DNA of 64,000 nucleotides from Aureimonas altamirensis (GTDB taxonomy: Bacteria; Pseudomonadota; Alphaproteobacteria; Rhizobiales; Rhizobiaceae). Shown here piece by piece: positions 1 through 64,000 of this stretch. The stretch covers positions 62,001-126,000 of the forward strand of contig NZ_BBWQ01000012.1 in the NCBI RefSeq assembly GCF_001463885.1, given 5' to 3'. Below the pieces are notes generated by a model, which was given only the letters and a program-made list of their open reading frames with translations, did not search any database and had not been told where the DNA came from. Every line of letters starts with the position of its first letter. Within the stretch, counting starts at the first letter, position 1. Both the position numbers and the translations under genes were made by a program.

Positions 1-1280
1 GGTTTTTCCGTCATGCCCACGGTCCGCTGTCCCTGCACGTTGGAATGGCCGCGAATGGGCGATATGCCCGCCCCCGGCTTGCCAATCTGCCCGCGCATCA
101 ACAGAAGGTTGGCCAGCATCCGCACATTGCCGACACCGTGCCGGTGCTGCGTCAGCCCCATGCCGTAATTGGCGATGACGCGCTCGGCCCGGGCGTACCG
201 GCGCGCGACATCTTCCAGCGCATCCTGCGCAAGTCCGGAGCGGCTGGTGATCTCGTCCCAGCCGGTGGCGCGCACGAACGCCTCGAAGGCTTCGAAGCCA
301 TGGCCGTGCTGTGCGATGAAGGCGCGGTCCACGGCCTTAGCCCCGGCTTCGCCGCCGGCGTCCTCGATGGCGAAGAGCGCCTTGGCGATGCCCGTCATGG
401 CGGCCATGTCGCCGCCGCCCCGGAGCTGGAGATAGTCCGAGCTCATGCGGGTGCCTTCGCCGGGCGACAGCATCTCCGCCGGGGATTGCGGGTTCTTGAA
501 GCGGATGAGGCCGCGTTCCAGCAGCGGGTTGAAGGCGATCACCGGCACCCCGCGCTTGCGCGCTTCCTGGATCGGGTGCAGCAAACGCGGTGCGTTGGTG
601 CCGGTATTATGGCCGAAGAAGAAGATCATGTCGGCCTTTTCGAAATCCTCGATGGTCACGGTACCGACCGGTGATCCGATGGATTTCGGCAGGCCCACCG
701 ACGTGGATTCGTGGCACATGTTGGACGAGTCCGGCAGGTTCTGCGAGCCGTAGACACGCGCGAAAAGCTGGTACATGTAGGTGGCTTCCAGCGAAGCCCG
801 GCCCGACGCGTAGAAAACGACCGACCGTGGGTCCAGCGCCGCCAGTTCCCGCCCGATGGCGGTGAAGGCGTCTTCCCAGCTGACAGGTACATACTGGTCC
901 AGCGAGGCGTCGTAGCGCAGCGGGTGAGTCAGCCGGCCCTGGCGCTCCAGATCGTGATCGGACCAGTCCCGCAGGGCGCTGACCCTGTGGCTGGCGAAAA
1001 AGTCCCGGTCGGTGCGGTGATGGGTCTGCTCCCAGATCGTCGCCTTTGCGCCGTTCTCGCAAAATTCGAATCGGTGGGGCGTCGCGGGTTTTGCCCAGGA
1101 GCAGGAAACGCAGGCGAAGCCGGTCGGCTTGTTCTGGCGATAGAGGCTTGCCCACAAGGCCGGGCTGCTTATGCCCTCGCGCGCGCTGTAGTTCGCCAGA
1201 GACCCGACCGAGCCCCAGCCGCCTGTGGGGCTGTCGTACTGCTCGACCTCGACCTTGTCGGCTTTGCGTTGACCGTCCAT
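1..1280 (-). CDS. FdhF/YdeP-family molybdopterin oxidoreductase, partial
   Basis: The reading frame runs off the left edge, so only about the first 426 residues are present. The N-terminus (MDGQRKADKVEVEQYDSP) leads to a short Cys pair in GFACVSCSW, where YdeP-type enzymes carry a reduced iron-sulfur motif. Further on are DSSNMCHES and NPLLERGL, typical of the molybdopterin-binding domain of formate-dehydrogenase-H-like proteins. Family members are cytoplasmic and bind bis-MGD. Their physiological substrate is mostly unknown, so formate should not be assumed. The ATG at 1280 follows GGGGTAAGAAACG. An L,D-transpeptidase gene ends 66 bp upstream on the same strand. The family call is confident; the substrate is not. 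Confidence 0.85.
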   Translation of the reverse strand, partial: MDGQRKADKVEVEQYDSPTGGWGSVGSLANYSAREGISSPALWASLYRQNKPTGFACVSCSWAKPATPHRFEFCENGAKATIWEQTHHRTDRDFFASHRVSALRDWSDHDLERQGRLTHPLRYDASLDQYVPVSWEDAFTAIGRELAALDPRSVVFYASGRASLEATYMYQLFARVYGSQNLPDSSNMCHESTSVGLPKSIGSPVGTVTIEDFEKADMIFFFGHNTGTNAPRLLHPIQEARKRGVPVIAFNPLLERGLIRFKNPQSPAEMLSPGEGTRMSSDYLQLRGGGDMAAMTGIAKALFAIEDAGGEAGAKAVDRAFIAQHGHGFEAFEAFVRATGWDEITSRSGLAQDALEDVARRYARAERVIANYGMGLTQHRHGVGNVRMLANLLLMRGQIGKPGAGISPIRGHSNVQGQRTVGMTEK

Positions 1281-1346
1281 CGTTTCTTACCCCGCAATGC
1301 GTGTCGCCTTAGACAGCAATGGGCGGCAGGGACAGCGGTTCCGGCG

Positions 1347-1883
1347 TCAGCCCCGGACGATCAGTCGCGTGCCGCGCCGCAGCCATGGGCGAAGACGCAT
1401 CATGTCGGCCGGCGAGACGGCGACGCAGCCTTCCGTGGGCGCATAACCCGCGCGGGCGATGTGCAGGAATATGGCGCTGCCGCCGGCCCGCTTGCGCCGC
1501 GTCATGTTGAAATCGGTCACCACACCGAAATCGTAGAGCCGGTCGGCGCGCTGCAGGGTCTCCGCGCTGGCCGGAAAGGGCAGCCGCACCGGGCGGTTGT
1601 AGGCGGCGTGTGCCGGGGCGTCGCACCAGCCGTCGAAAGGCCGCGTCCAGTGCTGCGGCAGCGCCGGATGCAGGCCTGCGAGGCGGCCCTTGCGCCGGAA
1701 GGCGGACAGAAGGCGCATGGACGCAAGCGGCGTCGCGCCGTCTCCTTCGCGCTTGCGGGTGGTGATGCCGGTTCGGCCGAGAGCGCACCGAATGGCCAGC
1801 GGTCCGGCGGCCAGGATGCCGCGCGTCGGCGCACCCGGAGCCCGGCGCACGATGATAACCTTGTCAATCAAGCGTTTTTGCAT
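1347..1883 (-). CDS. L,D-transpeptidase (YkuD) family protein
   Basis: This 178-residue protein is a compact YkuD-fold enzyme. The C-terminal motif HIARAGYAPTEGCVAVS supplies the conserved His and the catalytic Cys (in TEGC). Family members make or modify 3-3 crosslinks in peptidoglycan or attach proteins to it. No clear signal peptide or lipobox is visible, so export is uncertain from sequence alone. The open frame extends upstream to 1970, but the ATG at 1883 gives a family-like N-terminus (MQKRLIDKVIIV) and leaves 116 bp of divergent promoter space before the response regulator at 2000. Its position beside an OmpR-type regulator suggests a shared cell-envelope theme, which is inference. 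Confidence 0.8.
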   Translation of the reverse strand: MQKRLIDKVIIVRRAPGAPTRGILAAGPLAIRCALGRTGITTRKREGDGATPLASMRLLSAFRRKGRLAGLHPALPQHWTRPFDGWCDAPAHAAYNRPVRLPFPASAETLQRADRLYDFGVVTDFNMTRRKRAGGSAIFLHIARAGYAPTEGCVAVSPADMMRLRPWLRRGTRLIVRG

Positions 1884-1999
1884 TGCCTTGGCTGGAAAAA
1901 TGCCCTGTCTGCACACACATAATATGGAGTAAGCCGTGATCGAACCCCGATCGCAAGCATAGTCATGCAACCTGACATCATCCTGACCGACGAGTATTC

Positions 2000-2683
2000 A
2001 TGAACGCACGCAGTATCCTGATAGTCGACGACGACGACGACCTGAGGCAGACCCTGGCAGAGCAATTGTCGCTCTACGAGGAGTTCAACGTCCTTCAAGA
2101 GCCGACCGCCGCCAAGGGTATCGCGACGGCGCGTGCCGGCCTCATCGATCTCGTGGTCATGGATGTCGGCCTTCCCGACATGGACGGGCGCGAGGCGGTC
2201 AAGCTGCTGCGCAAGTCCGGCTTCAAGGCTCCGGTGATCATCCTGACGGCGCAGGACGCCGATGCGGATACGATCCTTGGTCTGGAGGCCGGCGCCAACG
2301 ACTATGTCACCAAGCCCTTCCGCTTCGCGGTGCTTCTGGCGCGCATCCGCGCCCAGTTGCGCCAGCACGAGCAGAGCGAGGATGCGACCTTCCAGGTGGG
2401 GCCCTACATCTTCAAGCCAAGCCAGAAAATGCTGATGGACGACAAGGGTGGCAAGATCCGCCTGACCGAGAAGGAAACGGCGATCATACGATATCTGTAT
2501 CGGGCCGACCGCCGCGTCGTCACACGCGACATCCTGCTTGAGGAAGTGTGGGGCTACAATTCCGGCGTCACCACGCACACGCTGGAAACGCACGTCTATC
2601 GCCTTCGCCAGAAGATCGAGCCCGAGCCATCCGCCGCCCGGCTGATCGTCACCGAGGCCGGCGGCTACAAGCTGATGCCCTGA
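2000..2683 (+). CDS. OmpR/PhoB-family response regulator (CenR-like)
   Basis: The protein has 227 residues. An N-terminal receiver domain (about 1-120) carries the acidic pocket in VDDDDDL, the phospho-acceptor Asp in VVMDVGLPDMDG and the Lys in YVTKPF. A C-terminal winged helix (about 130-227) has the typical ending THTLETHVYRLRQKIE. The sequence closely resembles the conserved rhizobial regulator often equated with CenR, which controls envelope integrity in Caulobacter and relatives. That identity is from memory, so no symbol is given. No histidine kinase is adjacent. A strong hairpin terminator follows at once, so the gene is probably monocistronic, and it is divergent from the L,D-transpeptidase. 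Confidence 0.9.
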   Translation: MNARSILIVDDDDDLRQTLAEQLSLYEEFNVLQEPTAAKGIATARAGLIDLVVMDVGLPDMDGREAVKLLRKSGFKAPVIILTAQDADADTILGLEAGANDYVTKPFRFAVLLARIRAQLRQHEQSEDATFQVGPYIFKPSQKMLMDDKGGKIRLTEKETAIIRYLYRADRRVVTRDILLEEVWGYNSGVTTHTLETHVYRLRQKIEPEPSAARLIVTEAGGYKLMP

Positions 2684-2690
2684 AGATTCA

Positions 2691-2715
2691 GGCCCGCCCA
2701 CCCGGCGGGCCTTTT
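2691..2715 (+). terminator. Rho-independent terminator of the response regulator gene
   Basis: GGCCCGCC (2691-2698) pairs with GGCGGGCC (2704-2711) around a 5-nt loop and is followed by TTTT. It begins 8 bp after the regulator stop codon. Confidence 0.85.
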
Positions 2716-2806
2716 GCCGTCCTGCCATCTTGACGCTTTGGAAGGACATTGCGACTAGGCTGCCGAGTCGGACACGCAAGAACCGACCGGAGTTGGCCCC
2801 GCATCG

Positions 2807-3262
2807 ATGGGACTGGAAAGCGACATCGCCCTTCTCGGCACCGTGCCCCTGTTCGCGAACATGACGCGCGAGCAGTTGCGGCTGCTTGCCTTCGGGGCGG
2901 AGCACCGCTGGCTGTCCGCGCAGGAAACCCTGTTTAGGGAAGAGGCCCGCGCCGATGGTGGCTTCGTGATCGTATCGGGGGAAATCTCGCTCATGTCGCG
3001 CGACAAGCGCGATCTGTTCGGCACCGTCGGCCCAGGCACGCTGATCGGCGAATTGTCCCTGATCGCCGAGACGCGCCGCCACTCGACGGCGGTCGCGACG
3101 CAGGATAGCGAAGTCATCCGGATCGGGCGGCAGCTATTCCGCCGCCTGCTGGAGGAATATCCGGAGGTCGCCATCGCCATCCAGACCCAGCTTGCCGCCG
3201 AACTGGCCGAGCTGACGGACCGGATCGACGGCCTGTCGCACCATTTCTCCGACGACGACTGA
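2807..3262 (+). CDS. Cyclic nucleotide-binding domain protein
   Basis: This 151-residue protein is essentially one cNMP-binding beta-roll (about residues 10-125). Markers include LFREEARADGGFVIVSGEISL and GPGTLIGELSLIAETRRHSTAVA; the second contains the phosphate-binding-cassette region (GELSLI, then RRHSTA). There is no helix-turn-helix, so it is not a Crp/Fnr transcription factor. It more likely acts as a small sensory or regulatory subunit. It stands alone downstream of a terminator and converges on the polyol operon. Whether it binds cAMP or cGMP cannot be read here. Confidence 0.85.
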   Translation: MGLESDIALLGTVPLFANMTREQLRLLAFGAEHRWLSAQETLFREEARADGGFVIVSGEISLMSRDKRDLFGTVGPGTLIGELSLIAETRRHSTAVATQDSEVIRIGRQLFRRLLEEYPEVAIAIQTQLAAELAELTDRIDGLSHHFSDDD

Positions 3263-3303
3263 ACGGCCGCGGGCGGCCTGGCCGCTGCGCTGGCGTTGAA
3301 CAG

Positions 3304-4923
3304 TCACCTGCCCAAGGCGCGAACCTCTCTCTCCGCCCGCCGGAGGATGTCGTAGGCTGCGCGCTTGCGGGCGTGGAACTCCGCAAGATCCGGGTTGGGC
3401 ACGGTCTCGTCCCCGATGCCGCACATATGGGCGGCGGCCGCCGACAGATCCGGAAAGGCACGGGCAGCCACGGCGCCGATGATGGCGCTGCCCAGAAGCA
3501 CCGGCTCGGCCGTCTTCGGCAGAACGACCCGCATGCCGGTGGCATCCGACAGGATGCGCCGCAGAAGGGGCGAGCGCGCGGCACCGCCCGACACCACGAT
3601 GGCATCCAGCGCCACACCCTTTTCGGCCATGGCCCGGACGATGTCGCCGGTGCCGTAGGACAGGCCGCACAGGCCGGCCACGAACAGGCGCACCAGCGCG
3701 TTTTCGCTGGCATCCAGCGTCAGCCCGGTAATGGCGGCGGTGGCGGCCGGGTCCGCCTCGGGCGAGCGGTTGCCCAGGAATTCGGGCACCACATGCAGGC
3801 TGCGCGCCAACCGCGCCGCCTCTTCAACCGAACCGGCGGCCTCGATGGCCCGGCGCTCGAGTTCGCTGAGCAGCGACAGGCCGCGCGCTTCGGCCGCCTG
3901 TCGCACGGCGGCGTGGGCGGGATGCAGCGATACCAGGAAGTCCAGCCCGGCGCCGTAGGCGGATTGCCCCCCTTCCAGCAGCCAGTAGCCCGGCAGGAGC
4001 GAGTCCCTATACGGGCCCCACACGCCGTCGACGAAAGCGGCCTCCCGGGTGACGGCCATGGCGCAGGAGGACGTGCCCATGATGAAGGCGAGTTCGGATG
4101 CCGGCTCCGCCGCGACGCCGTCCCGGCTTGCGCCAAGCGTGCCGATGCCGCCCGCATGGGCGTCGATGGCCGGCGCACCGACGGCCGTGCCGGGCAGCAA
4201 CCCCAGCTCATCAGCGGCTGCCGGCGTCAGGCCGCCGCTGATCGGCTCGCCGATGTCGACGACATCGGTGCCAATGCGCTTGAACCCTTCGTCGGCCAGT
4301 TCGCCGAGGCCGATCGTGTGGAAATAGTCCGGGTCCCACCGCCGCTCATGCGCAAGGTAGGTCCATTTGCAGGTGAGCGTGCAGACGGAGCGCGTCAGGC
4401 TGCCGGTGGCGCGGAAGGTGAGATAGTCCGCAAGGTCGAAGAAATGCTCCGCATCGGCAAAGACCGCCGGCCGGTTCTCTTTCAGCCAGAGAAGCTTGGG
4501 CGTCTCCATCTCGGGCGAGATGACACCGCCGACATAACGCAGCACCTTGTGGCCCGTCGCGTTGATGCGGGCGGCCTGCTCCAGCGCCCGGTGGTCCATC
4601 CAGACGATGATGTCGCGCGCGGCATCCTCGCTGGGCCCGACGGGCAGGCCCTTGCCGCCCGGCCCCACCACCACGAGAGAGCAGGTGGCATCGAAGCCGA
4701 GGCCGCGCACGGCCGACGGCTCGACGCCAGACAGCGCCATGGCCTCGCGCACCGAGGCCACGACCGCCGCCCAGATATCCTGCGAAGACTGCTCGACGAT
4801 ATCGTGCTCGCCCCGCCAGATGCGGATTTCCCGCTTGGCGGTGCCGAGCAGGTTGCCCTTCTCGTCGAAAACCCCTGCCCGCGCACTCCCCGTGCCGACA
4901 TCGACCCCAATGAATGCGTCCAT
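3304..4923 (-). CDS. FGGY-family pentulose kinase, probable D-ribulokinase
   Basis: The protein has about 539 residues. FGGY sugar kinases phosphorylate ketoses with ATP. The first actin-like domain opens with FIGVDVGTGSARAGVFD, and the second ATP-site region contains VSGGAARSPLLRRIL and LLGSAIIGAVAA. The stretch FDATCSLVVVG contains the TCSLV signature that, as I recall, marks D-ribulokinases of the human FGGY/yeast YDR109C group. IIVWMDHRA and RSVCTLTCKWTYL also fit that group. Two ATGs (4926 and 4923) follow AAGGGA; the second has better spacing. It is the last gene of the polyol operon, 7 bp after the dehydrogenase, consistent with making D-ribulose 5-phosphate from the dehydrogenase product. 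Confidence 0.87.
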   Translation of the reverse strand: MDAFIGVDVGTGSARAGVFDEKGNLLGTAKREIRIWRGEHDIVEQSSQDIWAAVVASVREAMALSGVEPSAVRGLGFDATCSLVVVGPGGKGLPVGPSEDAARDIIVWMDHRALEQAARINATGHKVLRYVGGVISPEMETPKLLWLKENRPAVFADAEHFFDLADYLTFRATGSLTRSVCTLTCKWTYLAHERRWDPDYFHTIGLGELADEGFKRIGTDVVDIGEPISGGLTPAAADELGLLPGTAVGAPAIDAHAGGIGTLGASRDGVAAEPASELAFIMGTSSCAMAVTREAAFVDGVWGPYRDSLLPGYWLLEGGQSAYGAGLDFLVSLHPAHAAVRQAAEARGLSLLSELERRAIEAAGSVEEAARLARSLHVVPEFLGNRSPEADPAATAAITGLTLDASENALVRLFVAGLCGLSYGTGDIVRAMAEKGVALDAIVVSGGAARSPLLRRILSDATGMRVVLPKTAEPVLLGSAIIGAVAARAFPDLSAAAAHMCGIGDETVPNPDLAEFHARKRAAYDILRRAEREVRALGR

Positions 4924-4930
4924 CATTCCC

Positions 4931-5707
4931 TTACCAGCAGGTGTAGCCTCCGTCGGCAACGACGATGGAGCCCGTCAAAAGGCTGGAAGCATCGGAAGCC
5001 AGGAAATGCACGACAGACGCGATCTCCTCCGGCTGACCGACCCTCCCCATCGGCGTCATGTCCAACCACACCTTATACATTTCGGGGCTCTCTTCCATAC
5101 CAAAGCGTGTGAGCGGCGTTTCGATATAGGTCGGCGCCACCGCGTTGACGCGCACGCCGCGCTGGCCCCACTCCGCCGCCAGGGATTTCGTCAGATGGTG
5201 CACGGCGGCCTTCGACGCATTGTAGAAGGCCTGCGGTTGCGGCTTGTTGACGATGAAGCCCGACATCGAGCCGATATTGACGATGGCGCCCGAACCGCCC
5301 TCCAGCATCTTGCGGCCGAACTCGCGGCAGCACCAGAACAGCCCGTCCACATTGACGTCCATGTGGAATCGCCAATGCTCGTCGCTCGTGTCTTCGGCGC
5401 GCACGTCCGATTTCGCCACGCCGGCATTGTTGACCAGAATGTCGACGCGGCCATGATCGGCCACCACCTTGTCGGCCAGCGCGGCCACGTCGGCGGATTT
5501 CGTCACGTCCAGCGTCGCGCCGAAGGCTTTGGCGCCCTTTGCGGTCAGCCGCTCGACGGCGCCCTTTACCCGCTCGCCGTCCATGTCGGCGACGATCACC
5601 GTCGCGCCGGCCTCGGCAAGGGCGTTGGCGCATGCTTCCCCGATGCCCTGGCCGGCGCCCGTCACGACGGCAACCTTGCCGTCCAGTTTCAGCTTTTCGA
5701 GATACAT
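4931..5707 (-). CDS. Short-chain dehydrogenase/reductase, probable polyol (ribitol or arabinitol) dehydrogenase
   Basis: This 258-residue classical SDR has the NAD-binding motif VVTGAGQGIGEA, the structural NNAG motif (ILVNNAGVAK), Ser in NIGSMSG and the catalytic YNASK. The Asp in VIVADMDG after beta-strand 2 predicts preference for NAD over NADP. SDRs of polyol operons oxidise sugar alcohols to ketoses. The kinase downstream carries a D-ribulokinase signature, so oxidation of ribitol or D-arabinitol to D-ribulose is the best guess, although SDR sequence alone does not settle substrate. The gene is cotranscribed with the upstream ATPase (29 bp gap) and the downstream kinase (7 bp gap). Confidence 0.87.
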   Translation of the reverse strand: MYLEKLKLDGKVAVVTGAGQGIGEACANALAEAGATVIVADMDGERVKGAVERLTAKGAKAFGATLDVTKSADVAALADKVVADHGRVDILVNNAGVAKSDVRAEDTSDEHWRFHMDVNVDGLFWCCREFGRKMLEGGSGAIVNIGSMSGFIVNKPQPQAFYNASKAAVHHLTKSLAAEWGQRGVRVNAVAPTYIETPLTRFGMEESPEMYKVWLDMTPMGRVGQPEEIASVVHFLASDASSLLTGSIVVADGGYTCW

Positions 5708-5736
5708 GATGCGTGTCCTAGACTGTTCGGGTTTGC

Positions 5737-6738
<1,002 letters not shown>

Positions 6739-6748
6739 GCCGGGTTCC

Positions 6749-7579
6749 TCACTTGACGGCGCCGAAGGTCAGGCCGCGCACAAGCTGCTTCTGCGAGAAC
6801 CACCCGATGATCAGGATGGGCGCGATGGCGAGCGTCGATGCGGCCGACAGCTTGGCGTAGAAATTGCCCTGCGGACTGGAAAAGGATGCAATGAAGGCCG
6901 ACAGGGGCGCGGCGTTGGTGGTGGTCAGGTTGAGCGTCCAGAACGCCTCGTTCCAGGCCAGGATCACCGACAGGAGCACCGTGGAGGCGATGCCCGGCAC
7001 CGCCATCGGCGCCAGCACGTGCAGAATCTCGTGCCGCAGCGAGGCGCCGTCCATGCGGGCGGCCTCCAGGATCTCGCCCGGTATCTCCTTGAAGTAGGTG
7101 TAGAGCATCCACACCATGATCGGCAGGTTGATCAGGAACAGCACGCCGATCAGCCCGGCCCGCGTATCCAGAAGGTTGAAGTCGCGGAACAGAAGATAGA
7201 TCGGCACCAGCACGCCCACGGCCGGCAACATCTTGGTGGACAGCATCCACAACAGGATGTCCTTGGTGCGCTTGCCGGGCGAGAAGGCCATGGCCCACGC
7301 CGCCGGCACCGCGAAGAGCAGGCCGATGAATGTGGAGCCGAGCGACAGGTACACGGAATTCATCATGAAGCGGAAGTAGTTCGACCGCTCGTTCACCTCG
7401 CGGTAGTTTTCCAGCGTCCAGTCAAAGAACACATATTTCGGCGGAATGGCGATGGCGTCCAGCTCCGACTTGAACGAAGTCAGAACGGTCCAGAGCACCG
7501 GAAAGAAGATCATCAGGCCGACAAGCCAGCCGATGACGGTGAAGGTCAGCTTGCGGCGGGTGGAGACTGCGCGCGCCAT
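6749..7579 (-). CDS. Carbohydrate/polyol ABC transporter permease (second, CUT1/MalG type)
   Basis: The protein has 276 residues with six predicted membrane helices, the first in [20 protein letters not shown]. The EAA loop that contacts the ATPase reads EAARMDGAS. The open frame continues far upstream in antiparallel coding sequence, but the ATG at 7579 ([11 protein letters not shown]) is the family-like start and lies 5 bp after the stop of the first permease. It pairs with that permease to form the membrane channel of the polyol importer. Confidence 0.92.
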
Positions 7580-7584
7580 GGGTC

Positions 7585-8457
7585 TCAGGCCTCCAGGTTC
7601 TTGCCGATGATGCGGATCAGGAAGATCGCGACGATGTTCGCCAGCACCACGGCCACGATGCCGCCGGCCGATGCGCCGCCCACGTCGAACTGCAGCAAGG
7701 CCTGGCTGTAGACGAGATAGGGAATATTGGTCGTCTGCAGGCCCGGACCGCCGCTGGTGGTCACGTAGATTTCGGCGAAGATGGACAGAAGGAAGATCGT
7801 CTGGATCAGCACGACCACCGTTATGGCGCGGGCCATGTGCGGCAGCGTGATGTACCAGAAGATCGACAGGGCGCCGGCGCCGTCCATCTCGGCCGCCTCG
7901 CGCTGGTCTTCCGACAGCGACTGGAGCGAGGTCAGAAGGATAAGGGTGGAAAAGGGCAGCCATTGCCAGGCGACGATGATGATGACCGCCGTCAGCGGCG
8001 CGACCGAGAACCAGTCTATGGCACCGATGCCGACGGCGTTGAGCGCCTGCCCGATCACGCCGTAGACCGGGTTCATCATCATGTTCTTCCACACCAGCGC
8101 GGCAACGGTGGGCATCACGAAGAAGGGCGCGATCACCAGCAGCCGCACGATGTTGACGCCAAAAAAGGCCTGATCGAGCAGCAAGGCCAGCAATATGCCG
8201 CCGCAGACGGTGATGAGAAGCACCCCGGCAACGAGGGCCAGCGTGTTGCGCAGCGCCGTGAAGAAGGCCGGGTCCGACAGGAAGAACTTGTAGTTCGTGA
8301 GCCCGATGAAGGGCGTCTCGGCCGGATTGAACAGATTGTAGTTCAGGGTCGAGAAATACAGCGTCAGCGACAGCGGCACGATCATCCAGATCAGAAGCGC
8401 GATCACCGAGGGCGCCAGCATCAGCCGGGCGGCCGTATGTGTCTGTGCGGTAGCCAT
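7585..8457 (-). CDS. Carbohydrate/polyol ABC transporter permease (first, CUT1/MalF type)
   Basis: The protein has 290 residues and about six membrane helices, starting with LAPSVIALLIWMIVPLSL. The EAA motif is EAAEMDGAG. It is the first membrane subunit after the binding-protein gene, from which it is separated by 129 bp holding a very stable stem-loop. It forms a heterodimer with the next gene product. The closest characterised type is the SmoF subunit of sorbitol/mannitol transporters, by family reading only. Confidence 0.92.
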   Translation of the reverse strand: MATAQTHTAARLMLAPSVIALLIWMIVPLSLTLYFSTLNYNLFNPAETPFIGLTNYKFFLSDPAFFTALRNTLALVAGVLLITVCGGILLALLLDQAFFGVNIVRLLVIAPFFVMPTVAALVWKNMMMNPVYGVIGQALNAVGIGAIDWFSVAPLTAVIIIVAWQWLPFSTLILLTSLQSLSEDQREAAEMDGAGALSIFWYITLPHMARAITVVVLIQTIFLLSIFAEIYVTTSGGPGLQTTNIPYLVYSQALLQFDVGGASAGGIVAVVLANIVAIFLIRIIGKNLEA

Positions 8458-8540
8458 GGCGGTTCGTCCGGCGGTTCGGCGTCGCGGCCGCGCTGAAGCG
8501 CAAACGCTTCGCCCTTGCTGAAGCAGGAGACGGCGTAGGT

Positions 8541-8573
8541 GCGGCCGCTGCGGGACTTGCCCGCAGCGGCCGC
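8541..8573 (-). repeat. Perfect 14-bp stem-loop between binding-protein and permease genes
   Basis: GCGGCCGCTGCGGG (8541-8554) is complementary to 8560-8573 with a 5-nt loop. There is no T-tract on either strand. It sits 13 bp after the binding-protein stop in the transcript. This is the usual place for an RNA-stabilising or partially terminating hairpin that keeps binding protein more abundant than permeases. Confidence 0.8.
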
Positions 8574-8586
8574 TGGTCTTCAGGTG

Positions 8587-9903
8587 TTACTTGATGTACC
8601 CGCCGCGGGTCATTTCACGCACCGCCGTCTGCTGGGCCGCGCTGAGGGCCTGCTCCACAGGCATGGAGCCGGAGACCGCCGCCGCCATCTGCTGCCCGAC
8701 CGCCGTGCCGAGCCCCTGGAATTCGGGGATGGCGGCAAACTGCAGGCCTACATAGGGCTTGTCCGACGTGATGGACGGGTCGGCGTTGTTGATCGCCTGC
8801 AGCGTTGCGGCGGCAAAGGGCGCGGCGCTGGTGTACTCGCTGTTCTCGTACAGCGAGGTGCGCGTGCCGGGAGGCACGTTGGCCCAGCCTTCCTTCTGTG
8901 CGACGAGGTCCAGATAAGCCTTGGACGTCGCCCAGGAGATGAAGGTTTCGGCCGCCTCGGCCTTCTGCGATCCGGCCGGGATAGCCAGCGACCACGCCCA
9001 AAGCCAGTTGGCGCCGTTGTTGGGGCAGTTCTCGATGCCGCACGGGAAGGGCGCGAAGCCGACCTTGTCGGCCACCTGGCTTTCCTTCGGGTTGGTGACG
9101 AAGGAGGCCGCCACCGTCGCATCCATCCACATGGCGCAGCGACCCTGGTTGAAGAGCGACAGGTTTTCGTTGAAGCCGTTCGACGCAGCGCCCGGAGGGC
9201 CGTATTTCGTCATCAGGTCCACATACATGGCGACGGCCGTCTTCCAGCCTTCGCTTTCGAACTGCGGCTGCCAGTTGGCATCGAAGTAGTCGGCGCCGAA
9301 GGCCCGCGCCATCGAGCCAAGGAAGGCCATGTTCTCGCCCCAGCCGGGCTTGCCGCGCAGGCAGATGCCGTAGACGTCGGGGTTGGACGCCTTGATCTTC
9401 TCGGCCGCCTCCGCGATGAACTGCCAGGTCGGCGCCTCCGGCATGGTCAGGCCGGCCGCCTCGAACAGGTCCTTGCGGTACAGCGTCATCGCGCTTTCGG
9501 CGTAGAAGGGCGCGGCATACAGCGTGCCGTCCTGCGACAGGGCCTCGCGGATGGGCGGCAGGATGTCGTCGACATCGTAATCGGCGCCCAGATTGTTCAA
9601 CGGCAGGAGCCACTGGTTCTTCGCCCAGATCGGCACTTCGTAGGTGCCGATGGTCATGACGTCGAACTGGCCACCCTTGGTGGCGATGTCGGTCGTCACG
9701 CGCTGACGAAGCACGTTTTCTTCCAGCGTCACCCAGTTGACCTGGATGTCGGGGTGCTGGGCGGTGAATTCCTGGGTCAGACCCTGCATGCGGATCATGT
9801 CGCCATTGTTGACCGTCGCTACGGTCAGGGTCTGTTGAGCGGCCGCCGGCCCTGCAAGGGCAAGAAGCGACGCTGCGCCAGCCAGAAGCGCCTGTCTGAA
9901 CAT
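8587..9903 (-). CDS. Polyol/sugar ABC transporter substrate-binding protein
   Basis: The protein has 438 residues. The N-terminal signal peptide (MFRQALLAGAASLLALAGPA) is cleaved near AAAQQ, followed by mature TLTVATVNNGDM. The body fits cluster-B solute-binding proteins of the CUT1 class, with repeated aromatic and acidic features such as QFDVMTIGTYEVPIW and YAAPFYAESAMTLYRKDLF. It binds the substrate in the periplasm and delivers it to the two permeases. The start at 9903 is preferred over one at 9927 because the signal peptide begins there and a GGGAGG lies upstream. It is the first gene of the transporter operon. Confidence 0.9.
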   Translation of the reverse strand: MFRQALLAGAASLLALAGPAAAQQTLTVATVNNGDMIRMQGLTQEFTAQHPDIQVNWVTLEENVLRQRVTTDIATKGGQFDVMTIGTYEVPIWAKNQWLLPLNNLGADYDVDDILPPIREALSQDGTLYAAPFYAESAMTLYRKDLFEAAGLTMPEAPTWQFIAEAAEKIKASNPDVYGICLRGKPGWGENMAFLGSMARAFGADYFDANWQPQFESEGWKTAVAMYVDLMTKYGPPGAASNGFNENLSLFNQGRCAMWMDATVAASFVTNPKESQVADKVGFAPFPCGIENCPNNGANWLWAWSLAIPAGSQKAEAAETFISWATSKAYLDLVAQKEGWANVPPGTRTSLYENSEYTSAAPFAAATLQAINNADPSITSDKPYVGLQFAAIPEFQGLGTAVGQQMAAAVSGSMPVEQALSAAQQTAVREMTRGGYIK

Positions 9904-9959
9904 GAGGATGAGGGCCTCCCAACCCAAGAGTGAGCAAATGTCCGTTCCATGGGCAAATT

Positions 9960-10001
9960 CTCACCGACCATCCCCGGTGTCAAATCAATTTGGTTGCGCA
10001 A
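9960..10001 (-). promoter_or_regulatory. Probable promoter/operator of the polyol operon
   Basis: The 120-bp gap before the binding-protein gene contains the 8-bp palindrome TTGCGCAA (9994-10001). Downstream on the minus strand is a TTGACA -35-like hexamer (9978-9983), with a weak AT-rich -10 region beyond it. The palindrome is a plausible SorC-type regulator site. This is inference, with no experimental or comparative support here. Confidence 0.4.
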
Positions 10002-10023
10002 CGCACAATTTCATTCGGGGCGG

Positions 10024-10980
10024 CTAGGGCAACAAGGCGCGGGCGGTTTCCTCGTCGGTTATCAGCCCGCTCACCAGACCGCCGACCACGGCGGCTCGTA
10101 TGGCCGGCAGCTTGGAACGCCCCATGGCGAGTGCGATGACATCGCCCTGTCCGGTCGCCGGAAGCGGCGCGCTCGCCACGCGCTCATTGTAGGGACAGTC
10201 GAGGAAACGGCCGCGGCCGTCGAAGACCCAGCCGACGATCTCCCCGGTGCCGCCGAGGCGGACGAGTTCGTCGCATTCCTCCGGCGATATGAAGCGATCC
10301 TTCATCAGCGGCGCATTCGGGCCGATCTCGCCGATGCCGACAAAGGTCACGTCCGCCTGCGCCGCAAGCGACAGGGTGCGCTCGACGACCTTCTGCTCAT
10401 GCAGGAGGGCCCGCTCCTGCGGTGAGGATACGACCACCGGCAGCGGCATCGGGTAAAGCGATGCCTCTTCGATCCGGTCGGCCATCGAGAAGATGACGTT
10501 GAAGACGGAGGCCGAACCGTCGAGCGTGATATTGCCGGTCAGCGATACGATGCGGTGCATCGGCGCGCGCAGCAGGGGTAGCTGCTCCACCGCGGCCTTC
10601 AGGGTGCGGCCGGTGCCCATGGCCAGGATCGAGGGCGCCGGTTCGGCAAGGCGGCGCTGGATTTCCGCCGCGCCGGCCAGCGCCACGCCGAGCGTGGTGG
10701 AGCTGGACGACGCATCCGATGGCACCACCTCCACCGAGCGCAGTCCATGGGCCTGGCGCAGCGATTCGGCCAGATCCAGGCAGGCGGCGATGGGATGGTC
10801 GATGCGCACCTTGACGAGGCCGGCGCTGATGGACAGCGAGACGAGGCGCTGGGCGCTCTGGCGCGAGATGCCAAGTTGCCGGGCGATTTCGTCCTGCGTG
10901 CGGCCGGCGACATAATACAGCCAGCCGGCCCTTGCGGCGTCGTCCAGTCTCTGCACGTCGTCCTGCCGGATCTTCACCAT
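10024..10980 (-). CDS. SorC/DeoR-family sugar-binding transcriptional regulator
   Basis: The protein has 318 residues. An N-terminal helix-turn-helix (about 15-60: YYVAGRTQDEIARQLGISRQ) is followed by a SorC-type effector domain related to sugar-phosphate isomerases. That domain includes LAMGTGRTLKAAVEQL, VSLTGNI and VGIGEIG. Effectors of this family are phosphorylated sugars or polyol derivatives. The gene lies directly upstream of the polyol transporter operon in the same direction, so it is the likely local regulator and could respond to a pentulose phosphate. The frame opens further upstream, but the ATG at 10980 (MVKIRQDDV) gives the usual family N-terminus. Confidence 0.92.
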   Translation of the reverse strand: MVKIRQDDVQRLDDAARAGWLYYVAGRTQDEIARQLGISRQSAQRLVSLSISAGLVKVRIDHPIAACLDLAESLRQAHGLRSVEVVPSDASSSSTTLGVALAGAAEIQRRLAEPAPSILAMGTGRTLKAAVEQLPLLRAPMHRIVSLTGNITLDGSASVFNVIFSMADRIEEASLYPMPLPVVVSSPQERALLHEQKVVERTLSLAAQADVTFVGIGEIGPNAPLMKDRFISPEECDELVRLGGTGEIVGWVFDGRGRFLDCPYNERVASAPLPATGQGDVIALAMGRSKLPAIRAAVVGGLVSGLITDEETARALLP

Positions 10981-11084
10981 GATGCCGAATGCCCTCCCCC
11001 CGGCCGCTCCGGCCTGCACCGGACGCCCCCCTATGTGATGACCTTCAAGCGGCCAGCCTGTCAAACGTCGCTGCGCCCAAGGGC

Positions 11085-11113
11085 TTGAACGGCCCGCCAC
11101 GGCATGGCACTAT
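11085..11113 (+). promoter_or_regulatory. Possible sigma-70 promoter
   Basis: TTGAAC (11085-11090) and CACTAT (11108-11113) are separated by 17 bp, pointing at the small hypothetical gene at 11256. The 275-bp region 10981-11255 otherwise shows nothing recognisable. Confidence 0.3.
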
Positions 11114-11255
11114 GCGCCCCGCATCAAGAGTTGGGCGCGCCCAACGCCAACCTGCCGATCCGGGCAAGGTGGTGCTTCCGCAAGGAAGGATGTGGCCTTT
11201 CCGGCAACCAAACGGACAAGCCCCATCGTCGCGCTGCTCACAGCAGGGACATGGC

Positions 11256-11567
11256 ATGATGGGTAACAGTTCGAACTTCGATCCGATCTCCAGGCTTCAT
11301 CTGGGCAAGGCCGACACCGCCATGCTCATCGGCCATGCCATGACCATGCCGGGCCGCAACAAGGGCGCCTGCGCGGTCTGTTGCGTCGTCCATCGCGGTT
11401 CCGCAAGCCCGTTCACCCATGTCTATCTGGTGCCGGTCGACAGCAACCATCGCGGCGAGGTCTTCCTGGCGAAGGTGCTGGATGGGGAGCGGGTCGCCGA
11501 AGCCTTGAACTGGTCTGCCCGCAACCTCGCCTTCGTGCTGGATGACGGCGCGCGCCGCGCCGCGTGA
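11256..11567 (+). CDS. Hypothetical protein, 103 aa
   Basis: I do not recognise this protein. It begins MMGNSSNFDPISRLHLGKAD and has a central GACAVCCVVHRGSASPF segment with two adjacent cysteines, followed by a regular alpha/beta-looking C-terminus (VYLVPVDSNHRGEVFLAKVL). No signal peptide or membrane helix is visible. AGGGAC lies upstream of tandem ATGs (11256 and 11259). The frame stays open upstream to 10989, but that part is low-complexity arginine/proline-rich sequence typical of non-coding GC-rich DNA. It converges with another small hypothetical gene 4 bp away. Codon usage is consistent with a real gene. Confidence 0.6.
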   Translation: MMGNSSNFDPISRLHLGKADTAMLIGHAMTMPGRNKGACAVCCVVHRGSASPFTHVYLVPVDSNHRGEVFLAKVLDGERVAEALNWSARNLAFVLDDGARRAA

Positions 11568-11571
11568 CCGC

Positions 11572-11826
11572 TCAGTCGGCACTCGGCAGGCGGCGCATCG
11601 TAAACTCGACGCTGCCGTCCGGCAGCAGCCGCCAGCTTTCGACCGACGTCCAGTAGGCCGCTTTCGGATATCGGTCGAACCACTCCCGCGCCTTCACGCG
11701 GGCTTCCGGACGAGGCAGCGTGTAGGTTTCCCGCACGAAGGTATCGCGCGGCGGGCCGGGCCGTACGCGCTTTCTGGCAAGCTGGCGCTTCAAACCGTCC
11801 AGCGGTGGCTTCTGCGTGTGTGCCAT
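11572..11826 (-). CDS. Hypothetical basic protein, 84 aa
   Basis: This small soluble protein is rich in Arg/Lys (MAHTQKPPLDGLKRQLARKR). Its C-terminal half, VKAREWFDRYPKAAYWTSVES followed by WRLLPDGSVEFTMRRLP, reads as a small folded domain, and I recognise no named family. An in-frame ATG at 11838 is an alternative start; 11826 is preferred because GGGTTTGGTG precedes it. It is divergent from hemF. Confidence 0.55.
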   Translation of the reverse strand: MAHTQKPPLDGLKRQLARKRVRPGPPRDTFVRETYTLPRPEARVKAREWFDRYPKAAYWTSVESWRLLPDGSVEFTMRRLPSAD

Positions 11827-12023
11827 CACCAAACCCATGGCTTTCGCGGATAGGCGGGCCTTGCTCCTTCTGGAAGATAGGGCAGGCTTGCGCCGAAGTG
11901 GAACCTGAATCGGCGGAAATGGCAAAGCCTTCCACCAGCAAGGTAAACGCACTAGTTTGCTTGTCTGTTGGGTAGCGGCGTCGCGCGTTGTGAGTGTACT
12001 GGCGCGCGCTACTGGAGGACGAC

Positions 12024-12932
12024 ATGGAAAGACCGGATCTGCCGCAGGGGCTCCCCGAAGGGCTCGACGAAAAGAAGACGATCGCGCGCGAATGGTTCGA
12101 AACCCTGCGCGACAGGATATGCGAGACCTTCGAGGCCATCGAGGACGAGATGGAGGAAGACGGCGGCACGCCGGCCGGACGCTTCGTTCGCACGCCCTGG
12201 TCGCGCGACAAGGATGGCGGCGGCGGCGTCATGTCGATGATGCACGGCCGGGTCTTCGAGAAGGTCGGCGTCCACGTATCGACGGTGCACGGGCAATTCA
12301 GCGCGGACTTCGCCAAGCAGATTCCCGGCGCCGGCGACGACCCGAATTTCTGGGCCTCGGGCATTTCCCTGATCGCCCATATGCGCAATCCCAACGTGCC
12401 GGCCGTGCACATGAACACACGCATGGTCGTCACGACCGGGCAATGGTTCGGCGGCGGAGCAGACCTGACACCGACGCTGGCGCGCCGGCGCAGCCAGAGC
12501 GACCCGGATACGCTGGCCTTCCACAAGGCGATGAAGTTCGTCTGCGACCGGCATGCCGGCGTCGCCAACTACGATCGCTTCAAGCAATGGTGCGACGAGT
12601 ATTTCTTCCTGCCCCACCGCAACGAGGCGCGCGGCATCGGCGGCATCTTCTACGATTGGCTGCACTCGCCGATAGAAAGCGGCGGCTGGGATGCCGATTT
12701 CGCCTTCACGCGCGATGTCGGCAAGGCCTTCATGGTGGTCTATCCGCACCTCGTGCGCCAGAACATGCGCAAAAGCTACACCGAGGCCGACCGCGAGGAA
12801 CAGCTCATCCAGCGCGGACGCTATGTGGAGTACAATCTGCTCTACGACCGGGGCACGCTGTTCGGGCTGAAGACCGGGGGCAACGTCAACTCGATCCTGT
12901 CGTCCATGCCACCCGTGGTGAAGTGGCCCTGA
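12024..12932 (+). CDS. hemF: Oxygen-dependent coproporphyrinogen III oxidase
   Basis: The protein has 302 residues, normal for HemF. The enzyme converts coproporphyrinogen III to protoporphyrinogen IX with O2 in haem biosynthesis, in the cytoplasm. Diagnostic stretches are [56 protein letters not shown] and [16 protein letters not shown]. The ATG at 12024 has GGAGG five bases upstream, so an in-frame start at 11994 is rejected. Its stop codon directly abuts the stop codon of the convergent DUF1289 gene with no gap. Confidence 0.97.
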
Positions 12933-13208
12933 TCAACGGTCGTCTTCGCCCAGCGTATCCAGCGGGCATGGCACCCCGGCGCGGTCGCATTTCCGGCGAT
13001 AGGCGATAGCCCAGAAAGCCGGATTGCGCTCTTTCGAGACGCGCTCGATCAACCCCATGATGAAGGCTTTTTTCATGGGCCCGCTGCCGGACTGCGGGAA
13101 CGCGTCCTTCTCGGCCTTCGTCATGGTGCAGCCGACACAGCGCCCCTGGCGCTTGTACTTGCACACATCGACGCAGGGGGATGGGGCATCGGCCCAGGGG
13201 TCGGACAC
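12933..13208 (-). CDS. DUF1289 small cysteine-motif protein (copy 1)
   Basis: The protein has 91 residues. Six cysteines follow the DUF1289 pattern: SPCVDVCKY, GRCVGCTMT, YRRKC and VPCPLD. The spacing suggests a small metal or Fe-S site, but function is unknown. The start is a GTG at 13208 with AGGAGAG five bases upstream; an in-frame extension further upstream would read through the second copy in another frame. It is a tandem paralogue of the gene 38 bp upstream and ends exactly where hemF ends on the other strand. Confidence 0.82.
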   Translation of the reverse strand: MSDPWADAPSPCVDVCKYKRQGRCVGCTMTKAEKDAFPQSGSGPMKKAFIMGLIERVSKERNPAFWAIAYRRKCDRAGVPCPLDTLGEDDR

Positions 13209-13246
13209 GGCACTCTCCTGATTGGAATGCCTCCAATATAGGTGGC

Positions 13247-13519
13247 TCAGTCGCGGCCTTCCAGCTTGTCGAGCGGACAGGGCCGGTCCTTCTTCTCGCA
13301 GCGGCGCCGATACATGCGCGCCCAATAGGCGTAGCGACCGGCCTGCTGCAGCCGCTCGCTCAATTCCACGAAGAAGGCGCGCTTCCTGGACTTGCCCTCG
13401 AGCCGCTTGAAGCGCTTCTTTTCGGGCTTGGTCATACGGCAGCCGACACAATGGCCGGCATCGCGGAACTTGCAGACACCGATGCAGGGAGACGGCGCCT
13501 TGCGCCACAAGCCGGCCAT
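13247..13519 (-). CDS. DUF1289 small cysteine-motif protein (copy 2)
   Basis: This 90-residue protein has the same six-cysteine layout as its neighbour: SPCIGVCKF, GHCVGCRMT, YRRRC and RPCPLD. The insert between the second and third motif groups is Lys/Arg-rich (KRFKRLEGKSRKR). The two copies share the frame of conserved residues but differ over most other positions, so the duplication is old or the copies were recruited separately. Function is unknown. It lies 5 bp downstream of the DUF1178 gene in the same orientation. Confidence 0.85.
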   Translation of the reverse strand: MAGLWRKAPSPCIGVCKFRDAGHCVGCRMTKPEKKRFKRLEGKSRKRAFFVELSERLQQAGRYAYWARMYRRRCEKKDRPCPLDKLEGRD

Positions 13520-13524
13520 GCGCG

Positions 13525-13956
13525 TCAGTTCCGGTCTTCGGGCAGCGGCGGCAACGGAAGCGCCGGCACGCCATCTTCCAGAAGCGACCGCACGTCATCG
13601 GCCGTCGCTTCGCCATAGATGCCGCGTTTTTCGCTTTCGCCGAAATGGATGCGGCGGGCTTCCTCGGCGAATTTCGGGCCGACATAATCCGAATTGGCCC
13701 GAACCTCGCGGGCCAGTTCCTGCAGCCTGGCCATGGCCGCCTCCATGCGGTCGCCGCCCATCGCCATCGACGCCGGCGCAGCTTCAGGTGTGGTGGCGAC
13801 GGCCGGCGCCATCAATGCCTTTTCGACGCGCGGCGCATCGCAGACGGGACATTGCAGCAGGCCGCCGGTCGACTGGCGATCGAAATCCGCGCCCGAGCGG
13901 AACCAGCCGTCGAAGCCATGGCTGCAGGATGTGCAACGAAGCGAATAGCGGATCAT
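13525..13956 (-). CDS. DUF1178 family protein
   Basis: This 143-residue protein starts MIRYSLRCTSCSHGFDGWF. Its N-terminal zinc-ribbon-like segment has cysteines in RCTSC and QCPVCDAP. A variable Ala/Pro linker (about 50-70) is followed by a conserved C-terminal half including VGPKFAEEARRIHFGE and RGIYGEAT. DUF1178 proteins are widespread in alphaproteobacteria with no assigned function. The start overlaps the end of the upstream nitrilase-family gene by 4 bp, implying translational coupling. Confidence 0.88.
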   Translation of the reverse strand: MIRYSLRCTSCSHGFDGWFRSGADFDRQSTGGLLQCPVCDAPRVEKALMAPAVATTPEAAPASMAMGGDRMEAAMARLQELAREVRANSDYVGPKFAEEARRIHFGESEKRGIYGEATADDVRSLLEDGVPALPLPPLPEDRN

Positions 13957-14807
13957 GACGCCTTGGCGGAAAACTCGGTGGCAAACGGGCGTCGGTTGCG
14001 CAAATTGGGGATCTTGCCCCGCGCGGTGTCCACTGCCGTCAGGTCCAGCCGCGCCACAGCGATGCCGGGCTCGTCTCCATCGACCTCCGCCAGCACCCGG
14101 CCCCAGGGATCGATGATGATCGAATGACCGTAGGTTTCGCGCCCGTCTTCATGCCGCCCGCCCTGGGCAGCGGCAATCATGAAAGCGTTGTTCTCGATGG
14201 CTCTGGCCCGCAGCAGCACATGCCAATGCGCCTCGCCGGTCTGCCGCGTGAAGGCGGCGGGCGCGGTCAGCACATTGGCGCCGGCCAGAGCTTCGGCGCG
14301 GAACAGCTCCGGAAAGCGCATGTCGTAGCACACCGCAAAGCCCAGCCGCACATCCGCTCCGCCTACGGAAAACCGGGCCAGGGCCGCACGCTCTCCCGGC
14401 ACATAAGTGCGGGACTCGCGCCAGCTTTCGCCATTGTCGAGATCGACGTCGAACATGTGGATCTTGTCGTAGGTTTCCACCTGGTTGCCATCGGGGCCGA
14501 ACAGGAACGCCCGGTTGGCCGCCATGCCGCCCGGCGCCGCGATGGCGGTGGAGCCAATATGCAGGTAGATGCCATGGCGTCGGGCCAGCTCGGATGCCGC
14601 GGCGACCACCGGGTCGTCAGCGGCCGGCCGGAGGCTGGCCAGCAGCGCTTCCCTGTCGCGGCAGATGGCGCCCGTCATTTCCGGCGTCTGCACATAAACG
14701 GCGCCTTGGGTGGCGGCCTGTCCGACCAGCGCTTCCAGCGATGCTATGTTGTCTTCCGGCTTGGTGGTGGAGCGCATCTGCACCACTGCCGCGACGAGCT
14801 CGGCCAT
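13953..14807 (-). CDS. Carbon-nitrogen hydrolase (nitrilase superfamily, Nit/omega-amidase-like)
   Basis: The protein has 284 residues. The catalytic triad is visible as Glu43 (in QTPEM), Lys115 (YDKIHMFDVDL) and Cys160 (AVCYDMRFPEL). This Nit1/Nit2-type branch hydrolyses omega-amides such as deaminated glutathione or alpha-ketoglutaramate. The neighbouring glutaredoxin gene fits a glutathione-repair role, but that link is inference. It lies 3 bp after grxC in the same transcript and overlaps the DUF1178 start by 4 bp. Confidence 0.9.
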   Translation of the reverse strand: MAELVAAVVQMRSTTKPEDNIASLEALVGQAATQGAVYVQTPEMTGAICRDREALLASLRPAADDPVVAAASELARRHGIYLHIGSTAIAAPGGMAANRAFLFGPDGNQVETYDKIHMFDVDLDNGESWRESRTYVPGERAALARFSVGGADVRLGFAVCYDMRFPELFRAEALAGANVLTAPAAFTRQTGEAHWHVLLRARAIENNAFMIAAAQGGRHEDGRETYGHSIIIDPWGRVLAEVDGDEPGIAVARLDLTAVDTARGKIPNLRNRRPFATEFSAKAS

Positions 14808-14810
14808 GCG

Positions 14811-15077
14811 TCAGCCCTCCTGCCCGGTCAGCATCGGATCGAGCCGGCCGGCCGCATCGAGCGCATAGAGATCGTCGCAACCGCCGACATGCACGTCGCC
14901 GATGAAGATCTGCGGAAACGTCGTGCGGCCGTTGGCGCGCGACAGCATTTCCTGCCGGAAGGCGGGGTTGATGGTCGCGTCCTTCTCGTCAAAGGAAACA
15001 CCCTTTCTATCCAGCAGCGCCTTTGCGCTTGTGCAGAAACCGCAAAGCTGCCGCGTATAAACCGTAACCTGCACCAT
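14811..15077 (-). CDS. grxC: Glutaredoxin 3
   Basis: The 88-residue protein is a monodomain glutaredoxin with active site CGFC at Cys12-Cys15, TFPQIF (cis-Pro) and GGCDDLYAL (glutathione-binding). It reduces disulfides using glutathione in the cytoplasm. The usual active site is CPYC; CGFC is a known variant in alphaproteobacteria. The ATG at 15077 lies inside the 3' end of the upstream comF frame, giving a 71-nt overlap, so translation of the two may be linked. Confidence 0.93.
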   Translation of the reverse strand: MVQVTVYTRQLCGFCTSAKALLDRKGVSFDEKDATINPAFRQEMLSRANGRTTFPQIFIGDVHVGGCDDLYALDAAGRLDPMLTGQEG

Positions 15078-15882
15078 CAGTCCGTGGCCTTTCCGAGAAG
15101 TCCTGCCACATATGCGGCGGCGCGGCGCCGGCCGCAACCCTCGAGAAGGTCAGGACGAACACGTGCGATGCGCCGGCCGCCTTCAGGGCACGGGTGGCGG
15201 CGCCGACAGTCGCCCCCGTCGTATAGACATCGTCGACCAGCAGGACGGCCCTGCCCTTCAGCACGGCGCGCTTGCGCCGGGGCACGGCGAAGGCACCCGC
15301 CACATTGGCGGCACGTTCGGCACGGCCGAGCCCGACCTGGCTGCGCGTCGCCTTTCTGCGCACCAATGCGTCCTGCCGGAGCGGCATGCCGGACAGGGCA
15401 GACACCTGGGCTGCCAGTTCGGATGCCTGGTTGAACCGTCGTTTCAACAGCCGCAGGCGATGCAGCGGCACCGGAACGACGAGGTCGCAGAATGGCAGGA
15501 GATCGGCCCCGGCCCTGACCATCCACTGCGCCATGGGACGGGCAAGATCGGCGCGGTCGCCATATTTCAGGCGCGACGCCAGCTTGAGACCGAGCCCATG
15601 GTGGACGACGGCCGAGCGCGCCATATCGAAAGGCGGCGGATCGGCCAGCGCCGCCGCGCTGACCTGGCCCTCGCCGAAATCGAACTCCATAGGCGTGCCG
15701 AGAATGAAGCAGTATGGCTTGTCGATGAAGGCCAGAAGCGGCCAGCAAGCCGGGCAAAGGCCGCCATGCAGCGTCGTCGCCGCACTACAGCCGATGCAGA
15801 TGGGCGGGAAGGCCATGTCCAGGCATGCGCCGGCCAGGCCGGACGGCCAAGCTCGCCAAGGCGGCTTCGCCGCGCTATTCAC
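15007..15882 (-). CDS. ComF family protein (phosphoribosyltransferase fold)
   Basis: The protein has about 291 residues. An N-terminal zinc-finger-like pair (CIGC, then CPAC) is followed by a type I phosphoribosyltransferase domain with the PRPP motif VLLVDDVYTTGATV and the RRFNQ segment. Family members are linked to DNA uptake or to nucleotide recycling; here the role is not defined. The start is uncertain: GTG at 15882 gives a family-like lead-in (WPSGLAGACLDMAFPP), while GTG 15933 and ATG 15816 are alternatives. The C-terminus runs on past the usual end (VFVLTFSRV) by about 40 residues and overlaps grxC by 71 nt. Confidence 0.85.
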   Translation of the reverse strand: MNSAAKPPWRAWPSGLAGACLDMAFPPICIGCSAATTLHGGLCPACWPLLAFIDKPYCFILGTPMEFDFGEGQVSAAALADPPPFDMARSAVVHHGLGLKLASRLKYGDRADLARPMAQWMVRAGADLLPFCDLVVPVPLHRLRLLKRRFNQASELAAQVSALSGMPLRQDALVRRKATRSQVGLGRAERAANVAGAFAVPRRKRAVLKGRAVLLVDDVYTTGATVGAATRALKAAGASHVFVLTFSRVAAGAAPPHMWQDFSERPRTDGAGYGLYAAALRFLHKRKGAAG

Positions 15883-15947
15883 CCCATTGCCGCATACGCA
15901 CCCCCGTATGCGACACCATGCCGCATACAGCACGAGGCAGCAATATC

Positions 15948-16838
15948 ATGGCAATCGATAGCAAGCAGGCCGAGGCCCCGTTCGACCGGGATCGACAAGC
16001 AAACCTTCGATTGCGTTGGGCCGGGCACGGCATGGCCGGGGCGAGCTTCCTCTACGATGCCGTCGCGGCCGAACTGTCCGAACGCCTTTCCCTTGTCCAG
16101 CGCCGCTTCGAGATCGGCCTGGAGATCGGCGGCTATGACGGGCGGCTCGCGCGATCGGCTTCATCGCAGGTTGAAACCATGATTCGCATGGCGCCGGAAC
16201 CGCGATGGCTGGCCGAAGCACCACTTGCGGTTGCCGGTGACGATGAATGGCTTCCCTTCCGGGACGACAGCCTGGACCTGGTCCTGGCGCCGCTGACCCT
16301 GCACCAGACCAACGATACGCCCGGCGCGATTGCGCAGATCCGGCGCGCATTGCGGCCGGACGGCCTGTTTCTGGCGGCCCTGATGGGCGGCGAGACGCTG
16401 TCGGAGCTGCGCGCCAGCCTGATTGCCGCCGAGGCCGAAATCTATGGCGGCGCATCGCCGCGCGTGCAGCCCTTCATCGAATTGCGCGATGCCGGCGCGC
16501 TTTTGCAGCGCACCGGTTTCGCGCTGCCGGTCATCGACCAGGAGCGGCAGGTGGTGCGCTACGATACGATGTTCGGCCTGATGGCCGATCTGAGGGCGAT
16601 GGGCATGGCGAACAGCCTGTTGGCGCGCAGCCGCAAGCCGGTCGGCCGACGGCTTTTCCTGCGTGCGGCAGAGCTTTACGCACAACGTTTCTCCGACGCA
16701 GACGGGCGCATTCGCGCCACGTTCGACATCATCTTCCTGTCGGGCTGGAAACCGCATGAAAGCCAGCAGAAGCCTTTGGCCCCGGGCAGCGCGAAGGCAA
16801 GCCTTGCGGATGCGCTGAAGGATCGGTCTGGCGGCTAG
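15948..16838 (+). CDS. Class I SAM-dependent methyltransferase-like protein (NDUFAF5/BioC-like)
   Basis: The protein has 296 residues. The layout resembles the NDUFAF5 group: an N-terminal FDRDRQANLRLRWA segment, then a weak Rossmann motif (FEIGLEIGGYDGRLA), an acidic strand end and the motif LAPLTLHQTND. Later come FLAALMGGETLSELRASL and VVRYDTMFGLMADLRAMGM. Eukaryotic NDUFAF5 hydroxylates an arginine of respiratory complex I; BioC methylates malonyl-ACP. I lean to the NDUFAF5 type. The ATG at 15948 has GAGG upstream. It is divergent from comF. Confidence 0.85.
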   Translation: MAIDSKQAEAPFDRDRQANLRLRWAGHGMAGASFLYDAVAAELSERLSLVQRRFEIGLEIGGYDGRLARSASSQVETMIRMAPEPRWLAEAPLAVAGDDEWLPFRDDSLDLVLAPLTLHQTNDTPGAIAQIRRALRPDGLFLAALMGGETLSELRASLIAAEAEIYGGASPRVQPFIELRDAGALLQRTGFALPVIDQERQVVRYDTMFGLMADLRAMGMANSLLARSRKPVGRRLFLRAAELYAQRFSDADGRIRATFDIIFLSGWKPHESQQKPLAPGSAKASLADALKDRSGG

Positions 16839-16878
16839 CGCCGTTCAGGCAAGATCGAAACGTGCCGGCGCCGATGCC

Positions 16879-17169
16879 TCAGCAGCTACCCCGGCGGCTG
16901 CCGTCGGGCAGCTCCAGGCAGGGTGCCGGGCCGCGGCCGGTGTCCAGGCGGATCGCGCCGGCGGGCTGCTGCAGGCCGATGGACCCGGTCTCCATCCGAT
17001 CGACGCCGGACGGCAGGGTCGCATACCTGGGTTCGGAGCGCAGATTGCCCGGCTGGATGGCAAGTGCGGCCACGACGGCCACCGCACCGAACACGATCGT
17101 GGCGCGGCAGAGCGCCATCGCCGTATCGCGCCGCGTGCAACGCCTGCCCTGGTAGCTTACCCTGCTCAT
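16879..17169 (-). CDS. Hypothetical membrane-anchored protein, 96 aa
   Basis: I do not recognise the family. The N-terminus is basic (MSRVSYQGRRCTRRDTA). One hydrophobic segment (about 23-38, ATIVFGAVAVVAALAI) could anchor the protein in the inner membrane with the rest in the periplasm. The C-terminal half contains MDRMETGSI-like spacing typical of rhizobial small exported proteins (here RMETGSIGL). The start at 17169 follows GAAGGCGCG, a good ribosome-binding site, so the longer frame to 17205 is rejected. It converges with the methyltransferase gene. Confidence 0.6.
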   Translation of the reverse strand: MSRVSYQGRRCTRRDTAMALCRATIVFGAVAVVAALAIQPGNLRSEPRYATLPSGVDRMETGSIGLQQPAGAIRLDTGRGPAPCLELPDGSRRGSC

Positions 17170-17288
17170 CGCGCCTTCACGCCCCTCAGCCATCCTGCCA
17201 ATCAAGAGCTACCATCTGCCAAGCGGCAGGTTAATAAACCCTGAATAGTCATTACGCCCGTCAGGGGATGGTTAACGACGCGACGGGG

Positions 17289-17696
17289 TCAGAGAAGGTC
17301 GATCAGAGGCGCGATCAAAGGCAGGTCGGCCGGCGGCATGGGATAATCGCGCATGTCGCGCGGGCGCACCCATTTCAGAGCCTGTCCCTCCAGCCCGCGC
17401 GGAATGCCCTCGAAACGGCGGCAGACATACAGCGGCATCAGCAGGTGGAAATCGTCGTAGGCGTGGCTGGCGAAGGTCAGCGGCGCAAGGCAGCTTTCCC
17501 ATGTCTCGATGCCCAGCTCTTCGCGCAGCTCGCGGATCAGGCAGGCCTCGGGCCGCTCGCCCGGCTCCACCTTGCCGCCGGGAAACTCCCACAGGCCGGC
17601 CAGTTGCTTGCCCTCGGGGCGCTGGGCCAGCAGCACCCGCCGGTCCGCGTCGACAAGGGCGCAGGCGGCCACCAGCAACATCCGCACGCCACTCAT
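17289..17696 (-). CDS. mutT: 8-oxo-dGTP diphosphatase (Nudix)
   Basis: This 135-residue Nudix hydrolase starts [20 protein letters not shown]. The Nudix box is intact: GGKVEPGERPEACLIREL followed by REELGIE (about 40-62). LWEFPGGKVE is the MutT-type lead-in. It hydrolyses oxidised nucleoside triphosphates to prevent misincorporation. The start overlaps the stop of the upstream GNAT gene by 4 bp, and that GNAT overlaps argJ, so the three form one transcript. Confidence 0.9.
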   Translation of the reverse strand: MSGVRMLLVAACALVDADRRVLLAQRPEGKQLAGLWEFPGGKVEPGERPEACLIRELREELGIETWESCLAPLTFASHAYDDFHLLMPLYVCRRFEGIPRGLEGQALKWVRPRDMRDYPMPPADLPLIAPLIDLL

Positions 17697-18475
17697 GCCA
17701 TGCCCTTGCGGCGATAGACGTAACGATAGGCCTCGCTGAAACCGAGCCGGCTATACAAGGCGACGCCGGCCAGATTGTCGGCTTCCACCTGCAGCCAGCC
17801 CGTGCGCGCACCCTTGTGCAGCGTGTGGCGAAGGGCAGTCACGATGAGGTCGCGGCCGATGCCCTTTCGGCGCTCATCCGGCAGCACGGCCACGTCGAGG
17901 ATGCCGGCAAGGTCGTTGTCGGTGATCGCAAGCGCGGTGGCCAGGGGCCGGCCATCGCGATCCTCGCGGACGAAATAGGCCGCCGGCGGGCGGATGGACG
18001 CCAGCACCTCGGCAAGGCCGGTGCGCAGCTCTTCCGGCCGCTCGTGGACGCGCAGGCTGGCGTCCAGATAGCGCTCCGCATCGCGGATGGGGATCCGGTC
18101 GAGCGCATCCGAAAGGTCGAGCGTGGCCAGATCCGCCGTAAACACGACGGACTCCCCGAAGCTTTCCCAACCCTCTGCATCCAGATGCGCCTTCAGCGCG
18201 GGTGGCGCCAGTGGCGACTGGCGGAAGATCAGCTCCCGCCCGGCGGCGGCGAAATGCGCCCGCGCCCGGGCAATCCGCCCCTCGATGTCGCGGTCGTCCG
18301 AAGGGTCCAGCGGGTTCACCGAGTTCAGCCGCTTGGCCGGAAAGCTCGTCGTCAGCCGCACCGCCCAGGTGCCGTCATAGTGGGTGGAGGTTGCCGGCCA
18401 GGCGCGGAACCCCGCGGCCTCCAGCCGCCGCGTGATGGCGAACTGGCGCAACCTGTCAGCTTCTGTAGTCGCCAT
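17693..18475 (-). CDS. GNAT family N-acetyltransferase
   Basis: The protein has 260 residues. The GNAT fold is in the C-terminal half: [18 protein letters not shown] is the acetyl-CoA pyrophosphate-binding motif A (RRKGIG), followed by [19 protein letters not shown] as motif B. The N-terminal half (about 1-120) is a degenerate GNAT-like or unrelated domain. The acceptor substrate is unknown. The start used here (MATTEAD) overlaps the argJ stop by 20 bp; an alternative ATG four codons upstream would lengthen that overlap. Confidence 0.87.
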
Positions 18476-19688
18476 TGATCGCAACATATTCCTTGGTCAG
18501 GTCGCATCCATACACGGTCCACGCGCCGTCGCCGAGCCCGATATCCACGAGGATGCGGATGACATCCTCCTTCATTGCCTCGCTGGCCTCGGCCTCGCTG
18601 TAGGCCGGGTCGCGCTCGCCGTCCACGGCCACGCGCACCGATCCGAACGAGATCGCCAGCCTGTCGCGGTCGGCCGGCTCGCCGGCCTTGCCGACGGCCA
18701 TCACCACGCGGCCCCAATTGGCATCCTCGCCGGCGATGGCGGTCTTGACCAGCGGCGAGTTGGCGATGGACAGGGCGATGCGACGGGCCGAGGCGCCGTC
18801 GACCGCACCTTCCACGCGCACCTGGATCTCCTTGCGGGCCCCCTCCCCGTCGCGCGCCACCTGCCGCGCAAGGTCGGTCAGGAGTTCTCGAAGCGCGGCT
18901 CGGAAGGCGCCCAGGCGCGCATCGTCGGCGTCCGTTACAGGTGCGTTGCCGGCGCGCCCGGTGGCGAACATCAGCAGCGTGTCGGAGGTCGACGTGTCGC
19001 TGTCGACCGTCACCGAGTTGAAGCTCGGCGCCACCGCCTCGGCCAAAAGGCCCTGCAGGACCGGCGCCGCGATGGCGGCATCCGTGGCGACGAAGGACAG
19101 CATCGTGGCCATGTCGGGCGCGATCATGCCCGCACCCTTGGCAATTCCGTTGATACTGACGCTCACGCCGCCGAAATCCACCGTGGACGTGGCCATCTTG
19201 GGATAGGTGTCGGTGGTCATGATGGCCTCGGCCGCATGCCGCCAGGCACTGTCCGTCGCCGTCTGTGCCAGCTCCGGCAGAACATGCGTGAACCGCCCGG
19301 CATCGAGCGGCTCGCCGATGACGCCGGTGGAGGCCAGGAACACCTCCGATACCGAGCAGCCCACGGCCGCTGCCGCAGCCTCGGCCGTCGCGTGCGTCGT
19401 CTCGCGGCCGCGCCGCCCGGTAAAGGCGTTGGCATTGCCCGAATTGACGACGACGGCCCGTGCCGCGCCGCCGGGCAGGTTGGCGCGGCAGAAATCCACC
19501 GGTGCCGAGGGGCACCGCGAGGTCGTGAAGACGCCCGCGACGCTGGTGCCCTCATCCAGCACCATCATCATGACGTCCGTCCTGCCGCGATACTTGATAC
19601 CGGCGGCGGCCGTCGCGATTCGCACGCCCGCGATGGAGGGCATGTCGGGATAGGTCGACGGGGCAAGCGGTGAAACGGCGTCGGACAT
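18456..19688 (-). CDS. argJ: Bifunctional glutamate N-acetyltransferase/amino-acid N-acetyltransferase
   Basis: This 410-residue ArgJ transfers acetyl from N-acetylornithine to glutamate in the cyclic arginine pathway and may also use acetyl-CoA. The autocleavage site is in [16 protein letters not shown], with Thr195 as the new N-terminal nucleophile. [12 protein letters not shown] and the oxyanion-hole region STGVIGEPL are intact. The C-terminus ends [10 protein letters not shown]. It lies downstream of the parvulin gene but a hairpin between them suggests its own promoter. It continues into GNAT and mutT. Confidence 0.96.
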
Positions 19689-19764
19689 CTGCGGTCAGCC
19701 TCGGCTCTGTGGCCGGCGGACGCATCCGGGCCGGAGCGGACGCCGAGCGGCGACGATAAACGAA

Positions 19765-19789
19765 GACGGCCCACCATCGGCGGGCCGTC
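19765..19789 (-). terminator. Probable intrinsic terminator of the parvulin gene
   Basis: GACGGCCC and GGGCCGTC form an 8-bp stem. On the minus strand it is followed by an imperfect T-rich tract (TTCGTTTATC). It lies 54 bp after the parvulin stop and before argJ. Confidence 0.55.
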
Positions 19790-19843
19790 GAAGGGTTCAG
19801 TGCCTTTGCATCAAGGCGCGCCCGGGCGCAAGAGCCGAAAGGC

Positions 19844-20815
19844 TTACTGCGCCGGTTGCGGTGCGGCCTCGCCCTGGTTGGCGCCCTCGGGCATCTCGCC
19901 CTGGTTGAGCCCCTGCTCCAGCGCTTCCACCTGCGCCTTCAGCTCGGGGTCGACATATTCGACGTCCAGTTCCTGACGGGCGGCTTCCAGCATCTCGATA
20001 TACTTGTCGCGCAGCACCACCTGGCGGGCCTGCTCGCGCACCTGCTCGAACGGCGGGAACTGCGTCTGGCGCTTTTCCACGGCCTGGATGACGTGCCAGC
20101 CGAACTGCGTTTCCACCGGCTCCTGCGTATAGCTGCCCGGCTCCAGCGCAAAGGCCGCTTCCTCGAAGGCCGGGACCATGCGTCCCTTGGTGAAGAAGCC
20201 GAGGTCGCCCCCGTTCTGGGCCGACGGATCGCGCGAGGCTTCGCGGGCGAGGTCTTCGAACTTCTCTCCGGCGCCGAGACGCTCGATCAGCTTGTCCGCC
20301 TCGTCCTTCGTCTCCACCAGGATGTGGCGCGCATGCACCTCGTCCTGCGGCACGAAGCGTTCCTTTTCGGCATCGTAGCGGGCGCGCAGCTCATCCTCGG
20401 TGATCGCCTCGGCGCCGTGCTTGTCGAAATAGGCATTGTGCAGGGCGCGCTCGCGCAGGAAGGCGATCTGCCGTGCGACGGTGTCCTCGTCCTGCAGACC
20501 CTCGGCTTCGGCCTTGGTGGCCAGCGCCTTGACGTCGATGAGGGCCGAGATCGTCGCCAGCCGGCGCTGCTGCGGCGGCAACTGGGCGAATTGCTGGGAC
20601 AGGTCTTCGGCGGCGGCGTCCAGGTCGGCCTGGGTGATCTCCGCACCACCGACCTTTGCGACGACCGTCTCGGGCGAAACGGCGGGCGCGGCCTCGACCG
20701 GCGCTTCGGCCGCCGGTGCGGCAGGGGCCGCGGCGTCCTGCGCCTGGGCCTGGGTGGCAAGGGTGCCGAGGGCCAGCGCGGAGGCGAGCAGGCGGGCTTT
20801 CAAGCTGAGGATCAT
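19844..20815 (-). CDS. Exported parvulin-type peptidyl-prolyl cis-trans isomerase
   Basis: The protein has 323 residues with a signal peptide (about 1-26, cleavage near AQAQD) and an Ala/Pro-rich linker. A SurA/PrsA-like helical N-domain follows (about 55-165), then a parvulin domain (about 170-265) with VHARHILVETKDEA, GGDLGFFTKGRMVPAFEEAA and TQFGWHVIQ. The C-terminal tail is Gln/Glu/Pro-rich. It is likely a periplasmic folding helper for outer-membrane proteins. Divergence from secA, the preprotein translocase motor, suits that role. The start at 20815 has GGGAAGGAA upstream. Confidence 0.93.
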   Translation of the reverse strand: MILSLKARLLASALALGTLATQAQAQDAAAPAAPAAEAPVEAAPAVSPETVVAKVGGAEITQADLDAAAEDLSQQFAQLPPQQRRLATISALIDVKALATKAEAEGLQDEDTVARQIAFLRERALHNAYFDKHGAEAITEDELRARYDAEKERFVPQDEVHARHILVETKDEADKLIERLGAGEKFEDLAREASRDPSAQNGGDLGFFTKGRMVPAFEEAAFALEPGSYTQEPVETQFGWHVIQAVEKRQTQFPPFEQVREQARQVVLRDKYIEMLEAARQELDVEYVDPELKAQVEALEQGLNQGEMPEGANQGEAAPQPAQ

Positions 20816-21057
20816 GGGTTCAGGTTCCTTCCCGATGGGGCGGGCCCGGGCTTTTGCCGAGGCATGTGGCTTTTTCAGGACAGGTCGGCGAACCGCTCCC
20901 GCCGCAAACGGCGTGCCAGCGTTGACATCGCCAAGGGCCCCTCTTATCTCTCGCACGTTCTTAAAGTCCAGCCGGTTCCGGTCAAGTCAAGCGGCGACCC
21001 GCCGGCGGCGGCGGGCGGTGAAAAACCCCACCGCCAATTCTCTTGGAAGGACCCTTC

Positions 21058-23739
<2,682 letters not shown>

Positions 23740-23882
23740 CAACGGGCAATTCCGGTGTGCGGCAATCTGCCGCATGCCGGCACAACTTCTGAATTCTTGA
23801 GCGCGATGGCGCGCGGCAATCATCCTTCCATTCGGAACGCTCGGACCATGCGGTCCGGGATCAGGGATGGAAAGTCGATCTC

Positions 23883-24450
23883 ATGCCCGCCCGCTTCTCT
23901 GCCACTGCCCTTGCCGCGTGCATTCTTGCGCCGACATTTCCGGCGGCTGCGCCTTTCGGCCTGCATGCCGGCGACAGGCCGCCATCTTTCACGATCATGC
24001 GGGATAATGGGGACGGCACTGTGGTTGTCGGGGATCTCCCCGCGGCCTATCCCGGCCTCGTCCAGTTCTATGCACGGTATGACGAGGCGAACGGCCTGCT
24101 CGATTGCAGGCGTAACGGCGCCGTTCGATGGCGACGTCGAGGGCATCGCGGCCCGATCCTATTTCGATGCGCTCGCCTCCCGCCTGTCCGGCCGCTACGG
24201 CGAGGCGAAGTTCTATTCCTTTGCTATCCCCGCCGGCACCGACCATGCCGGCTGGACGGCCGAGATCGCGGCAGGCAGACGCTATCATTACGCCTTCTGG
24301 CATGGCGCGCTGGATGATGAAGCGCGATCCGTAGCGCTCAGCGTCGGCGCCGGCAGTGACGGGCGCCCCTTCGTGCTGCTGACCTATGATTTCGTCAACT
24401 TCGATCGCTGCGTGGAAACGCGCGCTTTGGCGGAGACCCCGGCGCTCTAA
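23883..24450 (+). pseudogene. Exported hypothetical protein interrupted by a frameshift
   Basis: I do not recognise the family. Frame one begins at 23883 with a signal peptide (MPARFSATALAACILAPTFP) and reads sensibly to about NGLLDC. After that it turns into Arg-rich nonsense ending at 24317. The next frame (+1) reads sensibly from about 24113 (VTAPFDGDVEGIAARSYFDA) to the stop at 24450 with a regular alpha/beta pattern. Skipping one base near 24112-24114 (inside AGGCG) joins them as LLDCR-VTAPFDGD, giving one protein of about 188 residues. Either the gene is inactivated or the assembly has a one-base error. Composition matches the neighbours. Confidence 0.65.
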
Positions 24451-24459
24451 ACCCGCGCT

Positions 24460-24654
24460 TCAGGCCACCGATGCGCGCTGCTGCCGCAACTTCGGCGGCT
24501 GCCGATTCAACCAGGCATGCGAGCCGTTCTGCGGGGAAGCGATGCCACGCGAGGCGGCATACATGGTCGTCGCCCAATCGTCGTTGGACATGTCGATTGG
24601 TTGCCGGCTGTTGTCGGCGGTCGGTGCGGTGAGATCGGCAGATAGATACGACAT
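24460..24654 (-). CDS. Small hypothetical protein, 64 aa
   Basis: I do not recognise the family. The protein starts MSYLSADLTAPTADNSRQP, is hydrophilic, and ends in a Gln/Arg-rich basic tail (LNRQPPKLRQQRASVA). There is no signal peptide or membrane segment. GGGAGGA lies eight bases before the ATG at 24654, which is the main support for it being real. It lies downstream of two minus-strand terminators, so it must have its own promoter. It converges with the frameshifted gene, 9 bp away. Confidence 0.5.
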   Translation of the reverse strand: MSYLSADLTAPTADNSRQPIDMSNDDWATTMYAASRGIASPQNGSHAWLNRQPPKLRQQRASVA

Positions 24655-24790
24655 GACCGGTTTCCTCCCGATGGGTGACGGCCTGCACTTGCGGCCGTTC
24701 TCATCTGCACAACCTGAAGGAGGCTTCAGTCGTTCCGCGCCCATGGCGCAAGAAGGGGCAGAATGCCTGAAATGTGATCAGCGAAAGAAA

Positions 24791-24824
24791 AAAGCCCGCA
24801 CCGGGGGAGGACCGGGCGGGCTTT
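24791..24824 (-). terminator. Strong Rho-independent terminator
   Basis: AAAGCCCGC and GCGGGCTTT flank a GC-rich loop. On the minus strand the stem is followed by TTTTTTC. It probably ends the L,D-transpeptidase transcript that finishes at 24941. Confidence 0.85.
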
Positions 24825-24831
24825 GAAAATG

Positions 24832-24859
24832 GCGGGCTATTTGGGAGGAGGAAGCCCGC
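24832..24859 (-). terminator. Second terminator-like hairpin in tandem
   Basis: GCGGGCT (24832-24838) pairs with AGCCCGC (24853-24859), followed on the minus strand by CATTTTC. It reuses the GCGGGC stem of the adjacent terminator. The rest of 24655-24940 holds a small hairpin at 24917-24934 and nothing else recognisable. Confidence 0.55.
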
Positions 24860-24940
24860 TAAGTGTTTTTATATCGATTTAAACGGTCGGATACCAGCGC
24901 TGCGTCTGCATGGCAGCCATGCATTGCTGCATGGCCGGCC

Positions 24941-25945
24941 TTATCGGTTAAGCAGGGAACCGAACATCGATGTCTTGGCCGGCGTGACGCGATTGCCGAG
25001 ACGGTCATACCCCTGGCGGCGGTTCTGTTCCCGCGCATAGGCTTCCGCTGTGATCGGATCGCCCGTGCGATAGGTAAAGGTGGACTGCATGGCAAAATCG
25101 CTCGGGTTCATCTTGGCGACAAGCGAAGCGATCTCGGCATCGTCGGAAATGCGGCGCGCGGCAATGGCCGGGCTTTCCTGCACCGTCGGGCAGGCGCCGG
25201 CCGCATCCAGCTCCGTCCCCTCGGGAAGCGCGGCATTGAAAAGGTAGCGCCGTTCGCAGACATCGACCTTCACAGGGCGCTTCGTCACCTCGAAGCTGTC
25301 ATACCCCTGCTTGAGCATGGACCAGAAGGCATAGTGTTCGGAATTCTTGTGCCGCGCCATGTTCTTCGGCGTCATCCGGAACGGATAGGCCTGGAACTGG
25401 AAGTTACGCTGCCCGCCTGTAAAGGATTCCCGGGCAAGGGCGTAGATTTCCTCGATCTGCTCGTTATCCATCGCGTAGCAGCCCGACGAGTTGCACGAGC
25501 CGTGCACCATCAGGTGCTGGCCGGTGAACCCATTGGAGGCATCGTAGCGGTTGGGATAGCCGATATTGATGGACAGATGATGCTGCGAGCGCGGGTTCAG
25601 CGAACCGCGCGTGATGTTGTAGAACCCTTCGGGAGCCTGCCGGTCGCCCTCGGCGCGCTTCGGCCCGAGTTTTCCGGACCAGGCACAGATGGGGTAGGTC
25701 TTCAGCAGCGCATAGGTGCCGCTGTCGGTCTGCTTCCAGACCTCGAGCTCAGACTCTTCCTTGAACAGGCGCACCAGCATGGGTGAATGCTGCCCCATGC
25801 CCTTGGCGCGCATATCCTTGACGAGCGCTGCCGGCAGGGGCGCTTCCGAACCCATGAGGTCGTCGATGCTTCCCGGCTGGCAGGCCGCGAGCACCATCAT
25901 TCCGGCTCCCATCAGGGCGGCAGTAGCAAGGCGTCTGGCGAACAT
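24941..25945 (-). CDS. Lipoprotein L,D-transpeptidase (YafK-type murein transpeptidase)
   Basis: The protein has 334 residues. A lipoprotein signal peptide ends in LAAC (about residue 22), so the mature protein should be membrane-anchored in the periplasm. The YkuD catalytic centre is LMVHGSCNSSGCYAMDNEQI, with His and the nucleophile Cys in SSGCYAM. SINIGYPNRYDASNG and ICAWSGKLGPK are typical of the YafK/DpaA subgroup, some of which act as amidases releasing murein-bound lipoprotein rather than as transpeptidases. Start 25945 is chosen at the signal peptide; the in-frame extension to 26002 is Arg/Gly-rich. Confidence 0.88.
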   Translation of the reverse strand: MFARRLATAALMGAGMMVLAACQPGSIDDLMGSEAPLPAALVKDMRAKGMGQHSPMLVRLFKEESELEVWKQTDSGTYALLKTYPICAWSGKLGPKRAEGDRQAPEGFYNITRGSLNPRSQHHLSINIGYPNRYDASNGFTGQHLMVHGSCNSSGCYAMDNEQIEEIYALARESFTGGQRNFQFQAYPFRMTPKNMARHKNSEHYAFWSMLKQGYDSFEVTKRPVKVDVCERRYLFNAALPEGTELDAAGACPTVQESPAIAARRISDDAEIASLVAKMNPSDFAMQSTFTYRTGDPITAEAYAREQNRRQGYDRLGNRVTPAKTSMFGSLLNR

Positions 25946-26075
25946 TCCCCGTTCCCCTCTGCGGCCGGACGTTTCGCCACGTCCCTGGCCGTATCGATCC
26001 AACTTTCTCGCCGAATTATGACTCCGTCAACCTTGCAGGCGGGTTAACGAAACGAAAAGCATTCTACCGAAGGGC

Positions 26076-27035
26076 TCAAACCTTGAGGTCGCGACCCATG
26101 GTCAGGAACTTCTGGCGGCGCTCGCGGCGCAGTTCATCTCCGTCCAGCCCGGCGAGCGAGGCGAAGGCATTGCGTATCGCGGCGCCTGCGCGCTGGATAG
26201 TGGCGTCCTTGTCGCGGTGCGCCCCGCCGATCGGCTCTTCGATGATCTCGTCGATGATGCCGAAGCCCTTGAGGTCCTGCGCGGTGATCTTCATCGCCTG
26301 CGCGACGTCCTTGGCGCGTGTGGCGTCACGCCACAGGATGGACGCCCCCGCCTCCGGAGAAATGACACTGTAGATTGCATGCTCCAGCATCAGTACGCGG
26401 TTGGCCGCGGCGATGGCGATGGCACCGCCGGAGCCGCCCTCGCCGATGACGAGCGATACCAGCGGCACTTTCAGGTTAAGGCAGGTTTCCGTCGACCGGG
26501 CGATCGCTTCCGCCTGTCCGCGCTCTTCGGCGCCGATGCCGGGATAGGCGCCGGCCGTATCCACCAGCGTCAGCACGGGCACGCCAAAACGCTCGGCCAG
26601 GTCCATCAGCCGCACGGCCTTGCGGTAGCCTTCCGGACGCGCCATGCCGAAATTGTGCTTCAGTCGCGTCTGGGTGTCGGAGCCCTTTTCCTGCCCGATG
26701 ACCGCGACGGGCTGGCCGTCGAAGCGGCCGAAGCCGGAAATGATCGCAAGATCCTCGGCGAAATAGCGGTCGCCCGCCAGCGGCGTGAAATCGGTGATCA
26801 GCGCGTTGACATAGTCGAGGCAGTGCGGCCTGTCGGGGTGACGCGCAACCTGTGTCTTCTGCCAGGGCGAAAGCTTGCGATAGAGATCCAGCAGCGCGTC
26901 CTGCGAACGCTTTTCGAGCCGCGCGATATCGTCGCCGACATCGAGGCTGCCTTCGTCATTGCTGATCCGCTTCAACTCCAGGATCTGGCTGTCGAGATCG
27001 GCGACCGGTTTTTCGAAGTCGAGGTAGTTGTGCAT
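26076..27035 (-). CDS. accA: Acetyl-CoA carboxylase carboxyltransferase subunit alpha
   Basis: The protein has 319 residues. It forms the carboxyltransferase with AccD and makes malonyl-CoA, the first committed step of fatty acid synthesis. Diagnostic features are the N-terminal LDFEKPVADLDSQILELKR, the carboxyltransferase core PEGYRKAVRLMDLAERFGVP, VDTAGAYPGIGAEERGQAEA and GEGGSGGAIAIA (oxyanion/CoA region). It appears to be monocistronic, with gaps of about 130-140 bp on both sides. Confidence 0.97.
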   Translation of the reverse strand: MHNYLDFEKPVADLDSQILELKRISNDEGSLDVGDDIARLEKRSQDALLDLYRKLSPWQKTQVARHPDRPHCLDYVNALITDFTPLAGDRYFAEDLAIISGFGRFDGQPVAVIGQEKGSDTQTRLKHNFGMARPEGYRKAVRLMDLAERFGVPVLTLVDTAGAYPGIGAEERGQAEAIARSTETCLNLKVPLVSLVIGEGGSGGAIAIAAANRVLMLEHAIYSVISPEAGASILWRDATRAKDVAQAMKITAQDLKGFGIIDEIIEEPIGGAHRDKDATIQRAGAAIRNAFASLAGLDGDELRRERRQKFLTMGRDLKV

Positions 27036-27178
27036 CCGTCAGCGGCGGGGCCGTCCTTTTGCCAGCCGGACTTCCGCAAGACACGGGAAAGGCCGGGAGG
27101 CCGATGATTTTGCGCGCAAACTGACGACAAGCCCCTGCCTTGTCAAGGAAGCCACCCGTTGCGCCCGGCCTCGGCGTT

Positions 27179-28099
27179 TCAACCATCCTCGAAGGCGTCC
27201 GACAGGGGATGATGCGCGGTCACGAGATCCACCAGCCGGTTTTCGAGGACATGCGTATAGATTTCGGTGGTCGAGATATCGGCATGGCCGAGAAGCTCCT
27301 GAACCACGCGCAGGTCCGCGCCGTTCTGCAAAAGGTGGCTGGCAAAGGCGTGGCGCAGCACATGCGGCGACACGATGGACGGCGGCAGCCCGGCGCGCGC
27401 CGCCAACCCCTTCAGCTCCCGCGCCACGGCCTGCCGGGTCACGTGGCCGCTGGCGGACAAAGCGGGGAACAACCATTGGGAACCGCCCTTCGCGGTCTCG
27501 GCCGATGCCGAAAAGATGGTCAGCGCTTCGGCCGCGCGCTCGCCCAGCGGCACCAGCCTGTCCTTGCCGCCCTTGCCGCGCACCAGGATGGCCGCGCCTC
27601 CGGCGCGCAGGACCGAGCGCGGCAGGCCGATCAGTTCCGATATGCGCATGCCCGATGCGTAGAGCGTCTCGGCAAAGGCATGCAGCCGCAGGGCCCGCAG
27701 CCGCCGTGCCGGCGACAGGTCCGTGTCGGCGGCCTCGGCCTCGGCCCGGTCCAGCAGGCGGCCGGCCTGGTCTTCCGACAGGGATTTCGGCAGCGTCCTG
27801 GCCTTGCGGGGTGCGTCGAGCGACCCGGTCGGATCGTCCGGCCGCCGGCCCTCCGTATAGAGAAAGCGAAAGAACTGCCGCATCGCCGCCATGCGGCGCC
27901 GGCGCGTGGCCGGGGCAAGCCCCGCTTTGGCGAGTTCGTTCATCAGGGCAGACAGATCGTCGGGGCCCGCGGCTTCCAGCCGGACGGTCAGCCGCTCCGA
28001 AATGTCGGTCAGATCGCGACGATAGGCCGCCAGCGTGTGGGGCGACGCGCCGCGCTCCACGGCAAGCGCCTCGAGGAATTCGTCGATGGCGCGGCTCAT
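27179..28099 (-). CDS. xerD: Site-specific tyrosine recombinase XerD
   Basis: The protein has 306 residues. An N-terminal core-binding domain (FLEALAVERGASPHTLAAYR) precedes the catalytic domain with Arg in SGMRISELIGL, the HxxR box HVLRHAFASHLL, the GHADIS box and the catalytic Tyr in TEIYTHV. With XerC it resolves chromosome dimers at dif. The position next to aroK fits the usual rhizobial arrangement of xerD, so this is not a mobile-element integrase. The ATG overlaps the stop of the small membrane-protein gene by 4 bp. Confidence 0.95.
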   Translation of the reverse strand: MSRAIDEFLEALAVERGASPHTLAAYRRDLTDISERLTVRLEAAGPDDLSALMNELAKAGLAPATRRRRMAAMRQFFRFLYTEGRRPDDPTGSLDAPRKARTLPKSLSEDQAGRLLDRAEAEAADTDLSPARRLRALRLHAFAETLYASGMRISELIGLPRSVLRAGGAAILVRGKGGKDRLVPLGERAAEALTIFSASAETAKGGSQWLFPALSASGHVTRQAVARELKGLAARAGLPPSIVSPHVLRHAFASHLLQNGADLRVVQELLGHADISTTEIYTHVLENRLVDLVTAHHPLSDAFEDG

Positions 28100-28290
28100 G
28101 GCTGGCTGGACGCGGACCCGTCGACCTCTTCCGCCGGGGTCTGCCCGCCCTGCCCCAGGCTGCGCAGCGGCACCGTTTCCATGACTTCGCTCTGGTTCGG
28201 TTCGACATACAGCACCAGCAGCGCCATGGACGCGATGACCACGGCGGCGATGACGATCAGGGCGGACAGGAGTCGAACGAGTGTAGGCAT
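28096..28290 (-). CDS. Small single-pass membrane protein, 64 aa
   Basis: The N-terminus is MPTLVRLLSAL, followed by a strongly hydrophobic segment (about 5-29: LIVIAAVVIASMALLVLYVE). The C-terminal part is short and hydrophilic (EVMETVPLRSLGQ). I recognise no named domain, but a small membrane protein at this spot, between aroK and xerD, recurs in rhizobial genomes as I remember them. It is translationally coupled to xerD by a 4-bp overlap and divergent from aroK. Confidence 0.75.
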   Translation of the reverse strand: MPTLVRLLSALIVIAAVVIASMALLVLYVEPNQSEVMETVPLRSLGQGGQTPAEEVDGSASSQP

Positions 28291-28432
28291 GTCGCTTTCG
28301 GGCTTCGGACCGTTCAGAGCAGCGATTGTCCCTCGGCAAGGGTTAACACTTCCATTGCCCCCGCGCCAAGCTTGACGCGGACGGCGCTTTCCTGTTTTCG
28401 AGGCGGATCACAATGAAGGGCACGCCCCCCGT

Positions 28433-29017
28433 ATGACGTCCACCGCCGACAAGACACGGCTCAAGGCCGCGCCGCTGGAGCTGCATGGCCGCTCCATCGC
28501 GCTTGTCGGGCTGATGGGCGCCGGCAAGACGACCATCGGCCGCAAGCTGGCGCAGATCCTGGGCCTGCCCTTCGTGGATTCCGACGCGGAGATCGAACGC
28601 GTGTCGCGCATGACGGTATCGGAACTCTTCGCCGCCTATGGCGAGCCCGAGTTCCGGGCGCTGGAAGCCCGCGTCGTCGCGCGCATCGCCGAAGAAGAGC
28701 CCCGCGTGATCGGCACGGGCGGCGGCGCCTACATGAACGAGGCGACCCGGGAGCTGCTGCGCGAGCGCGCCTATACCGTCTGGCTGAAAGCCGACCTCGA
28801 CCTTCTGATGGAACGCGTCTCGAAGCGCCCGACGCGGCCTTTGCTGCAGGCGGCCGATCCGCGCGCCGTGATGCGCGAGCTGATGGACCATCGCTACCCC
28901 ATCTACGCACAGGCGGATTTGACCGTGCAAAGCCGCAATGCGCGGCGCGAGACGATCGCAGCGGAGATCGTTTCGGCGCTGCGCCAAAAGATCGAAAAGG
29001 ACAGGCAAGCGCGATGA
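28433..29017 (+). CDS. aroK: Shikimate kinase
   Basis: The protein has 194 residues. It phosphorylates shikimate at the 3-hydroxyl in chorismate synthesis. The P-loop is GLMGAGKTT (about 26-34), the shikimate-binding Asp is in FVDSDAEIE, and TGGGAYMNE and RPLLQ complete the substrate and lid regions. The N-terminal extension of about 20 residues before the fold is common in alphaproteobacteria. Its stop overlaps the aroB start by 4 bp, so the pair is translationally coupled. Confidence 0.97.
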   Translation: MTSTADKTRLKAAPLELHGRSIALVGLMGAGKTTIGRKLAQILGLPFVDSDAEIERVSRMTVSELFAAYGEPEFRALEARVVARIAEEEPRVIGTGGGAYMNEATRELLRERAYTVWLKADLDLLMERVSKRPTRPLLQAADPRAVMRELMDHRYPIYAQADLTVQSRNARRETIAAEIVSALRQKIEKDRQAR

Positions 29018-30153
29018 TCGTTTCCGACGCAGGCGCCGATACGCGCACGGTGCATGTGGACCTCGGCGCACGCTCCTACGACATCCTCGTCGGCGGCGGG
29101 CTGGTGGCCCGCGCCGGACAGGAGATCGCCGCGCGGCTGCCCGGCATCCGCGCCGCCATCGTGACCGACGCCAATGTCGCGCCGCTGCATCTGGACCGCC
29201 TGTCCGCAGCCTTGGACGAAGCCGGGATCGGCCACGTGCCCATCGTTCTGCCTGCGGGCGAAACCACCAAGAGCTTCGACCACCTGATGCAGCTTGTCGA
29301 TGCGCTTCTCGGCGCGCGGCTGGAACGCGGCGATGCCGTCATTGCGCTGGGCGGCGGCGTGATCGGCGACCTGTCGGGCTTTGCGGCCGGCATCGTGCGG
29401 CGGGGCATGCGTTTCGTCCAGCTACCGACCAGCCTTCTGGCACAGGTGGACTCTTCCGTCGGTGGCAAGACGGGCATCAACTCCCCGCGCGGAAAAAACC
29501 TGATCGGCGTCTTCCACCAGCCGGCGCTGGTGCTGGCCGATACGGACATCCTCTCCACCCTCTCCAGGCGGGAATTCGCCGCCGGCTATGCCGAGGTGGT
29601 CAAGTACGGCCTGATCGACAGGCCGGACTTCTTCGAATGGCTGGAAGCCAATCATGCCGCGATCTTCGCGGGGGGGCCGGCACGCGTCGAGGCCGTGGCA
29701 CGGTGCTGCGAGGCCAAGGCCGCCGTCGTTGCCGACGACGAGCGCGAAGACGGCAACCGCGCGCTGCTCAACCTCGGCCATACATTCGGGCATGCGCTGG
29801 AATCGGCCGTCCGCTACGACCCGGAGCGCCTGGTGCATGGCGAGGGCGTGGCCATCGGCATGGCGCTGGCGCACCGCTTTTCGCACCGGCTGGGCCTGAT
29901 CGACGGGCAGGATGTCACGCGGGTGGAACGCCATCTGCAGGCCGTGGGCCTGCCCACCCGCATCGACGCCATACCGGGGCCTGCCCTGGACGTCGATACG
30001 TTGATGGACAGGATCGCACAGGACAAGAAGGTTTCCCGGGGGCAGCTCACCTTCATCCTGACGCGCGGCATCGGCCAGTCGTTCATCGCCAAAGAAGTCG
30101 TGCCCGACGACGTCCGCGCCTTCCTCAGCGCGGAGACGGCTGCGGCCGCCTGA
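29014..30153 (+). CDS. aroB: 3-dehydroquinate synthase
   Basis: The protein has 379 residues. It converts DAHP to 3-dehydroquinate using NAD and a metal ion. Motifs include ALGGGVIGDLSGFAAGI (NAD binding), PTSLLAQVDSSVGGKTGIN and the metal ligands in GHTFGHALE and HGEGVAIGMALAH. It is the second gene of aroK-aroB. Its 3' end overlaps the convergent DUF1275 gene by 29 bp. Confidence 0.97.
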   Translation: MIVSDAGADTRTVHVDLGARSYDILVGGGLVARAGQEIAARLPGIRAAIVTDANVAPLHLDRLSAALDEAGIGHVPIVLPAGETTKSFDHLMQLVDALLGARLERGDAVIALGGGVIGDLSGFAAGIVRRGMRFVQLPTSLLAQVDSSVGGKTGINSPRGKNLIGVFHQPALVLADTDILSTLSRREFAAGYAEVVKYGLIDRPDFFEWLEANHAAIFAGGPARVEAVARCCEAKAAVVADDEREDGNRALLNLGHTFGHALESAVRYDPERLVHGEGVAIGMALAHRFSHRLGLIDGQDVTRVERHLQAVGLPTRIDAIPGPALDVDTLMDRIAQDKKVSRGQLTFILTRGIGQSFIAKEVVPDDVRAFLSAETAAAA

Positions 30154-30841
30154 CGCGCTGCGGCGATACGTAGCTGCGCCGCCAGCGATCCGGGATCACC
30201 AATGTCGCAATGCCGAGCGCCAGGCTGAACACGGCGGGCGCCGCAAGGCTTGTCTCCGGCATGGTGCGGTAAGCCAGCGCGCCGGCCGTCGCGCCGACGA
30301 GCATGCCGACGAAGGGCACGATCTGCAGCGGCCATCCGCCACCCGTCTCCCCCATCAGCCGGCGGCCGATGCCGCGTCCGAAGCGTGACAGCGCCCCGGT
30401 GACGAAGGTGATGCCGAAGGCCTGCCCCTCCACCTGCTCGATGCCCGAATTCAGCATGCCCATCGCAAGCACCGCCGCCAGCATCGGCCAGATCGCGCCC
30501 GGTAGCGCCATCGGCACGGCGATCAGCACCGCCGTGACGAACAGGAGCGGCACATGGTTGCGCCGGGTCAGGCGTATGAAGATCTCACCCAGGGCATTGC
30601 CGGCCACGAAGACGAAGAGGATGGCCGCCAGCATGGCCGCGTGCTGGTACTGCCCGCGCACCAGCGCTGCGGCGAACTCGGTGGTGTTGCCGCTCATGAA
30701 CGAGACGTAGCTTCCGATCATCATCAGGCCGATCGCATCCGTCATGCCGGCGAGCGCCGACAGGCAGACCGTCAGGAACAGGCCGGCGCCCAGCCTCCCG
30801 CGCCGCAGCCTGCGATGCCGCCGCCTGTGCGGCGTCGTCAC
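30125..30841 (-). CDS. DUF1275 (YoaK) family membrane protein
   Basis: The protein has 238 residues with about six hydrophobic helices after a basic N-terminus (VTTPHRRRHRRLRRGRLG). The DUF1275 signature is present: LSALAGMTDAIGLM, then FVSFMSGNTT-like SYVSFMSGNTTEF and MGMLNSGIEQVEGQA. Function of the family is unknown. The start is a GTG at 30841 whose last bases form a GTGA overlap with the stop of the bolA-like gene, strongly supporting this start over longer ones. Confidence 0.87.
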   Translation of the reverse strand: MTTPHRRRHRRLRRGRLGAGLFLTVCLSALAGMTDAIGLMMIGSYVSFMSGNTTEFAAALVRGQYQHAAMLAAILFVFVAGNALGEIFIRLTRRNHVPLLFVTAVLIAVPMALPGAIWPMLAAVLAMGMLNSGIEQVEGQAFGITFVTGALSRFGRGIGRRLMGETGGGWPLQIVPFVGMLVGATAGALAYRTMPETSLAAPAVFSLALGIATLVIPDRWRRSYVSPQRVRRPQPSPR

Positions 30842-31137
30842 CGGCGTGCGGCCTCTGACGGTGCGCGCGCCTCGATGGCCAAAGCATGGATGCCGCCGGC
30901 AAGCTCGCCCGCCAGCGCCGCGTTTACGGCACGGTGCCGCTCGAGCCGGCTCATCGGCGCGAAGGCGTCGGCCACGATACGGACACGGAAATGGGTTTCT
31001 CCGGTACCGTCGAAGGGCGCGTGATGGCTTGTATCGTGATGGTGGCCCGCATGAAGGTGGCTCTCGTTCACGACCTCGAGGCTGTCCGGCCTGAAGGCGG
31101 CGGCAAGCTTTTCTTCGATGGCGGACTGGATGCTCAT
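30838..31137 (-). CDS. BolA family transcriptional regulator/Fe-S protein
   Basis: The protein has 99 residues. BolA proteins have a KH-like fold and often partner with monothiol glutaredoxins in iron-sulfur handling. Here SIQSAIEEKLAAAFRPD leads into NESHLHAGHHHD, a His-rich conserved strand, then GETHFRVRIVADAF and the helix SRLERHRAVNAALAGEL with IHALAIEA at the end. An ATG further upstream (31200) adds a Lys/Arg-rich extension and is rejected. It is cotranscribed with the DUF1275 gene and divergent from the J-domain gene. Confidence 0.9.
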   Translation of the reverse strand: MSIQSAIEEKLAAAFRPDSLEVVNESHLHAGHHHDTSHHAPFDGTGETHFRVRIVADAFAPMSRLERHRAVNAALAGELAGGIHALAIEARAPSEAARR

Positions 31138-31240
31138 GGCGTGCCCCGGATTCGCTGCGACGTAAAGTTTCCGTTTCGCGCGGCTTTTCGCGTCTGTCAA
31201 TTCTTGTTAGCGCGCGCGCTGGAACCCATAATTGTCCGTG

Positions 31241-31846
31241 ATGAAGCTCGATTCCAAATATTTCGACCGTATCCGCGTCAAGGCAGGCACCAAGCCCGAG
31301 CCGCTGACCCCGGAATGCGCCTGGGAAGGCTGCTGCGAACCCGGCACGCACCGGGCGCCGCGCGGCCGCGACCAGGAGGGGCAGTATTATTTCTTCTGCT
31401 TCGAGCACGTCCGCCAGTACAACAAGAGCTACAATTATTTCTCCGGCCTTGCCGACAACGACATCCAGGCCTTCCTGAAGGATTCCATGACCGGGCATCG
31501 GCCCACCTGGAAGATGGGCGCCAACTCCAGCGGCGGCGCGCAGCCGCAAGGCGAGGCCGCCCCCGGCAAGCGATGGAGCCGCCATACCCACGCCTACAAT
31601 CTGTTCCGCGACGGGGAATTGCCGCGGCGCGATGGGCCCCGGCGGCGGGCAAGGCCCCTGGAAGTCAAGGCGATGGCCACGCTTGGCGTGCGTCAGGATG
31701 CCGATGGCGAGACCATCCGTTTGCGCTACAAGGCGCTGGTCAAACAGTACCACCCCGACGCCAATGGCGGGGACCGTGGCAGCGAGGATAGGTTGCGCGA
31801 GGTTATCCAAGCCTACAAGTTGCTTAAGCAGGCCGGTTTCTGCTGA
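31241..31846 (+). CDS. J-domain (DnaJ-family) protein
   Basis: The protein has 201 residues. The N-terminal region carries Cys and His in CAWEGCCEPGTHRAP and FFCFEHVRQYNKSYN, resembling a small metal site. The C-terminal J domain (about 142-200) contains the HPD tripeptide in QYHPDANGG. The reversed order, with the J domain last, is typical of a rhizobial DnaJ-like group found beside cobS. It should stimulate a DnaK-type chaperone. Its role next to cobaltochelatase genes is unknown. The gap to cobS is 94 bp. Confidence 0.88.
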   Translation: MKLDSKYFDRIRVKAGTKPEPLTPECAWEGCCEPGTHRAPRGRDQEGQYYFFCFEHVRQYNKSYNYFSGLADNDIQAFLKDSMTGHRPTWKMGANSSGGAQPQGEAAPGKRWSRHTHAYNLFRDGELPRRDGPRRRARPLEVKAMATLGVRQDADGETIRLRYKALVKQYHPDANGGDRGSEDRLREVIQAYKLLKQAGFC

Positions 31847-31940
31847 ACCGGCTTCAAATGGCGGCTGAAAGGTTCTACAGCTTCGGGCGCAAGAAAACGA
31901 TCGATCGGCGCGTCTGGCGATGCCGATCCATGGAGGTGTG

Positions 31941-32927
31941 ATGAGTGCAGCGGAACTGGAAGTGGCCGGGTTGCCCGACGCCATAGTCTCCGTCCGCGAA
32001 ACCTTCGGTTTCGACAGCGATCTGAAAGTCCCGGCCTATTCCGTGGCCGACCCGCATGTGCCGGAGATCGACCCGGATTACCTCTTCGACAAGCAGACCA
32101 CACTGGCCATCCTGGCCGGTTTTGCGAAGAATCGTCGCGTGATGGTTTCGGGCTTTCACGGCACGGGCAAATCCACCCATATCGAGCAGGTGGCCGCCCG
32201 GCTGAACTGGCCTTGCGTCCGCGTCAACCTCGACAGCCATGTCAGCCGCATCGACCTTGTCGGCAAGGATGCGATCACCCTGCGCGAGGGACAGCAGGTC
32301 ACCGAATTCCGCGACGGAATTCTGCCCTGGGCCTACCAGAACAATGTCGCGCTGGTCTTCGACGAGTACGACGCCGGCCGTCCGGACGTGATGTTCGTCA
32401 TCCAGCGCGTGCTGGAATCGAGCGGCCGACTGACGCTTCTGGACCAGAGCCGCGTCATCCGCCCGCATCCGGCCTTCCGTCTGTTCGCCACCGCCAACAC
32501 CGTCGGCCTCGGCGATACGACGGGCCTCTATCATGGCACGCAGCAGATCAACCAGGCGCAGATGGACCGCTGGTCCATCGTCACGGTGCTGAACTACCTG
32601 CCGCATGACAACGAGGTCGGCATCGTGATGGCCAAGGCGCGCCATTTCGACAGCAAGGAAGGCCGGCAGACCGTTTCGCGCATGGTGCGTGTCGCCGACC
32701 TGACGCGCTCGGCCTTCGTCAACGGCGACCTGTCGACCGTGATGAGCCCGCGCACCGTCATCACCTGGGCCGAGAATGCCGAGATCTTCGGCGATGTCGG
32801 CTTTGCGTTCCGCCTGACATTCCTCAACAAATGCGACGAGCTGGAGCGGCCGCTGGTCGCCGAGTTCTATCAGCGCGCTTTCGGTGAGGAACTGCCGGAA
32901 TCCGCTTCCAACCTCGTTCTCGACTGA
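31941..32927 (+). CDS. cobS: Cobaltochelatase subunit CobS
   Basis: This 328-residue MoxR-type AAA+ ATPase inserts cobalt into hydrogenobyrinic acid a,c-diamide together with CobN and CobT (aerobic cobalamin pathway). Walker A is GFHGTGKST, Walker B is [10 protein letters not shown], and the sensor region is [11 protein letters not shown]. The N-terminal CobS-specific segment (about 1-45) is present. GGAGG lies four bases before the ATG at 31941, so an upstream in-frame start (31920) is rejected. cobT follows after 7 bp; cobN is not in this window. Confidence 0.97.
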
Positions 32928-32934
32928 GCGGCTC

Positions 32935-34833
32935 ATGGCGCGTCCGGGCGACAATTCCAGGCCGGGCAAGCTGCCGGCATTCGACCGGGAGCCGTTCCGG
33001 CGCGCCATAACCGGCTGCATGCGCGCCATCGCCGGCGAGGCCGAGCTGGACGTTACCTTCGGCAACGAGCGGCCCGGACTATCGGGCTCCAAGGCGCGCC
33101 TGCCCGACCTGCCGAAGCGGCCGGATGTCTCCGATATCGCGGTCACGCGCGGGCTGGCCGATGCCATGGCCCTGCGCCGCGCCCGGCATGACACCAAGGT
33201 TCATGCCAACCTGTCGCCCGAAGGGCGCAACGCCCGCGCCGTCTTCGATGCTGCCGAGCAGGCGCGGTGCGAGGCGATCGGCGCAAACGCCATGCAGGGT
33301 GTAGGCGACAATCTGTCGGCCATGCTGGAAGACAAGTACCAGCGTTCCAACCTGTCCGCCGTCACCGACAAGGCAGAGGCGCCGTTGGAAGACGCAGTGG
33401 CGTTGATGATCCGCGAGCAGCTCACCGGCCGGCCGGCGCCCGAAAGCGCCCGGGCCGTCGTCGACGTCTGGCGCGACTGGATCGCCGAGCGGACCGGAGA
33501 GCGATTCGGGCGGCTGAACGAGTTGATCGAGGATCAGCGCGCCTTTTCCCGCGCCATGCGTGACGTTCTCGTGGCGATGGAGATGGCCGAGGAACTGGCC
33601 AACGAAGAGCCCGAAGAAAGCGGCGACGACGAGGAGGCCGGCGACAACCAGGCGCGCGACTCCGAGGAATCGGGCGCGGAAAAAGAAGCCGGGCAGGAAG
33701 ACTCCCAGCCGCAGGAAACCGATGTCGAAGGCGAGACCGACGAGGCAGCCGAGGCCGAGGCTTCCGACGCATCCGCCGACGACCCTTCGGAGGATGATTC
33801 CGCCGATACCGAAGCGCCGGGCGATACGCGCCGTCCCAACCAGCCGCTGACGTTGCAGGCGGGCGACAGCGACTACAAGATCTTCTCCACCCAGTTCGAC
33901 GAAATCGTCGGCGCCGAAGACCTGTGCGACGAAGAGGAGCTGGAGCGCCTGCGCTCGTTCCTCGACAAGCAGCTCGCGGCCCTGCAGGGCGTGGTCGGGC
34001 GGCTGGCCAACCGTCTGCAACGCCGGCTGATGGCGCAGCAGAACCGATCATGGGACTTCGACCTCGAAGAGGGCTATCTCGATACGGCGCGGCTGATCCG
34101 CCTTGTCACCGATCCCATGCAGCCGCTGTCCTACAAGATGGAGCGGGACACCGAGTTCCGCGACACGATCGTGACGCTGCTCATCGACAATTCCGGATCG
34201 ATGCGTGGACGCCCGATCACCGTTGCAGCCACCTGCGCCGATATCCTTGCCCGGACGCTGGAGCGATGCGGCGTGAAGGTGGAAGTTCTGGGCTTCACGA
34301 CCCGCGCGTGGAAGGGTGGCCAGTCCCAGGAGCAATGGCGCAAGGAAGGCAAGCCGCCTCGCCCCGGCCGGCTCAACGACATACGCCACATCGTCTACAA
34401 GTCGGCCGACGCGCCCTGGCGGCGCGCAAAGCGCAATCTGGGCCTGATGATGCGCGAGGGGTTGCTGAAGGAAAATATCGACGGCGAGGCGCTGATCTGG
34501 GCTCATAATCGCCTTCTGGCGCGCTCGGAACAGCGGCGTATCCTGATGGTCATTTCCGACGGAGCACCGGTGGACGACTCCACCTCCTCCGCAAACCCCG
34601 GCAATTACCTGGAGCGGCACCTGCGCTCCGTCATCGACGAGATCGAGCAGCGTTCGCCCGTGGAGTTGCTGGCCATCGGCATCGGCCATGACGTGACGCG
34701 CTACTATCGCCGCGCCGTCACCATCGTCGATGCGGAAGAGCTGGCCGGCGCCATGACGGAACAGCTTGCTTCCCTGTTCGACCTGGAGGGTGAAGGCGGA
34801 GGAAGTCGACGTCGGGCCGCGTCCCGTCGTTGA
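32935..34833 (+). CDS. cobT: Cobaltochelatase subunit CobT
   Basis: The protein has 632 residues. The N-terminal part (about 1-215) is CobT-specific. It is followed by a long highly acidic linker (about 217-300, mostly Glu/Asp with Ser and Ala) and a C-terminal von Willebrand A domain whose MIDAS motif is DNSGSMRG. CobT assembles with CobS into the ATPase motor of the aerobic cobaltochelatase. The acidic linker is a family feature. The stop overlaps the TTG start of the next gene. Confidence 0.97.
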
Positions 34834-35849
34834 AGCTCGCAAGGCGGATTTATAGCCGGCTCGCCTGTTGCTGGCTTGTGCTTGCGGTCGCCACGGCCGC
34901 GCAGGCGCAGACAGCGGTTACGCTGACGCCCACCGCCATCGACACCTTCCTGCCCGGCAGCACGACGACGCGCTTCGGCGCGCTGGAGTATCGCGCCGGC
35001 TTCAGCTTCCGCCCGTCCGAGCGGCGCCTGCAGGGCATTTCGGGCTGGCGGTTTACCGATGCCGGCGGCGGCCGCTTCCTGGCCGTGACCGACACCGGCC
35101 TGTGGTTTGCCGGAACCATCCTTCGCAATTCAGACGGTTTGCCCATCGGCATCGCCGACGGGCAGGTTGCCCCCATATTGGATGGCAGCGGCCGGCCGCA
35201 GCCGCGCAAGGGCGATGCCGACGCCGAGGGGCTGACGATCTCAGAGGGGCGGGTACTCGTATCCTTCGAGCGGGATCATCGCGTCGTCGCCTATGGGGTC
35301 GCCGGCCCCATCCCAGGCGCTGCGCTGGCCGAGCTGGATTTCCATATCCCCAGCCGCGAGCTTCGCCGCAACCAGGGGCTGGAGGCCATCGCCACCGCCC
35401 CGGACGGCAGAACCATCGTCGTCAGCGAACAATCCCTGGATGCGGACGGCAATCTGTTCGCGGCGGTGCTTGGCCCCGCCGGCGGCGTCTTCAAGGTTGC
35501 CAGAAACCCGCCATGGCATGTCACCGACGCGGCTTTCCTGCCCTTTGGCGATCTCGTGCTGCTGGAACGCCGCTACGAAGGCTTCGGACGCATCGGCATG
35601 CGGCTGCGCCGAATCGCCGGCGGCGACATCGAGCCCGGCGCGCTGGTGGATGGCGACATCCTGATGGAAGCCGACGGCCGCTTCGAGATCGACAATATGG
35701 AAGCTTTGGACATCTTCCGCGACGCGGCGGGGGACATCGTCTTCGCCATCGCCTCCGACGACAACGGCTCTTTCTTCCAGCGCAACCTTTACCTTGAATT
35801 TCGGCTCGTGGCCGAGGATCAGGCGCGCGCTCCCGGCGCTTCCCGGTAG
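34830..35849 (+). CDS. Exported esterase-like activity of phytase family protein
   Basis: The protein has 339 residues with a signal peptide (about 1-26, cleavage near AQAQT). The mature part is a beta-propeller-like domain with repeated Gly/Asp strands, such as [21 protein letters not shown] and [15 protein letters not shown]. It matches the esterase-like domain seen in some phytases. Substrate is unknown. The start is TTG at 34830, giving a TTGA overlap with the cobT stop. Its last 31 bp overlap the convergent transporter gene. Confidence 0.83.
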
Positions 35850-36514
35850 GGCAGCACCATGTTGATGATCACCCGGTAGGGCACCAGGCCGAAAACGGCC
35901 ACAGCCAGCTTGACGGCGAAATCTCCGAGTGCCCAAGACAGCCAGCGCGGCGCATCCGTACCGGTGAAGACACCCAGAAGCGGCGCCCCCTCCAGTGCGA
36001 AGCCATCATTCGGGCCGAGAATCACGAAGAGCGGCGCGAAGGCGATGGAAAAGAACAGCAGCGTATCGATGATGGTGCCGGCAACGCCGGAGGCCATCGG
36101 CGCCTTCCACCAGCTCTGGCGGCGCAGGCGGTTGAACACCAGGATATCGACAAGCTGCGCCACCAGAAAGGCCATCCCGCTGGCCAATGCGATGCGCACC
36201 AGGCGTCCGGCCTCCAGCCCGAATGGGATCACGCCAAGCTGGAACAGCAGCGGCGGCAGTACGATCGACGCGGCGATGGCCGTCGCGAACCCGCCATAGA
36301 CAACACGGCGCGCCATGACCGGGCCGTAGAGCCGATTGTTGATGTCGGTGACGATGAAGGCGAAGGGGTAGACGAAGGCACCCCAGGTCAGGATGTCGCC
36401 CAGCGACAACGCCCCGACCGTGCCCTGTACCGGAAACTGCACGGCGATATTGGACGCCAGGACGATCAACGTCATGGCCAGGACCGGAAGGACGTAGTGA
36501 CGGGGAAGCGACAT
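35819..36514 (-). CDS. Queuosine precursor transporter (QPTR/YhhQ, DUF165)
   Basis: The protein has 231 residues with about six membrane helices. Family marks are LASNIAVQFPVQ, GAFVYPFAFIVTDINNRLYG, FLVAQLVDILVFNRLR and ASGVAGTIIDTLLFFSIAF. Members import preQ0/preQ1 or related queuosine precursors. The ATG at 36514 follows TGGAAC; those bases are part of a preQ1-I-like pseudoknot, which supports both start and substrate. It lies after the rpmB terminator and therefore has its own promoter or leader. Confidence 0.92.
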   Translation of the reverse strand: MSLPRHYVLPVLAMTLIVLASNIAVQFPVQGTVGALSLGDILTWGAFVYPFAFIVTDINNRLYGPVMARRVVYGGFATAIAASIVLPPLLFQLGVIPFGLEAGRLVRIALASGMAFLVAQLVDILVFNRLRRQSWWKAPMASGVAGTIIDTLLFFSIAFAPLFVILGPNDGFALEGAPLLGVFTGTDAPRWLSWALGDFAVKLAVAVFGLVPYRVIINMVLPYREAPGARA

Positions 36515-36520
36515 GCGCGT

Positions 36521-36554
36521 GTTCCATTTTTTTAGGCTGGGGTATGGCACCAGC
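36521..36554 (-). promoter_or_regulatory. PreQ1-I-like riboswitch
   Basis: Read on the minus strand from 36554, a stem GCTGG/CCAGC (P1) encloses a short loop. It is followed by an A-rich strand CTAAAAAAA and then TGG, which can pair with CCA in the loop. This gives an H-type pseudoknot. The segment ACCCCAG just before the A-tract matches the Thermoanaerobacter preQ1-I aptamer as I remember it. TGGAAC is also the ribosome-binding site of the transporter start 6 nt away, so ligand binding would block translation. No covariance model was run. Confidence 0.72.
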
Positions 36555-36589
36555 GTTCCACGGATATCGCGCTTGGATGTCCGCACGCG

Positions 36590-36614
36590 AAAAGGCCCCG
36601 CCGCCGGCGAGGCC
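36590..36614 (-). terminator. Rho-independent terminator of rpmB
   Basis: On the minus strand GGCCTCGCC pairs with GGCGGGGCC around GGC and is followed by TTTTCG. It begins about 40 bp after the rpmB stop. Confidence 0.8.
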
Positions 36615-36654
36615 CATCAGTTCAGTGCGCCGGCCGAACCGGCGAAACGCCAGT

Positions 36655-36954
36655 TCAGGCGGCTGCGTCGGCCGAAGCGACCTTCTTGGCGATCTGACGC
36701 TTCAGCAGCCGGGCGCGCTGCGACAGATCGTCTTCGGAAGCCTTCAGAAGGAAAGCGTCCAGACCGCCGCGATGCTCTACCGTCCGCAGCGCGTTGGCGC
36801 TGATGCGGAGCCGGTAACGCTGACCGAGCGAGTCGGAAATCAGCGTGACGCTGCACAGGTTCGGCAGGAAGCGGCGACGCGTCTTGTTGTTCGCGTGGCT
36901 GACATTGTTGCCAGACTGGACGGCCTTGCCAGTCAGTTCGCAAGCGCGCGACAT
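36655..36954 (-). CDS. rpmB: 50S ribosomal protein L28
   Basis: The protein has 99 residues. It opens [20 protein letters not shown] and continues [12 protein letters not shown], the L28 signature. The alphaproteobacterial C-terminal extension ends in [10 protein letters not shown]. The ribosome-binding site AAAGGTGATCCT sits just before the ATG at 36954 and is nearly a perfect anti-Shine-Dalgarno complement. A good sigma-70 promoter lies about 100 bp upstream. A long open frame further upstream is not coding. Confidence 0.98.
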
Positions 36955-37053
36955 AGGATCACCTTTCAAAAGTCCAAGAGCCCCGGCCGGTCGCGCCACC
37001 GCAACAAGCACGGCGCGATCATCAGCCAACGGGCATGATCGGGATTGGCGGTT

Positions 37054-37082
37054 CCTATAGTCGGCTTGGCAGGCGAGGTCAA
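37054..37082 (-). promoter_or_regulatory. Sigma-70 promoter for rpmB
   Basis: On the minus strand TTGACC (-35, 37082-37077) and TATAGG (-10, 37059-37054) are separated by exactly 17 bp. It is oriented toward rpmB, whose start is 100 bp downstream. Confidence 0.65.
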
Positions 37083-37204
37083 GAAGCGGAGGACAATAGC
37101 GCCCACAACGCGAAATCCGCCTTTCCGAGAAGATTGATCCTGGACGCGCGAGCTGTCTGGTATACAGGCTTTCGTACCGCACTCCGTCCAGGTCTTCCGT
37201 CCCG

Positions 37205-37981
37205 ATGCCGTTCAAGCGAATCGCAGCTACACTCTTCCTTTGCATCCTTGCGCTGCCGGGTGGCCCGGCGCGCGCCGAAACGCTGCAGACACGCTACAGC
37301 ATTTCGATTCTGGGCGTCACGGTCGGCCGGGCCGACTTCACCACCGAGTTCGCCGGCAGCCGCTATTCGGTTTCCGGCAATCTGCGGTCCGCCGGCCTCG
37401 GCGCCCTCGTCTCCAGCACGCAGGGGACGAGCTCGTCCGATGGGCAGGTGCGCGCCGACAGGGTGCAGTCCAACCGATACGCGTTGAACTACACCAGCGA
37501 CGGCAAGAGCTGGTCCAGCACGGTGCGGATGCGCGGTGGGCGCGTCGTCGGCACGGAAGTGTCGCCGCCGCAGCGCAAGACGCATCCGTCCGACTATGTG
37601 CCGGTGACGCCGGGGCAGCTTGCCAATGTCGTGGACCCGCTCGCCAGCATGATGATCAAGGCGCGGGCCGACCGCATCTGCAGCCGCACCCTGCCCATCT
37701 TCGACGGCTGGTCGCGCCTCGACCTGAAGCTGTCGGCGGGTGGCACGGCTGAGTTCGAAGCCGACGGCTTTTCGGGCAAGGCCGTCGTATGCAATGCGCG
37801 CATCGAGCCCATCGGCGGGTTTCGCCGCGGTTCGTCCGGCCTTCAGTACCTGATGGGCCAGACGATCAAGATCTGGTTCGCGCCCATAGGCGACAGCGGC
37901 ATCCACGCGCCGGTCTATGTCCGCATCCCGACGAAGATCGGCCCCCTGACGCTGAACGCATCGACCTTCGCACGGTCATGA
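37205..37981 (+). CDS. DUF3108 domain exported protein
   Basis: The protein has 258 residues with a signal peptide (about 1-24, ending GPARAE). The mature domain begins [19 protein letters not shown] and runs as regular beta-strand pairs to the end ([11 protein letters not shown]), the pattern of DUF3108. Function is unknown; related proteins are periplasmic and possibly lipid- or LPS-binding. Location beside rpmB recurs in rhizobia. It is divergent from rpmB and converges on gloB. Confidence 0.87.
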
Positions 37982-37992
37982 CACCCTTGGGG

Positions 37993-38763
37993 TCAGAACG
38001 CATCCTTGCGGCTGCGCAGCGCCGCAAAGACGCTCTCCGGCGGCTGGCCTGATAGGCCGATCTCCTCGGCAAGGGTCGCATCGTCGGCGCGCAGGAAGGG
38101 ATTGGTCTTCTTCTCGCGCCCCAGCATCACGGGCAGGGTCGGTTCACCGGCCACCCGCAGATGCTCGACCTCGGTCGCGCGCTCGTGCAGCAGAAGGTTC
38201 TTCGGATCGACCGACAGCGCAAAGCGGGCGTTGGAGCCCGTATATTCGTGGCCGCAATACAGCATCGTCTCGTCCGGCAGGGCACGCAGCCGCTGCAGCG
38301 ATTCCCAAAGCATCGGGGCGGTGCCCTCGAGCAGCCGGCCACAGCCGAGGGAAAACAGCGCGTCACCGGCGAAGACGGCCGATATCCCGGGCATATGGTA
38401 GGAGATGCTCCCCAGCGTGTGCCCCGGTGTGTCCAGCACCTCCACCGCAATGTCACCGATCGCGAAAGTGTCGCCGCCGGCGACCTTCCGGTCGATACCG
38501 GGAATGCGGTCTGCCTCTCCGGCCGGGCCGACGATGGTGGCGCCGAAGCGTGCCTTCAGGGCCTCATTGGCCGCAACATGATCGCCGTGATGGTGCGTCG
38601 TCAGGATGTGCGTCAGCGTCCAGCCCTCCTGATCCAGCACCTTGAGGATCGGCGCCTCTTCCGGCGCATCGATGGCGATGGTGGATCCGCTGTCGGCATC
38701 ATGCAGCAGCACGCCGAAATTGTCGGTGCGGCAGATGAACTGCCTGATTTCAACCGTGCCCAT
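37993..38763 (-). CDS. gloB: Hydroxyacylglutathione hydrolase (glyoxalase II)
   Basis: This 256-residue metallo-beta-lactamase-fold enzyme hydrolyses S-lactoylglutathione to lactate and glutathione in methylglyoxal detoxification. Metal ligands are in THHHGDH, in DTPGHTLGSI, in FAGDALFSLGCGRL and in YCGHEYT. The C-terminal glutathione-binding region includes REKKTNPFLR. The ATG at 38763 has AAGGAAA seven bases upstream. It is divergent from a methyltransferase gene, a pairing common in rhizobia. Confidence 0.95.
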   Translation of the reverse strand: MGTVEIRQFICRTDNFGVLLHDADSGSTIAIDAPEEAPILKVLDQEGWTLTHILTTHHHGDHVAANEALKARFGATIVGPAGEADRIPGIDRKVAGGDTFAIGDIAVEVLDTPGHTLGSISYHMPGISAVFAGDALFSLGCGRLLEGTAPMLWESLQRLRALPDETMLYCGHEYTGSNARFALSVDPKNLLLHERATEVEHLRVAGEPTLPVMLGREKKTNPFLRADDATLAEEIGLSGQPPESVFAALRSRKDAF

Positions 38764-38874
38764 GATTATTTCCTTCTTGCATGTCGTCCCTCCCAAGCTG
38801 AGATAGAATGGAAAGACGCCTTGCAAGAGGCGAATGTCCTTTCGGAGGGATGCGCCATCAGCATCACGCAGCAG

Positions 38875-39657
38875 ATGAACGCCGATATCGTGGACCTGCG
38901 CGATTTCTATGCCAGCCGGCTGGGCCAGGCCACGGCCCGGGCCATCGCCATGGCCTTGGCCCCGCTTTGGCAGTCCATTTCGCAGGAGCGCCTGCTCGGC
39001 CTCGGCTACACCCTGCCCTATCTGGACCGGCTTTCGGCAGATTCGGACCGCACGCTGGCCTTCATGCCGGCGGCGCAGGGCGCCATACGCTGGCCGGCGG
39101 CCGGCTCTTCCACCAGCGCCATGGTGGACGAATCGTGCCTGCCGCTGGGCGACGCCTCGGTGGACCGCGTGCTGATGGTGCATGCCCTGGAATTTGCCGA
39201 AAACCCCTCGCAGCTTCTGTGCGAGGTGTGGCGCACCCTGGCGCCCGGCGGCCGGCTGGTGATCGTCATTCCCAACCGGGCCGGGGTCTGGGCGCGATTC
39301 GACCGAACGCCCTTCGGCTCGGGGCGCCCCTGGTCGAGGGGGCAGGCACAGCGCCTGCTGCACGGCGCCATGTTTTCGCCTTCGGGCGTCAACCAGGCGC
39401 TGTTCTTTCCGCCGTTCCGCCGCGCCGGCTTTGTCAACCTCGCCAATCCGCTGGAGCGCGCCGGCCGCAGGGCCTGGCCGCTGTTTGCCGGCGTCTTCAT
39501 CATCGAGGCGACGAAGCTCGTCTATCGCGGCCTCCCCGTAACCCGCAACGAACGGGCGCGGCTGCGCCTCGTCAAACCGGTGCTGGTGCCCCAGGGCGCC
39601 TCGGCACGGCAGGACGGCGCGCCGAAAAGCGCAGGCGGACTGCCCCGCGCATCTTAA
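38875..39657 (+). CDS. Class I SAM-dependent methyltransferase
   Basis: The protein has 260 residues. The N-terminus VDLRDFYASRLGQATARA is followed by a Methyltransf_11-type domain: LPLGDASVDRVLMVHALEFA and WRTLAPGGRLVIVIPNR are motifs around strands 4 and 5. The motif I glycine loop is not obvious in the N-terminal half, so SAM binding may be unusual. The substrate is unknown. The gene is divergent from gloB. The open frame extends far upstream, but antiparallel to gloB, so the ATG at 38875 is used. Confidence 0.85.
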   Translation: MNADIVDLRDFYASRLGQATARAIAMALAPLWQSISQERLLGLGYTLPYLDRLSADSDRTLAFMPAAQGAIRWPAAGSSTSAMVDESCLPLGDASVDRVLMVHALEFAENPSQLLCEVWRTLAPGGRLVIVIPNRAGVWARFDRTPFGSGRPWSRGQAQRLLHGAMFSPSGVNQALFFPPFRRAGFVNLANPLERAGRRAWPLFAGVFIIEATKLVYRGLPVTRNERARLRLVKPVLVPQGASARQDGAPKSAGGLPRAS

Positions 39658-39720
39658 ACTCGGACGTACCCCTTCCCACATTGCGGCTCCGACGCTGCAA
39701 CTGACTTGGGGGACAAGACG

Positions 39721-40704
<984 letters not shown>

Positions 40705-40717
40705 CAGCAAAGTTGGG

Positions 40718-40738
40718 CCGGCGCGCCAGGCGCGCCGG
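40718..40738. terminator. Hairpin between convergent aldo/keto reductase and metW genes
   Basis: CCGGCGCG (40718-40725) pairs with CGCGCCGG (40731-40738). No good T-tract is present on either strand. It ends directly before the metW stop and may act as a bidirectional terminator. Confidence 0.45.
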
Positions 40739-40739
40739 T

Positions 40740-41402
40740 CTACTTGCCGCGGCGCTTCAACAGGAAGACAGCCTGCTGGCCGAACAGGTTCCAGAACGCC
40801 CATGGCAGGCGCATGCCCATGCGCTGCCCGGTGGAATCGAGGGCTATGGCCGATTCCACCTCCGCGTCCACCTCGCGCGTCAGATCGACGAAGTCGCGGA
40901 TGGTGCAGAAATGGATGTTGGGCGTGTCGTACCAGCTATAGGCCAGGTTGCGCGTGACGGGCATGCGTCCCTTGGCCATCAGCGACAGGCGCACCGACCA
41001 ATGTCCGAAATTGGGAAAGGACACGACGGCGCGCCGACCGATCCTGAGAAGCTCGCTCAACACGGCTTTCGGGTTTTGCGTCGCCTGGATGGTCTGCGAC
41101 AGGATGACGTAGTCGAAGGCGTCGTCCGGATAGTGGATGAGATCGCGGTCGGCATCGCCCTGCACGACGGACAGCCCGCGCGCCACCGCCTCGTTGACGC
41201 CCTGCTGGCTGATTTCCATGCCACGCGCGTCCACGCCGCGCTGGCGCTCCAGCAGCGCCAGAAGGCTGCCGTCGCCGCAGCCGACATCCAGTACGCGGCC
41301 GCCGCGCTGCACGAGGTCCGCGATCAGCGCAAGGTCGACGCGGACATTGGCGTCGGCCGCCACGATCTGGCTTGTCGCCTGGGGTAATTCCGTGTCGCTC
41401 AT
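40740..41402 (-). CDS. metW: Methionine biosynthesis protein MetW
   Basis: The protein has 220 residues. MetW is a SAM-methyltransferase-fold protein that associates with MetX and is needed for full homoserine acetylation in many proteobacteria. Its motif I is [18 protein letters not shown], and further marks are [14 protein letters not shown] and [15 protein letters not shown]. The ATG overlaps the metX stop by 4 bp, showing tight translational coupling, which fits complex formation. Confidence 0.95.
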
Positions 41403-42589
41403 AGCTGTCCCTGTCGCAGCCCCCTGGCCCGTGCGGCGGACGACAGGAACCCATCGACCGCGGCGTAGAAGACGGGCTCGTCCAGAAGGAAGGCATCGTG
41501 GCCCTTGTCGGTCTCTACCTCGACAAAGGAGACCGAGGCCGCGGCCGCGTTCAACGCATGCACGACGGCGCGGCTTTCCTCCGTGGGGAAGAGCCAGTCC
41601 GACGAAAACGACACCAGGCAGAACCTTGTGCGCGTACGTGCGAAGGCATCGGCCAGCCGGCCGCCGTAATCGGCGGCGATGTCGAAATAGTCCATGGCGC
41701 GGGTAAGGTACAGATAGGCATTGGCGTCGAACCGGTCGACGAAGCTGGTGCCCTGATGGCGCAGATAGCTTTCGATCTGGAAGTCGGCCTCGAAGCCGAA
41801 GCCGAGCGAGTCCCTGTCCTGCAGGTTCCGGCCGAACTTGCGCTGCAGCGCCGCCTCGGAAAGGTAGGTCACATGGGCGGCCATGCGCGCCACGGCCAGC
41901 CCCTTGTGCGGCCGCACGCCGCCCTCGATGTAACGCCCGCTCTGCCAGTCCGGATCGGCCATGACGGCCTGTCGCCCGACCTCGTGGAAGGCGATGTTCT
42001 GCGAGGAATGGCGTGCGCCGGTAGCGATGGGCAGCGCGCAGAAGACCCGCTCCGGGTAGGCCACCGTCCACTGCAGGCACTGCATGCCGCCCATGGAGCC
42101 GCCGATGACGGCGAATAGCTGGTCGATGCCGAGCCGGTCGATCAGCATCGCCTGTGCACGCACCATGTCGGCGATCGTCAGCACCGGCAGGTCCAGCGCA
42201 TAGGGCAGGCCCGTGGTCGGATCGATGCTGGCAGGGCCCGTGGAGCCCATGCAGGAGCCGATGACATTGGAGCAGACGACGAAATAGCGGTCCGTGTCGA
42301 TGGGCTTGCCCGGCCCGATCAAGGACGACCACCAGCCCGGCTTGCCGGTGACCGGATTGCGGCTCGCCGCATACTGGTCACCCGTCAGCGCATGGCAGAC
42401 ATAGATGGCGTTCGATTTGTCGGCGTTGAGCTGGCCCCACGTCTCGTAAGCGATATCGAAGGGCGACAGCACCTGCCCGGCATCCAGCGTCAGGGGCTGG
42501 TCGGCCCCGAAATGCGCCACTTTGCTGGAGGGCTGGCGTGCCTCCCGCAAGCTGAGGCTGGCCACCTCGGTCATGGAGGGAGCGTTCAT
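41399..42589 (-). CDS. metX: Homoserine O-acetyltransferase
   Basis: This 396-residue alpha/beta-hydrolase catalyses the first committed step of methionine synthesis from homoserine. The nucleophile elbow is [12 protein letters not shown], and the Asp and His of the triad fall in the C-terminal part ([11 protein letters not shown] and GHDAFLLDE). In alphaproteobacteria the family uses acetyl-CoA. It is followed by metW. Upstream 42590-42726 is divergent with the chorismate mutase gene; I did not find a SAM-II consensus there. Confidence 0.96.
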
Positions 42590-42726
42590 CGCATGTCGTA
42601 CCCGACTTGATCAGGCCCCTCTGCTACCGACATGGCCCGGATAGATCAACGCTTCTTTGCAACCGTTGCGGCAGCTGTGTAGGACTTTCGCCAGACGAAG
42701 GACAGTCAGGCGCGGGAAGGGCAGAC

Positions 42727-43497
42727 ATGGCGAACGGGCAGGCCGGCGATGCGACGAAGCTTTCGGAACTGAGGGCCAAGATCGACGCCATAGACGAATC
42801 CATCCACCATCTCCTGATGCAGCGGGCAACCGTGATCGACGAGTTGATCGCCGCCAAGGGCACGCAGAAACACGGCGCGGCCTTCCGCCCCGGCCGCGAG
42901 GCGGACATGATGCACCGCCTGGTTGCCCGGCATCGCGGGCACCTGCCGATCACCGCCGTCGAGCATCTCTGGCGCGAGATCATCTCCACCTTCACGGCAC
43001 TGCAGGCGCCCTTCGAGGTTGCCGTATCGACGGCAGGCGACATCGCCGCCGCCGTGGATACGGCGCGGTTCACCTGCGGGTTCTCGGTGCCCATGCACCT
43101 CGTGGACAATGCTTCGGCCGCCATCGACCGCGTGGAAAAGGGCGACGACTGGCTCGGTATCGTCATGCTGAAGGAGAATTCCGGTGCATGGTGGCAGAGG
43201 CTCGGTCGCGCCTCCATCGTCGCGCGCCTTCCCTTCATCGAGCAGGATGGCCGCCCCGCCGGCGAGCCTGCCTTGGTGCTGGCGCCACCGCTGGCCGACC
43301 CCGTCCCCTTCGAGATCGAGTGCCATGTGATCGAAGGCGACGGCACGGAGCTGGCAGAGGGGTTCACCGTCCTGGCCAGCGCCGAAGGCAGTTGCCTGGT
43401 TGCCGGCCCGCGCGGCGTGCGGCCGGTTTCGGCCGACCGCTTGGAAACGCTCGACATTCGCCCGGTCGGGGGCTATGCCGCTCCCTTGCGGGCATAG
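42727..43497 (+). CDS. Chorismate mutase
   Basis: The protein has 256 residues. The AroQ-type domain is at the N-terminus (about 10-100): [33 protein letters not shown] and the C-helix [12 protein letters not shown]. It converts chorismate to prephenate. The C-terminal 150 residues are a separate domain of the kind found in alphaproteobacterial chorismate mutases, with no obvious prephenate dehydratase motif. hisC follows after 28 bp, so it belongs to the tyrosine/phenylalanine gene block. Confidence 0.92.
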
Positions 43498-43525
43498 CCT
43501 GTGCGACGATTGTAAGGATAAGACG

Positions 43526-44629
43526 ATGCAGGGCCTGACGAAGGCGCCGGCGCCACGGCCGGGAGTGTTGGACATCGAAGCCTATGTGCCCGGCAAGAGC
43601 CACGCGCCGGCCGGTGTCCGCCTGCACAAGCTGTCATCCAACGAAACGCCGCTCGGGCCCTCCCCGGAGGTCGCCGCCGCGATCGCCGAGGCGAGCCGCC
43701 ACCTGGAACTGTATCCCGATCCGCAGGCTACCGCCTTGAAGGCGGCGCTGGCCGAGCGCTATGGCCTGAACCCGCAGCGCATCGTCTGCGGCAACGGTTC
43801 CGACGAGGTGCTGAGCCTTCTCGCGCAGACCTATCTGCACGATGGCGACGAAGGCATCTACACCGAGCACGGCTTCCTTCTGCACCGGACGGCCATCCTG
43901 GCCACCGGGGCAACCGCCGTCATGGCGCCCGAACGCGATGCCCATGTCGACGTGGATGCGATCCTGGAACGTGTCACCGCCCGCACGCGCATGGTCTACA
44001 TCGCCAATCCCGGCAACCCGACGGGCACCTATGTCCCGTTCGACGAAATCCGCCGCCTGCATGCCGGCCTGCCGGCCGACTGCGTGCTGGTGCTGGATGC
44101 CGCCTATGCCGAATATGTCCGCCGCAACGACTACGAAGCCGGGATCGAGCTCGTGTCGAGCGCCGACAATGTGGTGATGACGCGCACCTTCTCGAAGATT
44201 CATGGCCTCGCCTCGCTGCGCGTCGGCTGGATGTACGTGCCGGAAGGCATCGCCGATGCCGTCGAGCGCATTCGCGGACCGTTCAATCTCAACGCACTCG
44301 GCATTGCCGCCGCCGCGGCCGCCATCCGCGACCGCGCCCATGTGGAGCGCACCATTGCCCACAACAATGGCTGGATCGTGCGGCTGACCGAGGCCCTGGA
44401 AGGGCTCGGCCTTCGCGTCTCCCCCAGCGTCACCAACTTCGTGCTGATCCACTTTCCGCAAACGCCGGGCAAGAGCGCGGCCGAGGCCGACGCCTTCCTG
44501 ACGCAGCGCGGCTACATCCTGCGCCGTGTCGGCGGCTATGGGTTCCCCAACGCGCTCCGTATGACGATCGGCAGCGACGAAGCCAATGACGGTGTCGTCG
44601 CGGCTTTGACAGAGTTCCTGGGCCGATGA
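43526..44629 (+). CDS. hisC: Histidinol-phosphate/aromatic aminotransferase
   Basis: This 367-residue PLP-dependent fold-type I aminotransferase has its Schiff-base Lys in [13 protein letters not shown] (about residue 224). [10 protein letters not shown] and LDAAYAEYV hold the phosphate and PLP-binding residues. HisC homologues in this gene context commonly also transaminate prephenate or aromatic keto acids, so a dual histidine/tyrosine role is likely. The ATG at 43526 follows AAGGATAAGACG. The stop overlaps the next start by 4 bp. Confidence 0.92.
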
Positions 44630-45591
44630 GCGAACCTCTTTTCGAACGCGTCGCGCTGATCGGCATCGGGCTGATCGGCTCTTCCATCGCCATCAACGCC
44701 AAAAAGCGCGGACTGGCGCGGCATGTGGCCATTGCCACCCGCCGCCCGGAAACGCTGGCGCGCGCCGAAGAGCTTGAGCTGGGCGACAGCTATCACGCCG
44801 ACTTCGCCGAAGCGGTGTCGGGTGCCGACCTCGTCATTCTGTGCGTGCCGGTGGGCGCCTGCGGCGCGGTATCCGCGCTTATTGCCCCCAGCCTTGCCAA
44901 GGGCGCCATCGTCAGCGATGTCGGCTCAGTGAAGGGCTCCGTCGTGGAAGCGATGCGTCCCAACCTGCCGGCGCATGTGCATTTCGTGCCAGGTCACCCG
45001 ATCGCGGGCACGGAGCAGTCCGGCCCGGATGCCGGCTTCCTCGAACTCTTCGAAAACCGCTGGACGATCCTGACCCCGGTCGAGGGCACGGACGAGGCGG
45101 CGGTGCAGCGGCTGCGGGCCTTCTGGGAGGGCATGGGCTCCATGGTGGAGACGATGACGCCCGAGCACCACGATCTGGTGCTGGCCATCGTCAGCCACGT
45201 GCCGCACCTCATCGCCTTCAACATCGTCGGCACGGCGGCGGACCTCGAAACGGTGACGCAATCCGAAGTCATCAAGTTTTCGGCCTCCGGCTTCCGCGAT
45301 TTCACGCGTATCGCAGCCTCCGACCCGACCATGTGGCGCGATGTCTTCCTGACCAATCGCGACGCGGTGCTGGAGATGCTGGCCCGGTTTTCGGAAGACC
45401 TCGCATCGCTGCAGCGCGCCATCCGCTGGGGCGACGGGGATGCCCTCTTCGACCTGTTCACCCGCACGCGCGCCATCCGGCGATCGATCATCGCGGCCGG
45501 ACAGGATACGGCCGACGCCGATTTCGGCCGTCAGCCGCATCGCCGCGACGGCTGGAACGAGGCAGCGGGGGCGGACGGCAAGATTCGCTGA
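44626..45591 (+). CDS. Prephenate/arogenate dehydrogenase family protein (TyrA/TyrC)
   Basis: The protein has 321 residues. The N-terminal NAD(P)-binding motif is [20 protein letters not shown]. It is followed by VGSVKG and the catalytic-His region [16 protein letters not shown], and the helical dimerisation domain contains [17 protein letters not shown]. It oxidatively decarboxylates prephenate or arogenate on the way to tyrosine. It is the third gene of the coupled chorismate mutase-hisC-dehydrogenase run. Confidence 0.93.
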
Positions 45592-45618
45592 CCAGGTGCG
45601 GTCGGCGTGGAGAAAGCA

Positions 45619-46812
45619 ATGACGACGACAACCGGAATCAAGGGTACCACGCAGACATTGCCGATCATCGTGGCGGTCAGTCTCTGCCACATGCTCAACG
45701 ACATCATGCAATCGCTGCTTCCGGCGATCTATCCGCTGCTGAAGGTCGAGTTCGACCTGACCTTCGCGCAGATCGGCTTTCTGACGCTGGCCTTCCAGAT
45801 CACCGCCTCGCTGCTGCAGCCCGCCATCGGCATCATCACCGACAAGCGCCCGATGCCCTACTCGCTGCCCTTCGGCATGGGATCGACGCTGATCGGCCTG
45901 ATCCTCCTGTCGCAGGCGCACACCTATCCGATGCTGGTGTTCGGCGCCTGCCTGATCGGCTTCGGCTCGGCCATCTTCCATCCGGAGGCGTCGCGCGTCG
46001 CACGCCTTGCCTCGGGCGGGCGCTTCGGCTTCGCGCAATCCTTCTTCCAGGTGGGCGGCAATGCCGGCTCCGCGGCCGGCCCCCTGCTTGCCGCCTTCAT
46101 CGTGGTGCCGAACGGCCAGAAAAGCGTTGCGCTGTTCGCCATCGTCGCGTTGCTCGGGATGCTGATCCTGTCATGGACGGCGCGCTGGTACGCGGCGCAG
46201 CAAAGGGCCATGCGTGGCCGCCCGGCCGCATCCCAGGCGCTGCCGCTGCCTCGCAACACGGTGGTGATGGCCATCATCATCCTTGTGGCGCTGACCCTGG
46301 TCAAGAACGTCTACATGGCCAGCTTCTCGAGCTATTTCACCTTCTACGTCATCGACCGCTTCGGTCTCGGCATTCAAAGTGCGCAGTTGATGCTGTTCCT
46401 GTTCCTGGCGTCGGCCGCGGTGGGCACGCTGGTCGGCGGCCCCTTCGGCGACCGGTTCGGCGCGCGCTTCGTGATCTGGTTCTCGATCCTCGGCGTCATA
46501 CCGTTTGCGCTGCTGCTGCCCTACGCCAACCTGTTCTTCACGGGCGTTTTGGCGGTCATCATCGGTCTCGTGCTGGCGTCGGCGTTCCCCGCCATCGTGG
46601 TATTCGCCCAGGAATTGCTGCCCGGCCGCATCGGCTTCGTGGCCGGGCTTTTCTTCGGCTTCGCATTCGGCGCCGGCGGGCTGGGCGCGGCCATGCTGGG
46701 CGGGCTGGCGGACAGCCAGGGCATCGAAACGGTCTACACCCTGACGTCCTATCTGCCGCTGCTGGGCCTCGTCACCATCCTGCTGCCAAGGGTGGAGCGG
46801 CCGGCCGAGTAA
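45619..46812 (+). CDS. MFS transporter, fosmidomycin-resistance (Fsr) type
   Basis: This 397-residue protein has about twelve membrane helices. SLCHMLNDIMQSLLPAIYPL is characteristic of Fsr-like proteins, and the MFS A-motif variant GIITDKRPMP lies in the loop after helix 2. GFGSAIFHPEASRVARLASG is also typical. Such exporters can confer fosmidomycin resistance when overexpressed; the native substrate is unknown. GGAGAAAGC lies before the ATG at 45619. It converges with the opine-dehydrogenase-family gene, 3 bp apart, and may not belong to that system. Confidence 0.9.
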   Translation: MTTTTGIKGTTQTLPIIVAVSLCHMLNDIMQSLLPAIYPLLKVEFDLTFAQIGFLTLAFQITASLLQPAIGIITDKRPMPYSLPFGMGSTLIGLILLSQAHTYPMLVFGACLIGFGSAIFHPEASRVARLASGGRFGFAQSFFQVGGNAGSAAGPLLAAFIVVPNGQKSVALFAIVALLGMLILSWTARWYAAQQRAMRGRPAASQALPLPRNTVVMAIIILVALTLVKNVYMASFSSYFTFYVIDRFGLGIQSAQLMLFLFLASAAVGTLVGGPFGDRFGARFVIWFSILGVIPFALLLPYANLFFTGVLAVIIGLVLASAFPAIVVFAQELLPGRIGFVAGLFFGFAFGAGGLGAAMLGGLADSQGIETVYTLTSYLPLLGLVTILLPRVERPAE

Positions 46813-46815
46813 GCC

Positions 46816-47886
46816 TCAGTAGCCGGATCGCGCCAGCGCCTCCAGCCGGTCGCGATCCAGCGTTGCGAAGTCCAGTGCCGGCAAAAGGTCGTTGTCGGCA
46901 GTCAGGTCGCGCCCGGCGGCTGCCGAGAAGATGGCGATCCCGGCTTCATGCAGCGTTGCCGGACGGCCGACCACGCGGCCCAGAAGCGCCGTCGGATACA
47001 GGCCGAAGGGTACATCCTCGTAGATGTAGCGGCTGTCCATAGTCGACGGGCCGGACGTTACATGGCCGTTACGGAACATTTCCTGGTTCATGGTCGAAAC
47101 GTCGTTTTCCGGCACGTGGAATGACAGCGAGAAGTGCTGGCGCACGGTGCGTACGGAAAGGCCGAAGCTTTCCGCGATGGCCAGCCGCTCCGCGTCCAGC
47201 GCCTCGATGAAGCGGCCGACCGCCGGAGTCACGTGCTCGGCCTGCCCCCAGGTCTCACCCTTTTCCATGCGCGTCAGGTTGAGCAGCGCGATGCCAAGGT
47301 GGTTCTGCGGGTTCAGGTTGGACAGCGCGATGGCCATCAGCCCGTCGCGCGGCACGAAGCGGTCGCCGAACAGCTCCGTCAACAAGCGGATAGCCGAATC
47401 GCCATCCCAGGCGCCAAGCGTCGCGTAGTCGATCTTCTTGCGGAGCGTGGAGACGTTTACCGTCTCGTCGCCCGCCATCCGGCCCGTCGTCAATGTCGTG
47501 CCCCAGACGATCATCGGCACCGATACGCCGCGGGCCGCAAGCAGCCTGGAAAGATAGAGCGCGCCGAACGAGGCGTGCGAGCTGAAGATCACGGGTTGAC
47601 CATTGCTCAGATACGGCGCCACCGCGTCGAGTACCATGCGGTGGCCATAGGCCGGCAAGGCCACCAGCACGGCATCCTTGCCGGAAACGGCCTCCTCGGC
47701 ATTAGCCGCCACGGACACCGTGAACGAGCCTTCGACAGCGCCCTTCGCCGTCAGCGGTATACCCTCTCCCAACCTGCCCAGTCGGCGGCCCGAGGGCGAC
47801 CAGAGGGTCGGCTCGTGGCCGTTCTGCGCAAGATACGCCGCAGCTCCGCCGGCGATTGCGCCCGCACCCAGAATTCCGATCTTCAT
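46816..47886 (-). CDS. NAD(P)-dependent octopine/nopaline (opine) dehydrogenase family protein
   Basis: The protein has 356 residues. A Rossmann domain opens ILGAGAIAGGAAAYLAQNGH, and the C-terminal helical opine-dehydrogenase domain includes LSNLNPQNHLGIALLNLTRM, which carries the catalytic His (NPQNHLG), and FSLSFHVPENDVSTMNQEMF. Family members join an amino acid to a keto acid reductively, or run the reverse. Here the reverse, breaking down an opine-like compound, is suggested by the divergent opine/polyamine-type importer. No transposon, T-DNA or plasmid signs are nearby. Confidence 0.87.
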   Translation of the reverse strand: MKIGILGAGAIAGGAAAYLAQNGHEPTLWSPSGRRLGRLGEGIPLTAKGAVEGSFTVSVAANAEEAVSGKDAVLVALPAYGHRMVLDAVAPYLSNGQPVIFSSHASFGALYLSRLLAARGVSVPMIVWGTTLTTGRMAGDETVNVSTLRKKIDYATLGAWDGDSAIRLLTELFGDRFVPRDGLMAIALSNLNPQNHLGIALLNLTRMEKGETWGQAEHVTPAVGRFIEALDAERLAIAESFGLSVRTVRQHFSLSFHVPENDVSTMNQEMFRNGHVTSGPSTMDSRYIYEDVPFGLYPTALLGRVVGRPATLHEAGIAIFSAAAGRDLTADNDLLPALDFATLDRDRLEALARSGY

Positions 47887-47937
47887 GATTAACCCTTAAT
47901 GCCGTTTTTGACATGGCTGCCCATTGCTGGGTGCACA

Positions 47938-47964
47938 TTGTGCAACTAAAGGTTTGTGCATAAT
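47938..47964 (+). promoter_or_regulatory. Promoter/operator candidate with repeated TTGTGCA
   Basis: TTGTGCA occurs twice as a direct repeat (47938-47944 and 47954-47960). The second copy runs into CATAAT, a -10-like hexamer. The site lies in the divergent region between the opine-dehydrogenase gene and the importer operon. No dedicated regulator is encoded next to it. Confidence 0.4.
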
Positions 47965-47998
47965 CTGGGCAACAGAATTTCGATCAGGAGATGTTGGG

Positions 47999-49105
47999 AT
48001 GAATTTCGAACGGCCGAGCAGGCGCACCACCCTGAAGCTTTTGGGCGGCGCCGCGGGCGTCCTGGCGACCCCCTACATAATCCGCCCCCGTCCGTCCTGG
48101 GCCCAGTCGAATACGCTGAACATCACCACCTACGACAAGTTCATCCCGCAGGATTTCCTGGACCGGTTCCAGAGCGAAACCGGCATCAATGTGCAGATCC
48201 GGCTGACCGACGACCAGGGCAAGCAGTACAACCTGCTGGCGGCCGAGGGCGCCAACCCGACGACCGACATCGTCACCGTGGTCGGCCATCGCTATTCGCA
48301 ATTCCTGAGCAGCAACCTCCTGGCGCCCATCGATACGGGCCGCATCGCAAGCTGGCAGAACCTGATCCCGTCCTACCAGGACGCACCGTGGCTGCGCATC
48401 GACGGCTCGATCTGGGGCCTGCCCATTCTGGCCGGTTTCGAGTGCCTGGCGCGCAATACCGACTATGTCGAGGATGTCGATAGCTGGAGCGTGATGTTCG
48501 ACGAGGCGAACAAGCAGGCGACCTCCTATATCGTCAGCGACTTCCTCTCCATCACCATGAAGTATCTGGGCGACGACGGCGATTACGTCACCTATGTCGA
48601 CAAGCCCGAGGAGGCCCTGGCAGCCACGAACAAGGCGCGCGACTTCCTGATCCAGAACAAGGACAAGGTGCGCCGCTACTACGACGCCGGGTCCGAGGTG
48701 CAGCAGATGTTCATCAACGAAGACATCTATGTCGCGCAGGCCTGGTCCGGCCCAATCTCCAAGCTGATCATGGACGGTCATCCGATCGCCCAGTCGGTGC
48801 CGAAGGAAGGCACCTACGGTTTCGTCTACACCTTCAACGTAGTGAACAACGCGGCCAATGCCGACAATGCCTACAAGTTCCTGGAGGCCATCGCCGCCTC
48901 GCCGGAAGTAGGCGCCGCGATGACGCGGCAGTCGGGCTTCACTTCCACCTTCGCGGGGGTCGACACGATCCTGAACGAGCGGGAGCGCGCCGCGTCCGTG
49001 CTGCCGCCCGAGCAGGTCGAGCGGATCACCTTCTTCTCGACCGTCAATCGCGACATGAAGAACCAGATGCTCGACCGCGCCGTGGCCGAAATCAAGGCGG
49101 CCTGA
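47999..49105 (+). CDS. ABC transporter substrate-binding protein (polyamine/opine type), Tat-exported
   Basis: The protein has 368 residues. The N-terminus holds a twin-arginine signal (RPSRRTTLKLLGG, Arg8-Arg9) followed by a short hydrophobic segment and a putative cleavage site near SWAQS. The mature domain is PotD-like: TLNITTYDKFIPQDFLDRF at the start and a ligand region with QAWSGPISKLI. Tat export is common for this group. AGGAG lies seven bases before the ATG at 47999. It is the first gene of the seven-gene operon. Confidence 0.9.
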   Translation: MNFERPSRRTTLKLLGGAAGVLATPYIIRPRPSWAQSNTLNITTYDKFIPQDFLDRFQSETGINVQIRLTDDQGKQYNLLAAEGANPTTDIVTVVGHRYSQFLSSNLLAPIDTGRIASWQNLIPSYQDAPWLRIDGSIWGLPILAGFECLARNTDYVEDVDSWSVMFDEANKQATSYIVSDFLSITMKYLGDDGDYVTYVDKPEEALAATNKARDFLIQNKDKVRRYYDAGSEVQQMFINEDIYVAQAWSGPISKLIMDGHPIAQSVPKEGTYGFVYTFNVVNNAANADNAYKFLEAIAASPEVGAAMTRQSGFTSTFAGVDTILNERERAASVLPPEQVERITFFSTVNRDMKNQMLDRAVAEIKAA

Positions 49106-49109
49106 CCTC

Positions 49110-50102
49110 GTGAGCATGCAGGAAGACGCAAGGGCGGCTCCGGCCGCCGGGGGCGCGGCGCCGACGAAGGTGCGGTATTCCACAGGCTGGGGACGGCTGA
49201 TCGCCTCCCCCCTGTACCGCGGCACGCTCGGCAGCCTCAGTGATAGCCGCGCCGGGCGGCTTCTGCTTCTGTGTTCCGTACCGCTGATATGGCTGGTGGT
49301 CTTCGATCTGGGGCCGGTGTTCCAGCTCTTACGCATCAGCCTCATGAGCCAGTACCCGATCGTGCACGAGGGCGGGTCGGCCTTTACGCTGGACAATTTC
49401 CGCGTCTTCTTTGCCGAACCGCTCTACTTCACGCCCTTGATCCGGTCGGTGATCTTCGCATTCGCGGTTACCGCCGTCACGCTGCTGGTCGTCTATCCGG
49501 TTGCCTACTACATCGCCAAGATCGTCAAGCCGGAAAACCGGACGCGCGCCCTGCTTCTGCTGCTGGTGCCCTTCTGGGCGGGCGAGATCATCCGCACCTA
49601 CGCGGTGATCATGCTGCTCGCCAATCGCGGCGCCATCAACTTCGCGCTGCGCGAGATGGACCTCATCACGCGGCCCATCCCGATGCTGTACAATTACTAC
49701 TCCCTGTCCTTCGGCATGATCTACCTGGTCTGCCTCTATATGCTGCTGCCGCTCTACTCGGCGCTCGAGAAAATCCCGACGCCGCTGCTGCACGCGGCGG
49801 CAGACCTTGGCGCCGGGCCCTTCACGCGGTTTCGGCGCATCATCCTGCCCTTGTCGAAGGACGGTATCGTCTCCGGCTGCTCGCTGGTCTTCCTGACGAC
49901 GATCGGCGTCTTCGCGACGCCCATCCTGCTGGGCGGCCCGTCCACCGGCCTGTTCCCCGAAACCATCGCCTCCTTCTTCCATGGCGCCAGCGACCGCTGG
50001 CCGGTGGGAGCGGCGATGTCGGTGGTGATGCTGGTTCTGTCCCTCGGCATTGCCGGACTGTTCATGCGCATCGTCGGACGCCGCACGGTGAGGTTCAGCT
50101 GA
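49110..50102 (+). CDS. ABC transporter permease (PotB type)
   Basis: The protein has 330 residues with six membrane helices after a longer cytoplasmic N-terminus (about 1-50). The EAA-like loop contains HAAADLGAGPFTRFRRI, which contacts the ATPase. MSQYP and FRVFFAEPLY are typical of PotB/PotH-like permeases. The GTG at 49110 is used; ATG at 49116 is equally possible, and neither has a clear Shine-Dalgarno. The stop overlaps the next ATG by one base (TGATG). Confidence 0.9.
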   Translation: MSMQEDARAAPAAGGAAPTKVRYSTGWGRLIASPLYRGTLGSLSDSRAGRLLLLCSVPLIWLVVFDLGPVFQLLRISLMSQYPIVHEGGSAFTLDNFRVFFAEPLYFTPLIRSVIFAFAVTAVTLLVVYPVAYYIAKIVKPENRTRALLLLLVPFWAGEIIRTYAVIMLLANRGAINFALREMDLITRPIPMLYNYYSLSFGMIYLVCLYMLLPLYSALEKIPTPLLHAAADLGAGPFTRFRRIILPLSKDGIVSGCSLVFLTTIGVFATPILLGGPSTGLFPETIASFFHGASDRWPVGAAMSVVMLVLSLGIAGLFMRIVGRRTVRFS

Positions 50103-50893
50103 TGGGACGCCGTACAGACGGGCCGCGCCTGGCCCTTTCCGCCGTATACTGGCTGTTCGTGCTGTATCTCCTTGGCCCGCTGCTGCTGATGACGGCGCTG
50201 AGCTTCAAGGACGCGAACTTCATCGCCTTTCCCCTCGGCGACGTGACGCTGGGCTGGTACATGCAGGTGGTGCAGGACCAGCAATTCCTGTCGGCGCTCT
50301 GGTACTCCATCGTCATCGCCGTCGCGGTGACGCTTCTGTCCACCATCGTCGGCGTCTGGATCGCCATGCTGATATCGGCCGAGGGCATCTGGCTGCGCAC
50401 CCTCATCTTCGCGCTGGCCTGCCTGCCCGCCGTGGTGCCCGGCATGATCTCGGCCATCTCGATCCGCATCTTCGTGGCGACGCTGGACATTCCCACCGGC
50501 ACGGGCGCCATCATCCTCGGCCACAGCATCCACGCCGTGCCCTTCGTGATGATCATGGCGCTGACCCGGCTGCGCACCATGCCGCCCAACCTTGTGGACG
50601 CCGCACGCGACCTCGGGGCGGATGGCTTCGTCGCCTTCTGGCGCATCACGCTGCCCTACCTGAAGCCGGCGATCTATGGCGGCATGGTCTTTGCCGCGCT
50701 GCTGTCGATCGACGATTTCGTGCGCACCTTCTTCCTGGGCGGGTATCGCACCACCATCCCGATGCTCATGTTCGCCAAGCTCCAAAGCGGCCTGAGCCCG
50801 GATATCAATGCCATGGCGACACTGATCCTGATCGCCACCGCAATCGTCGGCCTCTATGCCGAATATGCGACACGCCGGGCTAGGAGCCGCTGA
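50102..50893 (+). CDS. ABC transporter permease (PotC type)
   Basis: The protein has 263 residues and six membrane helices, opening with ALSAVYWLFVLYLLGPLLL. The EAA loop reads LVDAARDLGADGFVAFWRI. PotC-type features include SFKDANFIAFPL and SIDDFVRTFFLGGYRTTIP. It overlaps the preceding permease gene by one base and abuts the ATPase gene, so all subunits are translated together. Confidence 0.92.
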   Translation: MGRRTDGPRLALSAVYWLFVLYLLGPLLLMTALSFKDANFIAFPLGDVTLGWYMQVVQDQQFLSALWYSIVIAVAVTLLSTIVGVWIAMLISAEGIWLRTLIFALACLPAVVPGMISAISIRIFVATLDIPTGTGAIILGHSIHAVPFVMIMALTRLRTMPPNLVDAARDLGADGFVAFWRITLPYLKPAIYGGMVFAALLSIDDFVRTFFLGGYRTTIPMLMFAKLQSGLSPDINAMATLILIATAIVGLYAEYATRRARSR

Positions 50894-51976
50894 ATGAGCA
50901 ATGTCGCCGAGTTCGTCGACGTCACCAAACTGTATGGCGGGGTCAAGGCCGTCGACGGGTTGAACCTGTCCATCGGGGAGGCCCAGTTCGTCACGCTGCT
51001 CGGCCCGTCGGGCTGCGGCAAATCCACGACGCTGCGCATGCTGGGCGGTTTCGAGACGCCCGAGCACGGACGCATCCTGCTGTCGGGCAAGGATGTGACA
51101 CGCGTCCCGCCCAACCGACGCAACGTCAACATCGTTTTCCAGGACTACGCGCTGTTTCCGCACATGAACGTGCGGCAGAACATCGCCTTCGGCCTGGAGT
51201 TGAAGGGAATGGAGTCCGCCGCCATAGACCGCCGCGTGCGCGAACTCCTGGACATGGTGGAGCTTGGCCCCTTCGCAGAGCGTATGCCGACGGAACTGTC
51301 CGGCGGCCAGCGCCAGCGCGTGGCGCTGATCCGCGCCCTTGCACCCGATCCCGATGTGCTGCTGCTCGACGAGCCCCTCTCCGCGCTGGACGCCAAGCTG
51401 CGCCACCAGATGCAGGTCGAGCTGAAGAGCATCCAGAAGCGTACCGGCAAATCCTTCCTGTTCGTCACCCACGACCAGGAGGAAGCCCTGACCATGTCGG
51501 ACCTCGTCGTGGTGATGAACAAGGGCCGCATCGAGCAGATGGGTGGTCCGGAAGACCTGTACCGCAACCCGCAATCGCGCTTCGTCGCCAATTTCATCGG
51601 CGACACCAACCTCATTTCCGGCCGGGTCGGCGGCCGTGTAAACGACCGCATTTCGCTGGACTGGGGCTCCCGCCGCCTTCTGGCGCGGGCCGGCGCTACG
51701 CCGCCGGCCGAAGGCGCACAGGCCGAAGTGGCGGTGCGGCCCGAGGCGATCACCTTGTCGACATCCGCGCCGGCACTCGACAATGCGTTCCAGGCGAGCG
51801 TGCGCGAGCGCATCTTCAAAGGCAGCCATCTTCTGCTTTCCGTGGCGCTCGATGACGGCGCCACGCTGGAGGTGATGGCCGATCCGGCCAGCGCCGCCAA
51901 GCTGGACGACGGCCCCATCTGGATCGGCTGGGCGGCGGAGGATGCCGTCGTACTGCCAAAGGCCGCGGAGGCATGA
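50894..51976 (+). CDS. ABC transporter ATP-binding protein (PotA type)
   Basis: The protein has 360 residues. Walker A is [10 protein letters not shown], the signature [14 protein letters not shown], Walker B LLLDEPLSALDA and the switch His in VTHDQEEAL. The C-terminal TOBE domain (about 265-355, from VAVRPEAITL) is typical of polyamine/opine and related importers. Its ATG follows the permease stop directly, and its stop overlaps the ATG-ATG start of the flavoprotein gene. Confidence 0.92.
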   Translation: MSNVAEFVDVTKLYGGVKAVDGLNLSIGEAQFVTLLGPSGCGKSTTLRMLGGFETPEHGRILLSGKDVTRVPPNRRNVNIVFQDYALFPHMNVRQNIAFGLELKGMESAAIDRRVRELLDMVELGPFAERMPTELSGGQRQRVALIRALAPDPDVLLLDEPLSALDAKLRHQMQVELKSIQKRTGKSFLFVTHDQEEALTMSDLVVVMNKGRIEQMGGPEDLYRNPQSRFVANFIGDTNLISGRVGGRVNDRISLDWGSRRLLARAGATPPAEGAQAEVAVRPEAITLSTSAPALDNAFQASVRERIFKGSHLLLSVALDDGATLEVMADPASAAKLDDGPIWIGWAAEDAVVLPKAAEA

Positions 51977-53466
51977 TGCCGACGCCGGACGAACAGGAGC
52001 TTCTCCCCGATGCGGCCGAGCGTCTGCAGCGCCTGCAGGAGCGCCTTGCGGAAGACCTGGCACTGTTGAACTACCCGCTTGCCAACTGGGTGCCGCCGCG
52101 CACATCCGCCGATGGCCGGAAAGTTCTGGACGTGGTGGTGATCGGAGCCGGCATGTGCGGCCTGGTGGCCGGATTCGGCCTTCTGCGCGCAGGTATCTCC
52201 AACATCCGGATCGTCGATCGCGCCCCCGCCGGGCGCGAGGGACCATGGGTCACCTATGCGCGCATGGAGACGCTGCGCTCTCCCAAGCAGCTTCTGGGCC
52301 CGGCCTACGGCATGGCATCGCTGACGTTCCAGGCCTGGTACAGGGCAACGCGCGGCGATGCCGCATGGGACGCCCTTTTCCGCATACCGCGTCCGATGTG
52401 GATGGACTACCTCGCCTGGTATCGCAAGGCGCTGGCCTTGCCGGTCGAAAGCGGTGTCGACGTGACGCGGATCACGCCGCGCGCCGACGGCCTTTTCGAG
52501 CTGGAAGTGGCCGGCGGCGCGGGCGAGTCGATCCTGGCACGCCGCGTGGTGATGGCCGGCGGCCGCGAGGGCCTTGGCCGTCCGACCGTTCCGGACTTCG
52601 TCGACGGCCTGCCCCGACACCGTTGGGCCCATTCGTCCGAAACGATCGATTTCGACGCTTTGGCCGGCAAGCGCCTCGTCGTCATCGGCGTCGGCGCCTC
52701 GGCCGTGGACAATGCCGCGACGGCGCTGGAAGCCGGTGCGCGCGAGGTGCGACTTCTGGCGCGCCGACCGGCGATGCCCACCGTCAACAAGCTGATGGGT
52801 GTCGGCTCCTATGGGCTGACGGCGGGCTTCCCGACGCTGTCGCCGGAATGGCGCTGGCGCATCATGGCCTATTCCAACCGCCAGCAGACGCCGGCCCCCA
52901 GCAATTCGACACGCCGCGTCAGCCGGCATGCCAACGCCTATTTCCATTTTTCGGCCGGTATCGCGCGCGCCGAGGAAGCCGACGGACAGGTCGCGCTGAC
53001 GACGGTGTCCGGCCGACGCTTCACCACCGATTTCGTCATCCTCGGTACGGGCTTCACGGTGGATGTACGCTCGCGGCCGGAGATTGCCGCATTCTCCGAC
53101 GCCATAGCCACTTGGGGAGAACGGTTCACCCCGCCACCCGAAGACGCCGACGCATCGCTGGCCGCGTTTCCCTGGCTTGCGGAGGATTTTTCCTTCACCG
53201 AAAAATCGCCAGGCATGGCGCCTTTCCTCAAGCGGTTGCACTGCTTCAATTTCAGCGCATCGCTCAGCCTCGGCAAGGTTTCGGGCGACATACCCGCCAT
53301 CAGCGAAGGCGCGCATTGGCTGGCGCGCGGCATTTCTGCGGCGCTGTTCGACGACGATATCGACATCCATTGGCAGGCGCTTCTGGCCTACGAGAAGCCG
53401 GAGCTCGTCGGCGACGAATGGACGGATGCGGACGCCGGGCCGGCGCCGGCGGCGCGCTCGGCCTAA
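51976..53466 (+). CDS. FAD/NAD(P)-binding flavoprotein, monooxygenase-like
   Basis: The protein has 496 residues. The FAD-binding motif is VVVIGAGMCGLVAGFGLL (about 52-69), and a second Rossmann motif for NAD(P)H is LVVIGVGASAVDNAATALEA (about 234-253). Between them, LPRHRWAHSSETIDF resembles the F-x-G-x3-H region of class B flavin monooxygenases but lacks the exact fingerprint. It is therefore best called a flavin-containing monooxygenase relative. N-oxidation or oxidative cleavage of the imported substrate is inferred from context. The second of two adjacent ATGs has better spacing from GGAGG. Confidence 0.85.
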   Translation: MPTPDEQELLPDAAERLQRLQERLAEDLALLNYPLANWVPPRTSADGRKVLDVVVIGAGMCGLVAGFGLLRAGISNIRIVDRAPAGREGPWVTYARMETLRSPKQLLGPAYGMASLTFQAWYRATRGDAAWDALFRIPRPMWMDYLAWYRKALALPVESGVDVTRITPRADGLFELEVAGGAGESILARRVVMAGGREGLGRPTVPDFVDGLPRHRWAHSSETIDFDALAGKRLVVIGVGASAVDNAATALEAGAREVRLLARRPAMPTVNKLMGVGSYGLTAGFPTLSPEWRWRIMAYSNRQQTPAPSNSTRRVSRHANAYFHFSAGIARAEEADGQVALTTVSGRRFTTDFVILGTGFTVDVRSRPEIAAFSDAIATWGERFTPPPEDADASLAAFPWLAEDFSFTEKSPGMAPFLKRLHCFNFSASLSLGKVSGDIPAISEGAHWLARGISAALFDDDIDIHWQALLAYEKPELVGDEWTDADAGPAPAARSA

Positions 53467-53503
53467 GGCCGGGCTGCGGAAAACAGCACAAGGAAGAACG
53501 ACA

Positions 53504-53983
53504 ATGGAAGACGCCATCGACAGGATCGCCTCCATCGCGGAGGGATCGAACCTGTTCGACCTGCGCGGCGAGCGCGAGACGATCCTGCGCCTCAGCCAGA
53601 CCAGTTTCGTGGCCAGCCTGACGCCGCAGGACGAGGGAGAGCTGCCCGCTGCCGTGCGCGCGGCCCTTTCGGCACGCATGGCGCGGCTGCTGCGGGACGA
53701 CGCCGCCGCCGCCCTCTATGACGGAATGATCGGCGATGCCGGCGCCGACGTGCGCGCTCTGGCCGACCCCGCCCATAAGCCGCAGGACGCCCGATTGGCC
53801 GTCATGGCAGCGCGGGCCGACAAGCTGACCCTGCAGCCCGAAACCGCAACGCGCGGCGATGTGACGGCTCTTGCGGAAGCCGGCCTGTCGACGCGGACGA
53901 TCGTCTCGCTGACCGGGCTGATCGCCTTCGTCAACTACCAGCTGCGCGTGGCCGCCGGCCTGCGCGCCTTCAAGGGAAACTGA
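53504..53983 (+). CDS. CMD-domain protein, Avi_7170-like
   Basis: The protein has 159 residues and an all-helical carboxymuconolactone-decarboxylase/AhpD-like fold. Marks are RETILRLSQTSFVASL, RLAVMAARADKLTLQP and STRTIVSLTGLIAFVNYQLR. The usual AhpD CxxC is absent, so it is probably not itself redox-active. It resembles the family I know as Avi_7170, always encoded next to an Avi_7169-type alkylhydroperoxidase, as here (1 bp apart). The ATG follows AAGGAAGAACGACA. Confidence 0.82.
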   Translation: MEDAIDRIASIAEGSNLFDLRGERETILRLSQTSFVASLTPQDEGELPAAVRAALSARMARLLRDDAAAALYDGMIGDAGADVRALADPAHKPQDARLAVMAARADKLTLQPETATRGDVTALAEAGLSTRTIVSLTGLIAFVNYQLRVAAGLRAFKGN

Positions 53984-53984
53984 C

Positions 53985-54560
53985 ATGAGCCGGAGCCTAA
54001 CCGATTTCACGCTGGACCCGGTCGGCTGGCGGCCTTACGTGCAGCCGGTGTCGCTGGACGCGGCCACCGATGCACAGAAAGATGCGCTGAAGATCACGCC
54101 ATCGAACCGCAAGATCTCGGATTACGTGCTTGTGCTGGCGCACGATCCGGAAATGCTCGCCGAGCGCACACCCCTCTTCAACGACATTATGTATGCGCCG
54201 GGCGGCCTGTCGCGCGGCGAGCGGGAGCTCGGCTCGCTTGCGGCCTCGGTGCTGAACCACTGCATCTACTGCGCCTATGTGCATGCCACGCGCTATATCG
54301 GCGAAACCGGCAAGCGCGATGTGGTCGACGCCATCTATGCCGACAAGGACAAGGCCGCACTGCCGGCCCGCGAGCAGGCGATCCTCGACTATTCGGTCAA
54401 GCTGACGCGCGCCCCCCACGAACTGTCGGAAGCCGACACGCAATCGCTGCGCGACGTCGGACTGTCGGAGCTCGAGATCCTGGATCTGATCCATGCCGTG
54501 GCGATCTTCGGATGGGCCAACCGGCTGATGCACACGCTGGGCGAAGCGATCGAAGGGTGA
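53985..54560 (+). CDS. Alkylhydroperoxidase-domain protein, Avi_7169-like
   Basis: The protein has 191 residues. The AhpD-type active-site region NHCIYCAYVHATRYIG retains both cysteines (CIYC) and the nearby His, so peroxidase or thiol-disulfide activity is possible. The peroxidase-related layout, PVSLDAATDAQKDALKI and FGWANRLMHTLGEAI, matches the Avi_7169 group as I know it. It is the last gene of the importer-flavoprotein operon. It may remove peroxide or reactive by-products of the flavoprotein reaction; this is inference. Confidence 0.85.
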   Translation: MSRSLTDFTLDPVGWRPYVQPVSLDAATDAQKDALKITPSNRKISDYVLVLAHDPEMLAERTPLFNDIMYAPGGLSRGERELGSLAASVLNHCIYCAYVHATRYIGETGKRDVVDAIYADKDKAALPAREQAILDYSVKLTRAPHELSEADTQSLRDVGLSELEILDLIHAVAIFGWANRLMHTLGEAIEG

Positions 54561-54601
54561 CCGCCGACCTGCCGGAACGCGGTAGCACAAGCGTGGAAGG
54601 C

Positions 54602-55921
54602 ATGGCTGCGCCGCGCCCGTTTGCCGTCACGCACCGCTCTGTCCTGGCAATCGCCCTGCCGATGATGCTGACGCATCTGTCGACGCCGCTGGTGGGGCTG
54701 GTCTCCACCGGCGTCATCGGGCAACTCGGCAATGCCGCGCTTGTCGGCGGCGTCGCCCTGGCCGCCGTGGTATTCGACGTCGTGTTCGTGTCTTGCAACT
54801 TCCTGCGCGGAGCCACGACCGGCTTTACCGCACAGTCCGTCGGCGCCGGCGACAAGACGGAAGAGCAGACGATGCTGGCGGGCGGCATCCTGATGGCCCT
54901 TGCCATCGGCCTCTGTCTGCTGGCCCTGCAAGCACCCATAGGGCAGTTCGGCCTGTCCCTTCTAGGCGCCGACGGCGCCGTAGCGGACGCGGCGCAAACC
55001 TATTTCGCCATCCGCATCTGGTCCGCTCCCTGCGTTCTGTTCAACTACGTCGTCTTCGGCTGGATACTCGGACGCGGCGAAGCCTTCCTTGCCCTCGCCC
55101 TGCAGACGCTGCTCAACGGCCTCGGCATCGGCCTTGCCCTCTGGCTGGTGCTCAGCCAGGGGCATGGCGTTGCCGGTGCGGCCTGGGCGACGCTGGTTGC
55201 GGAGGCGGTCACCGCACTGGCCGGCGCCGCGATCGTCCTGATCAGAACCGACCGGCGGCATTGGCACCTGGGCCTGCTGCGCGACGGCTCCCGGGTGCGA
55301 AGGCTGTTCGGCGTCAACGCCGACATGATGGTTCGCTCCATCGCGCTGCTTCTCGGCATCTCTTTTTTCACGCGCGAAAGCGGGCAGTTCGGCACCGACA
55401 TTCTGGCCGCCAACACCATCCTGCTGCGCTACTACTTCCTGGCGGTGTCGTTCCTCGACGGGGTCGCGGCCGCGGCAGAGCAATTGGCCGGCCGCTCGGT
55501 CGGCGCGCGCTACCGGCCGGCCTTTGAGCGTACGGTGCGGCTGACGACGCTTTGGGGCGTCGGTTTCGCCGTGGCCATGGCGGCGGCGATCCTGTTTACG
55601 GGCCCATCGGTCATCGCACTGATGGCGCCGACACCGGCGGTCGAGGCCGCCGCCCTCACCTTCCTGCCCTGGGCGGTGGCGTTGCCGCTGTCCGGTGTCA
55701 TCGCCTTCCAGATGGACGGCATCTTCATCGGGGCGACATGGTCCCGCGAGATGCGCAACATGATGCTGGCGTCCCTTGCCATCTACATGGCGGCAGAGGC
55801 GGTGCTGACGCCCCATTGGGGCAATCATGGCCTGTGGCTGTCCCTGCTCATCTTCCAGGGTGCGCGCAGCATCTTCTTCCGGCTGTGGATGATCCGCCTG
55901 GTGCCGCGCACCTTTGCCTGA
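54602..55921 (+). CDS. MATE family efflux transporter (DinF-like)
   Basis: The protein has about 439 residues with twelve membrane helices. Markers are IALPMMLTHLSTPLVGLVST at the start, FTAQSVGAGDKTEEQ in the first half and NTILLRYYFLAVSFLDGVAA in the second. DinF/NorM-type proteins exchange organic cations or drugs for protons or sodium. A GTG at 54557, which overlaps the preceding stop, is an alternative start adding 15 residues. The ATG gives the usual N-terminus. It may be cotranscribed with the upstream operon. Confidence 0.9.
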   Translation: MAAPRPFAVTHRSVLAIALPMMLTHLSTPLVGLVSTGVIGQLGNAALVGGVALAAVVFDVVFVSCNFLRGATTGFTAQSVGAGDKTEEQTMLAGGILMALAIGLCLLALQAPIGQFGLSLLGADGAVADAAQTYFAIRIWSAPCVLFNYVVFGWILGRGEAFLALALQTLLNGLGIGLALWLVLSQGHGVAGAAWATLVAEAVTALAGAAIVLIRTDRRHWHLGLLRDGSRVRRLFGVNADMMVRSIALLLGISFFTRESGQFGTDILAANTILLRYYFLAVSFLDGVAAAAEQLAGRSVGARYRPAFERTVRLTTLWGVGFAVAMAAAILFTGPSVIALMAPTPAVEAAALTFLPWAVALPLSGVIAFQMDGIFIGATWSREMRNMMLASLAIYMAAEAVLTPHWGNHGLWLSLLIFQGARSIFFRLWMIRLVPRTFA

Positions 55922-55928
55922 GCGACGA

Positions 55929-56351
55929 TCAGCCCGGCGGGACGGGACAGCTCGTATCGCCCTCCTCGCAGGACAACAGAGTCTCCAGATCGGCGATGCG
56001 CGCGTCGGTCAGCGACGTCAGGCAGAGGGATCGAACCATCGGCTCGATACTGCCGCCCTGCACGGCCGACGTCCGGAAGGCGCATTCGGCATCGCGGAAG
56101 GCGATCCAGCGCCGCTGGGCGTCCACGAGGAGGCCACGGGCATCGGCATCGCCGGCAAGCCGGCCTTCCACCGTGCGGTATAGCTGGTTCAGCTTCTTGT
56201 CCGAGACGCCCAAAGCCTTGGCACTGCATTCGTTGAGCTCGAGTTGGGTTTGCGCGGCATCGCAGGCCGAGCTCTCATTCGTCTGTGGCTGGCTCTGCGC
56301 CGGCCCGGCGGCGCACATGATGATCGCAGATACTGCGAAGACAAGACGCAT
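55929..56351 (-). CDS. Exported LprI-like (DUF1311) protein
   Basis: The protein has 140 residues with a signal peptide (about 1-20, ending AQSQP). The mature part is a DUF1311/LprI-type domain with four or more cysteines: SSACDAAQTQLELNECSAKA, RRWIAFRDAECAF and SLCLTSLTDARIADLE. LprI in mycobacteria inhibits lysozyme; in proteobacteria the role is mostly unproven. It converges with the MATE gene, with 7 bp between the stops. Confidence 0.87.
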   Translation of the reverse strand: MRLVFAVSAIIMCAAGPAQSQPQTNESSACDAAQTQLELNECSAKALGVSDKKLNQLYRTVEGRLAGDADARGLLVDAQRRWIAFRDAECAFRTSAVQGGSIEPMVRSLCLTSLTDARIADLETLLSCEEGDTSCPVPPG

Positions 56352-56490
56352 CGTTTCTCCTTTCGACGATCGCGCGTGTCGCCCTGCGTCATTGCAGGGC
56401 AGACCTTCCCGAGGCGCATGGCCGACGCATTGTAAGTCGGCACAAGCTTTAAGATAAGCACTGGAATGTCAGCAACCGGAAGACGCGCAT

Positions 56491-58131
56491 ATGAAGCACA
56501 GTTCAGACAACAGCCCAGGCACCCGGTCGGGCCTTCTGACGATCAGCCGCCGCCAGCTTCTGGGCGGCGCGATGGCCGGTGCAGCGGTCGCCACGCTTCC
56601 CGGCTGTGCGGCTGCGACCGTCGAGGCGGACCGCACCGTGGATGTCGTGCTGATCGGTGGCGGCGTCATGAGCGCGACCCTCGGTGCCCTGTTGCGGCAA
56701 CTCGAACCCGGCTGGACGATGGAGATGTTCGAACGCCTCGATGCCGTCGGGCTTGAAAGCTCCAACGCCTGGCACAATGCCGGGACCGGCCATTCGGCGC
56801 TGTGCGAGCTCAACTACACGCCGGAAGACGAAGACGGACATATCGACGTCACCCGTGCCGTCCGGATCAACGAGTCCTTCCAGATCTCCCGGCAGTTCTG
56901 GTCGTCGATGGTTACTCGCGGCGTTCTGCAAAATCCGCGAAGCTTCATCAATGCCACGCCCCACATGAGTTTCGTCTGGGGCGAGGACGATGTGGATTTC
57001 CTGCGACGCCGCCATGCTGCGCTGGTGGAACAGCCTTTGTTCACCGGCATGCGCTTCTCGACGGATCCGGTGGAAATCCATCAATGGGCGCCGTTGCTGA
57101 TCGAGGGCCGGGACACGACCCAGCCGATTGCGGCGACATGGTCGGGCCTCGACACCGATGTCGATTTCGGTGAATTGACCCGCCAATATGTCGCCCATCT
57201 CCAGTCGGCGGAAAACTTTGCCCTCCAATTGTCCTGCGAAGTCGAAGGTCTGGAGCGCAATGCCGACGGCACATGGAAGGTCATCTATGCGCCGACGAAC
57301 GGGTCCGACCGCAAGGCGGTGAATGCCCGGTCGGTGTTCATCGGTGCCGGCGGCGCGGCTATCCTGCTGCTGCAGGAAAGCGCAATTCCGGAAGCGGGCT
57401 CCTATGGCGGCTTCCCTGTCGGCGGCTCCTTCCTCGTCAACCGCAACCCTGCGCTTGCCGATCGCTACCTCGCCAAGGCCTACGGAAAGGCGGCGGCCGG
57501 TGCGCCGCCCATGTCGGTGCCGCATCTCGATACGCGGGTGATCGACGGCGAGCGTGCGCTGCTGTTCGGCCCGTTTGCGACCTTCTCGACCAACTTCCTG
57601 ATGGAGGGGTCGCGGCTCGACCTCCTGTCCTCCGTTCAGACCACCAATATCGGCCCGATGGTGCATGTCGGGCTGGATGAGTTCGGTCTGGTGCAGTATC
57701 TGGTCGGCGAAGTGCTCCAGTCGCAGGAAGACCGGATAGAGGCGCTCCGGGCCTATTTCCCGGATGCGGTGGCGGACGAGTGGACGCTCGTCCAAGCCGG
57801 CCAGCGGGTGCAGATCATCGATCGCGACGAATCCGGGCGCGGAAACCTGGAGTTCGGCACGCGCCTGGTGGTGGCCGAAGACGGCAGCATCGCCGCCCTT
57901 CTCGGCGCATCTCCCGGTGGCTCGACCGCGCCGTCAATCATGCTGGACGCCCTTCAGGAAATGTTCCCCGACCGGTTCGCCACGCCCGAATGGCAGGCCA
58001 CGATCCGGGAAATCGTGCCCGGCTTCGGCACGCAGTTGAATACCGAGCCGGAGCTGTTCCGCTCGCTGCTATCGCAAACCACGGCGACCCTTCAGCTCGA
58101 GCTGCCGGAGCATTTGCCCGAACCGGCCTGA
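56491..58131 (+). CDS. mqo: Malate:quinone oxidoreductase with Tat/lipoprotein-like leader
   Basis: The protein has 546 residues. The FAD-binding motif VDVVLIGGGVMSATLGALL starts at about residue 50. WHNAGTGHSALCELNYTP, FSTNFLMEGSRLDLL and LGASPGGSTAPSIML are Mqo signatures. Mqo oxidises malate to oxaloacetate and passes electrons to quinone on the cytoplasmic face of the membrane. Here the first 45 residues are extra: ISRRQLLGGAMAGAAVA is a twin-arginine motif plus hydrophobic stretch ending in LPGC (Cys39). This predicts export or lipid anchoring, which is unusual. No malate dehydrogenase gene is nearby. Confidence 0.93.
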   Translation: MKHSSDNSPGTRSGLLTISRRQLLGGAMAGAAVATLPGCAAATVEADRTVDVVLIGGGVMSATLGALLRQLEPGWTMEMFERLDAVGLESSNAWHNAGTGHSALCELNYTPEDEDGHIDVTRAVRINESFQISRQFWSSMVTRGVLQNPRSFINATPHMSFVWGEDDVDFLRRRHAALVEQPLFTGMRFSTDPVEIHQWAPLLIEGRDTTQPIAATWSGLDTDVDFGELTRQYVAHLQSAENFALQLSCEVEGLERNADGTWKVIYAPTNGSDRKAVNARSVFIGAGGAAILLLQESAIPEAGSYGGFPVGGSFLVNRNPALADRYLAKAYGKAAAGAPPMSVPHLDTRVIDGERALLFGPFATFSTNFLMEGSRLDLLSSVQTTNIGPMVHVGLDEFGLVQYLVGEVLQSQEDRIEALRAYFPDAVADEWTLVQAGQRVQIIDRDESGRGNLEFGTRLVVAEDGSIAALLGASPGGSTAPSIMLDALQEMFPDRFATPEWQATIREIVPGFGTQLNTEPELFRSLLSQTTATLQLELPEHLPEPA

Positions 58132-58145
58132 TCCGCATTCCCCAC

Positions 58146-58168
58146 GCGGCGCGGATCATCCGCGCCGC
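58146..58168. terminator. Inverted repeat between convergent mqo and PhnB-like genes
   Basis: GCGGCGCGGAT (58146-58156) is the exact reverse complement of ATCCGCGCCGC (58158-58168). It spans the stop codon of the PhnB-like gene. T-tracts are lacking, but its place between two convergent genes fits a bidirectional terminator. Confidence 0.5.
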
Positions 58169-58635
58169 GCAGCCTCGATGACGGCGATGTCGATCTTGCC
58201 CATGGTCATCATGGCTTCGAAGGCACGCTTCGCCTCGATGCCGCCGGCCGCGATCGCGTCTGTCAGCGCGCGAGGCGTGATCTGCCAGGATATGCCCCAT
58301 CTGTCCTTGCACCAGCCGCACTGGCTTTCCTGTCCGCCATTGCCCACGATGGCGTTCCAGTAGCGGTCCGTCTCTTCCTGATCGTCGGTCGCGATCTGGA
58401 AAGAGAATGCCTCGCTGTGCTTGAACGCCGTTCCACCATTGAGGCCGATGCAGGCAATGCCGGCCACCGTGAAATCAACCGTCAGCACATCGCCGGCCTT
58501 GCCCGACGGGTAGTCACCCGGCGCGCGGTACACCGCTGCGACGCGGCTGTCCGGGAACGTCTCGGCATAGAAGCGTGCCGCCTCCTCGGCTTCATTGACG
58601 TACCAGATGCAAACTCTGTTCTTCTCGGTCGACAT
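58156..58635 (-). CDS. VOC/PhnB-like family protein
   Basis: The protein has 159 residues, a single glyoxalase-fold domain of the PhnB/3-demethylubiquinone-methyltransferase-like group: EAARFYAETFPDSRVAAVYR, FTVAGIACIGLNGG and DRYWNAIVGNGGQESQCGWC followed by KDRWGISWQI. The C-terminus AFEAMMTMGKIDIAVIEAA is the usual tail of the group. Enzymatic activity is unproven in this family. The stop codon lies in a long inverted repeat shared with the end of mqo. Confidence 0.88.
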   Translation of the reverse strand: MSTEKNRVCIWYVNEAEEAARFYAETFPDSRVAAVYRAPGDYPSGKAGDVLTVDFTVAGIACIGLNGGTAFKHSEAFSFQIATDDQEETDRYWNAIVGNGGQESQCGWCKDRWGISWQITPRALTDAIAAGGIEAKRAFEAMMTMGKIDIAVIEAARRG

Positions 58636-58752
58636 TTCGCGAACCCCGTCTCTCCCAATAAAAGGTTTATATCAACCTATTCGATGGCTGTCGACCGGTC
58701 GGCGGAACCCTGCCGTAAGCGGCAACCCGGCAGCGCCGGGCTGCCGCCGCCG

Positions 58753-59790
58753 TCACCCCGCAATCGGCGGATCGAGCCGCGCAAAACCCTCCTGCCGGCG
58801 ATACGGGAAATGGGGGTACGGCGCGGTCACGGCGCTGGCTTCGTCCAGCCTTGCCACCTGGTCGGTCGTCAGGCTCCAGCCGACCGCGCCAAGGTTCTGC
58901 CGAAGCTGGGCTTCGTTACGCGCACCAACGATGACCGAGGACACGGTCGGCCGCCGCAGCAGCCAGTTGAGCGCGATCTGCGGTACGGTCTTGCCGGTTT
59001 CCTCGGCGATCTCGTCGAGCGCGTCGACCACGCGGTACAGATGTTCGTCGTCCACGGGCGGGCCGAACTCGGCTGTCGCATGCAGCCGGCTACCGTCGGG
59101 CAACGGCGTGCCGCGGCGGATTCTGCCGGTCAGCCTGCCCCAGCCGAGCGGGCTCCAGACCATCGCCCCAAGCCCCTGATCGTCGCCCAACGGCATCAGA
59201 TCCCATTCGTAATCGCGCCCGACCAAAGAGTAGTAGACCTGGTTGGCGACATAGCGCGGCCAGCCATAGCGGTCGGCGACGGCCAGCGATTTCATGATCT
59301 GCCAGCCGGAGAAGTTGGATACGCCCACATAACGCACCTTGCCGGCGCGCACGAGCGTATCGAGGGTCGAGAGCACTTCCTCGACCGGCGTGCCGGCATC
59401 GAAGGCGTGAAGCTGCAGGATATCGATGTAGTCGGTCTGCAGGCGGCGCAGCGCATCCTCGACGGCGCGGATCAGCCGGAACCTCGATGAGCCTGCATCG
59501 TTCGGCCCGTCGCCCATCGGCAGGCTGGTCTTGGTGGAGATCAGGACGGTATCGCGCCGCCCCTTGATGGCCTCGCCAAGCACGGTCTCGGAAGCGCCGT
59601 TCGAATAGACATCAGCGGTGTCGAACAGGTTGACCCCGGCCTCCAGGCATATGTCCACAAGGCGGCTGGCCTCCGACGTGTCGGAACTGCCCCAATTGCC
59701 GAATAGCGGGCCGGAACCGCCGAAGGTGCCGGCGCCAAAGCTGAGGACCGGTACCTTGAGGCCGGATTTGCCGAGTGGCCGATAGTCCAT
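58753..59790 (-). CDS. Aldo/keto reductase (AKR, YghZ/KAB-like)
   Basis: The protein has 345 residues. The barrel starts MDYRPLGKSGLKVPVLSFG. Tetrad residues lie in DTADVYSNG (Asp, Tyr), ISTKTSL (Lys) and ILQLHAFD (His). NADPH contacts are in SSVIVGARNEAQLRQNL. It is divergent from a LysR gene, with a palindromic operator between them, so it is the probable target of that regulator. The substrate is unknown. Confidence 0.92.
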   Translation of the reverse strand: MDYRPLGKSGLKVPVLSFGAGTFGGSGPLFGNWGSSDTSEASRLVDICLEAGVNLFDTADVYSNGASETVLGEAIKGRRDTVLISTKTSLPMGDGPNDAGSSRFRLIRAVEDALRRLQTDYIDILQLHAFDAGTPVEEVLSTLDTLVRAGKVRYVGVSNFSGWQIMKSLAVADRYGWPRYVANQVYYSLVGRDYEWDLMPLGDDQGLGAMVWSPLGWGRLTGRIRRGTPLPDGSRLHATAEFGPPVDDEHLYRVVDALDEIAEETGKTVPQIALNWLLRRPTVSSVIVGARNEAQLRQNLGAVGWSLTTDQVARLDEASAVTAPYPHFPYRRQEGFARLDPPIAG

Positions 59791-59879
59791 GTGAAGGCTC
59801 CTGGGTGATAAGCCGGAAACGATCTGGACAAGATAGACGCTCCTACGGCGATGACGTAGACGGTGATCGGGAACATCAT

Positions 59880-59898
59880 CTATGAACTGAATTCATAG
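59880..59898. promoter_or_regulatory. LysR-type operator (perfect inverted repeat)
   Basis: CTATGAA (59880-59886), five spacer bases, then TTCATAG (59892-59898). It contains the T-N11-A core expected of LysR regulator sites and lies 26 bp before the LysR start in the divergent promoter region. Confidence 0.72.
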
Positions 59899-59924
59899 AG
59901 TGGCGATCGGGTCGGGCAGGCAGG

Positions 59925-60830
59925 ATGGGCAGCCTCAATCATAACCGCTCCGGCGAGATGGACGTGTTCGTCCGCGTCGTCGAACTCGGCGGCTTTTCAC
60001 CCGCCGCGCGGGCTGCGCGCATGACGCCATCGGCGGTCAGCAAGCTGATCGCGCGGCTGGAAGCGCGCCTCGGTGCGCGGCTGCTGAGCCGCTCGACGAG
60101 ACAAGTCCGGCTTACGCCAGAGGGTTGTGCCTTCTACGAGCGGGCGACACGCATCCTAGCCGATATCGAGGATGCGGAACGCGCGGCAGGCGCAGGTGAA
60201 CAGGCGGTGGGCCGCGTGCGGGTCAATACCAGCGCCTCCTATGCCAACCATATCCTCGCGCCGATCCTGCCGGCTTTCATGGCAGAGCATCCGGGCGTCA
60301 CACTCGATATCGTACAGACCGATGCCGTCGTCGACCTCGTAACCGAGCGCACAGACGTGGCGATCCGGGCGGGGCCATTGAAAAGCTCCAGCCTCGTGGC
60401 GCGCAAGCTGGGCGAGACGGCGCTGATGATCGTGGCCGCGCCCTCCTATCTGGATCGCTGGGGCGAGCCCCGCTCAATCGCCGATCTCGAGGCGCATAAT
60501 TGCCTTGGCTTCGGCTATGCCCGTGCCGTCGATGGCTGGCCGCTGCGCGGCAACGGCGGAACCGTGTTTGTGCCGGCGACAGGACGGGTGCAGGCAAGCG
60601 ACGGAGAGGGCCTGCGGCATCTAGCTCTGTCTGGCGTGGGCCTTGCCCGGCTTGCTGCGTTCACCCTGCGCGAAGACATTGCCGTCGGACGGCTCGTGCC
60701 GGTTCTTGGCAATCTCGATACGGGCGAGAGGGAACCCTTCCACGCCGTCTATGTCGGTCAGGGTGGCCCCCTGCCCTCGCGTGTGCGGGCGCTGCTCGAC
60801 TTTCTCGCCGCGAACGGCAGGGTCTCTTAG
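59925..60830 (+). CDS. LysR-family transcriptional regulator
   Basis: The protein has 301 residues. The N-terminal winged helix (about 10-70) reads MDVFVRVVELGGFSPAARAA, MTPSAVSKLIARLEARLGAR, with RSTRQVRLTPEG after it. It is followed by a periplasmic-binding-protein-like effector domain (about 95-300: VRVNTSASYANHILAPILPA). It probably binds the palindrome at 59880-59898 and controls the divergent aldo/keto reductase and itself. The effector is unknown. Confidence 0.93.
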   Translation: MGSLNHNRSGEMDVFVRVVELGGFSPAARAARMTPSAVSKLIARLEARLGARLLSRSTRQVRLTPEGCAFYERATRILADIEDAERAAGAGEQAVGRVRVNTSASYANHILAPILPAFMAEHPGVTLDIVQTDAVVDLVTERTDVAIRAGPLKSSSLVARKLGETALMIVAAPSYLDRWGEPRSIADLEAHNCLGFGYARAVDGWPLRGNGGTVFVPATGRVQASDGEGLRHLALSGVGLARLAAFTLREDIAVGRLVPVLGNLDTGEREPFHAVYVGQGGPLPSRVRALLDFLAANGRVS

Positions 60831-60909
60831 GCGCCTTCGCCGCCGACCTCAAGGCCAGGGGCCTTCTCTGACGGTTGCCCGAGCCGGCAGCCTGTAAAGG
60901 CTTGCCCAT

Positions 60910-60953
60910 GAAAGAAGAAAGGCCCCGCCCGGCGTGTTGCGCCGGACGGGGCC
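60910..60953 (-). terminator. Rho-independent terminator of the tct operon
   Basis: On the minus strand GGCCCCG and CGGGGCC arms, extended by CCGGCG pairing, form a long stem at 60921-60953. It is followed by TTTCTTCTTTC. It lies 34 bp after the tctA stop. Confidence 0.8.
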
Positions 60954-60986
60954 CTGGATCGTGCGGGTGGATGAACCCTCCCTGTG

Positions 60987-62501
60987 TCAGCGCGTCCCTG
61001 CAGCCGAGCCGCGGCTGAACAGCAAGGCCACTCCCTTGGACAGGATCGGCCAGAGGAGAAGCAGGATCGCAAGGCCCATGATGCTGCCGACAAGGGCGTT
61101 GGACCAGAAGATCGACAGGGAGCCGCCCGAGTAAAGCATGGACTGGCGGAAGGCGTCCTCGGCCTTGTCGCCCAGAACCATGGCCAGAACCAGCGGTGCG
61201 ATCGGATAGTCCAGCCGCTTGAAGATGTAGCCGACAATGCCGAAGGCCACGGCCATGAGCACATCGAACTCCGCATTGGCCACCGTATAGGCGCCGATCA
61301 GGCAGACCACGATGATGATCGGGCCGATGATCCCGAAGGGAATACGCAGGATCGACGCAAAGAGCGGCACCGTGGCCAGCACAAGGATGACGGCGATGAT
61401 GTTGGACATGTACATCGAGGCGATCAGGCCCCAGACGAAATCCGGCTGCTCGACGAACAGCAAGGGGCCGGGCTGCAGTCCCCAGATCATCAAGCCGCCC
61501 ATCATGACGGCCGCCGTTGCCGATCCGGGAACGCCGAGCGCCAGCATGGGCAGTAGCGCGGAGGTACCGGCCGAGTGGTCGGCCGTTTCCGGCGCGATCA
61601 CGCCTTCAGGCTCGCCCTTGCCGAAGTTCTTGCCGTACTTGCCGAAGCGCCGGCCAAGACCATAGCTCATGAAGGACGCAGCCGTCGGGCCGCCGGGCGT
61701 GATGCCCATCCAGACGCCGACCGCGGCCGAACGCAGGAAGGTGACCCAGTAATGCGGCAGGCGCGCCAGCGCCTTGAAGATCTCGCGGATCTCGATCTTG
61801 GATGAGACGCCCTTGAACTTCATCTCCTCCTGCACGGTCAATAGCAGTTCGCCGATGCCGAACAGGCCGATCACCGCCACCAGGAAGGATATGCCGCGCA
61901 GCAGATCGGTGAAGCCGAAGGTCAGGCGCAGCTCGCCCGACACCGTATCCATGCCGACCGTTGCGAAGGCCAGGCCCGCCAGCAGCGAAACGGCAGCCTT
62001 CATGGGATCGCCGCCGCCCAGCCCGATGAAGGAACAGAAAGCCAGGAGGTAGATGGCGAAGAATTCCGGCGAAGAGAAACGCAGCGCGAAATCCGCGATC
62101 CAGCCGGCCAGGAGCGTGATGACCAGAACGCCGGTCAGCGCACCGAGGCCCGCCGAGAAGAAGGCGGTCGCCAGCGCCTCGGTGGCCCGCCCGTTCTTGG
62201 CCATGGGATAGCCGTCGAAGGTGGTGGCCACCGATGACGGCTCGCCGGGAATGTTGAACAGGATGGATGTCGTCGATCCGCCGAACAGCGCACCCCAATA
62301 CATGGACGACAGCAGGATGATCGCCGACACCGGCTCCATGGTGAAGGTCAGCGGCAGAAGCAGCGTGACGCCGTTCGGCGCGCCGAGACCCGGCAGGACG
62401 CCGACGAGGATGCCCAGCAGAACGCCGAAGACGATCAACCAGACATGGTAGAAGGAAAATGCAACGGAGAAGCCGTGCATCAGATTGGCGAAATCGGCCA
62501 T
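60987..62501 (-). CDS. tctA: Tripartite tricarboxylate transporter large membrane subunit
   Basis: The protein has 504 residues and about ten to twelve membrane helices. It is the main channel subunit of a TctABC-type secondary transporter. LGILVGVLPGLGAPNGVTLL (about 29-48) and the second PGGPTAASFMSYGLGRR are the paired TctA signatures. SSMYWGALFGGSTTSILFNI is also diagnostic. The start ATG at 62501 (MADFANLMHGFSVAF) follows tctB by 13 bp. The longer open frame to 62681 overlaps tctB and is rejected. Confidence 0.96.
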   Translation of the reverse strand: MADFANLMHGFSVAFSFYHVWLIVFGVLLGILVGVLPGLGAPNGVTLLLPLTFTMEPVSAIILLSSMYWGALFGGSTTSILFNIPGEPSSVATTFDGYPMAKNGRATEALATAFFSAGLGALTGVLVITLLAGWIADFALRFSSPEFFAIYLLAFCSFIGLGGGDPMKAAVSLLAGLAFATVGMDTVSGELRLTFGFTDLLRGISFLVAVIGLFGIGELLLTVQEEMKFKGVSSKIEIREIFKALARLPHYWVTFLRSAAVGVWMGITPGGPTAASFMSYGLGRRFGKYGKNFGKGEPEGVIAPETADHSAGTSALLPMLALGVPGSATAAVMMGGLMIWGLQPGPLLFVEQPDFVWGLIASMYMSNIIAVILVLATVPLFASILRIPFGIIGPIIIVVCLIGAYTVANAEFDVLMAVAFGIVGYIFKRLDYPIAPLVLAMVLGDKAEDAFRQSMLYSGGSLSIFWSNALVGSIMGLAILLLLWPILSKGVALLFSRGSAAGTR

Positions 62502-62514
62502 TGCGCGTCTCCTC

Positions 62515-63057
62515 TTAGTAGATGCCGATGGCGGGCATGATGATGCCCTTGGCCAGCGGTACCTGGAACCACCACTCGAACATGAAGAAGAAGGCCGCCA
62601 TGACGCCGACCGAAATGGCGAGCGCCTTCGGGAAGCCGGTCTTGCCCAGCGTGATGATCGAGAAGAGCAGGAAAAGCCCACCCGACAGATAGAGGCCGAG
62701 CCAGGGGATCAGCGCCGCGCAGATCGTTGTCGGGACGAGGATCGAGCCGATGCGGCCGATGGCCCCGTCCGGCATGAAACGCACGTCGAGCCCGGCATCG
62801 TCATGCAGCGCCGCCGGCCCGGTGACCTCCGGCGCTGTCTGGGTGGGTGCCCTTCGACGATGGCTCAGGGCATAGCGGGCCGCGATGACAAGCCCCAGAG
62901 CCAGGAGCAGGATCCCGATCCGGAAGGGGAAATAGCCCGAGGCCGGCCCGAAATCGGTCCAGCCGATACCGTTTTCCAGGCTGCCATAGGCCGTGATAGC
63001 ACCCAGAAGGGCGACGCATAGGCCGGTGATGACTTCGACATGGCGACGCGTCAACAT
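62515..63057 (-). CDS. tctB: Tripartite tricarboxylate transporter small membrane subunit (TctB)
   Basis: The protein has 180 residues with four predicted membrane helices: ITGLCVALLGAITAYGSL near the start, FRIGILLLALGLVIAARYA, LVPTTICAALIPWLGLYLSG and a final helix near AISVGVMAAFFFMFEWWF. The loop after helix 2 is hydrophilic (RRRAPTQTAPEV). It pairs with TctA. GGGAGGAAC lies before the ATG at 63057. Gene order tctC-tctB-tctA is the usual one. Confidence 0.9.
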   Translation of the reverse strand: MLTRRHVEVITGLCVALLGAITAYGSLENGIGWTDFGPASGYFPFRIGILLLALGLVIAARYALSHRRRAPTQTAPEVTGPAALHDDAGLDVRFMPDGAIGRIGSILVPTTICAALIPWLGLYLSGGLFLLFSIITLGKTGFPKALAISVGVMAAFFFMFEWWFQVPLAKGIIMPAIGIY

Positions 63058-63146
63058 CGCGCGTTCCTCCCGCTCTTGCAGCGCCCGTAGGCAGAAAGCC
63101 AAGCGCGGGGCGGAGACTCCTCCACCCGCCCCGCCCTGTGATCGCG

Positions 63147-64000
63147 TTACTGGACGAGCCAGCCGTCGGCTTCGAACTGCGCGCGCGACTTCTGGACATC
63201 GGCGGCAATGAAGCTCTTGAAGTCGTCTCCGGCCATGAAGCGGGCCGTCTGCGACGTCGTCTTCAGGTAGCTCTGGAACTCCGGCGTCTCGGATGCCTTG
63301 CGCAGCAGCTCGGTGTAGTAGGCGATGGCCTCGGCCGAAACGTCGGCAGGGGCGAAGACCGTGCGCGGCATCTGGTAGCTATCGATGGCCAGTCCCTGCT
63401 CCTTGCAGGTCGGGATGTCGTTCCACGACATCGTCTCGGTGACCTTGTCGGTATAGGCCATGCGCTCCGGCGCCATGACGCAAAGCGGCTTGGCCTGCCC
63501 TGCCCGCCATTGGCCGACATTCTCGGCCGGGTTGTTGGTGTTGGCGTCGATATGGTTGCCGGCCAACTGCACCGCCGCCTCGGAACCGGACTTGAAGGGG
63601 ATGTACAGGAACTTCGCGCCGGACACGTCTTCGATCTGGCGCAGCAGCGTCTGGTCCACATCCTTGGACTGCGAGCCGCCGAAGCGCAGCTTGCCGGGCG
63701 TTTCCTTGCCGGCCGCGACGAGGTCGTTGATCGTCTCGTAAGGGCTGTCGGCCTGCACCCAGACGATGAACTCGTCCACCGCAAGCGTGGCGACCGGCGT
63801 CAGGTCTTCGGCCTTGTAGCCGAGGCGCGTGACCAGCGGCAGCTGCCATTCGTTGGAGGTGCCGAAGATCAGCTTGTGGTCGTCGCCCGCCGATCCGACG
63901 CCATAGATGAAGGCTTCGGCGCCCGAGCCACCGCCCTTGTTGGCCACGACGACGTTCTGCTCGGCCAGCTTTTCCTTGGCGATTGCCGCCTGAAGCTGGC
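63147..64000 (-). CDS. tctC: Tripartite tricarboxylate transporter substrate-binding protein (TctC/Bug), partial
   Basis: The 5' end lies beyond the right edge; about 284 residues are present, including the C-terminus. Bug-family features are NVVVANKGGGSGAEAF (the glycine-rich ligand-binding loop), PVATLAVDEFIVWV, GKETPGKLRFGGS and YIPFKSGSEAAVQLAGNHID. The protein should be periplasmic and capture a dicarboxylate, tricarboxylate or similar acid; Bug proteins are very diverse, so the ligand cannot be inferred. It is the first gene of the operon ending at the terminator near 60953. Confidence 0.92.
   Translation of the reverse strand, partial: QLQAAIAKEKLAEQNVVVANKGGGSGAEAFIYGVGSAGDDHKLIFGTSNEWQLPLVTRLGYKAEDLTPVATLAVDEFIVWVQADSPYETINDLVAAGKETPGKLRFGGSQSKDVDQTLLRQIEDVSGAKFLYIPFKSGSEAAVQLAGNHIDANTNNPAENVGQWRAGQAKPLCVMAPERMAYTDKVTETMSWNDIPTCKEQGLAIDSYQMPRTVFAPADVSAEAIAYYTELLRKASETPEFQSYLKTTSQTARFMAGDDFKSFIAADVQKSRAQFEADGWLVQ

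Follow-up and report, generated by a model that had tools for sequence, protein, structure and literature searches.

The window, that is, the whole 64,000-nucleotide stretch of Aureimonas altamirensis DNA analysed here, carries on its minus strand yhhQ, a gene for a queuosine-precursor transporter, and directly upstream of it a 34-nt leader element of preQ1-I type. The 231-residue gene product scores 94.5 bits against the Pfam family Vut_1 (cut-off 27.2) and 96.8 bits against TIGR00697, the queuosine precursor transporter family (cut-off 50.95), which bears out the gene assignment made in a preliminary description of this DNA. The upstream neighbour is rpmB; of 46 loci examined, 45 have it on the same strand as yhhQ and no more than 600 nt upstream. 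In E. coli, yhhQ is flanked by tusA and dcrB. The element had been placed between an rpmB terminator and the start codon, and a scan for promoters and terminators across 36480-36760 detected no terminator-like site there and no promoter. The convergent neighbouring open reading frame (34830-35849, plus strand) gives a Pfam Phytase-like match of 126 bits. The features that concern us are as follows.

35819 to 36514, minus strand: coding sequence of yhhQ, the queuosine-precursor transporter, 231 aa (Vut_1, TIGR00697)
36521 to 36554, minus strand: whole preQ1-I-type element, 34 nt, seen in the sequence and recurring in leaders of the genus and the family
36550 to 36554, minus strand: 5' strand of P1, GCUGG (nt 1-5), pairing with 36536-36540
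36548 to 36549, minus strand: L1, U6 and G7, as placed in alignment A3; E. coli and roughly half of the family leaders have U7 instead
36544 to 36547, minus strand: 5' strand of P2, CCAU (nt 8-11), anti-AUG; pair 8-31 is C-G or G-C and free of mismatches in G7 leaders
36541 to 36543, minus strand: L2, ACC, read from the sequence; C14 is 36541
36536 to 36540, minus strand: 3' strand of P1, CCAGC (nt 15-19), read from the sequence; relatives with G19 read AGG at the same end, a likely Shine-Dalgarno sequence
36528 to 36535, minus strand: L3, C-U-A6; the A-tract is present in strict-motif leaders, and the search expression itself requires 6-9 A
36524 to 36527, minus strand: 3' strand of P2, AUGG (nt 28-31); the AUG it contains (36527-36525) is not in the yhhQ frame in the window
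36523 to 36525, minus strand: GGA, the likely Shine-Dalgarno core, 8 nt before the ATG at 36514
36655 to 36954, minus strand: rpmB, ribosomal protein L28 (Ribosomal_L28, PF00830), the upstream neighbour

Read from 36554 to 36521, with the sequence and coordinates given in the preliminary description, the element is GCTGGTGCCATACCCCAGCCTAAAAAAATGGAAC, which divides into GCTGG-TG-CCAT-ACC-CCAGC-CTAAAAAA-ATGG-AAC and ends 6 nt before the ATG at 36514-36512. In the numbering used here (nt 1-34), P1 is formed by nt 1-5 and 15-19 and P2 by nt 8-11 and 28-31, the A-tract covers nt 22-28 and the AUG is nt 28-30. A first helix, a second pairing and an A-rich third loop that together overlap the translation-initiation region had been proposed, and all of these hold in the sequence and are conserved in leaders of the family. 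The second pairing had been given as CCA with TGG; the pairing itself stands and its extent is revised, since four pairs (CCAU/AUGG) can form and not three. C14 (36541), directly 5' of the P1 3' strand, occupies the position of the preQ1 specificity cytosine of preQ1-I riboswitches (PMC10622847, in excerpt). This base was fixed by the regular expressions that gathered the relatives, so their agreement at C14 is no extra proof. With up to three mismatches allowed, the window contains a single match to the family consensus, and 100 shuffles contain none. The predicted ligand-free hairpin has an energy of -6.5 kcal/mol in the window and of -3.5 and -5.7 kcal/mol in two relatives, from which P1 alone may already mask part of the Shine-Dalgarno sequence. 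The hexamer TGGAAC stands twice on the minus strand of the window, at 36555-36560 just before P1 and at 36521-36526, where the element ends; one related locus (L002) retains the upstream copy and another (L003) lacks it, and the repeat is probably due to chance.

The distribution of the element was followed in two samples of leaders and in several genome scans. In the first sample, homologues of the transporter protein were found in 51 of 61 relatives, and 46 of the 53 matches were read, seven second or weak ones being omitted. The element is present in 32 of these 46 leaders, all located by the protein alone: 21 of 21 in the genus, 11 of 14 elsewhere in the family and 0 of 11 in other families of the order; the 14 loci that lack it are accordingly 3 from the family itself and 11 from the others. 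The second sample covered 199 genomes of the family, 188 with a homologue, and yielded, among the matches listed, 126 leaders found nowhere in the first sample (26 loci and 100 fetched), with the weakest matches and 20 places already covered left out. Among the matches listed, 121 of these 126 leaders carry the element, 119 with the strict motif and two (L271, L272) with a longer third loop, while the remaining five (L268, L355, L363, L368, L383) show no motif by eye. The two long-loop leaders belong to one other genus of the family; they have the same aptamer, its third loop carrying GACACC ahead of A7, and a layout of the Aureimonas type in which the start lies downstream. The element is common to most of the sampled Rhizobium-Agrobacterium-Mesorhizobium family. 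In an own-family genome of 1.1 Mb (L045), GCTGGTGCTCAAAAAATGACC stands just upstream of the yhhQ match and looks like the remnant of a shortened element.

A pattern scan of named genomes returned at least 118 stretches; because the letters of P1, CAU, the A-tract and AUG are prescribed by the pattern, their invariance in this set is given by construction. The genera recovered are Rhizobium, Sinorhizobium, Agrobacterium, Mesorhizobium, Neorhizobium, Shinella, Hoeflea, Brucella/Ochrobactrum, Bartonella (metagenome-assembled genomes, MAGs), Aurantimonas and Aureimonas, which we take to belong to one broad Rhizobiaceae in the GTDB sense. Several unnamed Hyphomicrobiales MAGs and one labelled Bauldia litoralis (L165) were also recovered and may fall outside Rhizobiaceae. 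In the Bauldia litoralis MAG the loop has 10 nt, with one extra base before the P1 3' strand, and a 208-aa open reading frame opens at the AUG of the element. Among the matches listed, the AUG of the motif opens a yhhQ homologue in 76 of 80 pattern loci.

A covariance model built on the element, R1, gave matches at E<=0.1 in 37 of the 397 genomes scanned in the order, and the 19 matches with E below 1e-4 are every one from the family itself. In the class, 2 of 385 genomes matched, namely the own genome and one other at E 0.0026 (L387), and R1 found no further copy in the own genome at E<=0.1. Strong matches are confined to the family across both scans, each of which was run with stricter filters that lost some weak matches. 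Of two small-genome members of the family in the order scan, one (G200) gave a weak match and one (G409) none. Four weak matches from outside the family (L188, L189, L192, L387) were read; the joint features of loop, P2 and A-tract are absent from them, and they were taken as chance. The rpmB gene is also found upstream in 10 of 11 other-family loci that lack the element. Given this shared neighbourhood in element-free families, yhhQ has most simply been inherited in place, and the element would have arisen, or been inserted, in place within the family.

The pairings vary to very different degrees. In alignment A3, with 36 distinct rows, pairs 2-18, 3-17, 4-16, 5-15, 9-30, 10-29 and 11-28 are invariant, in part fixed by the collecting patterns. 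The number of paired cells, the number of cells changed on both sides and the covariation score exceed those of all shuffles (0 of 500 reach them), while the numbers of changed pairs and of pair types do not (495 of 500 shuffles reach them). The informative position is pair 8-31. Among the matches listed in the protein-guided sample, the leaders with G7 (n=58) have G-C in 51 and C-G in 7, with no mismatch; in 160 distinct contexts, mostly collected by pattern, the corresponding counts are 72 and 25, again with none mismatched among 97. Leaders with U7 (61 of 119, among the matches listed) are without the 8-31 pair, and their P2 consists of the three invariant pairs. In rows with U7 and C8 from the protein-guided sample (n=61, among the matches listed), nt 31 is A in 29, C in 25, U in 7 and G in none, and in the 160 contexts the counts at this position are 40, 12 and 11, with G in 0 of 63. 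The E. coli-like loop seems to avoid pairing C8 with G31. Taken together, the U7 and G7 rows also limit which second codons yhhQ can have. A tree of 162 proteins, trimmed of their first 15 residues, requires no fewer than 7 changes of the class at nt 7/8/31 and no fewer than 2 at nt 19. Conservation of the A-tract and of the pairings with compensatory changes in orthologous leaders had been named as a check; for P2 it is borne out, and P1 is conserved and almost invariant, so that covariation is not independent proof of P1. The H-type pseudoknot of P1 and P2 with an A-rich L3 is seen in P2 covariation at 8-31 in the G7 leaders and in the conservation of P1 and the A-tract.

A short and very conserved element could also be a DNA operator, the conservation being that of a repressor site. 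An operator appears hardly credible here: in most relatives the element keeps a fixed place relative to the start codon, nt 8 and nt 31 of the G7 leaders change together as complementary bases, and Aureimonas retains the AUG even out of frame, which pairing in P2 would require.

The same aptamer is combined with two arrangements of the start region. In the first, seen in 134 loci with G19, P1 ends in CCAGG and AGG is present in all, 8 nt before the AUG of P2; this AGG is likely the Shine-Dalgarno sequence. The P2 AUG is the in-frame start of yhhQ in 118 of 121 element-bearing family leaders among the matches listed, and in the G19 leaders of the protein-guided sample it is in frame with no stop before the homology in 118 of 118, likewise among the matches listed. 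In a wider set, the AUG is in frame without a stop in 137 of 139; the remaining two loci (L104, L122) are truncated before the frame can be judged. The outer pair 1-19 in the 134 G19 loci is C-G in 1, U-G in 10 and unpaired in 123. In the second arrangement, seen in 24 loci with C19, the pair G1-C19 is gained in 24 of 24 and the upstream AGG is lost; the AUG is followed by GA in all 24, against 1 of 134 G19 loci, and an in-frame ATG or GTG stands 12-17 nt downstream in all 24, again against 1 of 134.

The window follows the C19 layout, with its AUG out of frame and 13 nt before the start at 36514. Throughout Aureimonas the AUG is present in 21 of 21 leaders and in frame in 7 of 21 (one with an early stop), about the level of chance, so it seems to be retained in this genus for pairing and not as a start. 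The GGA within P2 is likely the Shine-Dalgarno sequence there, with the start 12-17 nt downstream. The Aureimonas-type layout is also found outside the genus in three loci (L277, L271, L272).

The closest known relative of the element is the preQ1-I type III riboswitch, whose crystallised E. coli representative also comes from yhhQ (PMC10622847, in excerpt). The loop bases named in that source, as excerpted, agree with the E. coli K-12 leader, which reads UUGGG-UUCCCUCAC-CCCAA ... AAAAAGG. Three Rhizobiaceae leaders (L022, L040, L042) read CUGG-UUCCAUCAC-CCAG ... AAAAAAAUG, and with the loop counted from U6 to C14 the E. coli loop UUCCCUCAC and the Rhizobiaceae loop UUCCAUCAC match. Both systems precede the same gene and have C14 and an A-rich L3, a 9-nt loop is found in the window and most of its relatives, and P2 falls at nt 9-11/28-30 in the numbering of the E. 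coli crystal construct when aligned by eye (PMC10622847, in excerpt). The last A of L3 (nt 27) stands at the place of A27, which contacts the ligand in the E. coli type III riboswitch according to the same excerpt. The differences lie mainly in P2, the core of which is CCU/AGG in E. coli and CAU/AUG in Rhizobiaceae: pair 10-29 is C-G there and A-U here, and the P2 strand is the Shine-Dalgarno AGG there and AUG here. In addition, the G7 forms have the further pair 8-31, and L3 is short and nearly constant in most relatives.

Against the type III consensus, the window itself departs at two positions, with G7 in place of U7 and C13 in place of A13. After the P1 5' strand it has UG where type III has UU, the latter being present in 61 of 119 strict leaders among the matches listed; at the specificity position it has CC for AC, which occurs in at least 105 of 119 strict leaders; and its P2 strand reads AAUGG where type III has the Shine-Dalgarno strand AAGG, AAUG being found in 121 of 126 family leaders among the matches listed. 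Control of yhhQ, as in type III, is suggested by position, the element standing before the Vut_1/TIGR00697 gene. The location also differs: type III is almost exclusively gammaproteobacterial (PMC10622847, in excerpt), and the present element belongs to Rhizobiaceae. With G7 in the window against U7 in type III, and with P1 and most of P2 nearly invariant, the element might instead be a constant RNA structure or sequence that determines yhhQ translation, perhaps as a binding site for a protein or a small RNA, and would then not sense preQ1. We consider this quite improbable: the element agrees with E. coli type III at each position in the length of its loop, in U6, in C14 and in the A that precedes P2, and it stands before the same gene as in E. 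coli.

A covariance-model hit for preQ1 had been named as a check. The Rfam model RF00522 gave no match to the element at E up to 10 and none at the same place in the own genome, and the element does not score above the gathering cut-off, a practical and not a structural yardstick. The same model finds nothing at E<=10 on the E. coli K-12 yhhQ leader (L050), used as a control, and exceeds its cut-off in only 1 of 14 named control genomes. Because the E. coli leader was missed too, the RF00522 result is uninformative and cannot refute the assignment. The likeness to type III, the four-pair P2 and the coincidence of the P2 AUG with the start codon in most relatives were all missed in the preliminary description.

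With a probability of about 0.88, we read the element as a translational OFF riboswitch for preQ1, possibly also for preQ0, which would be a Rhizobiaceae variant of preQ1-I closest to type III. The identity of the gene, the frame of the AUG, the conserved sequence and the pair exchanges in P2 are observed; the ligand and the direction of control are inferred from homology and from the gene downstream, and the Shine-Dalgarno roles are likewise inferred. When ligand is scarce, the P1 hairpin alone would form, ribosomes would start on yhhQ and the precursor would be imported. When preQ1 occupies the pocket, made by homology from C14, U6 and A27, CCAU (nt 8-11) would pair with AUGG (nt 28-31) and the initiation region would be buried. 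In most sampled Rhizobiaceae the buried triplet would be the start codon itself, with the AGG at the end of P1 the likely Shine-Dalgarno sequence; in Aureimonas, including the window, the GGA in the buried P2 strand would be the likely Shine-Dalgarno sequence and the start codon would lie 12-17 nt further down. The element is best described as a putative new start-codon variant of the preQ1-I riboswitch.

The relation of this variant to the gammaproteobacterial form was followed in a scan of 398 genomes of the phylum, in which position 10 could be C or A and position 29 G or T. A match was found in 58 of the 398 genomes: 46 with C..G, 10 with A..U (all from the family), one with A..G and one with C..U, the mismatched rows (G463, G451) being counted as misses. 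A backwards control pattern gave no match among the matches listed. AAGG is found in the 46 matches from outside the family, and 20 of these 46 C..G loci were opened, of which 20 of 20 lead into yhhQ a few bases downstream; going by the distribution described in PMC10622847 (in excerpt), these genomes are presumably gammaproteobacteria. A Fisher test on the pairing of positions 10 and 29 gives p = 2e-9, with rows that are related to one another. The exchange of C10-G29 for A10-U29 weighs less than its count, since the two groups that it divides are distant from each other and one event could account for it.

We think it probable that in most Rhizobiaceae preQ1 binding would pair the yhhQ start codon itself (CAU/AUG), with AGG at the end of P1 as the Shine-Dalgarno sequence and no separate expression platform. 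A single compensatory exchange would have turned the Shine-Dalgarno AGG of the gammaproteobacterial form into AUG, Aureimonas and two further genera (L277; L271 and L272) would again have the Shine-Dalgarno sequence in P2, and the element would have arisen or been planted in place, perhaps convergently with type III.

The identity of the ligand has to be weighed together with the queuosine pathway. YhhQ transports both preQ0 and preQ1, and type III riboswitches may not discriminate between them (PMC10622847, in excerpt). This would suit a riboswitch of the same fold with preQ0 or another 7-deazaguanine as its main ligand, as would the finding that queC is over its cut-off in only 10 of 21 genomes of the genus, from which the others may import a precursor. 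Against this stand the specificity cytosine and the A-tract, which fit preQ1, and the presence of QueF-II in the own genome, where tgt, queC and QueF-II all score above their cut-offs. We regard a main ligand other than preQ1 as unlikely; this reading overlaps the preQ1 riboswitch that we prefer, and the odds of the several readings do not sum to 1.

The queC gene of the own genome has a leader of its own, GGTCGCAG...ACCC...ACAAAACAAGG (L047 1501-1560; contig C15 146532-146571, outside the window), the pattern of which we take to be that of the Tte type II preQ1-I riboswitch. It scores 18.4 bits against RF00522, below the cut-off of 39, and went unreported in another search with that model. 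Such a type-II-like leader is present in 9 of the 10 genus genomes whose queC passes the cut-off, and with two further cases (L246, L255) the total is 11 of 25 queC leaders, of which three (L240, L247, L248) are maybe misplaced, their loci being cut by contig ends. The yhhQ element shares with the type II riboswitches of Tte and Bsu (PMC11625349, in excerpt) the H-type pseudoknot, the specificity cytosine before the P1 3' strand and the A-rich L3; it differs from them in the gene and in the letters of loop and tail, which in the own-genome queC leader are GGUCGCAG..ACAAAACAAGG.

Among riboswitches that act by direct occlusion, such as SAM-II, the expression platform likewise lies inside the P2 helix of the aptamer, with the ribosome-binding site in P2 there and the start codon in P2 in most Rhizobiaceae here (PMC10907184, in excerpt). 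Sequestration of the ribosome-binding site inside the aptamer is common among preQ1 riboswitches (PMC2258182, in excerpt), and these have been described as mostly limited to Firmicutes plus one or two proteobacterial lineages (PMC3766115, in excerpt). The term "start codon" is absent from the excerpted parts of PMC10622847 and PMC11625349. Literature searches of titles and the beginnings of abstracts returned no preQ1-I riboswitch with a start codon in P2 and none before a rhizobial yhhQ. The defining preQ1 collection of 2014 may already include such alphaproteobacterial sequences in its alignment.

The element would add a widespread riboswitch of preQ1 type to a family of plant symbionts and pathogens in which the Rfam model does not report it here. 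It also offers a natural experiment, in that the expression platform would have moved between start codon and Shine-Dalgarno sequence on one and the same aptamer, and whether translation can be governed by a pseudoknot in which the start codon itself is paired becomes a testable question. Elsewhere in the window, a SAM-I-IV riboswitch scores above the Rfam gathering score (55.1 against 41.1 bits) at 11116-11221 on the plus strand. It lies about 0.8 kb upstream of an open reading frame at 11994-12932, the product of which, as far as we can judge, resembles coproporphyrinogen oxidase.
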